Source: Gigantopelta aegis
Taxonomy: Eukaryota > Mollusca > Gastropoda > Neomphalida > Peltospiridae
Length of the DNA stretch: 64,000 bases
Direction of reading: 5' to 3'
Assembly: GCF_016097555.1 (NCBI RefSeq)
Contig: NC_054702.1
Coordinates: 108,149,227-108,213,226, forward strand
Position 1 is the stretch's first letter, and every line of letters begins with the position of its first letter. The translations under genes and the position numbers were made by a program. Positions 1-64,000 of the stretch are shown here, piece after piece. The notes under the pieces were generated by a model. It had not been told where the DNA came from. It worked only from the letters and a program-made list of their open reading frames with translations, and made no database searches.

Positions 1-503
1 AAGACATAAATATCTGAAGCTTATAATATACACATTGTAATTCAAAGACAATGAAATATTTGGTAGACAGATGCAGCGGTACAGAAATTGGATAGCTTTA
101 CCATTAAACGTAAAAGTCTGATTCGTTTCTTCTAGTGTTCAGTTCCAATGGTAAACTAATTATTAATAGCATTAACTTGTAACAAAACTAAAAGCCGGCT
201 ATCACTATCAATAGTTGTACATATCAGTGGATATCAAAATGAAATAATCTAAACTACTTCGTAAAATATTAAAAATATAGTCTAACAGCTATAATTTACG
301 AAAATTATAAAAATAAAACCTTTTATTTATATTTTTGTCAAAAGGCAAAACATTTATTATTAATATTACAAACATTCAAGATAGAGAGAATGAAATAACA
401 TTGGCAAAATGCAACTTTTCTTCAAGAACGTTTGCATAATGCAACTTTTCGGTGAAAACATTGAAAAAAGAACTAAAGCAATAGTTTGATCACGTGATAT
501 GTT
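1..503. other. 3' flank of the kelch gene
   Basis: AT-rich sequence downstream of the minus-strand kelch stop codon. It probably holds that gene's 3' UTR: on the minus strand AATAAA occurs at 322-327 and at 353-358. A short direct repeat built on TGCAACTTTTC lies near 408-450. No other gene is seen. Confidence 0.5.
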
Positions 504-1445
504 TTAAACTCGTGAGAAAACGTAGGTATCGTCAAGTTTGCCGTGGTCTAGTCCCTGGCCCCCGAATAGCACGATCCTCTGCCCACAGGTTGCCGCTGGA
601 AACCACCCTCGGGCCGGCGGAATGATTTCACCACCCAGGGAGACTTTCGTCCAGCCCCCACCGGTTTCCGTGTTATACACATACACGTCCCTGGTGAATT
701 CGCTCAGACCGTTATTACTTTGACTGGACTGGTCAGTCTGGCCAAAAAATACAAAGATATTTTTGCCAATGGCTGAAACTCCGAAGAATGCTAGTGATGG
801 CAATGGCGGGTGTGCATCCACCACGGCCCACTGCCCAGATTGCACGTCAAACCTGAACATGTCCTGCAAGTTCTTGCCACCGCACAATCCACCAATGACG
901 TAAACACTGTCATCTATAGCAAGAAACCCAGCCCCAGTTCTACCTTTGATTTCGTTTGACGTTGCTAACTTTGTCCACGTATTGGACACGGTGTCGAAAC
1001 TGTACAAGTCATTCAAACGTCCAAACTCACTACAACCGCCAAACACGTAAATGGTATTGCCAATAGCGATCATGGAATGGAGGTAACGAGGTAGGGGTGG
1101 ATTTCCATTTGTTCTCACTTGATGCCACGTGTTGGCCTTCAAGTCTAGCACGTGTAAATCGTTCAACACGGTCCCTCCAAGCTGGAGTCCCGTTCGACCT
1201 CCGAATATGTATAACCGGATACCGATCGTTGTGGAGCTACTCCCCGTGCGGGGGATGGGCGGGGTCCCGTCCGGTAGAACTTTCGACCAGTGTTTGACCT
1301 CCAGGTCAAGGCAGTTGATGGTGTTTCCCACGGGGACCCGGGGTGTGTGCTCCCCTCCAAACACATACACCTTGTCTCCTATGACCTCCAGGCTGTGACC
1401 ACTCCGCTCAAAGGGTATTGCGCCAGACGCCACGATACGAGAAAA
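504..1445 (-). CDS. Kelch-repeat protein, last exon (partial gene)
   Basis: This exon encodes about 313 residues of a kelch beta-propeller protein. Six kelch motifs are visible, most with a hydrophobic strand followed by GG: YVFGGEH, YIFGGRTG, YVFGGCSE, YVIGGLCG, FVFFGQTD (second-last Gly pair altered to FG) and VLFGGQGL, with the conserved Arg and Trp positions between blades. Six motifs fit one complete propeller. It resembles the kelch proteins annotated as nitrile-specifier-like in invertebrates, where a protein-interaction role is more likely than the plant enzyme activity; that is inference. The exon starts after a clear minus-strand acceptor (TTTCTTTCAG, 1446-1455) in phase 0, and reads F-S-R-I-V before the first motif. 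There is no ATG near the exon start, so the true N terminus is in an upstream exon I could not find. Stop TAA at 504-506. The reading frame is unbroken. Confidence 0.88.
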   Translation of the reverse strand, partial: FSRIVASGAIPFERSGHSLEVIGDKVYVFGGEHTPRVPVGNTINCLDLEVKHWSKVLPDGTPPIPRTGSSSTTIGIRLYIFGGRTGLQLGGTVLNDLHVLDLKANTWHQVRTNGNPPLPRYLHSMIAIGNTIYVFGGCSEFGRLNDLYSFDTVSNTWTKLATSNEIKGRTGAGFLAIDDSVYVIGGLCGGKNLQDMFRFDVQSGQWAVVDAHPPLPSLAFFGVSAIGKNIFVFFGQTDQSSQSNNGLSEFTRDVYVYNTETGGGWTKVSLGGEIIPPARGWFPAATCGQRIVLFGGQGLDHGKLDDTYVFSRV

Positions 1446-1455
1446 CTGAAAGAAA
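1446..1455 (-). promoter_or_regulatory. Splice acceptor of the kelch exon
   Basis: Minus strand TTTCTTTCAG directly precedes the open frame. The frame is open from this AG through all six kelch motifs, which places the exon boundary at 1445 and not at an in-frame GTG further in. Confidence 0.75.
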
Positions 1456-1750
1456 CCAGAACATTAACTTAAAAAACCACACATACCGTTACTCAAATTT
1501 TGCGAGTTATACTTTAATTTTATTTTTCATTTTTTACATCGGCGAATCCGAGGAATCTCTTCGAGAACGCCTGTGGCATTAAGCAACATGTCATTGCCCC
1601 TTCCCCCAGTGCCTCCTTCCCACAAATGGATTTTCTGGATTCTGGATTCACAGGGGTGGGATGGGGAAGGCCCTTTAGTTTTATCTGTCTTCAGTTTTGG
1701 GCCAATATAGCCTTTTTTAAATTATTAAAATTACAAATTATTTTTTCTTT

Positions 1751-2000
1751 TTAACGACACCGCTAGAGCACACTGGTTTATTACTCATCGGCTAATGGAT
1801 GTGAAACATTGAATAATAATAGAAGAAACATGGCTGGTACATTTTCTCATTAGCAGCAAAGGATCTTCTATAATATGCACTTCCCATATACATGTCAGTA
1901 CATACCATGATCTTTGGTATTCCAGTCGTGGGAAGTGGTTGGAACGGAAAAAGATAATGGGTCCACAGGGTAGGTTCGATCCTTCGACCCACACACCTCA
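1751..2000 (-). repeat. tRNA-derived SINE copy, degenerate
   Basis: Minus-strand copy of the commonest SINE of this window. Tail motif TTAACGACACC (complement of the GTCGTTAA tail) at the left, core with AGCAAAGGATCTT and ACCATGATCTTTGGTAT, and a decayed head near GGTTCGATCC at the right. It has many changes relative to other copies and is probably old. Confidence 0.75.
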
Positions 2001-2108
2001 GACGATAGACTGAATATTTCTTTGTAAAGCTATACTAGTATTTCATATTTATTTCTTTAATTATATGTCTATTTAAAAATGTTATCATTCATATGCTTAC
2101 CTTTTGTG

Positions 2109-2160
2109 ACACCCAATAGCCGATGTGTATTTTTGTGCTGGGGTGTCGTCTTTTTTCTCT
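2109..2160 (+). repeat. SINE 3' fragment, second tail type
   Basis: Contains CAATAGCCGATGTGTATTT and GTGCTGGGGTGTCGT. The same 3' piece recurs at 62166-62230, where it ends in a run of ATTC repeats. Both copies are 5'-truncated, as expected for SINEs made by LINE machinery. Confidence 0.6.
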
Positions 2161-2340
2161 CTTTTTTTGGTCAATTTTTAAACGTTTGGACATGATTTTA
2201 GCTTGTTATTCATGAAAATAATATTTTGGATAATGTGGATAATAAAGAAATTATTACACTCGCAAATGAATCGTACTAATTTTACGAAACTCGATAGTGT
2301 CTGGATTCATGTATTACACTCGCTCTCGCTCGGGCAATAG

Positions 2341-2385
2341 CAGGGGCGTAGCGTGATCTGGACCGGGGGGGGGGGGGGGGGGGGG
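2341..2385. repeat. G homopolymer next to a CAGGGGCGTAGC terminus
   Basis: A run of 21 G at 2365-2385 follows CAGGGGCGTAGC at 2341. The latter looks like a hAT-type terminal motif with a G-rich subterminal region. I could not find a matching right end. Confidence 0.35.
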
Positions 2386-4003
2386 CAAATATGAACAAAG
2401 TGAACCTTTTTCTATTTTGGCTTTGCACCACCAGAAACTCCATATGTATAAACCTGTATGTTTTAGTTCTGAAAGCGGACCATTTGCTTCAGCGAACCTC
2501 CCGAACCCCCCTGGTAATAGGCTACAATAATCCTGACACTCGTTTCGTAAAATCAGTACGACATACAAGCTCGTATAATAATCTGTATTTATTATGTAAC
2601 ATAACTATAGCACCCTCGGCATTATTGGTTGGGGACACCTGTCTGTGGTTGGGACCGGGGGAAAGCCGATCAAATCCATAGAAGGCGACACTGAAGTTGA
2701 CAAAAGTTACAAAACTAAAAATTGTATTTAATTTGTTTTAAATTCAGAACTGATCTTATAACGTATTAAACATACATGTATATATTTACAATAACAAAAC
2801 GATGCTATTGCCATTTGCTGGGTTTTAGTGTAATGGAGCGCTCTAACTGGCGAACTTGTAGTTTAGATTCGCCCGTGTCAGGCTGTGATGCATTCTAAAA
2901 ATATCAGTGGTGTAATATTTATAGCAGTCGGCGTTCGGTCGACATTTAATGGAGACGACTGCAGTTTACTGTGTAACGTACATTTACTCTATCATACATA
3001 CTTCCAGTTTATGAATGAACTCAAACCGCGGAAACCAACATTAATTTTAATGTCGTCAAATCTACAAACGATTTCACACGGAAGTTTTTCTGTATCGGTG
3101 GAATTCACGGAAAAGTGGTGTACGTGCGCTCTCGCACGTATCGTGTTTACAAAAGAATCGAACACGCCCAAAACAAAAGAATATAAAATACCCAACCTTA
3201 TTTCTAAATGCGATAAAACAAACATATAATGAAATTCATTAATTTTTTCATCGTTGTGGTGTCATATCTTTTTTATATACATTATTACAGCAACAGAACA
3301 AATTTTAACTGTCGAGAAATGGCAGTCTTTGATTGTCAACATTCGCCACAATACGTGTAGCTACACTTGTTTCCGAACGACTATGAATGAAAACAAGTAA
3401 GAAATGCAATAACAGAGTGAGATTTTCTATTAAAGCCCCATATTATCTGACACCCACCTTGTATGACATGTTGTGTAGTAGAACTTAACACGTCGCCGTC
3501 CCGTGGTACATAAATGTACAGCCGATGTGCCGATGTACAGTTCCGCGCCAAGCCGACTAGCACAGATAGCGCGGTCGTGTATCGATCACATTAAAAACTG
3601 TTAGGCTTTTGCAAGTTTTGGGGCTCCGTAGTAGTGCAATAAACACATAAACCTCTATCCCTACACTCGGGCGAGTTAACGTTATTATACCTCGCGCATG
3701 TATGTTGCACTGTTCCCAATACGAAGGAAGGATGCGACACACAAGGGTCGATCCTGCAATGACGTTAAGTGGTGTGCGCGCAAATATAGACTAATATATA
3801 TTTTAGGCTATAATATTAAAAATTATAATTATAACAATACTAAATAAAAATAAATATGCTACATTGTATTCAACATTATATTTTTATATAGGCCTATAGC
3901 TTATAAAATCAAACAACACAGGCCCGTAGGAACTATATCTGGAGTGTGGGGCACAATATCTAATTAGTAGGGGAGGGGAAACAAACCACATTGTAATTTC
4001 TAT

Positions 4004-4004
<1 letters not shown>

Positions 4005-4038
<34 letters not shown>
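4005..4038. repeat. (AAT)n microsatellite
   Basis: About ten uninterrupted AAT or TAA units. Confidence 0.9.
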
Positions 4039-4039
<1 letters not shown>

Positions 4040-4119
4040 TCTAATAGGAATGTTCTAGAATTGTGGGAGGCGTGTGTGTGCTTGCGTGTAGGCGTGTGAG
4101 CGCGCGTGTGTGCATGAGC

Positions 4120-4121
<2 letters not shown>

Positions 4122-4156
<35 letters not shown>
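4122..4156. repeat. (GT)n microsatellite
   Basis: About 17 GT units, preceded by an imperfect GT/GC-rich tract from about 4070. Confidence 0.9.
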
Positions 4157-4159
<3 letters not shown>

Positions 4160-4326
4160 CACCACCCACAAACTAAAATTTAATTAAATAAAGTATAGGT
4201 GTATGCCTGCAGAGAAAATATTGCAGCAGATCGACTCACCAGGCATAAAATAAAGCACTGCCCCCCTTCTCATGCCACCACCACCATGTGATCTGAAACT
4301 GCCACTGACGTTGCCCCAACATAATT

Positions 4327-4370
4327 GACACACATACACACACTCACACACACACACACACACACACACA
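4327..4370. repeat. (CA)n microsatellite
   Basis: CA units interrupted near the left end by single T substitutions, then about 15 clean units. Together with the GT tract 170 bp to the left it forms a short inverted pair. Confidence 0.9.
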
Positions 4371-4519
4371 GGCGTACGGCTCCCATTGGCTTTTGCCAAA
4401 AGTAAACGAAAATGCCCAAATCTGCACAACAATTTAATCAAACTACAAACAGCTATATATATTATTGCAAACGAATCTCTATGCATATTTACATGGATTA
4501 TAACTAATTTTGAGGGTAG

Positions 4520-5134
4520 CAGTGGTGGATAAAAAAAAAATCCATTTATGGGGGCCCCAATGACATGAGGCGGAATGCCAATGGAACTTTGGGGAGGCAT
4601 ACCTGTCAGCTCTCACGCATTTGTAACAATTAAACATCACGCTCTCGTGCAACGTTACTATAATCTCACGCTTTTTCTAAAAATAAAAATATTTTATAAT
4701 TTTTGTTTATATGTTAGAGCTGAATGGAATTATATGCTGATTATGCAGGGTCTCTGAATTCGTTACCTATTAATAATAATACAGCATATCCAACCTACCT
4801 TCGGTTCAATACCAACAATTACTCGCGGATGCTACCAATGACCGACTTGGTTTAACAGTAACCGTATTAATTAGTAAAACTTGCACTCGCTCGATTTCCA
4901 TTTTGGACTTAAACAAACAACAACAAAAACTTCGCCCTGGACCCAACCAAGGTCCTGCAGTTCCTGGACCCTGACTTCTAATTTTCTCACGCCTAATAAG
5001 AATTGTCACAGGTTGACAGCTCTTCCCGGAGGTTTGGGGGGGATCGTAAAACAATGAAAATTAATATATAATAAAATTATAACTGTCGCCCCTGCCCCCC
5101 CCCCCCCCCCCCCCCCCCCCCAGATCCGCCTCTG
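4520..5134. mobile_element. Non-autonomous DNA transposon, CAGTGGCGG family, copy 1
   Basis: Left end CAGTGGTGGAT and right end ATCCGCCTCTG form short terminal inverted repeats. A long C run (5095-5121) sits just inside the right end. Copy 2 (6838-7010) has the same ends and the same internal block AATTAATATATAATAAAAT followed by ATAACTGTCGC. GGTAG directly flanks both ends (4515-4519 and 5135-5139), a possible 5-bp target duplication. There is no coding capacity. The ends suggest a hAT-like family, but the flank length does not match the usual 8 bp, so the superfamily is uncertain. Confidence 0.65.
5095..5121. repeat. C homopolymer
   Basis: A run of 27 C inside the right end of the CAGTGGCGG element. 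Its length in the assembly is likely unreliable. Confidence 0.85.
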
Positions 5135-6300
5135 GGTAGAATGATGGAAATACATGGTAATAAGGTATCGGGGAAGCGTGATTAGTGGACGCAGAGGCTA
5201 CGCCAGTGGTGACGACAGCAATTTTTACTTATTTATTTTTATTTTAGTTTTAGATCAAATGTCGAAATAACATTTTTTTTTTAGAAAGACAGGCTGATTT
5301 TTGCCCGAATTAAACGAAAATTACCCAATCTGGATAGCAACATTTTATTCATATTAGCATTAGGCCTACTGCAAAACGGGGGACTGCAAACGAATCACAA
5401 CGCATGGATTACAAGTATTACATGAATTATACACGGTGAAAAGATTTTAGGCAAGCCCTTTCAGCACACAGCACACAGCTATCTAAATCGCATCAGTTAG
5501 GACTTAATTTATACCCGGCATGCATAAATCTGAGAATAAAGTTTCCAATCTGTAGTTTTAAAAATAAAACGTTAAACAAAATTACTAAATCGAAGTTAAG
5601 ATGTATGTTAGAAGATAAAATTTTAAGAAGTTTGAATTAAAAAAACCCAACAACTAGTAATAATAATAGTAAATTAAGAAGAAGACTACGAAGAAAACGA
5701 GTATAAAATCGGTATGTAACCTATTATGCTGTGGTTTACCTTCACTCCATTAACTTTGAAATGTTCCCGAAAACCCTGCGAATTTACTACTTTTTTTTTT
5801 AGTTCGAATCTATGTGAAGTTGGTTTTGGGGTTTTATAATGCATATTTGTGTGTGCCGGAAGACTGTAGGTGCCCTTATTTAAATTTAAATTCTAAATTT
5901 AGAAGTTGAATCATCTCCCTTGAAAAGTCATGCAAAGAAGTGTGCAAAAACGGGAACAGATTCGGAAACAGTCTGCGTTGTTTTTATTGGTTATGTCGAA
6001 TTCTTTGTCATTAATTATCCAGATCATGTTTCCCTTTTAGAAAAAGTAAATTATGGAAAGGGTATCTGGGATGATAACAAAGAAAACTAACTGGAGACAA
6101 AACGTTCTTCAACTGGATGGATATTATTTGGACATTCATTAAATTTGCTTATGGAAATTTGGAAGATCCAGCAAAATCGCCAAGACAGTATGTACTCATG
6201 CTGCCTTGTTCAAATGATGGCGAATATTATGGTACTGGCTGAATTGACATTAGGCCTGGTTTTCATAAACAATTATACCACCTTTATATCAACAACAGCT
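5135..6300. other. Non-coding stretch
   Basis: AT-rich sequence without a supported gene, RNA or recognisable repeat core. GGCTACGCCAGTGGTG near 5199-5214 may be a scrap of another CAGTGG-type terminus. Confidence 0.4.
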
Positions 6301-6318
6301 TCTATGGGAACTAGGGTC

Positions 6319-6680
6319 TCCACGAGTACTCGGGCACGGGCCGAGTCTAGCGAGACTCGAGTCCTTTCACAGGACTCGAGTACCCGTGCAAGAAAGAACA
6401 CTATCATTGTTTTACTTCACTTTGCCATATGCTTGCCGTCGGTTACATTATAGGGCTATAAGACGGAGGGGAAACAAAAGTCGAATATGTAAAATGTAAT
6501 AAAATGGCATTATTTGGCATCCATGTTCAGTGGTGGAATTAAGATGCATAATGCTGTTTTACTTTATTCCTTTATCTCATTCTCATCTAGTGTAAGTGTC
6601 GGGTACTCGGGCCCGGGACGAGTTTGTCCCTCGAGTACTCGAGTCCAATATTTTGGACTCGTGAAGGCCGTAATGGGAAC
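6319..6680. repeat. Two clusters of ACTCGAG palindromes
   Basis: At 6325-6395 and 6600-6665 the sequence is dense in CGAGTACTCG and ACTCGAGTCC. The first cluster contains an 11-bp perfect hairpin, ACTCGAGTCCT and AGGACTCGAGT, with a 5-base loop, nested in a weaker GCACGGG / CCCGTGC pair. The second has GGGTACTCGGGCCCGGG. They may be remnants of the two ends of one element, but I cannot name the family. Confidence 0.5.
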
Positions 6681-6837
6681 AGTTGCAGACTGTCTGCGCT
6701 GGATCTGATTCTGGTTTCAAATTATCTGCAATTTGCATCTATGAAGTCTTGGTGATTTGTTTTGTGTAACAGTGTACCATTAGGCACAGGCTTTTCTGAT
6801 TTTATTGCAACTAGGGTTGGGCTATTATTTTTATTAT

Positions 6838-7010
6838 CAGTGGCGGATCCAGAAAATCCATTTAGCGGGCCATGAGGCGAAATGCTCGAAAATGAGGGAG
6901 CTCGTGAAAATTAAAAAAAAGTAAAAAATTAATATATAATAAAATATATAACTGTCGCAAATTTAGGGGGCCGGGCCCCTGACCTCCCCCCCCCCCCCGA
7001 TCTGCCTCTG
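6838..7010. mobile_element. CAGTGGCGG-family element, copy 2 (short)
   Basis: 173-bp copy with left end CAGTGGCGGATCCAG and right end GATCTGCCTCTG, and a C run just inside the right end. It shares the internal AT-rich block and ACTGTCGC with copy 1. It appears to be an internally deleted form. Confidence 0.7.
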
Positions 7011-7687
7011 ATTTGTGTTTTTTTAATGCACATTTGAAGCAAAAACATCACAGGTTGAATATTTTGCCGTTATGATTCTAAAAACAGTCATTTTTTTAAT
7101 GTTATCATTGAATGTAGACCTGTAGTGTGAATCATATGTTGTCTGCTGATGTTATTTTTAAGTTGATCACGTAATTATTTACAAATATCGCATCTATACC
7201 CAATAATGGTAATAGGGTTAACATAGAGTTCAAGTGAGGAATCCAGCTAAGGAACACTTAAATGTGTATATCAAATGAGGTTCGATCCTGTGACCTATTG
7301 CACCTTAAGCAAGAGCTCTACTAGCTATATCCACTCCCCGAATGTAAATACTCCTTTACAGGGCTTGAACTGTACATTTGTTGGTTTTTGTCACAGGCAA
7401 AATGCTCACCTATGGCAATTTTAAACCAGTAATAAACCCAAACATTATTCCTTCAACAGACAACAGTAATATTTATCCAGCAGCAAAACACTGCCATCTG
7501 TAAACCCGTGACCTACAGCAATTCATCTCAGTTACAACAATTATCATCAGTGCTGCACTAAAACTAGTCTTCACCAAGAAAGACGAATGATCACTCGCAT
7601 TCACTCAACACAGGCCTTGCAATAAAATATTTAATAACTTGTATGTGAAACTTCATGCAATTGTTCGCCTAGCACAATTTAAGGACA
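7011..7687. other. Non-coding stretch
   Basis: No gene, RNA or clear repeat recognised. A weak tRNA-like head with GGTTCGATCCTGTGACC near 7278-7296 may be a scrap of a SINE. Confidence 0.35.
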
Positions 7688-8226
7688 GGGCGGGACGTAG
7701 CCCAGTGGTAGGGTGCTCTGTAGATGGGCCCATTGGGCCATTTCTCGTTCCAGCCAGTGCACCAGGACTGGTATATCAAAGGTTGTGTTATGTGCTATCC
7801 TGTCGGTGGGTTGATGCATATAAAAAGATTGCTTATACTAATGGAACAAGAGTACCAGTGAGGTACATGATACGCCCATCAGGAGTTTGATGGAAAACCA
7901 TATCTATATTAATTCAATTCTAATTATGTGAAATATTTACAATGGGATGGATGAACAGTTTGTTTTGGACCAACCACCATCCCAAGTTGTTCTTACATGT
8001 GAGGTTTTATGGTCCTGAATGCATCTGTATGCAAGATATGGTCCAGACAAGGATTTACTGTTATGTGACGGATGCCATACCATAATACGACCCATAGATG
8101 GGCGTATAAAAATGTAGCAGGTTTCCTCTCTAAGACGATATGTCAGAATAACCAAATGTTTTACATCCAATAGCTGATGATTAATAAATCAATGTGCTCC
8201 AGTGGTACAATTAAACAAAACAAACT
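7688..8226 (+). repeat. SINE split by a nested element
   Basis: The head (GGGCGGGACGTAGCCCAGTG, A-box-like) and core run from 7688 to about 7848. The core resumes at about 8109 with AATGTAGCAGGTTTCCTC and continues to the tail AATTAAACAAAACAAACT at about 8226. Other copies in the window show these two halves joined directly, so the 260 bp between them is an insertion. Confidence 0.8.
7849..8110 (+). mobile_element. Element with ATACGCCC ends, short copy nested in a SINE
   Basis: Starts TACCAGTGAGGTACATGAT then ATACGCCCATCAGG, and ends CCCATAGATGGGCGTATAAA, so the ends are imperfect inverted repeats of GATGGGCGTAT. The interior has GTATGCAAGATATGGTCC and ACAAGGATTTACTG. It matches the longer copy at 10738-11333 but carries only one internal unit. 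Confidence 0.7.
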
Positions 8227-8309
8227 CATTTCAGGACTAATCTTCACTCCCCTTAATTTTTCTCATGGAAACGACTGAAAACTGAATACTACCACACCCT
8301 GGACAAACT

Positions 8310-10737
8310 TGTCTAAATCTAGAAACAAAAAACTGCAGTATACAGAAACACATTCTATACCTGGTCTTTTAGTATTAATAGACTTTGAAAAAGCATTTGA
8401 CTCAGTCTCGTGGCCCTTTATAGAAAAAGCATTACATATATTTAACTTTGACTCCTCAATAAAAAGATGGATAAAAACTTTATATAAAAATTCTATGTCC
8501 TGCGTAATACAAAATGGTCACATATCAGAAACATTTAAACTTGAAAGGGGATGCAGACAAGGAGATCCTCTCTCTTCATATATTTTTTTTAATTTGTGCT
8601 GAAATTCTTTCAATTTTAGTTAGAAATTACAATAATATAAAAGGTGTTTTTATTGATGGGGCGGAATACAGACTAACAATACGCAGATGATACTACTTTT
8701 ATTCTTGACGGGACGTCCCAGTCTCTGAAAAATACAATGCTTTTACTTGATTACTATTAAGATATTTCTGGCTTAAAAATCAATTACACTAAGGCCATGT
8801 GGATAGGCAGTAAAAAATATTCAAAAGATGTATATCATCATGTGCGATGGAAGTTAGAATGGGGTAAAGATACATTCAGCCTACTTGGTATTAATTTTAA
8901 ACTTAACTTAGATGACATTATAGAATATAATTATAACTTAAAAATTATAGAAATGCAGAATCTAATGAAGCTTTGGTCAATTAGAAAACTGTCTGTTCTT
9001 GGAAGAGTTACAGTTCTAAAATCTTTAATCATACCTAAAATCATCAATCTTTTCCTAACTCTTCCAAATCCACCAAAACACATGATTCAAACTTTTAAAC
9101 ACGTTTTTTAAATTTATTTGGCAGGTTTAACAACAAAAGATTTTATTATATATGGTGATTATTTTATTGAAATTAAAAAGAAAAACATAAAAAATATGTT
9201 TTGGCGAGATGTTTTATGCAGCTGGACACTAGTTCAAAAACATCAAAAGTTCCAAATTACTGAAGATATACAGGGACAAAATATTTGGTTTAATAGTAAA
9301 ATACTGTTAAATAATGAACCATTTTTATACAAGAACTTTATTAAGAAAGGTATTATTTTTATTAGTGATCTGCTTGATGAGCAAGGAAAAGTTTTAAATT
9401 TCGAATGTTTCACACAAAAATACGAAATAAACACAAATTATTTAAGTTATGTATCGTTGGCGAATGCTGTAAAAGCTTTTTTACAAATGCAAAACAGTTT
9501 CAATATAACAGAATATATTGCAATCAAAATACCAATTCTGCCTTTTAAATTAAAAATGTTAAACAAGAATGCATGAAGTAAGGCTATATACAGCACTTTG
9601 AATAATAATAAAAAAAACCTCCTAAAGCACAAACAAAATACGCAGATAAAGGTCTAATATTTGATCATCATACATGGACAAAGTATTATCTTGTACCATT
9701 TAAATGCGTGAAAGACACTTCATTAATATGGTTTCAATACAGATTGCTACACAGAATTCTTAGTACCAATACATTTCTACATATGATAAATTATATTGAT
9801 TCAAATAAATGCATTTTCTGTAATAATCTCCCAGAAACGCTACAACATCTGTTTTACGATTGTGACAAAGTCTGAGAACTTTGGGAAAATGTTGAAAAAT
9901 GGATATTTATAAAAACTGGAATTCGCATTTCATTTACTAAAAATAAAGTTATTTTTGGTATGATAGATGATAAAAAGGCAAAAAATATAAACTGGTTAAT
10001 AATTAATGTTAAATATTATATTTATTCAATGAAGATGGTTAAAAGAAATCTATGTATTGATACTATAAAAGTGATTCTACAAAAGAAATTTCATATAGAA
10101 AACTAGATCTATTATAAAAACTGTGAATATGATAAATTTAACATCAAATGGTCCAAGTGGCTTAATCTTTTCAATTAAAAAATACTAGAAACAACTTTGA
10201 TTTTATCTACAGTATATAAATGTCTACTCAATTTCAACTTTACAAATAATATTCTTGTGGGGTTTTTTATCTCTATTATTAAATCTCACTATTCCATCTC
10301 TATTATGATAGTGTTACAATCACGATATTTCAAACTAACTAATATCTTCTCTCCTTTTTTTCCCCTTTTTCCTTTGTTTTTCTCATCATTGTCCACCTTT
10401 GTAATATTACAACCACTTTGTTTTTTCAACCTCGTTTTCTCTGTACTAGCCCATCCTCAGAACAAATAAACATAACAAATAGCTTACGGTTGTATATTGA
10501 GTCCATTTCAATATCCATGATTTAGTTTATATATAAAAAAAAGGAATGTACTGTACAATTAAACAAACTGTGTACATTTTATATATCTATTTAAATGTGT
10601 GCGTATGTTGAATATATTTGAATATTTTCTGTGCATATAAATTCTGTAAGGCATTGAGGCAAGGCACCCCAGCCCTGACTTTGCCAAAATGATCTGGGGG
10701 AAAAAAAAGAAGACAAAAAAAAAAAAGACAAAAAAAA
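8310..10737 (+). mobile_element. 5'-truncated non-LTR retrotransposon (LINE), decayed
   Basis: Reverse-transcriptase core: LIDFEKAFDSVSW (motif with catalytic Asp) then GCRQGDPLSS, in one frame at 8309-8602. A frame change in the T-run near 8583-8590 separates this from CAEILS. The YADD box at about 8683 is again in another frame, two bases short of its expected context. The thumb and connection region continues as open frames at 8797-9111 and 9118-9576. A third block (about 9640-10110) holds the C-terminal zinc-knuckle-like CIFCNNLPETLQHLFYDC, with a stop shortly after. An A-rich tail at 10700-10737 closes the copy. The GCRQGDPLS style suggests the L1/Tx1 group; this is from memory. Inactive. 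Confidence 0.8.
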
Positions 10738-11333
10738 AAGATTACCAGTGAAGTACAATGATACGCCCGTCAGGAGTTTGATGGAAAACCATAGACATTA
10801 ATGAATATGTTACGGGTATGATTCAATTCTAATTATGTGAAATTTTTGCAATGGGATAGATGAATAGTTTGTTTTGGACAGACTACTGACGATACTGTAT
10901 CCATTGGAGAAGGTGCTGTCCGATTAATGAAGTTATTCTTTTATTAGAATAGTCCTGTATGCAAGATACGATTCGGACAAGGATTTACTGTTATGTGCAG
11001 TAGATTGTGAAAAGTAGGTCACAGTGACCTATTAATAGTACTCGACACACCTCCATCCCAAGTTGTCCCTACATGAGGTTTGATGGTCCTGTATGCATCT
11101 GTATGCAAAATATGGTCCTGACAAGGATTTACCGTTACTATAATAGACTGTGAAAAGTAGGTCACAGTGGCCTAGTAATAGTACGCTACACACTGCCATC
11201 CCAGTGTTCCTACATGTGAGGTTTGATGGTCCTGTATGCAAGATATGGTCCGGACAAGAAAAAGTTAACAGACGGACGGACGGACAGAGCCATACCATAA
11301 TACAACCCATCATAGATGGGCAAATAAAAACGG
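10738..11333 (+). mobile_element. Element with internal tandem repeats, longer copy
   Basis: Begins TTACCAGTGAAGTACAATGA and ATACGCCCGTCAGG, ends with TAGATGGGCAAATAAAAA, giving imperfect inverted ends. Inside, a unit of about 134-143 bp recurs: the marker TGCAAGATA or TGCAAAATA followed by GGACAAGGATTTAC appears near 10960, 11103 and 11237, each followed in the first two units by GAAAAGTAGGTCACAGTG. A GACGGACGGACGGACAGA stretch lies before the right end. The layout (short ends, minisatellite core, no ORF) recalls Helitron-like or Pearl-like molluscan elements; that assignment is unsure. Confidence 0.65.
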
Positions 11334-12483
11334 CTCTAATAGTGAAAAATATGCAGTAGTGTTTAAAACGAGGGTCTGTCACTTTAAACAACTGAGCTAC
11401 CATGTTTCACCTTCTGCTATTTGTGTTACTGTTGGGTTCAAATTAGTCAAACAACAAATGTTCGAAACATTATTTACTTTATTAATTTACAAAAAGATGA
11501 TCACACAGACATAACCAAATGCAAATATGTACAGAAACAACTTGGCAAGCAATAATTTAACACAGATTAAATCTCCTAACAACAAAACATGGCAAACAAA
11601 GGATCCTGCATGTAGAGTAAGAGCATGTTCTGAAGAAGAGAAAAATCTAAACACATGTATGGAGCAAACTCAACAATAACAGTACAATCATTGAAATGTT
11701 TCTAACAATGATTCATAAGGATATAGGGACATGATGTCTGACATAATAGTTACCAATATTAAATTCTGTTTTCAATAAAATATGTTTTTGCTTAATTACT
11801 TAATCACAGATCTAAGATAGTAAGATGGAAACCCAGCTTAGTGATATGGTACATAATGTAAAAGAACGAAATTAAAAAAAGTCACCTGTAAACCAAGCTA
11901 ATAGCTGAGAAAATACTACAGCCTGTGCATAACATTCATTTCAATGCAGACCATTTCACTTATAAATCAGGTGAAGTTAAATGCACTTCTATATCATTCT
12001 GGGGAGCGGCTATTAAAGTAACTTTCTTACATCTATAAAATGTGTAGTGTTATAAATGTGCTGTAAAGTTTGCTCGTTTCATTACTATATGCCTATTTAT
12101 ATATTTCTTTTTCATATTTGGAAAAACATCGTGTATTTTTATCTAAGATAAGATACACAGTTCTTTAACTCTAATTTTAATTAAGGATGACTGACCAATT
12201 GTACATTCTAATATTATCTGTAGCATATGTCACCCAAAGACTTAGACAAATTTCTAACAGAATGAAATCTAGATTAAATGTTACTGTGGCATTTTATTTT
12301 TTCTTCTGAGTACACCATTTAACATTTTGAGAAGAGTTATTTCCCTTTACCTATTACAAAGAAAAATTAATATTTTTTAGTTTTTAAATAACAAACTGTG
12401 AAAAGATAAGTTTAAAACAGAAAAATATGTAATAAAGAACTGTCAGTTATTAGCATTTATATCAATAATGGTTAGAAGAAAGG

Positions 12484-12605
12484 AAGGAAATGGGTTTATT
12501 TAACAACGCACTCAACACATTTTATTTACGGTTATATGGTTAGACATATTGTTAGCAGCAAGGGATCTTTTATATGCACCATCCCACAGACAGGATAGTA
12601 CATAA
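12484..12605 (-). repeat. SINE fragment
   Basis: Starts at the tail (ATTTAACAACGCACTCAACA, the second common tail form) and continues to AGCAAGGGATCTTTTATATG and ATCCCACAGACAGGATAG. The head is missing. Minus orientation, the same as BTBD7. Confidence 0.75.
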
Positions 12606-12639
12606 TGGTTAGAAGTGTATAAATCATTACAAAAAATAT

Positions 12640-13135
12640 TTGGTGCTGATTTATAGAATATTAGGTTACTATGTTTTGATATTGTGTTTATTTGGTTTCA
12701 AGCTATATTTTGTGTGTGAAGAGAAACAGATTTAGTTCTCACTTAAGGACGATCTATGTCACTATCTTAAGTCACACTACTCTTCATGTGGCTATGTGAC
12801 ACCTGACACTGTTCTAATGTAGACCATCCTTTGCAAGAAGCTACTTTTTTGTTCGTTTTGTTTAAATCAAAATGCTAGCTCGTTGCAAATAGGGGCAGTT
12901 GAAAAACAAAAGGTATTCAAGTAGTACAAAAGTGTAAAAATAATATTTATTTATGCATTCAGCATTTATTGCTGGCATTGGATGTTTGAAAAATAAGCAA
13001 CCAATTTCTAACTGATCCGATAACACAAAACAATGCCAAAGTCATCATGTTAACAAAGTAGGTCACTAGGTGTTATCAGGTACTTTTAATTCTCCATTAT
13101 AGGTTACTGGGTCACAGGAAGTGTGGATTCATGAT
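12640..13135 (+). repeat. Dispersed repeat, partner at 59425-60085
   Basis: Shares GTTTTGATATTGTG plus ATTTGG (12676) with 59936, and ATTGCTGGCATTGGATG (12969) with the reverse strand near 59545-59570. ATAACAC and GTGTTATCAGG flank the block containing AATGCCAAAGT in both copies. It looks like an inverted-repeat element, family unknown. Confidence 0.45.
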
Positions 13136-13446
13136 AAACCATATTTCCAAACTTAATACTTTTTAATAAAATAGAAATATTTGCATGGCAGATTTAATAT
13201 TTTTCTTCTTATTTTAATCTTTGGTGTTTGGTTTAAAGTTTTTGTTTTGTTTAACTTCTCCACTAATTTCTCTGTCGCTGACAAAGTAAATTTAAGAGAA
13301 ATTACTTTTCATAGCCACTACACAGAACAAATGAAACGGTAAAATGCAGTGATAGTATTCTAGTAACTAATATAACATATACATCAATTAATCAATACAC
13401 ATATAGTTGGAAAGTACTCGTGCATAGCACCAGTATTCCCCCCACT

Positions 13447-13542
13447 ATATTAGGGGTCAGCTCTATGTTCCCTCAGAGTTAGGGTTAGGGTTCCTAAGCT
13501 CTATGTTCCCTCAGGGTTAGGGTTAGCTGAGGGAACATAGAC
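13447..13542. repeat. TTAGGG-bearing hairpin
   Basis: CTATGTTCCCTCAG and its exact complement CTGAGGGAACATAG (13501-13542) enclose GGTTAGGGTTAG, making a 14-bp perfect stem. A second copy of the left half with GTTAGGGTTAGGG lies just upstream at about 13460-13490. It is inside the putative BTBD7 3' UTR, so the hairpin could exist in RNA. Confidence 0.6.
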
Positions 13543-16500
13543 ATGATTCCCTATATTATATATTTATCTATACCGATTATTTCTCTATGTAAGTAATGTG
13601 AAAACATAGGGACTGAGATTGCTCCTTCAATATCACACAGATATGGTGGCAGTATGTGCATTAAAAACAATATGACAATATACAGACATATAACACATAT
13701 GTGAATAAAGCAGTGGTCTGCCCTGGGCACATGACCATGTCAAGTGAAATATACATGTGCTTCAATGAGATCAAAATATACATAAAAATTCAAGCATAAT
13801 CCTTGGAAAATGTAATAAAATTTCTATAATGGTGTTTTACAAATTTCTCTTGCCAACTGATTTTATAATATATTACTATAAGTTAAAGTGTTCAACACTT
13901 GATCATAAAAACAAAATATACAAAAACAAAATGGGCCAATTATTTTAAAGCATTTTCTGTAAATAATCTTTTTTTAATTGTAAATTACACTCAACTAACT
14001 TAAAATTCTAGACACCTTTTTAAATGTTTCCAACCTGAAAATAACATAAATTCATTAAAATACACTTGAACTTTTCAAACTTCTATATACATCTGGTTAA
14101 CCTAGTGCCAACAAAAATTGTACACAACATATTTTTGGCAATTTGCATATACATGTATTTGCAAAAACTGAATTATTCTACTTTAATAGTTTATAATATA
14201 TCTAAACATGTGCTATTCAGAGACGCCGCTAAGTAGGATACTATCTAAATTGCTGCCTAGAAAATTGGACAGCAGACCAAGAGGCAAGAAGAACAACTAA
14301 CATATTTGTGAACAATCTAAAATCGCCTTGTCAAGTGTTATGTTTGGTAAAATATACAGGTTCAACTCCACATGTAAAATATTTTCTATGTACTCCCTCC
14401 AGAACTAAGTATTTTTCACCTACAATGTAAACATACTCCACAAGTAAAAGATCTTCCATATACAATGTAAATAATCATTCCACAAGTAAAGTATTTTCCA
14501 CATAGTAAATGTACTCATTCCACAAGTATTTTCCATACACTCTGTACACAAGTTTTGTATTTTCACCTAAAATATAACAGTAATGTGTATAACACACAAA
14601 ATAACAGTCTCAGTATTTGTTTTAGAATTTTGTTCTGGTGAAGCGTAACCTTTGTTTAATGTCTGCATCAGTATGTAATAAAAATATATTTACCCAATTA
14701 ACTGTCACTTTCAGCTAATGTTGGACACAGCAAGCTTTACCTGTGTTTAATGCCAATCACACCTTGTGTTACAAGAAAAACATTTTGTGCTGTGAGGTCA
14801 ACTGGATGCAAATGATACACTTGCAATCGAAGAGCTCACTACAATTTAACCAGTTTAATTTATTACTGTTTAAATACAACACATTATTTTGGAAAACCAT
14901 GGACATGTAACATGTTACTCTCAATAATTAACCATTAATCTGAGATAAACCATTTCCAATATAATGTACTAAGTAAATATAATAATTCTGGTTAATTACA
15001 ACACAAATTAACACTGTTATTGTTTAGGCCCTGTATTGTTATATGTCATTTATCAAATGCAGATTATTCTCAAACTGTTTTACCTGGCATTATAAAAAGT
15101 TACATCAACAGTAACTATTAACCGTCAAATATGTCGTAACTATGTACAAAAATGAAGTCCCAAAGTCAAATACTTGAACAGCTAAGCAATTATGTTAGAA
15201 TGAAGTAAAAAAGCATTTCAAGATTTAAAATTTAACACAATCTGATTAATAATTTGAACTGTAACAACATGTGTTTGTTAAAAAATTAATTTTGCTGCCC
15301 AGAAAAATGTGTTCTGACCTAAAAAAAACCTGTTTACATTAATTACAAACATATTTCAGGTCTACTTCTACCTGGTTAACTGAAGATCAATAACACATCC
15401 ACAGGCTTTCCTCAGTTTTTGTTGTGCTACCAAGAGTTAAGTGCATTATCACAGAGGATCAACATCACATGTTAAACACAAGCACTTTGTCAAGCCCCAA
15501 TATAATGGCTTAGATCCCCCTCAAACCTTGGATGGATTAGCTCAATGGAAGTACTATATTCAAGTAACCACAGTATACACATACAATATAATATCAAGTG
15601 GTTACACGTTAAATCTATTTACACACATATACATAATAATGGCATTTACAAATTCATTTACAACTCTGGATCATTATATCTAATATACTTTTACCTATAC
15701 TTTTACCTATGACTTTATTATTCTAATGTCACATTGTATTTTTTATAGTCAAAATATCTAAGTGATATTCTGGTACCCAATCAACTTAATTTTTGTCAAA
15801 CTTCATTCAGCAGTCTAAACATTAATTATTTTTTTATAGATAACCTGAAAACAGAAACTATTCATAAAATATTTTAAACTTAAGGCTTTCATTTGAAAGT
15901 GAATATTCATGAATGTATTTTGTATGACATCAAAGTCCAGAATAAAGTTTTGCAAGAATGGTTACATTTTCTAGGAGCACAGTATTGATTAGACCCAAAA
16001 AAAAAAAAAAAAAATTACTTTATGAGGTAGCAAAACATGAAAGAAAATAGAATTTAGTCAAATTTTGTCATAATTTACTAATTACTAAAGTCAAATTGCA
16101 TAAAAACATAACATTTCAATTGATATTGCACAAAACATGAATAGCAGATTCAGAATATCTTAATACTCGAAGTGGAAATGTAATCCTATTACTTTATCAA
16201 TGGGGTTGACTGTGATCAGAAAGGCAGTTCTCTATAACATGTAATCAAAAGCTATCACCCCGATACTAATAGATCCAAGCTAACCTGGGGCTAAAAAAAA
16301 ATTGAATCATAGTCACTGGCGATGTCGGAGGTTAAGTTTCGGGATGGGTGTGCCTGAAACCTTCGTGGTACATGAGCACATACGAAAGAGTTCACTCTCT
16401 CTATATAATCATTGCAAGAAGTTGAAATTACAATCAGACCACTCTGTTAAATATATTATTTCTCTTTCATCCAGCAGTTTTACACAAAAGACTGGACGGA

Positions 16501-16979
16501 GAATTTTCCAATGCATAATTTTCCCCACCAAACATTAACACATTTTAAAAATTACATCACCTATTTAAATCGAAATTTGTTTAACTGTTAACTAAATAAA
16601 ATAAACATGTAGTAAAATCATCATGTATTAATAATTTAATATTTTTGAAGCAGTGAAGTCTGTTACTCTTCTAATTAATGACTGGTCTACAAGAAGTATA
16701 ATTCTAAATATCTAATTATCAAGCAGTTGTTAAGTTTTGAAAGAAGTCAAGTAAAAGCTTGAAATTTACCACAGATAGAGAAAATCAAGAAAATAATGCA
16801 AGACCTTTAAAGACATTTTCCGAACAGTAATAAACCTGACTACCAATCTGATATTGCACTTGGTCTGCATATTACCAGCTTTTAACGAATTAGCTTGATG
16901 AGGTAATGACATGTAGCAGTTAATTACAGGTGCTACAACACAGATAATATGTACACAGGTGAACATGTAACCGAGTGAT

Positions 16980-17126
16980 TCAAATGTACAGAGTCCCATG
17001 GTGGCTGTTTCCATCACCAATGTCCAATTCAAAATCTTCATGCATGTGCAGCTGACTCATGGACGATGTTGCCATGGCAATATCAGGCATTGTGTCACTT
17101 AAAACACTTTCACTACTGGCTTCATT
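16980..17126 (-). CDS. BTBD7: BTBD7 coding exon 7 (C terminus)
   Basis: Acceptor TTTTGTTTTCTAG, phase 0, 48 residues plus TGA at 16980-16982. The reading includes DTMPDIAMATSSMS, which resembles the MPDIAVGVSTLSL segment I recall from vertebrate BTBD7. It is acidic near the end (HEDFELDIGDG) and stops at GTLYI. The exon is too small to stand out as an open frame and was found by splice logic. Confidence 0.8.
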   Translation of the reverse strand, partial: NEASSESVLSDTMPDIAMATSSMSQLHMHEDFELDIGDGNSHHGTLYI

Positions 17127-20100
17127 CTAGAAAACAAAAATACTTAGTGATTATTACTATGTAACTTTTCGCAAAACAATAATGACATGTAAATAACAAA
17201 CAATTTCAAGTAAGAGTATAATTACAATATTTTGTTACAGATTGGAAATTCCAAATATTATGTTTCACTTGCAAGTATGCCATATGACTTTCAACACCGA
17301 CATAACTAATATAAACAAGAAGATAGTAAATCTATTATTTTTTAAAACACAATTTTATTTGGCCCTTTAGACAACAGAAGCACAAAATTTGGCTAATAAC
17401 ATGTTATTATCTTTTTTCCAAATGCTACTGTAACTAATTGTATTTTGTTTACAGCATATTTTATATGTAGTGTTTTTAATGAAGAGATTAATATTTTCCA
17501 AAACTGGACTACACGTATGTTGCATATAAGCTGCCACAAGAGAATGGTGGCATGGTGTCTCAAATGAAGATCATTAATAAACAAAACATACTGGGTCAAA
17601 ATTATGAAGCTTGTTTTTCTTAAAAACAGGTGTTTAAGCATTAAAAATATATGTAGTTACATGTGTAAGTGAAAAACAGGCTTTGTAAATTCAACTCATT
17701 ACCTTTCATAAACATTTTTAAGTACATATATAAAGTGACAGATCCTATTTTTTAAACACTACTTTTTAGTGTACGTTTCACTTCTAAAGCTATTTTTGAT
17801 AATTTAAATTAGAAGTACTTTCATTTTATTATTTAGAATATTTGTTTTCGTAAACCTGAAGTGGTTCTGGTCATTCAGGCTATTGTAATACCCCAAAATG
17901 CATTTTTTATAACATGTTTGTCTGAGAAATAATGGGTTATCGAGATAAGCTCTAATTATTTTTAGACTGTATTTTCCCATTTAAACATCACAGACTTTAG
18001 CTTCTCTCTATAACATTATCCAAACATGTTGCAGCTTTGTAGATTAATCAAACTTAGTGTACATTTTTACAGGCTGAAACTAGGGTCTGTGCCTTTAATA
18101 AAATCATGTGATGTATTTGTTCTCACCACAGTGGGACTATATGGAGGTGAAGGTGACAGAGACAGGACTGGGCTGTGTTTCTTGCGTGCCGGCGAGGCGA
18201 TGTAGCGGCGTTCAGAGAAGCGTGTCTCCTCCGAGTAGTAGTACTGGCTGTTGGTCATCACCTCCACGGTGTTGTCGGGCAGCCCAAACTCCCGCACCAC
18301 GCGCAGCTGGATCTGGGAACTCACCGCACGCTTGTCCGAATACGGCAGGGCGTACGCTCGCTGGGCCACCCTGGATCGCTGTAGCTCGGCTTCTCGCTGC
18401 AGCATTGTAACTAATGTGTTACGGTCAGGAACTGCAAATAACAGATGACTGAAAACTGAATACACTGCTGAGATAGTTATATAGACAGCATTTATGTCTT
18501 TGATTATGGATTATTTTTAAATAGCTGAATGCTCCTCATAACAAAATATAAGAGAAACTACTCTGCTTTTCACTCATATCACATATATTTGTCATACAGG
18601 AAACACTCATTTTTATTGTCTATATATTTTTCATTACTCCAAACAGAGTGGGTTATTTCTTAAGACAACAAATATTGTTTAATGGATACTAAGAATTCCT
18701 AACCTTTATTAAACGATATACTAAAACTTACACTATTAGATAACACAATCAAGTCTGCTCCAAAGTTAACAGTCACAAACAAGCAAGAGGCAAGAGAAAA
18801 ATAAGTGATAAATAATAGTAGTTTTATCTTACCGGGTATCGTACCAGCAGTGATGTCCACTGTGGATGCTGGAGAGAGAGCATAGGGCATGAAGATAAGT
18901 GACAATATTATCTTACCGGGTATCGTGCCAGCAACGATGTCCACTGTGGATGCTGGAGAGAGAGCGTAGGGCATGAAGATAAGTGACAATATTATCTTAC
19001 CGGGTATCGTGCCAGCAATGATGTCCACTGTGGATGCTGGAGAGAGAGCGTAGGGCATGAAGATAAGTGACAATATTATCTTACCGGGTATCGTGCCAGC
19101 AATGGATGCCCACTGTGGATGCTGGAGAGAGAGCGTAGGGCATGAAGATAAGTGACAATATTATCTTACCGGGTATCGTGCCAGCAATGATGTCCACTGT
19201 GGATGCTGGAGAGAGAGAGTATAGGGCATGAAGATAAGTGACAATATTATCTTACCGGGTATCGTGCCAGCAATGATGTCCACTGTGGATGCTGGAGAGA
19301 GAGCGTAGGGCATGAAGATAAGTGACAATATTATCTTACCGGGTATCGTGCCAGCAATGATGTCCACTGTGGATGCTGGAGAGAGAGCGTAGGGCATGAA
19401 GATAAGTGACAATATTATCTTACCGGGTATCGTGCCTGCAATGATGTCCACTGTGGATGCTGGAGAGAGAGCGTAGGGCATGAAGATAAGTGACAATATT
19501 ATCTTACCGGGTATCGTGCCAGCAATGATGTCCACTGTGGATGCTGGAGAGAGCGCGTAGGGCATGAAGATAAGTGACAATATTATCTTACCGGGTATCG
19601 TGCCAGCAGTGATGTCCACTGTGGATGCTGGAGAGAGAGCGTAGGGCATGAAGATAAGTGACAATATTATCTTACCGGGTATCGTGCCAGCAATGATGTC
19701 CACTGTGGATGCTGGAGAAAGAGCGTAGGGCATGGTGTAGTGCCGGTCCTCCACCATGTACAGGGTGTCGGGGATAGATGACATGTTGATCATTCTCACT
19801 CGACTCGAGTCCTGCTCGTGAGCCAAGGACAGTTGGTCTTCTAATACAGACTGAAAAACAAGTTACAATGTGATGATGTATAAAAAACAAATAATAATAA
19901 AAAACAAACACCAAAAATCACTATTGTATTAAATGTTTACTTTTTCAAAATGGTCAACTAAAAGTTGTATGTACACATGGAAGAGAAAGTGGGGTCCTCA
20001 GCCATCATGAAAAAACAGTGTTCATCAGAGTATGTAATGAAACATTCTTCAAATACACAAACATTCTGCAAGACTTGTATGTGATGCAGGAAGGTATTAA

Positions 20101-23100
20101 CAATGGGTGCATATTGTTAAAAGGGGACAGGGAGGTTAAATGATTTGCATATAGTGGGGTTAAACCAACCTTTGCTTCTTCATAGTAAGGAATGAACAAT
20201 CGTGGTCTCACATATATTCCATTGTTCTTCCCTCGAACCCACGCACAAATTTTGTGTCCCGGACTTTCATCTCCAATCATGTGCGATGGAGGGGTACTGA
20301 CAAGCCCTCGTTTTATTGCACCGTTTAGAGTATCGTTACTGTATGGTATCACATGGTCCAGCCTGACCAATGGTAATATGTCCGCCAAGATATCTCTCAG
20401 CTCGACATCATTCAAGTCTCGTTTCTTCACACCTTTCTTAGCAACACTGTGAGCGGTATGACTCAGAAGATTTGGTTCTGAAAAATTATTACATTGTTTA
20501 AAGAACAATAGAACAATGATGCTAAAACCATGTCAATTTAAAGTTAGTCTTGCCACACCTTATTATAACAATGCAAAATGTAAACAATTTTAATAATTGT
20601 GTGAGCACTATCAATGGTAGGAAGAATGATTTTCAGTATTCATTATAAAACTGTTTTTTTGTAAATAACTTCAATTTGCTTTGACATAAGAAGAAACGTA
20701 AAAGTGTTTTGGAAATAAGAAGAAAAAAAAAAATTGTGTGCAATTTAAAAATCAATTAGTTCAGAAATAAATAACTTGTAGTAAATTCCATAGTATGAAA
20801 AAAGGCGTTCCCTGTGGGATGCACTATTTAAATAAGCGCTGAGTCTAATTTTTTATTATTATTTTTTTATTATTAATATGTAGGTGATAAGAAACATACA
20901 TAACATTATACCCAGACCTGAAGGGGTGAATGCAGTTAAAAAAAGAAGAAAAAAAAAAAAGAGAAGATTTTTCAAAATTATTTTGGGTTAGGTGGGTGGT
21001 ATCTAGCCCACATGACTGGCACTTTATGCATGGAATGGCAGGTTCCTAAGGCCCGATATAAAATAAAATGTCATAACGGTCTCACCTCTCTCTTCTATTC
21101 TACGGACCAGCTGCTGCTCACCCCACTTCAACACTGCAATCAGCACATCCAGCTCTCCTGCCTGAAATTAAAAAAGAAAACTTAGCTCACCACTTTATAT
21201 TATTGGTCTGTTTTTGCAACGTGTTACTCCTGTTAGTAGATAATGGTAATTTCCCTATTGACTAAATTCTTACAAACAGTCCCCGTTTCAAAACTCCTCA
21301 GTGGAGGTTGATTTATTTGTTACATCTGGAACCGATGTATGGCCTGGAGGTGTCTTTAGCACAAGAATACAATTACAACATAGCCAGGACCTGTTGGTAC
21401 AAAGTGATCCTATGTGGAATATTCCTTTTTAGCTTAATTTCTAGTGCTGGACTCTTAGGACTCCTACACAAAGAATCTCTGTTCTAATTCCGTCACATTT
21501 ATAATCCATTAAGTTGTTACAAAAAACAAAACTTATGGTATTACATGTATATATAAAATGCATGTTCATAAAGCAGTAAGATAAAGCGAAGTGTATAATT
21601 TACCTGCAGGAAATCTGAACGAAGTGCCTCTATCATGTACTCTTTGCTAAGATCATGCAGCACCGGGGAGTGTGCGATCTGTATGAACTCTTCCTTCAGG
21701 TAGTGTAGTCCTTGTCGGTGAACCCAGGGAGACCCATGTGCTTCGGAACTCCAGTTTAACACAGATGTCAGGTTATCAGTCGAGATGTTGTCAACAATGA
21801 TGTCCTCGGAACCTACAATGCATGAATAAATCAAACTATTAAATTTAGCATATCTTGTACTTTGCTAAGGACATCTAGTTTGCGTGATCAAGAAGACTAT
21901 TTTTGCACACACAAAAGACAAAAAATGTGTTTAAAAAAGCATAAGTATGTCGATTTTTTAATAAACATTTTCATGTCAACATATACAACAGAAAATATAT
22001 GTATGTGAGTGGTAAAGCATCCGATCCGCCTGATGCGCAGTCGGTCTGGGATTGATCCCCGTCGGTGGGCCCATTGGGCTATTTCTCGCTCTAGCCAGCG
22101 CACCATGACTGGTATATCAAAGTCTGTGGTGTGTGCTATCCTGTATATGGGATGGTGCAAATAAAAGATCCCTTGCTACTAATGAAAAAAATGTAGCGAG
22201 TTTCATTTTTATAAGACCAAATGTTTAAACATCCAATAGCCTCCGATTAATAAATCAATGTTGTCTAGTGGTGTCATTAAACAAAACAAACTTTATATGT
22301 GAGCCCAGAGAGATGAGTAAGAGATTTTTTTCTTTTGGCTATCTATAGATAACAAAACTCTTTAACCTGGAAGTTGATTGAGAATTTCTGCTTAAAACTA
22401 ACGCTACAAATATTGAAATCATACATGTACATAAAATATTAAAGCTGTAAACTTGTCTTATTATGTGGTAAACATTTTCTAATGCAAACTACAAAGGGGA
22501 GCTATCACTTTCACTCCCAAACATCACCGAGTCTAGTTCAAGAAGAGTAATTTTTAGCCAACCCTTTAGTATCAGTATGATATTTATGGATCCCCATAAT
22601 TTTATTTATGGGAGCAATTCATCATTCCTCACAATGTTTTTTATAAATGTCAAAGTCTGCATGACTCACAACTAGTTTTAAATTAATACCTGTATGTTCA
22701 CTATCAATCGACATGCATGGTTAACTCTCAGAAACAACATGAAAATCAGCATTTTTAATACATTGTACCTCAGGGCTCACCCTGGATCAAAAATACCTTA
22801 GCCAAAAGGGATTTTTATTTGCCATAATTGTTTTGAGCAGTACCGTAGAAAATACTTATATATATGAAAATGTATCTTTTTCAGCTAATCTGAACATATT
22901 CCCGGATCAAAATCAAAGACAGCTATGGGGGTAGCGGCAGTCAATATATTACTTAAGATGTTTTAGCGGTGGATGTTTATGGAAGGTGTTGTTTTTACTT
23001 TCCTTTCTTCTTCCTTTTTTTCCCCCAAACAAACATTTGAGAGCTAATATGTTTTTCCAAACAGAGCTAGGGTTCGATCTTAATGGTTACCTGATCGCTC

Positions 23101-26100
23101 CTGGCAACTGAAAATACTGATGGGCAAGTCAAACCCCTGGTCCCAGGTTGCCCACCTGGTGACAAAAATATTTATTTGCCATTTTTAGTCCAGCTTCTGT
23201 TTGTCTGTGAATATAGGGCCTAATGCCAATTTTACCGCATCCACATAGTGTTTTCTTGTACACGTAGGTCTTCTGCAAAAGTCATCTATGTTTATTATTT
23301 GTTTGAACTATGGATTTATTATTTGTACCAATAAGGTATCTCCAGTGGTTTTCGATATCCGCTATTTTCGTTCATTTCCGAGACAAAAGATAGATATACT
23401 GTTAACACTGTGATTGGAAATTTGTTTCTTTGTATCAAAATGAGAATTAAGATAAATTGTTTGTTAAAGTTAACCCGGATTACAAATAAACACAATTACC
23501 ATGATGTCGGCCGTTCTTATTGTAGGATGTGACATTACGTGAGGACTTCCGATATTGATGCCTTTGAAATAACTTGGCCATTTGATTCTTACTTACACTT
23601 CGGTTGAGGTGTTCCGAGTGAGTTTATTTTGAACTATGTTGTTTTTTTCCCCACTACTTTTTTGTTTTAGTTGCAAAATAAAACCATGCTGACAAACAGT
23701 TTATTTTATATATGGAACAAAAATGTTCACAAAATTTAAGGAAAAGAATCTCGGGCTAGTGATAATATCTGTAGTCTATGTATTTTTATATTTACTAACC
23801 CAGCTGACTAGTATATATATCTTTCTTTTTTTCAATAGACCTACACACCTGGAACATGATGAATTTCATCGGCAGTATGGTGGAATGACTAGATGTTAAG
23901 GTACAATGTATATGAAAATAATGTTATATTGACAGTCCGGGTAGAAGGAAGGAACTGTAATCTGCATGTCTATGTTTTAAATGAATGATATTTTATTTTA
24001 TTGACCGACACTAAAATATTGTTCTATGTCTAAAATAAATGTTTTGTCACAGTATTGTTGTTTGGATATTGATAAATGTATTTACTTTACAATCTGAAAA
24101 AGTTGAAGTCGGGTAAGTGAAAAATCCCAAGGGCAAGAGAAAGTGCTGCAGAGCTCATTATTTCTTTAAAATAGCATTCTTTATGTTGGTTTGAATTGCT
24201 TTATTATTATTATTATTACCGGCCTCGGTGGCGTCGTGACAGGCCATCGGTCTACAGGCTGGTAGGTACTGGGTTCGGATCCCAGTCGAGGCATGGGATT
24301 TTTAATCGAGATACCGACTCCAAACCCTGAGTGAGTGCTCCGCAAGGCTCAATGGGTAGGTGTAAACCACTTGCACCGACCAGTGATCCATAACTGGTTC
24401 AACAAAGGCCATGGTTTGTGCTATCCTGCCTGTGGGAAGCGCAAATAAAAGATCCCTTGCTGCCTGTCGTAAAAAGAGTAGCCTATGTGGCGACAGCGGG
24501 TTTCCTCTAAAAACAGTGTCAGAATGACCATATGTTTGACGTCCAATAGCCGATGATAAGATAAAAAATCAATGTGCTCTAGCGGCGTCGTTAAATAAAA
24601 CAAACTTTACTTTTATTATTATTATTATTCTTATAAAGTAACCCATCAATTCCCCACCCCAACAATTTCGTAATTTGTGCCATGTTGTTGCTTTTGTCAA
24701 TTTCAGACTAACAATGCTGACTTCACATGTTATTATGTACAACTATTTCCCGATGATTAATAAATCAATGTGCTCTAGTGGTGTCATTAAATAAAACAAA
24801 CTAACCTTTTACAACTAATCCATTTATGTCTTTTTTTTTGATAAAATTAAAAAAACCGATAATGAAATTGAAATTTTACAGTCTATTTAAAACCACCTAA
24901 CTTTTTATATATAATATTTTATTGAGCAAATGTCATAATTATTGTAAATTAATTTTATTCAATGTACATTTAACTGCAATTTGTATCAATGCTGCATGTT
25001 CATTTCCTGCAATCATGACCTGCATGCGTGCTCTCAACCATGGGTGCAAAATTAACAAAGACAAAGGAAATAAATGAAACCGCAGTTAAGTATTAATTGA
25101 TGCGAACATCTATTATTTTTTGACAAATTTACATCAACATTTACTTGTGTGTAATTTTATTGTTTAATGTCCACAACAATGTCTCTTGATACCTGCGGTC
25201 TCAGCTGACTGTGACCTATATTCACAAACACAGCTTGGGAAAGCCTACTTGTCATTCGGCCCTGAACTAGCATCTGTATTGAATTGACATGCATTGTCGG
25301 TCAGTTTTTATTGCTTTGGTTCAAAGACTTTACAAAGTTAGAAAGACAGGCTACAGATATTTGCTTTCGTACATGTTAAACACATGCTGTTAAAATTAAT
25401 AACCGTGATTATTAAAATAAGCAAACCAGAGGTTCCCGGGTCACCATCTCCAAATTTTATAAAATTTCACCCATTTATACTTCCATATAAATAATGGACG
25501 CATGCAAAATTTTAGGGTCAAATTCTAATTAGTTTTGAAATTATGGTTGATCAAATGGTTGTCCCATTTTTGACATTTGCGACTGTCATGTGATTTCGGG
25601 CACCTTTTGAATGCTAATAACTTAATTCATTATAAAGCTATCAAGCTACAATTTGCTGTATTAGCTAATTCATACCTGGAGAATCTATAATGGTACTCCA
25701 GGGCTTCTAGATTATGGTAGCCCCACTCCCATGGCTAGTGATATTCAATGTTGGGCTAGTAAATAAATACTATTGCCTTGCCCAACGGCTAGTGAATCTT
25801 TTTTGTCAAATGTTGTAGTTACGTCTATTTTGTAAATATAAATATTCTGACCCCACCCCAACCCCCCAATGTTGGTATTTTTAAGCTCCATCTCGCTGTT
25901 TAGGTGACATATCTGATTATTACTATTATTTAGTAAAATTATATTAACTTAAAATAAAGTAGGGCTAGTGAATTTTTAATCAAGGCTAGTAAATTTTTAA
26001 AATCACTGATCCCATGGCTAGTGGATTTTATAAAAATTCTAGAAGCCCATTTTGTACATATCTATCATAGTTTCTGACCTGGAGACCCCTAAAGTTTAGT

Positions 26101-29100
26101 TTTTTATCATTCGGAAATGATATTTTTTATATTTTGGGAGACCAAATTTACTCCCTAATTATTTATCACAGATACAAACTATTATTTGATTTGAAGTATA
26201 TACCTATAGATGTTTCTTTATGAGAAAGCTTATCTGAATCAAATGAAATATTAATGTGTAGTTAGGGTCCAAAGTTGAGAAAAAAATATAAAATGTGAAA
26301 AATATACCTGCATACCAGGGGTGGTTTGACCATGTGAGCAATTATCCAGCACCATAAGCTTTTAATATGATTAACTAATACATATTTGGTATGTATGTAC
26401 CAAATTTAAACTTTGTGGTTCAACTCCTTGATAGGTACATGTAAATGAACCTTTTTTTAAATGTTAATAAATATCCCATCGGGACGAGTCGTTTTTCATA
26501 CAATGTGTGACTACTCTCGACATCATTTTTAGGGTTGCAGATTTGTTAACCTTAAAACATTTCACACTAAAATCAATGAAAATTTGGTACATATATGTAT
26601 ACATATATAGGCATATAGCAAATTCATATTAGTTACTCAGTCATATTAAAAGTTCCTATAGGTGAAATATGAAAATTAGATGAGAAATGAAATTGGAAGA
26701 GTGGTGGTGTTGTGCGTTACATACATGTATACAAACAAGTATGTGTGTACATTAAGACTATCATCTCGACTCATCGCTAGGGGATAATTACTAGTATTTT
26801 TCAGATCTTTCTGGATACATTTTGATTTAAAAAAATGAAAAAGTGCAGTTTTTGTGCACTAATGCAAATGTTTACTTCGTTCATGAGCTCTTGTACGGGG
26901 GTTTTAAATGTAAGTTCATTTAACTATCAAGGAGTTGAGCCACAAAGTCAAAACTTTGTACATATATAGCTATGCACATGAGTTACTCGTGTTAAAAGCT
27001 CATGATGCTGGGTAATTGCCCACGTGGTCAAACCACCCCTGGTATGCAGGTATATTTTTCACACTTTATTTTTTCTTCCCAACTTTGGATCCTAACTACA
27101 CATTAATAAAAATTTTTTTATTCAGATAAGCTTTCTCATTAAGAAACATCTATAGGTATATACTTCAAATCAAATAACAGTTTGTATCTGTGATAAATAA
27201 TCAGTGAGTAAAAGTCCCCAAAATTTAAAAAATATCATTTCTGAATGACTTTAGGGGTCTTCAGGACAGAAACTATGCCAGATATGTACAAAATGAGTAC
27301 AATTATAGATTCTCCAGGTATGAATTAGCTAATACAGCAAATTGCAACTTGATATCTTTATAATTAAAAAAGTTACTAGCATTCAAAAATCATCCGAAAT
27401 CACTTGACACAGTCGCGAGTGCAAAAAATGGGTCAACGGGCCCTGCATTTGACCAGTCATAATTTCAAAACTACTTAGTATTTGGACTTAAAAGTTTGCA
27501 TGCATCCATCATTTATATAGATGCACAAATGGGTGAAATTTCATCAAAATTGGAGATGGTCACCTGGGAAGATTTCTGGAATTTGGTTGTTTTGGCATGG
27601 AATGACCCTATTATTATGTTTGAGGTCTTGGATAGATTATATAACTGTTTGTTCACATAAGAAGATAGAAATTACTTAGATAAATTTTTAGCCATTCTCA
27701 AATTTTATTAGCCATTTTTTTTTTAATTAGCCAATGGCTAATTGGGTTACTGACAATGCAAGCCCTGATACCTTAAACAGTTGGTTAGCTGCTGAATTCT
27801 ACAAAGCAATGATGTCATACTGAAGAAAACATTATCATTACTATAGGCAAGAAGTCTAAACTGACCAATGTTCTTACTGCGTCCTTTTGAAATTATTTTC
27901 TATATACCTTCATTATAAGCACACAAATTTGCGGATTGATCCAATACATTAACAGAAAACATACATATAGGAACGTAGCTTCAATTTGACAAAGGAAAGA
28001 ACATGGACATACATTTTTTTTTAAAGTAAGCTATAAACGGCCCAATAGACTGTAGACTCATTAACAAACATATCATGAATACATGTCTGTCTGTCCGTAT
28101 GGATTCAGTTTATGACGCTTTGAGACACTACATCACAGGCTGACTATTTATCAAAGAAGAATATTTACAGTTGAATGTTTACATTTCAATGAATTTATAG
28201 TCATAATCGATGGAGTGTAACAGATGCTATAGCTGAGGAATCATAACGTTATGCACACTCTAAAAGAAATTACATTTGGTTGTCCAATTATGAATGACAA
28301 TCTCTATAAGCCACCTTAAATAAAACATATAAAACCTGTAAAAGTAAGATTGTTTTATTTAACACCATCACTAAAGCACACAGATCAACTAATGATGAGC
28401 CACTGGACGTCAAACACACATTTAATACTACTAGTAATTCTGACACATACATAAACATGTAGTCATCAGAGGAAACCTGTTGTTTCACCAACAGGAAGCA
28501 ATCTTTTATATGCACTTCCCCACATACTATGGTCTTTGATATACCAGTCTCAGGATTACAGACATATCAGGGTTGTATCTAGCAGGGGTGCAAGGGGAGC
28601 AGGCAGTTGCATCCACAGAAAAATATGAATAGGTAGCAATCTTTAGTTTAAAAGTGCTATTTTTGTGCACCTGTAGAAGACCCTCTATTACTGTGCCCTG
28701 ATTGTTTTTGGTAGTCACCCCACTTATTTCTGGCTAAATATAGCCCTAAATATAAATATTACCATGTGAGAGTATTGTAAAATCTAAAAACTGACATCGC
28801 TGATAATTCTTGTTAATAATTAAGCATCACATCCTCAACATAAATATCATTATAAAATGATGTAAACTTTAACTGTTTTATTGGATCACCTCCTTGAGAG
28901 AGCACAGTGAAATGGAAGAACTGGATCACCTACCTTGAGAGAGCACAGTGAAATGGAGGAACTGGATCACCTACCTTGAGAGAGCACAGTGAAATGGAGG
29001 AACTGGATCACCTACCTTGAGAGAGCACAGTGAAATGGAGGAACTGGATCACCTACCTTGAGAGAGCACAGTGAAATGGAGGAACTGGATCACCTACCTT

Positions 29101-30285
29101 GAGAGAGCACAGTGAAATGGAGGAACTGGATCACCTACCTTGAGAGAGCACAGTAAAATCGAGGAACTGCCCGATCTGGTAGATCTCCATGGCCTCATCC
29201 ACCATGGTCATCTGACACTTGCCGCTGGACACCATGGCCTGCACCTCGCTCAGACTGCACATACTCGAGCTGCCTCGGACGATGCACGACAAGTCCACAC
29301 AGTCCTGATAGATTGCGTTCAACAGGACGCGAGCGTACCGTCGAGAGATCACAGACTCATCTAACACTATCCGTGAACGAGTGTGCAATGCCCGCTCCGT
29401 AAGCTCCTCACCAGAACGGGCTCGACGGATTATCAAGTTCCTGAAAAAAGGTGACCTAGCTGCCAGGATGGCCTTGTGGCATGGGAATTCGAGCCTAGAA
29501 GTCCTGTTAGAGTACTGCATAGCATGCGAGGCATCACTGGTGCTAGCAGTCATCAAGTCGTACTGTTCGGTTTCCGTGGAGAACACGAGGACAGCATCAC
29601 TGTATTCCCCGGTCTCCAACAGAGTCCTAAGGTCATGCTCCACGGCATTAGGCACACCAAACTCCAAAGCCAGCTTTTGAAGTATCTCGCTGTTCTCCAA
29701 ATTGAGCTCTTGCGTATTCAGTTCATCAGTATACAAATATCGCAGCAATGCAGAAAACAGTGTCACATCCACACCTGAGGTTTTTAACTTTACCGGGACT
29801 GATACACCATAGTCTGGATACCGCGACAATAGATCACGGAAAAATGGACTCCTAATTGCAAGCAAAGATCGGTGGGCAGGGAAACATGTTCCCTTATATA
29901 ATAAATCAACATCTGTACATAATTTCCAGTCATATAATGTGGACAAGTCTTGCCGAAGTGTGCTGGCATTAGGCCGAGCTAGGTTTGCAGCCAGTGCAAG
30001 TTCTTTGAGCGATACCAGTGCCTCATATTCCTGAACAAGGGCACTAACATCTCGCACATGCCAAGACGATATTAATTCCCGTAAAGATTTCCCGTAATCT
30101 AATGATCTACTGTGTCGTCGAACTCGTATTAGCTTACGCCGCAAGGTGGCAAATTTGGAGGCCTTTTTCTTTTTCTCCCGTGAACTGAGTTCTCCATCGG
30201 AAACACCGTACACCGCAGAAAGACGGGCAAATGGAGACTTCGGAGCCGACTGACCACGGTCTGGAAGTGAGGAATTTGTTCCCAT
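16980..30285 (-). CDS. BTBD7: BTBD7, BTB/POZ domain protein 7 (seven coding exons)
   Basis: Spliced CDS: 30285-29139, 21812-21604, 21161-21086, 20477-20170, 19850-19676, 18431-18127, 17126-16980. All junctions are GT-AG and all phases agree, giving 788 residues. BTB domain 1 is at about residues 121-215 (CTDVDLLYKGTCFPAHRS), BTB domain 2 at about 228-380 (FPCHKAILAARSPFFRNL), followed by a BACK-like region with SHTAHSVAKKGVKKRD and GIYVRPRLFIPYYEEAK, the last matching remembered vertebrate BTBD7 closely. A lysine/arginine-rich stretch lies at 37-59. The N terminus MGTNSS fits an N-myristoylation signal, as in vertebrates (MGANAS). The C-terminal part is shorter than the vertebrate protein (about 1130 aa). 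In vertebrates BTBD7 acts in epithelial remodelling and branching and lowers E-cadherin; function here is inferred from homology. Two exons have tandemly duplicated donor sites (see separate entries). Confidence 0.93.
17564..17700. repeat. Dispersed repeat of the AACAGGCTTTGTAAATTC type
   Basis: Contains CTTGTTTTTCTTAAAAACAG, AGGTGTTTAAGCATT, GTAGTTACATGTGTAAG and AACAGGCTTTGTAAATTCA. Related copies are at 30955-31078 and 49705-49960. Inverted-repeat character suggests a MITE, inside BTBD7 intron 6. Confidence 0.55.
17731..18098. mobile_element. MITE with (TT)AAAGGGACA ends, copy 1
   Basis: Left end TAAAGTGACAGATCCTA with TTTTTAAACACT, right end AACTAGGGTCTGTGCCTTTA. Copy 2 at 47680-48043 has the same order of internal blocks (AGCTATTTTTGATAA / AGCCATTTTTGATAA, AATGCATTT, GTTGCAGCTTTGTAGATTAA). 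About 365 bp, no ORF. It lies in BTBD7 intron 6. Confidence 0.7.
18127..18431 (-). CDS. BTBD7: BTBD7 coding exon 6
   Basis: Acceptor GTTATTTGCAG, donor GTG|GTGAGA, entry phase 1 and exit phase 0. Encodes VPDRNTLVTMLQREAEL, then QRSRVAQRAYALPYSD and IQLRVVREFGLPDNT, clear equivalents of the vertebrate segment with QRAYAL and REFGL. A serine/proline-rich tail (SPSPPYSPT) ends the exon. Confidence 0.9.
18831..19733 (-). repeat. BTBD7: 11-copy 84-bp tandem array of an exon end plus splice donor
   Basis: Each unit repeats the last 58 bases of BTBD7 exon 5 (encoding MPYALSPASTVDIIAGTIP and one base) plus the first 26 bases of its intron, GTAAGATAATATTGTCACTT and six more. Exon-end positions on the minus strand are 19676, 19592, 19508, 19424, 19340, 19256, 19170, 19085, 19001, 18917 and 18833. 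Spacing is 84 except one 86 and one 85. Copies are nearly identical. All 11 keep the donor CCCG|GTAAGA. The unit is 28 codons and open in the exon frame over the first copies; the 86-bp unit breaks the frame. The last copy is followed by unique intron sequence, so it probably marks the original junction on the intron side. Confidence 0.95.
19676..19850 (-). CDS. BTBD7: BTBD7 coding exon 5
   Basis: Acceptor TTGTTTTTCAG, entry phase 0, exit phase 1. Encodes SVLEDQLSLAHEQDSSRVRM, then INMSSIPDTLYMVEDRHYTM, equivalent to vertebrate VRMSNVPDTLYMV. The end shown uses the first of 11 possible donors; joining CCC G to exon 6 TT CCT gives GTIP-VPDR, as in vertebrates (EIP-VPR). Use of donors 19592 to 19256 would add 28 residues per unit in frame. 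Confidence 0.88.
20170..20477 (-). CDS. BTBD7: BTBD7 coding exon 4
   Basis: Acceptor AATTTTTCAG, donor AAAG|GTTGGT, entry phase 1 and exit phase 0. Encodes EPNLLSHTAHSVAKKGVKKR, LNDVELRDILADILPLVRLD, KRGLVSTPPSHM and NNGIYVRPRLFIPYYEEAK. This is the most conserved part of the protein relative to remembered vertebrate sequence. Confidence 0.93.
21086..21161 (-). CDS. BTBD7: BTBD7 coding exon 3
   Basis: 76-nt exon with acceptor TTAATTTCAG and donor AGAG|GTGAGA, phases 0 and 1. Encodes AGELDVLIAVLKWGEQQLV and RRIEER, matching the KWGEHQL segment of vertebrate BTBD7. Found by joining flanking exons. Confidence 0.88.
21604..21812 (-). CDS. BTBD7: BTBD7 coding exon 2
   Basis: Acceptor ATGCATTGTAG, donor TGCAG|GTAAAT, entry phase 1 and exit phase 0. 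Encodes GSEDIIVDNISTDNLTSVL, NWSSEAHGSPWVHRQGLHYL and SKEYMIEALRSDFLQ, equivalent to the BACK-like region after the second BTB domain. WVHRQ is the most recognisable landmark. Confidence 0.92.
22003..22290 (+). repeat. SINE copy
   Basis: Head GTGAGTGGTAAAGCATCCGA with a B-box-like GGTCTGGGATTGATCC, core TGGTATATCAAAG and ATAAAAGATCCCTTGCTAC, tail TGGTGTCATTAAACAAAAC. In BTBD7 intron 2, opposite to the gene. Confidence 0.85.
22291..24218. other. BTBD7 intron 2, unassigned part
   Basis: No exon or RNA found. CAGGGCTCACCCTGG at 22769-22783 looks like a hAT-type left end; AAGCCCTG at 27761-27768 is a possible but unproven right end. Scattered GGCTAGTGA motifs (near 23754) echo those in the insertion at 25700-26045. 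Confidence 0.35.
24219..24605 (+). repeat. Full-length SINE with a tRNA-like head, second head type
   Basis: Head CCGGCCTCGGTGGCGTCGTG, B box GGGTTCGGATCCC, then a conserved middle (ATCCATAACTGGTTCAACAA, GTGCTATCCTGCCTGTGGGA) and tail GTCGTTAAATAAAACAAAC. (TTA)n lies on both sides and probably includes the target duplication. Almost identical to the copy at 39124-39515, so recently active. Confidence 0.92.
24751..24806 (+). repeat. SINE 3' end fragment
   Basis: CGATGATTAATAAATCAATG, then GCTCTAGTGGTGTCATTAAA and ATAAAACAAAC only. Severe 5' truncation. Confidence 0.75.
25433..27570. repeat. 2.1-kb imperfect inverted repeat in BTBD7 intron 2
   Basis: The left arm (about 25433-26455) and the right arm (about 26908-27570) are reverse complements over some 660 bp. 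Marker pairs are GTCACCATCTCC / GGAGATGGTCAC (outer), CATACCTGGAGAATCTATAA / its complement near 27304, TGCATACCAGGGGTGGTTTG / its complement near 27030, and CAACTCCTTGATAG / CTATCAAGGAGTTG (inner). The spacer is about 450 bp. The left arm is longer because it carries an insertion at 25700-26045. No ORF. Confidence 0.8.
25700..26045. mobile_element. Short element inserted in one arm of the inverted repeat
   Basis: Bounded by CAGGGCTTCTAGATTATGG and AAAATTCTAGAAGCCC, which form a terminal inverted repeat of about 12 bp. It interrupts the left arm between GGTACTC and ATTTTGTAC; the right arm has these joined. Inside each end is a GGCTAGTG-type motif. Ends resemble hAT elements, but no 8-bp target duplication is evident. 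Confidence 0.65.
27640..28354. other. BTBD7 intron 2, unassigned part
   Basis: No exon or repeat core recognised apart from a TTAGCC-rich patch and AAGCCCTG at 27700-27770, possibly the right end of a hAT-like element. Confidence 0.35.
28355..28560 (-). repeat. SINE fragment, old
   Basis: Tail GTTTTATTTAACACCATCAC, core GAGGAAACCTG, AATCTTTTATATGCACTTCC and GGTCTTTGATATACCAGTC. Head lost, many substitutions. Confidence 0.65.
28883..29168 (-). repeat. BTBD7: 7-copy 41-bp tandem array of an exon end plus splice donor
   Basis: Units start (plus strand) at 28883, 28923, 28964, 29005, 29046, 29087 and 29128. On the minus strand each unit is the last 30-31 bases of BTBD7 exon 1 (encoding QFLDFTVLSQ and one base) plus GTAGGTGATC. 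The exonic copy differs from the intronic copies at two bases (GATTTT against CATTTC), while the intronic copies are nearly identical to each other. Five extra copies keep the donor CAAG|GTAGGT; the most distal copy has lost it. Confidence 0.95.
29139..30285 (-). CDS. BTBD7: BTBD7 coding exon 1 (both BTB domains)
   Basis: Starts at ATG 30283-30285, giving MGTNSSLPDRGQ. An in-frame GTG just upstream is ignored because the ATG fits the vertebrate N terminus MGANAS. Carries the basic region, BTB domain 1 and BTB domain 2 in a single 1147-nt exon. Donor CTCTCAAG|GTAGGT, exit phase 1, at the head of the 41-bp array. Confidence 0.93.
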
Positions 30286-30348
30286 CACTCTAGGTTTTAT
30301 TCCAACATCACAGAGGCAAGGAACGAGCTGGAAGCACCATACTTAGAC
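30286..30348 (-). other. BTBD7: BTBD7 5' UTR part of exon, with acceptor and a uORF
   Basis: Minus-strand GTTTTTACTTTAG ends at 30349, so this exon has an untranslated start and a non-coding first exon must lie further right. The leader holds a short upstream frame: ATG at about 30338-30340 and TGA after 10 codons (MVLPARSLPL), not in frame with the main ATG. Confidence 0.65.
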
Positions 30349-30446
30349 CTAAAGTAAAAACAAAAACAGAAATTATGAAAAAAGTTCTTTAAACTTAAGA
30401 AGTCTGAACAACTGTTACTTTACTCTCCTCTCTTTAATTACCTTTA

Positions 30447-30553
30447 GATTTCCACAACATTTTGTCCAGACAAAAATCCCGAAAAAAACATTTCAATGAC
30501 AAAGATTTCACATTCTAAATGGTAACCATGTCACCTAGATATCGACTTATTTA
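30447..30553. repeat. Dispersed repeat pair, partner at 46169-46270
   Basis: Both contain CATTTTGTCCAGACAAAAAT, then GAAAAA, CAATGACA and AGATTTCACAT / AGATTCCACAT, followed by GTCACC and ATATCGACT. Same orientation, roughly 80% alike by eye. One copy is upstream of BTBD7 and the other in the COX8 intron. Confidence 0.65.
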
Positions 30554-30954
30554 AACATGCATTCTATAGTAAATTAAACAGAAGTACTCTGCTTTCAGCG
30601 AACAGTAAAAAACATTGTGTGTGATCTACTTGTAAACTGGAGATAGAGCCAACAAAATCAATTGAAAATTTTTTTATATTACATTATCTAAATTCTAAAA
30701 ACATTGAATAAAGTAACTTAGATATTAATTTTACAGGAAACATTCTGTTTAGTAGGTCACGTTTCACTAAATGTTTCAGAAATCACTACTGAATTGTAAA
30801 TCATATATTAGTCAAGTTACTCAAGATTTCAGTTTTAGCTAGGTTAAGGAAAACCAATACTTAATTAGCCAGCAAGCAGTTTAAGTTTTTAACATATAGT
30901 ATTAGTAACTCAGATTTATTCTAGACTATTAACTTACAGGGTATACAGGAACAT

Positions 30955-31078
30955 GTAGGGCTGAATTTATAAAGACTGTTTATGTCTTACACACGTGTAA
31001 CTACATACATTTACAATGCATTTATAAACATCTGTGATTAAGAAAAACAGGCATCGTAAATTCACCTCATAGTTGATC
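30955..31078. repeat. Dispersed repeat of the AACAGGCTTTGTAAATTC type
   Basis: GGGCTGAATTTATAAAGACTG and GAAAAACAGGCATCGTAAAT mark the ends, with GTGTAACTACATACATTTAC inside. Reverse orientation relative to the copy at 17564-17700 in its middle part, as expected for an inverted-repeat element. Confidence 0.55.
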
Positions 31079-34000
31079 CAAGTAGTTTTGTAGACGTAAG
31101 AACACATACCATGGATTTTGTTGTAAGTACAACATGTAGTTGTGGACCAGTGGGTATATCAAGAATGGTCAGTTCAGTATATCCTCTCCAACAGAGGTAA
31201 ATCTTACTCGTGAATGCTATTCAGGCAGTAAACATGCTCATTAGCAGCCAGCCCTTTAGTAATTGACACTTATGAGGTATGCACCAATATTTAGAAATAA
31301 TCCTTTTGTCTGAAGCTTCGGGGGGGAGGAGGAGAGAGGAGAAGGAGGGGATGGATGCAGGAATAAAATATGTGTAACAAACATGGTCATCAGTTGAAAA
31401 GATTACTGGTATTTACATCAGTATACTTCCGTTTAAAAAAAAAATTCAACAGTTTCTTTGACAAAATATATTAACCTTTATTTATACACATTCGACAATT
31501 GGCATGGGTTTTATTTTATATAGTAGAACAGAGTGGTTTTCATTAGTTGTCCATTGTTACTTCAAACAATAATTTTAAAACTTTAGTTGCGATAGAAAAT
31601 ACACACTGAATAAACATTTCATGAATTTCTGTGTATTTTTAATATCCCACACACATGGATCATTCTTGTGTATAGCATAATGTACATGTATGTATGCTGG
31701 AAAGTTGACAGATTCTGTGTACACCTGGGAAATGTGCCTGGCATCTCCACAAGGACATCACAACACTGTACTACAATGTTGATGGATGTTGGAGGTCGGC
31801 CACAAACAAAACCTCTCCTGGCCAGGGCCAATATTGACCACTAGTAAACAACCGTTGCCATCACCTTCAACAGAGTTACAGTGCAATACAGTAATTCAAT
31901 TTCTGTAGCAAACGTTCTCTATCACTTGTCAACTTTGCCAATTGTGAATTTTATTTTAATATGATAAAACAATTTATTGTAAGGACAGATCTGTATTGAA
32001 AAATCAATGACCAACTAAATGCTCAACTACATGATCTAGCCATCTTTAATTATTCTGAACATTTTAGTTGGTTTTAAATAATGCACCTTAACCAAAACAA
32101 ACCTATTTTTTTTACAGTATGTCAATGCCAAAATACTTCTAAGACTACAACCACAGGCAAATATAAAAAAGTCTGTGAATAATTTTTTTTTAAACATTAT
32201 TATTAGTACTTATTTTCTTTTATTTTTTTAAATCCGCTATTAATGTGCCCACACTCAAGTCTAAGATGATGATGCAAACATGGAAAAAAGTATACCATAA
32301 ATCAAAAATGTTTGTGGTCTCAGGACTGAAAACATTTCGATGTTTCTTATTTTCTTGAAAGGTTTATCAACTGTCAAATGTGTGTTTTATTTTCGTGGTT
32401 TAGATTAATTGATAATTCTATTCCATATATAATCAACATTAAAAGTTTCATGTCTTGAATACACTATTTTCATGTAGTTTTGTTTATGTGCGTGGAAGCA
32501 AATAAAATACTGTTGTAAATTGTCAGTTTATTATGTTGATGACAATGAATATTTTTCATAGAATTTGTTGATATTTTCAAAGATGCCCACTTATCCTCGA
32601 AAACCACAAAAATAAAAATCCACATTCCCCCCCCCCCCCGGTTATACGGTATTAATAAATGAAAACTAAGAACAGTAACAAAATTAATACCCTATTGTAA
32701 TGACTTAAGATTGACACACTATATGGTCCTAAAAGCAAGCAAGAGTCATTAAACCATTGTTTTATTCATGTTAACTTTTGTTCACTGATCTTCCAAACCT
32801 AAACCGACGTCCATTTTAAGCTGCACATGTGGGGCATACTAATTAAATACTTAATTTGGTCATGACTGAAACAACTAATTTTATAAGCACAAATAGGTTA
32901 CTCTTATTGGTAATTTATTAATAGTTATCATACACACGAAACACCTGCAACTGCCCACGGCAATCGGCAATGCCGTGGATATTGCTGCAGAAATTTTCAT
33001 TCTCCAAAGAATTTTTTTTTACCGTGGATTATATTGTATTTTTTTCCTTATTGTTAAAATAAATATATATTTTGTGAACTGAAAACAGAATGCACATATT
33101 AAAACAGTAACTGCACATTACTATTAAGTATCTGAATCTCGATGCCATCGGGCATGATTGAAAATGCATGTATATATTAAGTGTGTTCCAACTAGTTCAT
33201 TTAACTCTGTTGACTGTTTTTGACTGAGAGGGGAGGATGACAGCTTATACATTGTTGAACCATGGCTATGGTGCAGTATGGATATCTTATTTTTAATAAA
33301 ATGTTCAACATAGTCCTACTAGTCACTTGAAGTGTTATGGTCAGCCTGATGATGAGATATTTGTAGAGAGAGAGAGATCATTCTGATAGTTTAATAAAAT
33401 TTTCTCTGTAATTTATATTGACAAAACATACTACCCTTTTCTAGTGCCGAATGGCTTAATCCAAAAGAAAAAACCTATACTGATTTACTTCAGGGGACAA
33501 TATTTCGAAATCTGAGCTAACCGGAAGTCTGTTCACATGTTTTTTTTTTACCTAGATAACCAATTGTCCGGTTACGTAAATTATATTTGCGTAACCTGTG
33601 GGTTATATTCCTTTAGAGATAAAATAGAAGTAGCTTGACTCTATATTAAGCATTTAGTTTACACTGGTTGCAAGTAACAACTGTTGCAATATAACATTGT
33701 GTACAATTTTGCTGCGCATCAAGTACTAAAAGACCAGTCAAAAACATTTGCCGGAATAATAGTCAAACCTTAGGGTCTCGAAATTACAATACTGAACTGT
33801 ATAATAAACTTCCTGTAATCGTGAAGTTTGCAAGTTTTAATTTCTAAACGTCTACAGGTAACAACGTAACCGATTTGCGGTTCGCATAAATATAATTTTG
33901 CGTAACCGACATGCGAACAGAATGGCTGTTTGCGTGTGAATTATTGTGCCCTGTACTTGGGTTTGAAAGGAGGGCATTAGGTCTTGGTGACAGATTTCTT

Positions 34001-34150
34001 AATAAAAAATATACCGTTATTAAAGAAAATTATTTTAATTATACTATAATTTATTTATACTGCATTAAATATATTCTGACACTTTGATTGTATAATTAAA
34101 AGATAAAGATTGAACTGGCACATTAGTGCGGACCAACTATGCCATATATA

Positions 34151-35638
34151 CTCTTCAAAAGAAGAAACGCAAAACCAAATTGTCGTAACATTTGGAGAAT
34201 TGATTTAATTATTGAACGGTGAGTCCGATAATTACCAAATGTTGGAGGATTGTTCACAATTCACTCTAGTCCATTGTGAGTAAGTGATAGGACACACCAC
34301 CAAGGTCAAGGTCATCTGGAGTCAATACCGGGTGTGGCCTCCGCGTGTGTTGACAACTGCCTGGCACCGCCTGCCCATTGAAGCAACCAGAGTACGGATG
34401 ACGTCCCGGGGGATGGTGGCCCACTCGGCCTGCAAGGCTGCTGCCAGCTCGGGCAGGGTCTGGGGCTGTGGTTGTCGCAGGCGTCTGTCCAACTCGTCCC
34501 ATAGATGCTCAATTGGGTTCAAATCCGGTGATATCGATGGCCAAGGAAGGACATTAATGTTGTTGTTCTGTAGGAAAGCCGTTGTGAGACGTGCTGTGTG
34601 AGGCCTGGCGTTGTCATGTTGGAACACTGCATTGGCGTTGGCCATAACTGGAACGATGTGTGGCCGGAGGATCTGGTCAATGTAGCCCTGTGCATTCAGG
34701 TTGCCCTGCACGTGGACCAGGTCAGTTCTGCCAGTGTGTGAGATGGCTGCCCACACCATGACACTACCCCCGCCGAATCTGTCCACTTCCTGCACGCAGT
34801 TTGACGCATAACGTTCACCACGACGCCTATACATGCGACATCTTCCATCATGACGTCGGAGCAGAAATCGGGACTCGTCACTGAACCACACCTGTCTCCA
34901 TCGCAGTTGAGGCCATTGTCGATGAATCTGGCACCACTGCAGTCGGAGTCGACGGTGTTGTGGTGTTAAGATGACACCTCGAACTGGATGTCTGGCACGA
35001 ATTCCTACCTCACGTAGGCGGTTCCGTACGGTCTGGTCGGATATCCTGCGCAAACCTGGTATTGCTGCGGCTGTGGAGGTGGCAGTAGTCAATCGGTCCC
35101 GAAGGTGGCATACCCGGATGTAGCGGTCCTGCCCGGGGGTAGTGACCCATGGTCGACCGGATCTAGGGAGGTCACGTGTTGATCCATGTTGCTGGTAACG
35201 GTCCCACAGTCTGGAGATGGTGCTTGGGGACACATGGAATGCCCTGGCAACGGCCGTTCTGGATTCGCCTGCGTCTAGTCGGCCGATGGCATTGTTTCTC
35301 TGCGGTTCACTGAGACGTGGCATGTCCTGGATTGTCAACTGTCGGCCAGATACAGAGGCCAGGCAAGCGAACACCCTGCACTTTTATACTGTCGGTGTTC
35401 ATGTTGCACGTGCAGACAACGCACGTGCAGTGGTGACATGGTTTGCACGTGGCTGCGTTTTTGCGAATATTCACATTTTGAAACTTTATTTTACAGTAGC
35501 TGCATTTTATCGAATGTAACCGTGGGAATGTGTTTGGGACATGCAATGACCTTATATTCACAAAGCATGAACCAGTAGGAAACATAAAATCGGAGTTATA
35601 ACCCATTTGTACCCTTTTGCGTTTCTTTTTTTGAAGAG
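34151..35638 (-). mobile_element. Complete Tc1-like DNA transposon
   Basis: 1488 bp between TA dinucleotides (34149-34150 and 35639-35640). Terminal inverted repeats start CTCTTCAAAA and continue through GAAACGCAAAA, about 25 bp with one or two mismatches. One uninterrupted transposase gene inside. The intact ends and frame suggest a recent insertion. Confidence 0.92.
34322..35323 (-). CDS. Tc1-like transposase, intact
   Basis: 333 residues from MPRLSEPQRNNAIG, the usual start of this family; an upstream in-frame ATG at 35374 would add 17 atypical residues. The N-terminal half is a paired-type helix-turn-helix pair (AVARAFHVSPSTISRLWDR, then GRP as the hinge-like GRPR-type motif, then TVRNRLREVG). 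The catalytic triad is D in FSDESRF, D in FQHDNARPH, and E in NPIEHLWDEL, with 34 residues between the second D and E (DD34E). No stop or frameshift. It cuts and pastes the element at TA sites in the nucleus. Higher GC than its surroundings supports a recent arrival. Confidence 0.95.
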   Translation of the reverse strand: MPRLSEPQRNNAIGRLDAGESRTAVARAFHVSPSTISRLWDRYQQHGSTRDLPRSGRPWVTTPGQDRYIRVCHLRDRLTTATSTAAAIPGLRRISDQTVRNRLREVGIRARHPVRGVILTPQHRRLRLQWCQIHRQWPQLRWRQVWFSDESRFLLRRHDGRCRMYRRRGERYASNCVQEVDRFGGGSVMVWAAISHTGRTDLVHVQGNLNAQGYIDQILRPHIVPVMANANAVFQHDNARPHTARLTTAFLQNNNINVLPWPSISPDLNPIEHLWDELDRRLRQPQPQTLPELAAALQAEWATIPRDVIRTLVASMGRRCQAVVNTRGGHTRY

Positions 35639-35640
35639 TA

Positions 35641-36251
35641 TATATAAACTGTCATCCACTTACAACCCCATTGTTCTTAATTGTGCACATGTCATTCATA
35701 TTTTAATTTTTGAGTCACTTTCGGTCGATGAATACTGCCACTGGTATCAATGAATTTTACAGCATATTGGCAAATGAAACAAATAACAAACTTATCATTC
35801 AGATTGTGAATTATATGTTAATTCAGACTTGTTTTTAAATTTTATTATAATATTCACATATATTTTACACTTACAGAAAGAACCATGCTTTACCGTTAAG
35901 TAAACTGTCACACATCCCATTTCTTATAATCTTAATCGCAGGCTACAGGACAGTGGGTGGTAGCACAACAACAAAAAACTTAAACATCTGAAATAATACT
36001 GATTTAGATGTTTGTTGCCTTACACATTGTACAATTGTGAATAAATGCTGAACACCTCTAGAAAGTCTGTCGCTAGTTTCCTCTTTTTTTTTTTAAATAA
36101 GTACATCTTGTACATGCAAATCCTAGTAATTTTATTGTTAATTTAGTTTCTAAACTGTGATGTTTGTTTTGTTTTATTCCATATAACACCATTTTGCTCC
36201 AGTCCTCTGTATTCTGCATTGTACCTCACTTTGCACCCACACTGTGTTAAT
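35641..36251. other. Non-coding stretch
   Basis: AT-rich, with no supported feature apart from short homopolymers. Confidence 0.4.
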
Positions 36252-36651
36252 ACTAAAGTACTGTCGAAAATAGAATAAAAATTATTTTCATCAATTATTT
36301 CTTACATATTAAACAGACAAGTAAATATTTTGTAAATATCTATTTAATGATAGTCTACCTAATTTAGCATTTACTTGTTTTGGCTTTCATTGATGTACAA
36401 GGTAAATGAAATTGACACATATCATAAAAGTTTGTTATAGTCTGTTCCAATAAAGGTCACAAATCTGCTGTTTACTGACATCTTTATTTTAATTACACCA
36501 CTTTGTACATCAATGAGAGCCCAAACAAGTAAATGCTAAATTAGGTACACTATCATTAAATAGGTATTTACAAAATATTTACTTGTCAGTTTAATATGAA
36601 AGAAATAATTGACGAAAATCATTTTTATTCTATTTCCGACACTACTTTAGT
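36252..36651. mobile_element. 400-bp foldback element
   Basis: Two arms of about 150 bp are near-perfect reverse complements: ACTAAAGTACTGTCGAAAAT at 36252 against its counterpart ending CTACTTTAGT at 36651, and inner markers TTTAGCATTTACTTGTTTTG against AAACAAGTAAATGCTAAA. A spacer of about 90 bp lies between TGTACAAGGT and CCACTTTGTACA. No ORF. A long-armed MITE by structure. Confidence 0.8.
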
Positions 36652-36776
36652 CACTTGTTTTCAACTTTTCACATGTTAGTTTTAGATTGTTATTTGTATG
36701 CATGTACACTCATCAATAACAGACGTTGTATGTTGGTAGACTTGCAAAAGGCATTTCGTGCTTTGAGAAAGAAAGA

Positions 36777-37157
36777 AAGAAATGTTTTATTTAACGACAC
36801 TCTCTCAACACATTTTATTTACGGTTATATGGCATCAGACATATGGTTAAGGACCACACAGATTTTGAGAGGAAACCCGCTGTCGCCACTACATAGGCTA
36901 CTTTTTCTGATTAGCAGCAAGGGATCTTTTATTTGCACTTCCCACAGGCAGGATAGCACAAACCATGGCCTTTGTTGAACCAGTTATGGATCACTGGTCG
37001 GTGTAAGTGGTTTACACCTACCCATTGAGCCTTGCAGAGCACTCACTCAGGGTTTGGAGTCGGTATCTGGATTAAAAATCCCCTGCCTCGACTGGGATCC
37101 GAACCCAGTACCTACCAGCCTGTAGACCGATGGCCTAGCCACGACGCCACCGAGGCC
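36777..37157 (-). repeat. Full-length SINE, second head type
   Basis: Tail TGTTTTATTTAACGACACTC at left; core AGCAAGGGATCTTTTATTTG and CACAGGCAGGATAGCACAAA; head GGGATCCGAACCCAG (B-box complement) and GCCACGACGCCACCGAGGCC at right. An adjacent (GAAA)n tract lies at the tail. Confidence 0.9.
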
Positions 37158-38744
37158 AGTTTCACACTTTGAGAATAGTGTAAATTAAATTATTCATTAC
37201 TACCATGGCTCACCACCAACCACAACCGACTGAGAAAACAAAAGGTTTAAAAAATTGTTTTAATATAGCAATAGTTATGCCTCAACCCCATGCCCTTTGC
37301 ATTGGGGCAAAAATTGATATTCGGGCATTTTCGTTTAATTCGTGAAAAAAATTATTTGCCACTCTACAAAAACTGACTGACATATAACTGACTTACGATA
37401 TGTGTGTTGGCTAATAAAAAGCCCCTAATAAATCACAGAAATTGGAGGGGGGAGGAAGAGGGTCCTTGTCAAATTAATATACAGGTCCCCGCAACCCAAC
37501 TCCCCAGTCGTCATATTCTGATGAGCATATGCAAATAAATATAGCTATTTACTTAGAGAATATATGTTATCATAATGCAAAACAACAATGTCAGTCCTCA
37601 ATTTTTTAAATGAAAACCTGGGCCCGTGGTTATAAAACTTTTATTAGAATTCAATTCAGATTCAATCACAGATGACGTCACACACATGTATACATTTGTT
37701 TGGCATTACCATGACATTCATGTCTCACACTATTAGTTTCGAGTCAAGACTCTATAACAATTTTATAAGCACCAGGCCTGCATATTCATAGTTTGTGATC
37801 CAAAGAGTGGGGAATAAGTGTATAAACATTACCTTTAAGCTGCAAAGTATTTTTACTTTTTATTAATTTATTTTTTTACTGGAAACATTGATATGCCAGT
37901 CTGCAAGCACGTATAGATGCTATGGTTTCATTTTAATAAAGACAGTGTAAATATTTAGAACCCGACAGTCTTCGCCATGAGCAAAATCGAGGCGAGCTGT
38001 AGATCATTCTCCTTCAATGGTGAGCAATCACATTTAGTGTCAAATAAAATGTATTAATATCTTTTACTGTAAACCTATCCAGGTGAGTCAGGGAAGATTT
38101 TGATTTAAAAATCTTGATTAGAAATATTTCGTCCATTGAAAATTCATTAGGCCGGATTTTTTTTTAACTTGTTTCCTATTACATGCTGGAAAAATATAGG
38201 GTAGGTAGGTAGGAAAAACATTTTATTTTGGAAAATAATTTTATTTAAATAAAGGTGTTGACTACCGGTATCCAAAATAACCTCTGCATGTATAGAAATG
38301 CATTATGCAAACCAACAATACCATTCATCACAGTGTTTTCCCTAGAAATGAAGTAAGGCATGGTAAAGTGACGTTTTGGGGGCATATTGAATGTGCAGTT
38401 TTAAATATAAAGGCTTTTTTTCCCCTATTATACAATTTTCAAAAGGACAAAAATCGTATGGCCATTTTATTTTCTATATCTATTTCATAACTTAATTAAA
38501 AAAAGCAAATATGTAGTACTATCCACATAGGTGTGTTTAAAGGCTTCTTTTTACATGGGCAACTTATAAATTTATAAAAGGCAAGGCATTTTGATTTTGA
38601 GGGCAACATGGTGCTAACCTATCTGTGGGAGAATACATACACATCCAGTATTAAAGTACACACTTGGTTTGAAGCAATCAATTGGTCCAATGAATAGAAA
38701 TGCAGTACAAATGCTCAGGATGCTCAAACGAATGTTGAAAAGTA
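37158..38744. other. Non-coding stretch
   Basis: No gene recognised. AT-rich, with mild homology to the decayed TTTAGCC/ATGGGC-type repeats but nothing I can delimit. Confidence 0.35.
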
Positions 38745-38880
38745 AAGTTTGTTTTATTTAACGACGCCACTGGAGCACATTGATTTCTGTCTTTAATATC
38801 ATCGGCTATTGGACGCCAAACACATGGTCATTCTGACATTGTTTTTAGCGGAAACCCGTGAAGTTCCCAGTGACCACTTA
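38745..38880 (-). repeat. SINE fragment
   Basis: Tail GTTTTATTTAACGACGCCAC to TTAGCGGAAACCCGTG. The copy stops there, 5'-truncated. Confidence 0.75.
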
Positions 38881-39123
38881 CAAAAAATAACGAAACGCAA
38901 CGAGATCTTACTGACATATTTAATCATTTGATTTGGCAGTAAAATCCATCAGTATCGGTAAACATTCCCTTCCCTAGTTTATCAGAAGGTCACTAAATTT
39001 CTACACGGCCAGTTTGTCGCTGGAGCAAATCATTAAATATAGTTATTATTAATACTAGTATTAATCGAAACACCGCGCTACGCTAGATGATAATGCCAAA
39101 TGATGCCGGGTTTCGTGGAAATC

Positions 39124-39515
39124 GTTGGCGTCGTGGCTGGCCATCGGTCTACAGGCTGGTAGGTACTGGGTTCGGATCCCAGTCGAGGCATGGGATTTTT
39201 AATCGAGATACCGACTCCAAACCTTGAGTGAGTGCTCCGCAAGGCTCAATGGGTAGGTGTAAACCACTTGCACCGACCAGTGATCCATAACTGGTTCAAC
39301 AAAGGCCATGGTTTGTGCTATCCTGCCTGTGGGAAGCGCAAATAAAAGATCCCTTGCTGCCTGTCGTAAAAAGAGTAGCCTATGTGGCGACAGCGGGTTT
39401 CCTCTAAAAATACAGTGTCAGAATGACCATATGTTTGACGTCCAATAGCCGATGATAAGATAAAAAATCAATGTGCTCTAGCGGTGTCGTTAAATAAAAC
39501 AAACTTTACTTTACT
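39124..39515 (+). repeat. Near full-length SINE, second head type
   Basis: Lacks about ten bases of the head and then follows the copy at 24219-24605 almost base for base, including GTACTGGGTTCGGATCCCAG and the GTCGTTAAATAAAACAAAC tail. The very low divergence indicates a young family. Confidence 0.92.
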
Positions 39516-41885
39516 GAAACTTGCCTGTTTCTGTGAGTATGATTTTATGTAGTTCATCAAGATAAACGTCTCCGGCACGATATTTATTATTGTGATGTTT
39601 ATTGCTGTGCCGTAACGTTTATCCATTGGATCGAATTTTCCATTTGCAATCACGATTTAATAAAATCAGGCATATGTGCTTTATTTAAGAGCCTCAATAC
39701 GTACAACAACATATTTTAATAAATTTTAGACAAAAATATTAAGTACAATACCTTTGGTAACCTTTCCAGGATTAGATGTTTGAAGATGACACATTTAAAC
39801 ATTTGAAAGCTATTTTTATCCTGGCACATCGAAAATGCGGAATGAAAAGTTTGCAGAACGAGATTTATTCGTATCAAGCATTTTACGTACACCCAGTCAG
39901 TAAAAAGAAATATTGCGGAATTGAATGGAATTGATTATTAAATTTATTTATTTTGTTATTTTTGTTTCTACATATGTGCTTTGTGTGGGTTGCATTATAT
40001 GCATTGTTAATAATATTATCACATTAAAGTTTTGGGGTGTATTATTCTTTTTTATTATTATTAAAAAAATAATGATTGTTAGTACAGGTCATTACTTATT
40101 TTAAGGCCTTCATATATTTACTTTTTCCAAAATTATTATTTCCTTTAGTAATTGTTTTTAAATATTATTATTACAGGCCATTGCTTACATGTGTTTCAAA
40201 TGTTTTTCTCTTTTTTTTTTCACTTCTTTTTTGTTTTAATTTCATTTCTTTTTTTTAGCTATAATTACTGGTCATTAGTTATTTTAGGGGTTTTATTCAG
40301 TTAAATTTAATTGTTATTATTAATTTATTATCAATTAATTGATTTTTAAAAAATATTACCTTATTCATTAATTAAGTTTATTTATTTATTATTATTAAAC
40401 GTGATATTCCATTAAATATCGTGGAATAAACTCGTGAACCCGAGACGAATAATAATAAAAATAATCCGATTCCACCAACAGTTTTCAATCACATTTTAAA
40501 TATGCTCACAATGGCCGGCGGGAATATTCGAGATTTTGTTCGTAACTGAAAATTGGATTGATGCAGGATTACTACTTGGACAAACTGTCTATTTATGCGT
40601 AAAACGTGACTCGGGAAGTTTTCTTTATACAGTAAGTGTTTATATTTATTGGTACATCTCATATTTCGCCACGAAATAATTAATTCCATGGTTGTATCGA
40701 TTCCGCCTGAAATCTGGGCGGAAACTGCACGCTTGTTTTTGCTGTTCAAGTTGTAAACATCGGGTCCAGTAAATGTCACAATGTTAAAAAACGGACCGTA
40801 GATGTTTACCTTGGTGAACTAGATTTTATGATGTAGCCTCAAATTATTTTTCACCAGAAAGCCTCAGTATTACTATATATTGAAAATGACATAACAGTAA
40901 TACTACTAGGTTACTGAATTCACCACATTTGCCATGATTTGCATCATTTGGCATTATAATTTGCGGGGTGAAAAAAACCCTACAAAATAGGTTTTATTTT
41001 ATGTTAAAAACTGTAAAGATATTTTTCAATCTGTTGTCTAAAAACAACCGACTCATCAAGAATTGACTAGTTCGGGTACACAATATAAGAATACTGTGCT
41101 ATGTGACGTCTGTTTATGTATGTTTTGATATGTTGACGAACAAGCGACCCGTCCAAGGAAGTGATGGTGGCACACAAACATTACAATCACCAGTTGCAAA
41201 CCAAGACAGATAAATCCATATCAATCGATTATGATTAAACAATGAATAGTATTTTGAAGCATCTTAAAGTGTTGGAAAAACTACAAAAAGTTATGTAAAA
41301 CTTACCACAAACACGCAAAATAACTTCACATTTTATCAACTACTTTGACATCCACAGCATATAACTAGGTCGCAGTGAATACCTTAAAACTATATATATT
41401 TAATTAATGTTAATAAATTAAAAATATTCACTCCTTTAAAAAATATGTTACATTTTATTTATAATACTCCGGCAATATACATTTATTTTAAATATCTACA
41501 TTTATTTATGCGAACCTGATTTATCTTAGGACATAATAATTATCTTGAAGTACTACGATGACAGAAAACACATTGTAGGAAGCACGTACGTTAAAGATCT
41601 AAAGGTCCGACTACAGAGATCAGTGCAGGGAACATTTAGTTTTTTAAATCGTGATTAGCGATATTTCTAGACAAATAAAATTTGATTAGCAGCTGCTGTT
41701 TAATGTTTTAAAATTGTGTAGCGATCTCTGAAATTTGCGTAGTGAATTGCGACGCGATACTGAACAAAATGTTCCCTGTAGTGCCCTCACCCCCCATCCC
41801 CATCCCCACACACCCGCGCTGTTGAAAGCGATGTAGGCCTATACAATAGGTAGCGTATCTAATCTAATGACACTTCATAATCGAA
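39516..41885. other. Non-coding stretch between BTBD7 and COX8
   Basis: AT-rich with long TTATTA tracts (40015-40400). A low-repeat patch at 40480-40800 contains a 96-codon minus frame without recognisable features; it could belong to an upstream untranslated exon or promoter of BTBD7, but nothing proves it. Confidence 0.35.
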
Positions 41886-41887
41886 GA

Positions 41888-42000
41888 ACTGAAGAAAATG
41901 TTTTATTTAACGACGCACTCAACACATTTTATTGACAGTTATATGGCGTCAGACATAGGACCACACAGATATTGAAAGAGGAAACCCGCTGTCGTTCAGA
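41888..42000 (-). repeat. SINE fragment
   Basis: TGTTTTATTTAACGACGCAC (tail), then ATATGGCGTCAGACAT and AGGAAACCCGCTGTCG; truncated at the core. Confidence 0.8.
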
Positions 42001-42107
42001 ATCGACGTCATACCCATTCAAAACGTCATTTGAATATCGAGTGGAATTAAAGTTGCGCTTGTACAAAAACACGTATTAAGTTTGAGATTTTATGATAGAT
42101 ATTATTA

Positions 42108-42452
42108 GTCCCCTACCTGGACAACCGGAGGGGACTATAGGTTTTATCTCCGTCACAGTCCGTCCATCTGTCCCACGTATAGTTTTCCACAATGCCTTGA
42201 GATATTAAGCTGAAATTTTGTGTATAACTTTAATATATAATGTATACTGTTACAGATTTTCATGGCGATTAACCAATTCTTTTACAGAGTTATGGCCCTT
42301 GAACTTAAGAGATACGAATTTTGGTTTTTTGGATTTATTATTATTATTTTTTTTGCAATGCCTTGAGATGCTGAGCTGAACTTTTGTTCTGTTACAGACT
42401 TTCATGGCGATTTATCTTCTTTTTTTTCTTTTTTTTAAGTCCGGTAGGGGAC
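42108..42452. mobile_element. MITE-like element with GTCCCCTACC ends, copy 1
   Basis: Left end GTCCCCTACCTGGACAACCGG and right end CCGGTAGGGGAC. The interior has GTCCGTCCATCTGTCCCACG and a partial tandem duplication of the block CAATGCCTTGAGAT through TTTCATGGCGATT. No ORF. Copy 2 at 53230-53737 lies in the opposite orientation. Confidence 0.75.
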
Positions 42453-42857
42453 ATAATACTATGTATTTCTTTAGCAGTACTACCTAAATACTTGTATTAG
42501 GAATAAACGTAATGTATTATGCTCGTCAGCGGCTCGACGTGATGGTGTAGTGAATGATGGCACGTATTGCATGGAATTTTGGTGATGTTGCTTATTATAA
42601 ACTGCATTTTCCTTATGTTAATCGATGCAGTCATTCTGCATGGTGTTCTTGACTGAACATGTTGTCACAACATTGTTGAATTTATTATAACGCGTTTTGT
42701 ACTGCGAAGATTGGCTGTACCGGAAGGTTATGTCAAAATGTGTGTAAGAATAAGAATTTATTTGCGTAAAAAGCGAAAAAAACCCCAAACAAAGACATAA
42801 TATATAATTCTATACATTTATATCGAACTCTAATTTTTGGACTCGTACGTGGCCGAG

Positions 42858-43175
42858 GGGGCGGGACGTAGTTCACTGGTACAGCGCTCGCCTGATGCGC
42901 GATCTAGGATCGATTCCCTTCGGTGGGCCCATTGGGCTATTTCTCGTTCCAACCAGTGCTCTACAACTGGTTTAACAAAGGCCGTGGTATGTAATATCCT
43001 GTCTGTGGGATGGTGAATATTAAAAAAACTCCATTGCTGCTAATCGAAAAGAGTAGCCCATGAAGTGGCGACAGCGGGTTTCGTGTCTCACATCTGTGTG
43101 GTCCTTAACTATATGCCCGACGCCATTTAACCGTAAATAAAATGTAATGAGTGCGTCGTTAAATAAAACATAAAA
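42858..43175 (+). repeat. Full-length SINE, first head type
   Basis: Head GGGCGGGACGTAGTTCACTG and GGATCGATTCCCTTCGGTGG; core TGGGCTATTTCTCGTTCCAA; AATCGAAAAGAGTAGCCCAT; tail GAGTGCGTCGTTAAATAAAA. Directly followed by an oppositely oriented LINE tail. Confidence 0.9.
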
Positions 43176-43670
43176 CAAATCAAATCAAATCATTTATTTA
43201 TATATGAATCATATAAACATGGCATGGTATACATTGGACAACATACATAATTAGAATATAAAATGGTAAGATCAGACACATAGTACTTAATAATAATGAT
43301 GACAATGATTATATACGTGTAATAGTTATACATGTACACGTAAATGTGTGCAGTGTCACTGAGTGTGTATACGTGTTTATTCAAGTTGGTGTTGTAGTAG
43401 AGGGTCTGGTAAGTTCATTTTGCCTCTGGTTGAACATTTCATAACAGAATTGCCCAACAGTTGGAGTTACTTGTTCTGGGCTGTCAAGAAGGAAAACACA
43501 TGTTTCCAGTTCAGACAGAAATGTGAACTCAGAACATATTTGACCGACTTTATAGTATAGTATTTTTCTTAAATGCATATTTATTGGACACCGAGTCAAA
43601 AAATTAATCTCATCTTCTGGTTCTTTTTGGCACAGTCGGCATATACGGTCATTTCACAAGAGTGTGGTAG
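43176..43670 (-). repeat. LINE 3' remnant
   Basis: Minus-strand reading includes CRLCQKEPEDEINFLTRCP, the Cys-rich C-terminal motif of many non-LTR reverse transcriptase proteins, then NMHLRKILYYKVGQICSEF, ending in a stop after TTTPT near 43381. The 3' end is followed by TTTGA-type repeats (43176-43195), typical of CR1/L2-style tails. A short, 5'-truncated fossil. Confidence 0.55.
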
Positions 43671-43846
43671 CGATCGGTAAATAACTTGACCGTTGTGAGG
43701 CACGTTTGTTTCATCTTCACTGGTTATCGGCGTCTTTTAGACGGAACAGAAACACGGCAAAATCCGCGAAACTAAGTAGAGAATCAGTCAATTATTGCAG
43801 CTTGGGAAGCCGGACGTGTTTGATAAGATCTAAACAAAATTCAGTC

Positions 43847-43960
43847 ATGTCGGGTGTTTTAAGAAGACTTTCAAGCAGTGTTTTCACTGCAGCTAAAACA
43901 ACAACGATCCAGAGAGCGAATATTATATCTGGTCCTCCCAGATTCAGGGTTCCCCTAAAG
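43847..43960 (+). CDS. COX8: COX8 exon 1
   Basis: 38 codons from ATG to the donor GTAAGT. Encodes the presequence and the first residues of the mature protein. Start context GTCATGT; no upstream in-frame ATG seen in the adjoining sequence. Confidence 0.85.
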
Positions 43961-46900
43961 GTAAGTTAATTGATCAGACAAATGATCAAGGTCAAAACGT
44001 AACCAAGGTTGACATTGTAATTTTTGTATAAATCAAAACATTTTTAATGACAACAATATTTTGCTTAAAGCAGCAAGCTGTACAGAAAGACTTCTGAAGT
44101 TAATATTTATTATTATTATTATTATTGAATTTGCATTACATTCTTATAAAGGGCAGGACGAATCGATGACGTTTCCCCATTTGGCTATTTCTCAGTCGAA
44201 CCAGTGCACCACGACTGGTATATCAAATGCTGTGGTATGTGTTATCCTGTCTGGGATGGTGTATATAAAAGATCCCTTGCTGCTAATCGAAAAGAGTAGC
44301 CCTAGTTCATAAAAATAAACTAATGTAAATGCACATTACTGAGTTTATAGGGCCGACAACATTTTCCATTCGCAAACACAGAGCCGTTCCGAGCAATGTA
44401 GCTCGGAACGGAATTGTGGTCGAAATAGCGACTACCACCACCTTTTCCCACCCTAATCGTGTAGTGTGCTCTTTTTCGAGCATATGCAGACTAAGAAATA
44501 CTTACTTTGAAATGATCTTCACTTTGAATTAATTAAAGGAAAAACGACCGACTGTACGACTTGGGATTAGAACGCGCGGTGCATTATGGGAGGAAAATGA
44601 AACTCGGAACAATCTTGTATGTGGAAAAGGATCGGTGAAGTCATTTCTCATTCCATAATGAATAAAACAAAAACCATAAAACAAAAAATTAATTAAAGTT
44701 AATAAAATAAAATAAAATAACATTTATTAATTAATAGAAATGAAATAAAAATTAATTAAAGTTAATAAAATAACTTAAAATTAAAAATAAATTAAAGCCC
44801 CCAACTCCCAATTATTTGTTACTTTTAATGGCCCGATCACACTGGCCCGAATGCCATTCCGTTTGTTTTCCAAATAGGAATTTGGGTGTTCGGGGAGCGA
44901 ACGGATCATATTCGCGAAGCATTCGGTGTGTTCTAGGAGCATACTGGCTGTTCGGCTCTGTACGGATGCATACGGAACGGCATTCGGTAGCTCCAAAAAT
45001 TTGTTGTGCATGTTCAAAATAATTTTCATCGACCATCCGAATGTGGCATCCATGTATATTCGGGAAGTATTCGGGAAGCATTCTAGGAGCATACGGCATG
45101 TACGGAAAATGTTCGGGAAGCATGCGTCTAGTTCTTGGTGCATTCGGAATGAAAATTTGGAGGTGCTGGGTTCTGTATGCTTTCCTAACACCCCGAATGG
45201 ACCTAGAACATGACGAATGCTTTCCGAACGTTTACAATATCCTTTCCGGATTTTTTTCATTTATGCCGCCGAATGTATAACGAATAGCCAGAACCCTTCC
45301 AGTATTCTTTCAGAACATTTTCCGAACTGCTCGTACACTTACAGAATGCACAGTATGTTGTGTATGCTTTCCGAACACCCCGAATGGACATAGAACATGA
45401 CGAACCCTTTCCGAATGCTTTCCGAACCCTTGAGGAAAGCATGCGGAAAGAGTTCGGTCCATTCTAGGTCGATTCGCCATGTTCTGAAAGCATACGGAAA
45501 GCGTTCGGAAAGGAAACCTTTTGAAGTCAACATGCGGGAAGTATTCGGTCTATTCTGAAAGCATTCTGAAACCATACTGAAAACATTCGGAAAACAAACG
45601 GAAAGCATTCGGTGATACATTGGGGAAAACACATTCGGAGGGACATTCGGCCAGTTTAAAAAATCACACCACTTTCGTATACGGAAAACAAACGGAAGCT
45701 CATTCGGGCCAGTGTGATTGCCCCATAAACAATTATTGTAGTTTCTTTAGAGGCATGTTAAAGTGTGTGTGTTTTTTTTTTCTTAGAGGGGAGGGATTGT
45801 TGTCTTTCCACAATTTGAACGGATCATGAGTCTCGGCATAAATCCCAGCTGAAGATTCAGAAACAACTGTGGTCATCGGCCATGCCTGTTAGTGGAACAT
45901 GCCAGACCTAGAAAGCTTGGCATACACAGATGGGTCCAGACCACACATTCACATCGACACCGTGGCATCTTTATGGGGGTGAACTGGTGCCTTTGTGGTT
46001 CTGCACGTGGGGGTGAACTGACATCCTATTTGGGGGTGAACTGGCTTAGGGACAAAACGGCTTATATCCAGGCCAGGTAAAGGGTTCGCTTGATGCGCAT
46101 CAGCGGTTGCTAAAGTCCGAACCAAAATGTTAACAATTGATAAATTGCTCTCCTACCTTTATTTTTCATCAGATTTTACCCACATTTTGTCCAGACAAAA
46201 ATCTTGAAAAACCATTACAATGACACAGATTCCACATACTAGATGATAACTGTCACCAATATCGACTACACTGAGATCGCATAGGGCAGAAAGCATGTAA
46301 TTTTGTGCCAAATCCAGGTCGTTTCGCCCCAAGGACATTTCGCTCTTTTAATCAGGTCGTTTCACTCCTGGTGTATTTTGATCTAAATCTTTGTGGCTTG
46401 TGTCCTCTCCCTCATGCCATTTTCTGTTGTGAAGAGATTAAATGCATGTTGTAGTCTAATATTGACATTCTTCAGCATTCTACATTTTTGTTTGTGCGTA
46501 TGGTGTGTCTAAAAACACATCAAACACCGTGTTTCTCAGCCACTGCCTTTTGTCAGTTCTGTTAATTGTGCTGTGTTTGCCCATCCTTTCAGCTCCAAAT
46601 TGTAGTAATCATCAGATCACAGTCAACAATATATCTAGGTTAACACAAATCACATACTTACGCACTGACATTAATCTGTATTTTTTGTAAACCATGTTTT
46701 TCTCTCAAATAAGGGAAGGGAGATTATTTAATATATTTGGAGGCTATTGTATATTAATAAACAGGTCTTTCTGGCATTAAATATTCACAATTATTTTTCG
46801 TGTGCTGTTAAGTGCAACATGCATTATTTTTTTCACTCGCCAAACTGAAATTACATGTGTTGTACGAGCGAGATCGCACTCTCGCACCTTAAAAGACAAG

Positions 46901-47451
46901 GTCTGCCTTTATTGCCTCAGCGTTGGTGCAAATCTTTAAAATTCGTTGATAAGATGTAATCATCACTGTCCATATTGTTAGATACTAAAAAAATTACTAT
47001 GAAAGTGAGTTGTATTTAAGCACATCACGGTCTGCTTTGTACACTTGTATATACTGTGTTGTTTATATTACATGTTGTTAGAATGTAGTAGTACTGCTAG
47101 AACAATTGTATTTGTAGAGAAAGCCCCATGGGATAATAGTTTTGTACTAATTGAGTTACCTTCTTTAAATAAAGATTTATTATTATTATTAAATATGGGT
47201 TAGATCAAATAGACAAAACATTTTAAATTTGGACTTCATAATCTATTCAGTTGGACCCTTCATATTTTGACTGTTATAAATGGGTGTCCTTATGGCACTT
47301 AATTATGTTTAATAACTTTATATCATTCTTATGAACATTTGTGTTTCAGGAGAAGGTTGCTATTGGACTTGTGATGATTGCAGTGACGATTGCGCCTGCC
47401 GCTTGGGTTATGATGAACATCAATAACTACAGAAACCGAGATGCAGAATAG
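43847..47451 (+). CDS. COX8: COX8, cytochrome c oxidase subunit 8 (two exons)
   Basis: Exons 43847-43960 and 47350-47451, junction AAAG|GTAAGT and TGTTTCAG|GAG, phase 0, 71 residues. Residues 1 to about 26 (MSGVLRRLSSSVFTAAKTTT and on) are rich in Arg, Ser and Thr without acids, fitting a mitochondrial presequence. The mature part, about 45 residues, has PLKEKVAIG, one membrane span (LVMIAVTIAPAAWVMM) and the polar tail NINNYRNRDAE. Spacing of Pro, Ala and Trp before the tail matches the vertebrate COX8 pattern (LLPAGWILSHLETY). The product is a small nuclear-encoded subunit of complex IV in the inner mitochondrial membrane. The 3389-nt intron is full of repeats. An ATTAAA polyadenylation signal is at 47635-47640. 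Confidence 0.88.
44150..44318 (+). repeat. SINE fragment in the COX8 intron
   Basis: Core TGGCTATTTCTCAGTCGAAC, CAGTGCACCACGACTGGTAT, AAAAGATCCCTTGCTGCTAA, then GAAAAGAGTAGCCCTA. Its head is damaged and the tail is missing. Confidence 0.8.
44830..45724. mobile_element. 895-bp non-autonomous element built of GGAAAGCATTCGG-like subrepeats
   Basis: Terminal inverted repeats of about 40 bp: left GGCCCGATCACACTGGCCCG and on to CCGTTTGTTTTCC, right GGAAAACAAACGG to GGCCAGTGTGATTGCCCC. AT flanks both ends (44828-44829 and 45725-45726), a likely 2-bp target duplication. The interior is almost wholly made of degenerate ATTCGGGAAGCATTC-type words, in one orientation on the left and the other on the right, so the whole can fold on itself. 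AT duplication and GG-starting ends recall ISL2EU elements; uncertain. Overlapping open frames here are a by-product of the repeats. Confidence 0.75.
45725..47349. other. COX8 intron, right part
   Basis: Holds three copies of GGGGGTGAACTG at 45976-46042, the dispersed repeat at 46169-46270, and otherwise AT-rich sequence. No exon fits between the two COX8 exons, which join in phase. Confidence 0.5.
46169..46270. repeat. Dispersed repeat pair, partner at 30447-30553
   Basis: CATTTTGTCCAGACAAAAAT is identical in the two copies; flanking blocks are diverged. Located in the COX8 intron. Confidence 0.65.
47350..47451 (+). CDS. COX8: COX8 exon 2
   Basis: Begins GAGAAGGTTGC after TTTCAG; 33 codons and TAG. 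Encodes the single membrane span and the matrix or intermembrane tail. No other long frame overlaps it. Too short to be seen as an isolated ORF. Confidence 0.87.
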   Translation, partial: EKVAIGLVMIAVTIAPAAWVMMNINNYRNRDAE

Positions 47452-47679
47452 ATCATAGTACAGTGATGATCATTTTGTGTGGAAATCATGAACACTGAAA
47501 TATCCAGTTTTTTATGGAACTGTACTTCCTATTGGAATTGAGCTAGGTCTTAAACTACATGCTGTTGACTGGTTATTTATGTGTATGTACAAATGTTTTG
47601 GAACAATGAGAAGTAGATTTCTTTTTTGTAAGAAATTAAATTATGTAGAACCTTGCTTTTGTGGTCTGTTAATTTTTGT

Positions 47680-48043
47680 TTAAAAGGACATACCCTAGTT
47701 TTTAAACACTGAGGCATATTTTTGACTATTAGTATTATAGCCATTTTTGATAACTGAAATCATACTTTACTTAGATTTTATGGTACATTCGCAGTGTTTT
47801 TGGTCATCCTGGTGTTTTAATATCACAAAATGCATTTCTCATATTTTTTAAAACGCGCGTGCGTCTGAGAAGTAACTGTTATGGAGTCGAGTTTTAGTCT
47901 ATTTTTAGGGTATTTCACCATTTCAAAGTCACAGGCTCATGCTTCATTCAGTTGTAACTTTATCCAAATGTGTTACAGGTTTGTAGATTAACTAAACTTA
48001 GTGTTGAATTTCACTAGTTGAAACTAAGGTCTGTCCCTTTAAT
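47680..48043. mobile_element. MITE with (TT)AAAGGGACA ends, copy 2
   Basis: Left TTAAAAGGACATACCCTAG, right AACTAAGGTCTGTCCCTTTAA. About 364 bp. A better preserved copy than the one at 17731-18098. It begins just after the COX8 polyadenylation region. Confidence 0.75.
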
Positions 48044-48103
48044 ATAAAAAGGGACTGGTGTATTGACTCAGAAAATGCAAAGTGAGATTAATGTGGTCAT
48101 ATT

Positions 48104-48456
48104 TAGTTTGTTTTGTTTAACGACACCACTAGATTTATTGGATGTCAAACATTTGGTAATTTTGACAGTCGAAGAGAGAAAACCTGCTACCTTTTCTTTT
48201 CCATTAGTAGCAAGGGATCTTTTATATTCACCATCCCACAGACCATCTTCATAAATCAAGGCTAATATTCGTTCCTCGAGGAACAAATATTCGCTTTGAT
48301 TTATGAAGATGCCCACAGACAGGATAGCACATACCACAGCCTTTGGTATACCAGTCATTGTGCACTGGCTGGAATGATAGCCCAATGGACCCACCGACGG
48401 GGATTGATCCCACACCAAGTGAGCACTTTACCACTGGGCTACATCCCACCCCGTGG
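48104..48456 (-). repeat. SINE, first head type, interrupted by a palindrome
   Basis: Tail GTTTTGTTTAACGACACCAC, core AGCAAGGGATCTTTTATATT, head GGGATTGATCCCACACC to GCCCAGTGG complement at right. The core is split at CATCCCACAGAC by the 68-bp palindrome 48244-48311. Confidence 0.88.
48244..48311. mobile_element. 68-bp near-perfect palindrome with 9-bp flanking repeats
   Basis: Arms of 34 bp match as reverse complements at 31 of 34 positions, centred on TTCCTCGAGGAA; outer ends CATCTTCATAAATCAA and TTGATTTATGAAGATG are perfect. CCCACAGAC occurs on both sides (48235-48243 and 48312-48320) whereas uninterrupted SINE copies have it once, so it is a target duplication. It has no coding capacity: a minimal foldback element. 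Confidence 0.85.
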
Positions 48457-48603
48457 TCCTATTTAGAATATTTTACACCATTTTTACATTTATTTTTGCA
48501 GATACGCCATTTATGATTTATACTGGAGATTGTTTATTTAAGGTCCTTCTTTCTGCTTTGTAAAAGGAATTTTATTTCCTCCAAATTTAATTTGACCAAA
48601 TAA

Positions 48604-48855
48604 TTGCCTTTAGCCCCATTTCTCAGGAACTATGCCCTACATGAAAGTAGTGATCTTACGTTGCAGCAGGATAATGCGAGGCCGCTTGTTGCAAGGTTTT
48701 GTCTTAACTTCCTCAACCAAAACAATGTCTTATTGCTCGATTGGCCACCCTACAGTCCAGAATTTAACCCGATCGAGCATTTGTGGGACGAGCTGGACAG
48801 GATGGTTGGGCCCTTCATGAGGAATAACGTCCCACAAAGGACCATAACAACTTGA
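48604..48855 (+). pseudogene. Tc1-like transposase fragment
   Basis: Encodes LTLQQDNARPLVARFCLNFL, then LLLDWPPYSPEFNPIEHLWD. Second D and E of the DD34E triad are present with 34 residues between. The first D, the DNA-binding half and the C-terminal end are missing and the frame stops after RTITT. A different subfamily from the intact copy at 34151-35638, and older. Confidence 0.88.
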
Positions 48856-51800
48856 TTAGGTCAATGATGAGAGTTCGAGCAGCGACTGCAGCATAGGGTG
48901 GGCACACGCGCTATTATTTGGATCAGGAAATTGGCGTAGGGTACACACATTTCAATGTTGTTCATGGAAACCCCATCTGTGATGACAACAAAATGTGTCG
49001 AAATTTATTCAGTAATGAAGACAACCTAAAAATCAAAACAATGAAATCATCATCAATAAAAAATATTTATTGTTTTTTTTCTATACGAGTTAAATTTTAA
49101 TTTTTTTTTTTAAATAAATTTTTAATAGTTTTTTTTAGTTTATTTGTTAAAAGTTTTTGTTTTAACATGCATGGAGATGAATATTTATGGATGTAACTCA
49201 GTGACTGAATAAGTTTATAGTAGGCAAGACAATTAATTTTTGTTTCTTTATAAAGGTTTAAGTCAGAAAAAGTCTGGGGGGTTTTCATATTTGTAACTGA
49301 TAAAAAGACATTATGAATGTTTTAGCTTTGTAGTTTTAATTGAAATGAGATCTCACTTCACTCTAGTTTCTTTTATATATTGGTAGATGTAATCAAAACC
49401 ATTTGTTATGTGCCTGGTTGATCTTTATTAGCCACTGAAAATGTGGCTTACATTGATAGCTAAACATTTCAAAACTTCCTATGAAGACAAAACTGGTGTT
49501 TGCTCATCTCAGAAGTTCTAACAGTAGAAACCATGGCAATAAGATCCGATTTCATTTAGATTAAGTTGGAACCTTGTGACTTACAGACATGCATCACTTG
49601 TTTAATTCTCAATAATAATCAAATTAGAAAATATTATTGTGCTGGCCTGGGCCTTGTTCCATGAAGTGATCTTGGTGCAAAGATTATCAGGTAGAAACTA
49701 AGGGATGAATTTACGAAGCCAGTTTTTCTTAAACTCTGGTGTTTGAGTGCTGTAAATGTATACAGTTACATGTGTGCAAGACATATAAACAGGCTTAAAT
49801 TTGGCCCCAAGTCTCCTGGGTGAGTGCAGATTGCCAAGAACACCAGTCCGCCGTTCCACAAAGCGATCTTGGGGATAGGATCACTGTAAAACATGCATTT
49901 ACAATGCTTAAACACGAGAGTTTAATAAAAACAGGCTTTGTAAATTCGTCCATTAGTTTCTACCTGTGCTGAGGGGGTTTCTGAAGTCAAAAGTCTGCCC
50001 TGTTCAAAGTAAATTTTCTTTATATTATTTTAACAGTGAGCATGACCCAACCCCCATCTCTTCTAGAAACTGGTTCGCCACATCATCCTGGAAAGTCTAC
50101 AGGAAGGAAAGCAATGTTTGTTTAATTATGGTTCATGTGGTAATTAAACAATGTTTAATTATGGTATTGAAAATATATTTTAACATTTGGATGTTCATAT
50201 GATCCTCTGCACTTTCCCATAGATTTGACAGCACATATGGCTATGTAAAAAAAAAAAGGAGTTTGTTTCCTTTTGTTTAAAAAATGGACATTTTTTATGT
50301 ACTATTTTAGGAAGACTGGGCCAGGGCAGGCATGGTTGAGCATCAAAAATATTGATAGTAAATCTTATTGGTAGTAACCCACCTCCCCATGTCTACTTGC
50401 TTTCACCATGCCTGTAAAAAAGTACCCAAAAATTACAAGTGTGTTTGTACACCCATGAAAAATATAATATTGAGCTACTCCTGAATAACAAACAAGATTT
50501 GACAGATTTTAACATTTTATTCAGAATGATAATGATAAATATCGGTCACAACATCTATAAACTGGACCATTTTATTTTTTAAAATTTACATTCAGATTTG
50601 GTCTATAAATTTTTATTTTTATACAATTTACAAATGCATCTGGTAGAACTGATAAACTTGACAGTTATTGGTCTTGCTACATAAATGCGTAAATGGTAAT
50701 ATCACTATTGTGAATGCTTTAATGACATTCTGTTTTTATTTATTATACCACTTTAAAACTTCTTTACTTTAACAAGACTAATAAATACACAAAAAATATA
50801 TAACTGGACAAAGTTGTGTGCATAATATACATGATAGATCAGAAACCAAATACCGAAGAATGTTTTTCATTACTAGAAATTTATAGAAATTAACAAAAAT
50901 ATAAGAAAGCTTCAGAGTTGGTAAAAAAAATTGGTACTAATATCTAAATACTGAGGGTCCAACCAGAATGAAGAAATTATTAGAAGTGTTATTATTTGTG
51001 TATTTGTCAAATACAGAAATACTTTTTCAAATATTTCTTCTACGGTTACAAGTAGGATGACCTCTTTAGAATTTAAATAACCCAGTTGTTTAAAGTTATT
51101 TGTTACTTTGATACATTTACCAGTACTAAAAATCTGCTGCCACTTAAATAAAGCGAAATTTTCGTGGTCAACCTATTTGCAGGCCAGTTACCAAATAACT
51201 GTACTCTTAATAATAGCAGTAATATGGTTCTTTAATATTGTGATATTTTTTTCACAGCATTTATTCCGATAGAAATTGATTTAACCGCAAAATTAAATGA
51301 TGGTGTGCAACCTGCAATTAAAATTGTAAAAATCTACAATGAAAATTCATGATATCTTAGTGCAATAAATTTTAAAAAGCATGCACTAAAAGAAACCAAA
51401 TATAGAAAATTGTATGTCTAACAAATGAGTAAAAATCTTAAAAGATAAAACAAAACATGTAAATCACAGAAATAAGAAAAATGGTCCCAGCTAAAATTGT
51501 CAAAGTAGTACTTGAAGAAATTGAGAAAATAACATATGTCACAATTAACACATACCAAAACTGCTTGAAAAGTCCTTATTACTATTATTATTATCCACTT
51601 TATTACGTTAACAAATATACTACTTTTTATCTAATACAAGGAAATACTCTTAACAATAAAGAAATTAATTATGTCAGATTATTCACTTTGTGAAAGTATG
51701 TTGTATAGTTTACTAATACACTGATCAGCAATACTGCATGATATCAACATCACAGGTTGAACAATATTCTACATGTATTCTAGCTGCCAGTAATCCATAT

Positions 51801-53229
51801 TACCGGTACTATGGTAGCTGCACAAATTCTATTCAGCAGTATTGTCTGAAAACTAAAGTACATACAAAAATAAATGTTAATAAAGAACTAACATACAATG
51901 TTTATAAAGGTTCTAAATGATATAAAAATAAGCATAAACTGTTTTAATGTGTTAGTTCAATGAATAATGAGTAAGCCCTATTTCTATTGAAATTTATTAC
52001 CGTAATCTATTGGAAAAGACAAAAATTTAGCATTTTGGGTCACCACCCCTCACAAAACAAAGGAAAAAAGTCAGGCACATCTATTATGTTGAAGAAAGAC
52101 AATATATGAAGCATAATTCATATGGCCAAATAAAAAATATGTGGGGTTCTGGTTACATGTGAAAACAAAATTAGCTAGGTAGGCTACAACTTATTTTTAA
52201 AAATATTTTTATTCCTAAAATCTGTCAAACCGGTCTTGGTAAAGAGCAATAAAGTAACATTTCAAACAAATTCTGCATCCTCTCACTGTTTTGATGATCT
52301 GTAGGTGGGGAAAAAAGTTTAGGGTCGGCCAAAATAGCACATATTTTGGGGGGACCCACATATATTTTTCTTTGACCTAATATTATTTTATTTAAAGTGT
52401 TACAAATAAATCTGCTACAAAAAACCTTGTATAGCAAACACTTGTCTATAAAGGGCATTTCAGTATTGTTCTTTTGTAAAACAAACTCATGCATATTATA
52501 TTTGTACAGAGAGTCTGAGACCACCATGATTGTTTATGAAGGCCACACTTGTTATACAATTGATGGTTTTAAATAGATTGTACACAAGACAAACACATTT
52601 CAGTGTTACTATCATTCCCATCACATTTTATTAATTTGTACTTATAAAAACACAGCTTGATGAATTAATATCTTAGGCATTAGAAGATGCTTGTAACTGG
52701 GGTGACCAAGCTGAAGGGGACTGTTATTATATGTAAGATCACATATATATGTATCAACTGTGGTCATATTAAACCAGTTTGTAACAACATAGGTAATTGT
52801 AAACTATATTCTTGTGAAACAAAAAAACACACTCAAAATTCAGATCCATATTTAGATTGCTTATCAACTTGGGGAGCCAAAGCATATCCTGAGTTGGGGA
52901 TGCCAGTGCCCTAATGGATCCCTGCTTCTGTCGACTATGAATATTCTGATGACCAAAGTTACAAATGAACTATTGTGTAACTTCAAATTAAATGAAGCTA
53001 AGAACAATTAACAAAAAGAAGCATACTCATATAGGATGCAGTTTTTAATATAATAAAAACAAAATGAAAAACATAAAATGTAAATGGCTACAACATGGGA
53101 TGCAACTACATTTATAAATATATAATATGTATACTAATCTTATATGAGCTTACATTTCTTCACTATTATAAACAACATTTCTTCGCTATTATAAACAAGC
53201 ATTTTGAGAGTACTACTAAAACAATACAT
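48856..53229. other. Intergenic stretch right of COX8
   Basis: AT-rich and gene-free as far as I can see. It contains decayed dispersed repeats at 49640-49975. Frames at 49966-50202, 51481-51693 and 52687-52914 lack recognisable features and have intron-like composition. Confidence 0.45.
49640..49975. repeat. Composite of dispersed repeats
   Basis: GCCTTGTTCCATGAAGTGAT then TGAATTTACGAAGCCAG, GTATACAGTTACATGTGTGC, CCGTTCCACAAAGCGATCTT and AACAGGCTTTGTAAATTCGT. The same words occur at 17564-17700 and 30955-31078. Two overlapping MITE-like units seem to be nested. Confidence 0.5.
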
Positions 53230-53737
53230 GTCCCCTACCGGGCCCAACAAATTTGTGTATTTCCTAAATTCAAGGGCCATAACTCTGTGAAAAATGGGTA
53301 AATTGCCATAAACGTTAAACATGATCTGTAACAGTACATGATAAAGCTACAAACTAAATTTCATTATCTTGAGGCATTGGTTAAAAAAACCCATTCGGAA
53401 ATGGGTAAATCGTCAAGAAAGTCTTTTATTTCTAACAGTTCATAATAAAGCTATATACAAACTTTCATCTCAATATTTTCTGGCATTTCAAAAAAAAAGG
53501 GAAAACAAATTTTCATATATCTCATATTCAATGGCCATAATTGTAAAAAAAAAAAAGATGAAAAATTGCATGAACGTCAAACTTGATTTGTAACAGAACA
53601 AAATTTCAGTTCAATATCTTGAATATCACTGGGAAAAAAATCCATAAATTGCCATGGAAGTCAAACTTGATCTGTAACAGACAGACATAAGGATGGAGAT
53701 AATCCTACTGTCCCCTCTGGTATGACCAGTAGGGGAC
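53230..53737. mobile_element. MITE-like element with GTCCCCTACC ends, copy 2
   Basis: Left GTCCCCTACCGGGCCC, right GACCAGTAGGGGAC. The interior repeats blocks of about 100 bp: AACATGATCTGTAACAG, ATAAAGCTAC, AAATTTCATTATCTTGAGGCA and variants. Inverted relative to copy 1. Confidence 0.75.
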
Positions 53738-55063
53738 AAATAATGTAACCTAATAAAACTATATTTTCTAAACACAAACTATACATTATTCAACAACTTT
53801 ATGTGTAATAAAAACTAATTTTAACTTTTCACAATATTGATAAAATAAAAATGAATAAAATATTAATATATTAATAAAAACAATTATATATATGTATATA
53901 TATATACGTACAAACATGTCCATATTTGTATATGATCAGTAAAATCATATACTGAAAATCACTAACCCATTGATTATGTATATTCCAAATGTCAACCGTG
54001 AAAAATGTATCATTCCATATAGCACTTTATTATATAAATAATTATTTTGATAAATAAGCTTGTTAATTAATATTTATATATCAAGTAATGTGAGAATAGA
54101 TATAATAATTATTACATATTTTGTACTGCACTATTTAATTAGTGTAATTACTAAAAATACCTAAACCGAAAAAACCACATTTCTAATTATAGATTATACA
54201 AATAATTTTTAAAAAATCAATTCCCTAAAGGAAAAAGAAATAAGATATTTTTATTTGTAAGTAACAGTTAAAAGAATAACTAGCACCAATCAATTGATCT
54301 AATAGTAATACATTGAGCTTATAATAAAGAGACAAATTTCTAATACTGAGGCAAGAAAATAAAATATCAAAGTACCATACATTAATTATGTACCTTTATT
54401 TTGTTATTTATACTGATATGTTTTTCATGATTACACATTTAATTATCTGAAATACTGTAATATAAAAATTAAATTAAATGGAGAAACAAGGAAAAAATCC
54501 CTAATCAATAAATTAAGTTGAATATATTTTGTTATTAAGAAGGAATCCAGTGTACTTTATTCTCTTCTTAAAAGTTATTTTTGCAATAAAATAATAGGTA
54601 AAACAGTGTTGCATAGATGTAATGATTTGAGATAGCTGTTGATGAAAATACTGCCTTAGGATAATTTATTGACCTTGAAATACCCTGGACCCTTCAGAGT
54701 ACTGAGGTTAACATAACCACATTTCACTGTACTTATAAACATGATTCAGGAAAACAAGTAAATCACTGTAAAAATAATCTGCTTTCTGTTATCTATCTTT
54801 CTATCAGTACATCATAAGCATCCTACACAGCTCCAAGCAGACCCATATTCTGGGAGAACACAAGCAGTTAACAAATACTTCAATACAACAGTCTTTGTAT
54901 TTCTAACCATCCAAGCCCTAATCCTGTGGGACAGAAATTATCGTGATTTCAGAACTATACCAATGTCTGGCCTTTCAGACCTGTGAGCTCTACACCCTTC
55001 TACAAGAGTTGTCGTGGATTGTTACTCCATCAATTTCATCATTCCAGATTCGGGAACTGTTAT
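53738..55063. other. Probable 3' UTR and flank of the gene at 55064-62929
   Basis: No gene found. The minus strand has AATAAA at 54665-54670, a plausible polyadenylation signal 400 bp beyond the stop codon. Further left is very AT-rich. Confidence 0.4.
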
Positions 55064-55215
55064 TCAGTCAATTTTGTTTCTGCGAAATGAGAATGATTTA
55101 AGGAAACGAGGTGAGCGATGTCGGTGAACATTGGGCTTTCCAGTAGAGAGTGACACTTCTAACTCCACCCCTCCGTCCAGGGACACCCACTTGATGATGC
55201 CTGTTTCATCCGTAC
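55064..55215 (-). CDS. Unrecognised gene, last exon
   Basis: Acceptor TGTATTGACAG, entry phase 1, TGA at 55064-55066. Encodes TDETGIIKWVSLDGGVELE and a basic, Ser/Arg-rich C terminus. Confidence 0.75.
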
Positions 55216-58200
55216 CTGTCAATACATAGGTTGAGGCAACATTATACCACTTTGATATTTAAAAATTTAGTATTAAAACTTAAGCTATGAAGATAATTAC
55301 CTACGGTATCACTATCAGTATATATATTAAAAACAAAATACAATAATATATTTCAAATTTTGTATCCAAAAATGCAAACACTGATTCATCATCATATGTA
55401 CTAAAAATATTTTTAAAAAGCAAATTATATATATCAGTATTTGATTATCTTTTATCCCTACATACACAGAATTAGGATCAGACAAGTAAAATTCTAAAAC
55501 ATGTCTGCTAATAGTCGACTGCCGTATTCAGAATTTATATCATCATGGTATTACAAAAGTACTGTAAAAATACCAAAGTCAGTGGTCCAGTATTAATAAA
55601 ATGTTTAAAACTGTCCAGATGATTTATTATAGACACAAGAACTGTTTAATGTGTTTTGGTGATTGCTTTAAATGAACAAACCTTCCAACAAATACTTGAG
55701 GCTATATGATTTTGTGGTAACATGTTCCTTGCTTGATCTTTTCACGTCAAAAATCAACATTGCATCTGGTGACACGCCATGGCCACGATCAATCTACAAC
55801 ACAGATCATACAGCATACAGCACAGATCATGCAGCACAGTGTGACCCATCTCTAGAATGTAACAATTTACTTTCTCCAAAGCTTTAACTGAACGAAAAAA
55901 CCTTATACATGATCAGGGCCGTATCTCTGCACAATGCAGAATCGAATGGGTATTTGACAAAACAGTAGTTGTTTCCATGAATCTCTATCTAGTGCCTTGT
56001 CAATAAGAGGATAGCTACTCCTGAGATCCTTTACTGAAGATTTCAAAGAGGACTGCCACTTCCAGACTAGTTTACTAAATCAAAACTAGCACCGGACAGA
56101 GCTCATTAGAGTAAGTACAGCTGTGATGACATGCTCTCATGAACCACTGTCCCAACAGTGATGATATCAGGTGTTCGCAAAAGGTGAGCATATCCTGTCC
56201 CACCGTTGGCACCTGTCATGAGTACTGTAGTTCAAATAATATTTGTTTAATGCTGTCATTTATAGTTATTTTTGTGCTCATTTTCAATTAGGTTCAAGCA
56301 CGCTGTCCTGGGCATACACCTCAGCTATCTGGGCTGTCTGTCCAGGACTGTGGGTTGGTGATTAGTAATTAGTAAGTGAGAAGTCGGTGTAGTGGCCTTT
56401 CTCCTAACCATTAAGGTATTTAACCTCGCTCTGGATGGGGGGTGCACCCAATATCTACCAGCCTGAAGTCCATTGGCTTAACCACTACACCACAGAGGTC
56501 GGTTTAAATGCTGTTGAACAGTTACTGTTAATATATGATTGCCTTACTGAATAACACTAAAGGCATTAAAAGCAGGGGGCCAGTCAGTGTGACACTAGAT
56601 TACTTTAAAAATTATGCATTGACACACACAACTGAAAGATGAAATTAATATACAATTGCCCCCCCCCCACACACGCACTAGTTGCTAGCATCTTCTCCCC
56701 ATCATCCCAGGCAAAAGTTGCTGGCATTTTTAAGTGCCTATGAAGCTTTGTCATTATTAACTTTTCCCTCCTTATCTATACAGTAGCAATTGAACTGATT
56801 TAGTCCTTGGGTAATTGCTACAGAACTCACCTCGAATGATAGATTAATGTAGGGAACTGAAGGTCTCATCATGGCTGATTTCGCAAGCACTCTTGTTGTG
56901 GAAAACAGACTCATTCTACTTCCAGGACTGAAAAAGATGAATAATATATTAGAAATACATTGAAATATTGTAACAAAAATATTCCAGTAACAGCATTTTG
57001 CAAACATACAGTATCACCAACACATTCACAGTATTTCAATAGCACAAATTATTTGTGTTTTACATATTTTTTGTCTCTCTCCTAAAACATACAATCTTAG
57101 CTATAATATACAGATTATCAGGGGTGGATCCAAGAAATATTCCTGGGAAGGGACTAAGGGGAAAAGGGCACATGACCTTTTCATGAAACATGCAATCCAA
57201 TAAAAAAAAAAAAAATTATAATAATTTTTAAAAAATAAACCAACAGAAAAAAGGCACTTTAATATAATTATATGGGTGGAGGACAGGTCCCTAGGTACCT
57301 GATTATGAAATAAATTTCATGAAACTTGAATTAGTATGTTAAAAATATAGGGAAACATTAAAACAATCTCAACATATTATGCTATATTACCCAGTATTCA
57401 ACTTTACTTTGGGGGTTAAAAAACCCAAATTGTTTATGTATTTTTTTTAAAACTTACTGATCAAGACGTACTTTGAAGTACACATCACTATCAACTTTTT
57501 CCAGACCTTTTGACTGTATCACTTTACCAACCACACTGTAGAATTTCTCTGTATCGATGGAGCTAACTGGCAAACATTAAGAGAGAAAAGAACAATTAAT
57601 TGAAAAGTAATATCTTTAGCTTTAAACACGAATTATACTGCTGGAACTGGTCTTTTGGATAATTTAGAAAGGATTAATGAATTAATTAATGTTTACACCT
57701 CAGTATGATAAATACATCGGATACATATGTTGGCTAATTTAGAATACAATCAGTTTGTAAAAATATTTCCTTGATGCTTGAAGTTTTAATTATTACTTAT
57801 TTAATTATTATTATTATTATTACAACATTATTAACACCTGTATAACATTAAAGTTTGTTTTGTTTAACAATACCACTAGAGCACCTTGATTAATTAATAA
57901 TTGACTATTGGATGTCAAACATTTGTTAATTCTGACACGTAGTCATCAGAAGAAACCTGCTACATTTTCCACAGACAGGATAGCACATACCACAGCCTTT
58001 GTAACACCTGCATAAAATAACTCATACCATATTAAAAGAAAGCACATATATATGACTTGTAATACATCTAACTGTTGTGGAAAATGCAACACGTTTATAT
58101 AGTGGTTATTATCACACTTTTAACACATGATAACACAAATTTTCTTCAACACCGTTGTTTGAAAAATACAATCCTTTGATTTGTTTGTAAATATTCGGCC

Positions 58201-61200
58201 AACACTTGAAATATTTTATCTTTAAAACTTAAATAACTAACTTACGTCATACCTCAATATGATGTCACTTATAACAATATGATGTAACGTCACAACTGAC
58301 AGCACACAAACCTTAATAATTTGTTATTTCAAGCCTCTGAATATGCATCTATTCCAATAACTAAGAGTCAATAAAACAATTTAATTGGCAAATAATTATA
58401 TTGTTGTTAATTTGATAACTTCATTTAACAGAAAGATTAAATGTTATTATCTATAGTGTAAAACAATGTCAAATTAATAATTGTTTTCTTTACTAGAAGT
58501 TTGTATTAATGGGTTCATAAACAAAAATGAACATCATATCTAATAATATTATCACTGTATTAAAGATAATAGTTGCGTACTAAATAATAGTAATAAACTC
58601 CATCAAGGATCTCTGAACTGACAGCTATATTCAATCTCCAAAATAAAAACATCCTCAAGGATATAAATAAGAACCCAACCAGATTACTGCTTTACATAGC
58701 AATACCATTTAAAAAGTTCAACAGACTAAATCATTTCATTTAAAAGTATATTATTTAAGCTGTAAAACACTGTGCACTTCATAAAGAAGGAAGTGATATG
58801 GGACAGTATTAATTAATATATGAATTTAATTCTAACAAAGAATGTACATGATGACATACAGGTTTCAATAATAGTTATAAAACTTTGCTAACATGCATTC
58901 AAAAAAATACTGAATCAAAATATACATCACAAAAGAATGTTACATAACAATAAACGACCACAGCATGCCAACTGATCTGTGAATAAAATTACATTTAATT
59001 AAGTTATAATTTTCTCTGTCTGAAGAAGTTTGTTTTGTTTAATAACACCACTAGAGCACATTGATTATTAATCATCAGCTATTGGATGTCAAACATTTGT
59101 TAATTTTGACATATAGTCTGAGAGAAGAAACCCGCTACATTTTTCTACTAGTAACAAAGGATCTTTTATATGCACCATCCCACAGACAGGGTAGCACATA
59201 CCATGGCCTTTGCTATACCAGTCATAGTGCACTGGCTAGAGCGAGAAATAGCCTAATAGGCCCACCGACGGAGATTGATCCTAGACCAACCGCGCATCAA
59301 GCGAGCGTGTTACCACTGGGCTATGTTCTGCCCTTTGAAGACACAAGTGATTTTATTGATTCATCTTAGGTATCAACTTTCATTCCCGTTAATCAACAGC
59401 TATACTTAAAACCTATTTAATAATTTGAAGTGTTATCAAATCATTGCCTGATAACACCTATATTGCAAGCATAACTTTGGCATTGCTATGTGTTATCAGG
59501 TCACTAGAAACAGAATTCTGCATATGACACAGGGTTCGTTGCTAATTTTTCAAGCATCCAATTCCAGCAATACCAGTAAATGTTGAAGAGCATAAATAAA
59601 TATAACTTCTACACTTCTCGTAACATAAGAAAACCTTTTATTTTTAAATTTTCTCTCCTCCACCCCCATTCAGAATGAGCCAGTATTTTGAATTAAACAA
59701 ATTAAAAGCAAGTACATATATATTCCAGCAAAGAAATTTAAGAATTTTGCATGAGCACTGGCAAGTAATGATGTAGATAGAAGTATCGATGTAGATAGTA
59801 GTGACAAAGAAGTGCTCAACAGCCAGTGACGTAGACCTTCCTTAAAACCGACCTAAACTGGTGTTTATTATCACAGAAAAAACTTTAAAAATACAGCTTA
59901 AAAGGGGTTGCATGATAAAACAAATCAATGTACTGCGTTTTGATATTGTGATTATTTGGCTCCATTCGATAATAGTGTAACGAGCTCGCTGAAGTTTGCC
60001 CTTTACACCAGTATCTAAACTTCACCCAAAAACATGATATCACAATGTAGTAAACTGAGAGTTTACACTGGCATGCAAACTATAACATGCCACAGATTGT
60101 TGGGGCATGTGTGTGTGTGTGTGTGTCGGGGGGTGGGGGTATGATATCATATATATTTGCCATAAATTGGTAGCAAGTGTGGTTTGTGTATGCATATATC
60201 AACACATGCAGGCATGTACTAATTAAGGGCTTTAATCCAATAAGTTGTGTTGGATACACACTGACTAATTTTTGATACATTAACATGCACTTTATACATA
60301 AAGTTGTTTTCATTCACAATTTTTCTTACATTATATAACTGCCACAGTAACAAATATAATGGCTGAAAAAAGCAAAAATTGACAAATAAAATGTTTATGT
60401 CATAAAATTAGTTTTTATTTTTTAACCCAAAATTCCAAACACATAAAATATTTCCCGCTCATTCACATTCTGAACAAACAACATTGTTCCATATGTTCCA
60501 TTTGTTGTGTCATGCCAAGAGAAAAAATGGAAGGAATGTTTAATGCCTCCCGGCATGTTGCTTAATCATCGCCTGTTATAAAAAAGTTAATAAAGTTTGT
60601 TTTGTTTAACGACACCACTAGAGCACATTGATTTATTAATTAACATTCTGACCTGTAGTCCTAGAGAGGAAATCCACTAAATGTTTTCATTTTCATTAGT
60701 AGCAAGGAATCTTTTATATGTACCATTCCACAGACAGGATAGCACATACCAGTCTTTGATACACCAATCGTGGTGCACTGGCTGGAACGAGAGATAGCCT
60801 AATGGGCCCATGGATGGGGATTGATCTCAAACTGATCACGCATGAAACAAGCGTTTTACCACTGGACTACATCCAGTGCTGCCTGTTATAAAAGATCTAT
60901 GTCGTAACTGTAACACTTAGAGAAGAAACCCGCTGTCACCACATAAGCTGTAATTACCTTTTGATTAGTAGCAAGGAGTACATGATATGCACTTTTATAA
61001 AAACAGGACAGCAGTGAACATACCACAGCCTTTAATATTCCAATCATGGAGTATTTGCTGGATCATAATGGACCTCCGTGCAGCCCCATCCCCGACAGTA
61101 ATTTCTTCTGGTCCCATTATTAAACAACTGAAAGCATGACTCTTGGTCCTGCTAGGTACTTGATATCATTTATCTTTGAGATTTAGAAACTTATTAATCT

Positions 61201-62929
61201 ATGAATACAAATCTTAACATTTTTGTATTTCAATAAGTAAATGTAATTCATTAGAGTACCACAACACTCTAAGCAAGGCAACTGGCAGATATTTAATGAT
61301 ACACATCGATTAATATAAATACACATGTACAATTAATATAAATACAGTTGATCACTAGAACACAAACAAGGCTGGGATACTGAAAATAACAGTGCACTAC
61401 ACAGTAAACACATGAATAAATAGGATGACAGGAGCTTCCAGCACCCAGCAGAAGTCTGTGGACACACAGAGAGAAGTGTTATCATAGAAGTGTTATCATA
61501 ACAGGGTTACGGCTTACCCACAGCAGGAGGGTCGATGTGGTCTACAGAAAAGTAAGTCATATTATGTATGAAGCAGAAAACATAATTTGCACACACTTGG
61601 AAAAGAAAAACGAAAATTCACAGGATTAAGAGCAGTCACTAATCGTATAAATAAGTATTGCAGTGAAAGGTTCAAGCTTAAACATGAAGGTGGAATACAA
61701 GAATTCTTGTTATTAATAAATAATTGAAAAATATATTTGGAGCACAGACTTTTGAAAACCATGCTATGCTATCAACCCCTGCAATTGCCCATGGCAATCG
61801 GTATTGTCATGAACTTTTTAATTATCTCCGACACTTTTTTTTTTGATGTGGACATTTTCTTAATTACAGGTGTTGGGCTATGACTATTTTTCAACTAAGA
61901 AAAAAAAGTATCTTAAGTTTGTATTTGGTATTATATATATATGTACACTTAAAAAAACACCTTATCATAGTCCAATAATTATTAATCCCATTTTGGAAGG
62001 GAAAGTTCTTGTTCAGTATTTCTCCTATTATGTTTATTGTTTTATTACTTGCTAAATATAGTTAAAGAGACTAGCCGTAGCAAAACTTCTGTTTGTTCCC
62101 TATTAAAATTAACACACATCCTGCATTTGTTTTTAAATAACATTGGGTTGCATTAACCATAGTTTGACACGCAATAGCCGATGTATTTTTCGTGCTGGGG
62201 TGTCGTTAAACATTCATTCATTCATTCATTTGTTTTTAAATATTATCTAACCTTTAACATGTTTTAAATACAAAGCATTATACAGATAAATAAATTATAA
62301 ATGACCATTTGCCAAATTATTTTAAATTTCATTTTGTCATTGCAAGAAATAATAAATCTGTATGTACAAAATTACTAATTAAAATGTCCAAAAATGCATT
62401 GGTTAAAAAGAGATTGATATCCTAAGCAAAGAAATGTAAGTAAATTTTAATTTTAATAATGTAACAATATTGTATTTGCTGAAAACCTTTCAAAATGGCT
62501 ACAAACTCTGGGTAGTCCCTTTAATTATGAGAATTTTACATGGCAACCATACATATGAGTCTTCATTCAAACCCACTGGCAGACTTAATAAAAGGGGAGT
62601 GAGTATGCACAGGAGGAATAATTACTAAATTACACATAAGAAAAACCCCCACCTTGTAAACAAAAGTGGAATATTTAGCAGGAAGGGGGAAAAAAAGGAA
62701 TATTTGTTTAATTAATGACATCTCATCCCATTTTAAACTACAGCTATTTGGTGTCTAACAAATGGTTCTTTTGACATTTAATGACATTTAATAATCATTA
62801 AAATTCTTATAACAACTACAGTGTCAAATTATTTACCCACCACCAAAAAAAAAATGACATGCTTACGTCTGAATGGTTCAAGCACACCTACTGTGGGCAC
62901 AGCCACTGGGTTTGTATTGCAGGCTGTGT
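55064..62929 (-). CDS. Unrecognised protein, last six exons (5' incomplete)
   Basis: Exons 62929-62867, 61541-61518, 57566-57458, 56927-56831, 55793-55682 and 55215-55064. All are bounded by GT-AG and all phases fit, giving 185 codons and TGA. Landmarks in order: NPVAVPTVGVLEPFRHHID, FYSVVGKVIQSKGLEKVDSD, VYFKVRLDHPGSRMSLFSTT, MMRPSVPYINLSFEIDRGHG, MLIFDVKRSSKEHVTTKSYS, GIIKWVSLDGGVELEVSLST, and a basic end HRHRSPRFLKSFSFRRNKID. Alternating hydrophobic residues suggest a beta-sandwich fold, perhaps C2-like, with a basic tail; no catalytic motif is seen. No signal peptide or membrane span in this part. I do not recognise the family. The coherent phase chain over six small exons makes a real gene likely. 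Confidence 0.75.
55682..55793 (-). CDS. Unrecognised gene, exon with IDRGHGVSPDAML
   Basis: Acceptor GTTGTAG, donor GGAAG|GTTTGT, phases 0 and 1. 112 nt encoding IDRGHGVSPDAMLIFDVKRS to SLKYLLE. Confidence 0.72.
56262..56506 (-). repeat. SINE copy, third head type
   Basis: Read on the minus strand: GACCTCTGTGGTGTAGTGGT (A-box-like head), GCTGGTAGATATTGGGTGCA, then near the 3' end GCTGAGGTGTATGCCCAGGA and AGCGTGCTTGAACCTAATTG. Unlike the other two head types its body does not share their core. Confidence 0.7.
56831..56927 (-). CDS. Unrecognised gene, exon with MSLFSTTRVLAKS
   Basis: Acceptor CATCTTTTTCAG, donor TCGAG|GTGAGT, entry phase 2 and exit phase 0. Encodes PGSRMSLFSTTRVLAKSAMM and RPSVPYINLSFE. 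Confidence 0.75.
57120..57300. repeat. Possible CAGGGGTGGATCC-ended element
   Basis: CAGGGGTGGATCCAAG resembles the CAGTGGCGGATCC terminus of the elements at 4520 and 6838, and is followed by the same kind of poly-A and AATTATAATAA stretch. No right end found. Confidence 0.4.
57458..57566 (-). CDS. Unrecognised gene, exon with FYSVVGKVIQSKG
   Basis: Acceptor TGTTTGCCAG, donor GATCA|GTAAGT, entry phase 1 and exit phase 2. Encodes SSIDTEKFYSVVGKVIQSKG and LEKVDSDVYFKVRLD. Confidence 0.75.
57852..58012 (-). repeat. SINE fragment
   Basis: GTTTGTTTTGTTTAACAATA (tail), TTGGATGTCAAACATTTGTT, then CACAGACAGGATAGCACATA and a short remnant. An internal deletion removes the AGCAAGGGATC block. Confidence 0.8.
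59025..59340 (-). repeat. Full-length SINE, first head type
   Basis: Tail GTTTGTTTTGTTTAATAACA; core AAAGGATCTTTTATATGCAC; head on the minus strand TAGCCCAGTGGTAACACGCT and TGGTCTAGGATCAATC. Same orientation as the host gene, in its intron. Confidence 0.9.
59425..60085 (-). repeat. Dispersed repeat, partner at 12640-13135
   Basis: Shares CCTGATAACACCTA, TTTGGCATTG, GCATCCAATTCCAGCAAT and GTTTTGATATTGTG with the partner. An internal inverted pair (GTTTTGATATTGTG and AACATGATATCACAATG) points to a foldback structure. Confidence 0.45.
60590..60880 (-). repeat. SINE copy, first head type, internally deleted
   Basis: Tail GTTTGTTTTGTTTAACGACA; core AGCAAGGAATCTTTTATATG; head GGGGATTGATCTCAAACTG and ACCACTGGACTACATCC complement. 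A piece near TTAATTAACATTCTGACC is missing. Confidence 0.85.
60900..61090 (-). repeat. Old SINE remnant adjoining the previous copy
   Basis: AGAAGAAACCCGCTGTCACC, TTGATTAGTAGCAAGGAG and ACATACCACAGCCTTTAATA. Heavily diverged. Confidence 0.55.
61518..61541 (-). CDS. 24-nt microexon of the unrecognised gene
   Basis: Flanked by TTTTCTGTAG and GTAAGCC, entry and exit phase 1, encoding HIDPPAV between R and V. Because it is 24 nt and symmetric, inclusion or skipping would keep the frame. A TGC lies about 32 nt upstream of the acceptor inside TTTTCTGC, similar to the UGC context of neural microexons. Confidence 0.65.
61542..62866. other. Intron of the unrecognised gene
   Basis: Carries a SINE 3' fragment at 62166-62230. 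No exon seen. Confidence 0.5.
62166..62230 (+). repeat. SINE 3' fragment with (ATTC)n tail
   Basis: GACACGCAATAGCCGATG, GTGCTGGGGTGTCGTTAAAC, then ATTC repeated about five times. The same family as 2109-2160. Confidence 0.75.
62867..62929 (-). CDS. Unrecognised gene, first exon visible in the window
   Basis: Acceptor TTCTTACTTTAG, donor AGAC|GTAAGC, phases 1 and 1, 63 nt. Encodes TACNTNPVAVPTVGVLEPFR. The entry phase shows that a further upstream exon exists, either in the last kilobase or beyond the window. Confidence 0.65.
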
Positions 62930-63070
62930 CTAAAGTAAGAAGGGGTACCCAGCACCTGTTATTACATATTTGTTTCTCCCTGTTGACGTATTTGCATTGC
63001 AGTGAGTAAGGGTGACTATATGCAAGCTAAACAAATCTGTCTATTAACATGTGCAATTTTTATTAACCTA

Positions 63071-63369
63071 TTATGTCTAACAGTAACAAAACACAGACCC
63101 AACATAGAACATATTATGTCTAACAGTAACAAAACACAGACCCAACATAGAACCTGTTATGTCTAACAGTAACAAAACACAGACCCAACATAGAACCTGT
63201 TATGTCTAACAGTAACAAAACACAGACCCAACATAGAACCTGTTATGTCTAACAGTAACAAAACACAGACCCAACATAGAATCTGTTATGTCTAACAGTA
63301 ACAAAACACAGACCCAACATAGAACATGTTATGTCTAACAGTAACAAAACACAGACCCAACATAGAACA
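63071..63369. repeat. 43-bp minisatellite, 7 copies
   Basis: TTATGTCTAACAGTAACAAA marks each unit at 63071, 63114, 63157, 63200, 63243, 63286 and 63329. The copies are almost identical. It lies about 140 bp upstream (in transcript sense) of the 62929 exon. Confidence 0.95.
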
Positions 63370-64000
63370 AATTGATAAAATGACTATTGTAATAAGCAGA
63401 AGAGAAAATCATATATTAGATGAAAAAAGATCTGTGTAAAATGGTGCATTTTTAGAAAAGACAATACATAAAATTTGTCCCATTAATTAAGGGGACAAAT
63501 TGAAACTGTAGAAAGCAGGATACATATTGAACCAAATAAGAAACTTGACACTTTAAAAAAAAAAAAAGCTGCAGTCTGTTCTAAATGTTGCTAGAAATTT
63601 TGGATACAGTAGACAGACAAATCAATGATCTGATCACAGGAACCACAATTAAACTGGTTTATGTATATTTGACCATCTAAGGTCAGAGGCATGTGATGTG
63701 ACATTATGTATAGTGGACAGACAACTCCATTGATGTCATCTGCATAACTGTTTTATAATCTGCAGAAAGATAAACCATTAAAAATATTTTACTTAATGTC
63801 ACATATAAAATGTGATTTTGTCCCCAACCTGAAGTCATTTTCAGTCATTTGTGCTCCATGTAAAGTATACTAAGATAAGATCAATTATTTAGAATACAAA
63901 AGAGGTATCTTGTTCCTTGATTGGTTACATATTTACACATTAGATAAGCGGAAATAGAATGTTATCAGAAATAAAGTAATAAAATAGCAAACTTTTTATG
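63370..64000. other. Right edge, unassigned
   Basis: Probably intron of the unrecognised gene. No exon with supporting splice sites was found. Confidence 0.35.

Follow-up and report, generated by a model that had tools for sequence, protein, structure and literature searches.

The window (the whole stretch of 64,000 nt that was analysed; G+C content 35%) contains a gene with a BTB domain on the minus strand. Two tandem arrays lie on donor sites of this gene, and the exon numbers used below derive from splice-site reading. The following features were delimited:

29139-30285, minus strand: coding exon 1, from the ATG at 30285 to the donor at 29139, with the BTB domain
28882-29169, minus strand: array 2, seven tandem copies of 41 nt (31 exonic plus 10 intronic) at the donor of coding exon 1
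21604-21812, minus strand: coding exon 2
21086-21161, minus strand: coding exon 3, its start placed by visual inspection
20170-20477, minus strand: coding exon 4
19676-19850, minus strand: coding exon 5 (175 nt), up to the first donor of array 1
18824-19734, minus strand: array 1, eleven tandem units of 84 nt running from coding exon 5 into intron 5
19592, 19508, 19424, 19340, 19256, 19170, 19085, 19001, 18917 and 18833, minus strand: last exonic bases of ten further donors CCG/GTAAGA
18868-19711, minus strand: eleven acceptor-like sites TCTCCAG/C, with the first base after AG at 19711, 19627, 19543, 19459, 19375, 19291, 19205, 19121, 19036, 18952 and 18868
19145-19230, minus strand: unit 7 of array 1, 86 nt, with 2 nt added in the pyrimidine tract and its donor (19170) out of frame
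19060-19144, minus strand: unit 8 of array 1, 85 nt, with 1 nt added inside the candidate mini-exon
18127-18431, minus strand: coding exon 6, the target acceptor of intron 5

The N-terminal coding exon matched the Pfam family BTB in two stretches (E 2.8e-20). No Pfam family, BACK included, was found at E 0.001 in the open frames containing exons 2, 4 and 6, which were scanned singly. The gene is provisionally called BTBD7, after the human protein; the domain search shows BTB only. Intron 5 comprises 1,244 nt. Some 17 kb downstream of exon 6, also on the minus strand, lies an open frame with Kelch repeats (504-1463).

Array 1 was detected with TRF (18824-19734; period 84, 10.8 copies, 97% matches) and was split by unit into 11 copies, the first starting at 19734 on the minus strand. 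The unit starts are spaced by 84 (six times), 86, 85, 84 and 84 nt. Cut at CATGCCC, the unit consists of 59 exonic and 25 intronic nt; the division into 58 and 26 nt made in the first-pass annotation describes the identical unit, cut one base later. On the minus strand the end of exon 5 reads ATACCCG/GTAAGATAA, and after GTAAGATAA the final copy passes into unique intron. The donor CCG/GTAAGA is intact in 11/11 units, and GGTAAGATAA donors number 11 in the array, the last exonic base of the first being 19676. The earlier description of eleven tandem copies at the end of exon 5, each with a donor, was thus borne out by TRF and by the unit split. The unit spans the exon-intron boundary, a defining trait of mirage minisatellites.

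Array 1 is real and beyond chance. A stretch of 31 bases covering the donor and the unit junction was found in 10 exact occurrences, compared with 0 in 100 shuffles, and within the window it is confined to array 1 (10 matches at up to 3 mismatches). The same stretch had no exact match in viral_contigs, and Rfam gave no match at gathering scores. The 25 intronic nt of the unit were aligned to the start of the unique intron with gaps of 10 and 3 nt, which is compatible with a derivation of this part from the beginning of intron 5 itself.

The copies are very similar (97% matches, with near-identical interior copies), in agreement with the earlier view of a recent or homogenised expansion. Copy 1 alone carries CTTTC, the remaining copies having CTCTC, and changes of their own were also found in the interior units 2, 3, 4, 7, 8 and 10. 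On translation, units 2, 10 and 11 show I>T or I>V. Two changes in units 2-6 are synonymous and one is not, which is too few to judge coding constraint. The intronic part is free of changes in copies 1-10, whereas 13 are found in the exon-derived part (post hoc p 0.012 to 0.014, depending on the cut); the 13 are made up of 8 listed changes and 5 from units 7 and 8 that were counted visually.

The array 1 donor matches the consensus at 7 of 9 positions; of the gene's five other donors, four match no better. Since this donor sequence is identical in all 11 copies, it gives in itself no reason to prefer the first. When spliced to exon 6 at 18431, donors 1-6 leave the frame open and donors 7-11 run into a stop. 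The period corresponds to 28 codons with an open frame, and each of the five further in-frame donors (out of ten) would add 28 residues, as had been proposed. The break in the frame had been assigned to one unit of 86 bp. This holds for unit 7, from which on the donors (7-11) all lead to stops, but unit 8 with its 85 nt had been missed. A TAA at 19163-19161 lies between the indels of units 7 and 8, so that read-through of the whole array is closed, although the two indels total +3. A possible masking of donors by a hairpin (AAGATAA/TTATCTT in the intronic part) was considered and rejected: the two motifs can pair, but shuffled sequences folded equally well, with z values of -0.98 and -0.30, and of -0.75 for array 2.

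In addition, an acceptor-like site, which in most copies reads TCTCTCTCCAG, is present in every unit, 36 nt before the donor (37 nt in unit 8). The first of these sites (19711) falls within exon 5. Ten of the 11 sites have 13 pyrimidines in 15, and that of unit 3 has 12. Outside the array, the gene strand carries 1,738 YAG sites, of which 15 reach 13. The gene's own acceptors of exons 2 to 6 score 10, 13, 8, 11 and 10 pyrimidines, so that by this score the acceptor-like sites equal the acceptor of exon 3 and surpass the other four. A branch-like motif, CTTAT, is located 27 nt upstream of the end of the AG. With an acceptor-like site and a donor in every unit, each unit is a possible mini-exon. 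Putative introns between adjacent units would be 48 nt long (50 nt before unit 7), and those from donor 1 to farther units 132-807 nt. Nine of the ten candidate single mini-exons are in frame, each adding 12 residues, and 36 of the 45 pairs are open; a chain of all ten is interrupted at unit 8.

Array 2 has GT donors at 29139, 29098, 29057, 29016, 28975 and 28934, and its seventh copy (28893) is without GT. Straight after the exon, R* results from each of the five GT donors beyond the first, and likewise from the seventh copy. As every later site leads to R*, the full protein can be obtained from the first donor only. The exonic copy differs from the later copies in GAT/CAT and TTT/TTC, and the repeats have in common a D>H change relative to the exon. 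The D>H of array 2 and the I>T or I>V of array 1 imply that the copies are not strictly kept as coding sequence. In both arrays the exonic copy is unlike all later copies, the last copy is divergent and the interior copies are nearly identical. Divergent edges around a near-identical interior are the edge pattern of homogenised arrays and a trait of mirage minisatellites.

A third large minisatellite was found at 63065-63368 (43 nt x 7), where no evidence of an exon junction was seen. In random placements, at least two of the three large arrays of the window fell on the six donors in 0.5% of cases, and both gene arrays fell on donors in 4.4% of placements within the gene body; both values are post hoc. 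To look for degenerate mirages at further junctions, six donors and the acceptors of exons 2, 4, 5 and 6 were each aligned to 500 nt of flanking sequence; none was kept. In 200 shuffles per site, the scores of the exon 1 and exon 5 donors were reached 0 times, that of the exon 4 donor 2 times, that of the exon 6 donor 16 times, that of the exon 5 acceptor 18 times, and those of the remaining sites at least 38 times. The match at the exon 4 donor was rejected because it is an isolated stretch of 21 nt that stays within the exon and leaves the junction uncovered.

Tandem repeats that extend across exon-intron boundaries have been described in the globin and Adh3 genes of amphioxus and were named mirages (PMC3087553). 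Many of their units carry AG/GT signals, and length as well as somatic instability are reported (PMC3087553). Similar arrays are described for lancelet PGBD5, with TnC cited likewise (PMC3902484). The architecture of array 1 is like that of these amphioxus mirages (Adh3, BflGb6, BflGb9; TnC, PGBD5), the gene being a different one. Since amphioxus mirages are already in print, the kind of array found here is known.

On these grounds array 1 is probably a mirage-type minisatellite, recent or homogenised, with the first donor used by default. The donor segment of exon 5 and intron 5 would have been tandemly duplicated into the intron, and the duplicates would then have been expanded and homogenised via slippage, unequal exchange or conversion. 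Donor 19676 most likely stays the main donor. The extra copies would usually be excised within intron 5, leaving the protein unchanged, and the remaining donors and acceptor-like sites would act as low-level cryptic sites at most. The sequence itself shows the array, its units, splice-like signals and frames, and array 2; it represents a single haplotype. Transcription of the locus, the use of one donor over the others and differences between individuals are inferred. Regular splicing that is undisturbed by the repeats is favoured by the predicted R* behind each downstream donor of array 2, and it has a counterpart in amphioxus, where the Adh3 data and a globin RT-PCR are said to suggest undisturbed splicing (PMC3087553). 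Against this explanation stand the in-frame position of donors 2-6, the likeness of all 11 donors and the human transcripts that retain such repeats (PMC2812944). In lancelet PGBD5, moreover, a gene model placed most of two repeats in an exon; this was unconfirmed, and the authors rejected it and excluded the repeats from the protein (PMC3902484). The distribution of changes in array 1, with none in the intronic part and 13 in the exon-derived part, may be a hint that the donor part is constrained, and would then speak against an array that is neutral.

Other published cases connect boundary repeats with the gain of introns. In human segmental duplications, tandem repeats at exon-intron boundaries are reported as a possible source of introns (PMC2812944). 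They share with array 1 the tandem arrangement and the repeated splice signals at an exon boundary; the human study compared genomic with transcribed sequences, whereas array 1 was read from genomic sequence. In a potato gene the duplication of an intron-exon (acceptor) boundary is described, and the new intron was detected; the same source treats 24-bp repeats of fission yeast and the Rogers model (PMC4974935). For Drosophila, tandem duplications are said to permit alternative splice patterns when their length is a multiple of three (PMC2891723). In these intron-gain cases and in array 1 alike, a duplicated segment carries both a donor and an acceptor signal, from which a new intron and exon could arise. 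The potato case differs in that the acceptor boundary was duplicated and an intron detected; in array 1 the donor side is present eleven times, as read from the DNA.

The acceptor-like sites allow a bolder reading, which we consider unlikely. The unit would be a self-contained cassette of acceptor-like site, 36-nt mini-exon and donor, and the array a living intermediate on the way to new introns and exons. A polymorphic copy number would then set the number of 12-residue (ASTVDIIAGTIP) or 28-residue modules spliced into the linker of the BTBD7-like protein, possibly varying by individual and tissue. The narrower proposal, that at least one 36-nt mini-exon (ASTVDIIAGTIP) is inserted between exons 5 and 6 with intron gain under way, is improbable as well. 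It draws on the 13 pyrimidines in 15 at 10 of the 11 sites, as against 15 of 1,738 YAG sites elsewhere, on the branch-like CTTAT motif, and on the frames, which stay open in nine of ten cases for a single mini-exon and in 36 of 45 for a pair. The conversion of mirage copies into exons has been published as a model (PMC3087553, Figure 7 legend). The proposal is weakened by the 48-nt introns between neighbouring units (50 nt before unit 7) and by the failure of the ten-unit chain at unit 8. Very short exons are usually recognised poorly, which also stands against it. The site furthermore occurs within exon 5, and there the demands of the coding sequence could suffice to explain it.

Still less probable is a length-variable splice switch, in which donors 19592 to 19256 are used to a useful extent and the linker before exon 6 grows by 28, 56, 84, 112 or 140 residues. 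The five extra donors are intact and in frame, and in consensus match they equal or surpass four of the gene's five remaining donors. In the human study repeats at exon boundaries are often retained: for 66% of intron modifications there is also support for a transcript in which the repeat is kept (PMC2812944). A unit length that can be divided by three, as in array 1, is held to allow alternative patterns (PMC2891723). Against such a switch, donors 7-11, which are closest to the acceptor, all lead to stops, and each downstream donor of the sister array 2 does so too. The amphioxus arrays, moreover, are reportedly spliced in a regular manner (PMC3087553). A period that is a multiple of three combined with an open stretch of 26 nt is not rare: among donor-like sites on the gene strand outside both arrays, 98 of 147 are followed by 26 open nt in that frame. 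With stops behind all downstream donors of array 2, a chance of one in three for the length and 98 of 147 for the frame, the open frame of array 1 may be luck. The first-pass interpretation stands with respect to the anatomy, the in-frame donors and the near-identity of copies; it had missed array 2 and the acceptor-like site in each unit, by which 36-nt mini-exons become a rival switch.

An assembly error at a true locus with one or a few copies is very unlikely, since the private changes in several units and the private indels in units 7 and 8 imply that the units are not one read copied, and the array is shorter than 1 kb, even though the BflGb6 mirage is stated to appear aberrantly assembled in the draft genome (PMC3087553).

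Array 1 offers, with 11 identical donors facing one acceptor, a natural test of the choice of the spliceosome among equal sites. Its acceptor-like sites, one per unit, also let it serve as a test case for the model of such arrays turning into new introns. The presence of two such arrays in one gene suggests that this genome may undergo the process often. Should the species lie outside the cephalochordates, mirages would have a wider range than in the papers found.

Further repeats and mobile elements were noted in the window. A GTGCTCTAGTGGTGTCGTTAAATAAAAC-like motif occurs at 24574, 24770, 38751, 39473, 57857, 59032 and 60599 (both strands, up to 3 mismatches), with 7 copies compared with 0 in 100 shuffles; it is perhaps the tail of a short interspersed element. 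An unbroken frame of 353 codons at 34322-35383 encodes a Tc1/mariner-like transposase (DDE_3, HTH_Tnp_Tc3_2). A fragment of a reverse transcriptase (RVT_1) is present at 8279-8602, followed by further open frames up to 9576, and is likely a LINE remnant; the frame at 8761-9111 had no Pfam match. At 10955-11240, a 143-nt unit with GGTCACAGTGACCT is present in two tandem copies.
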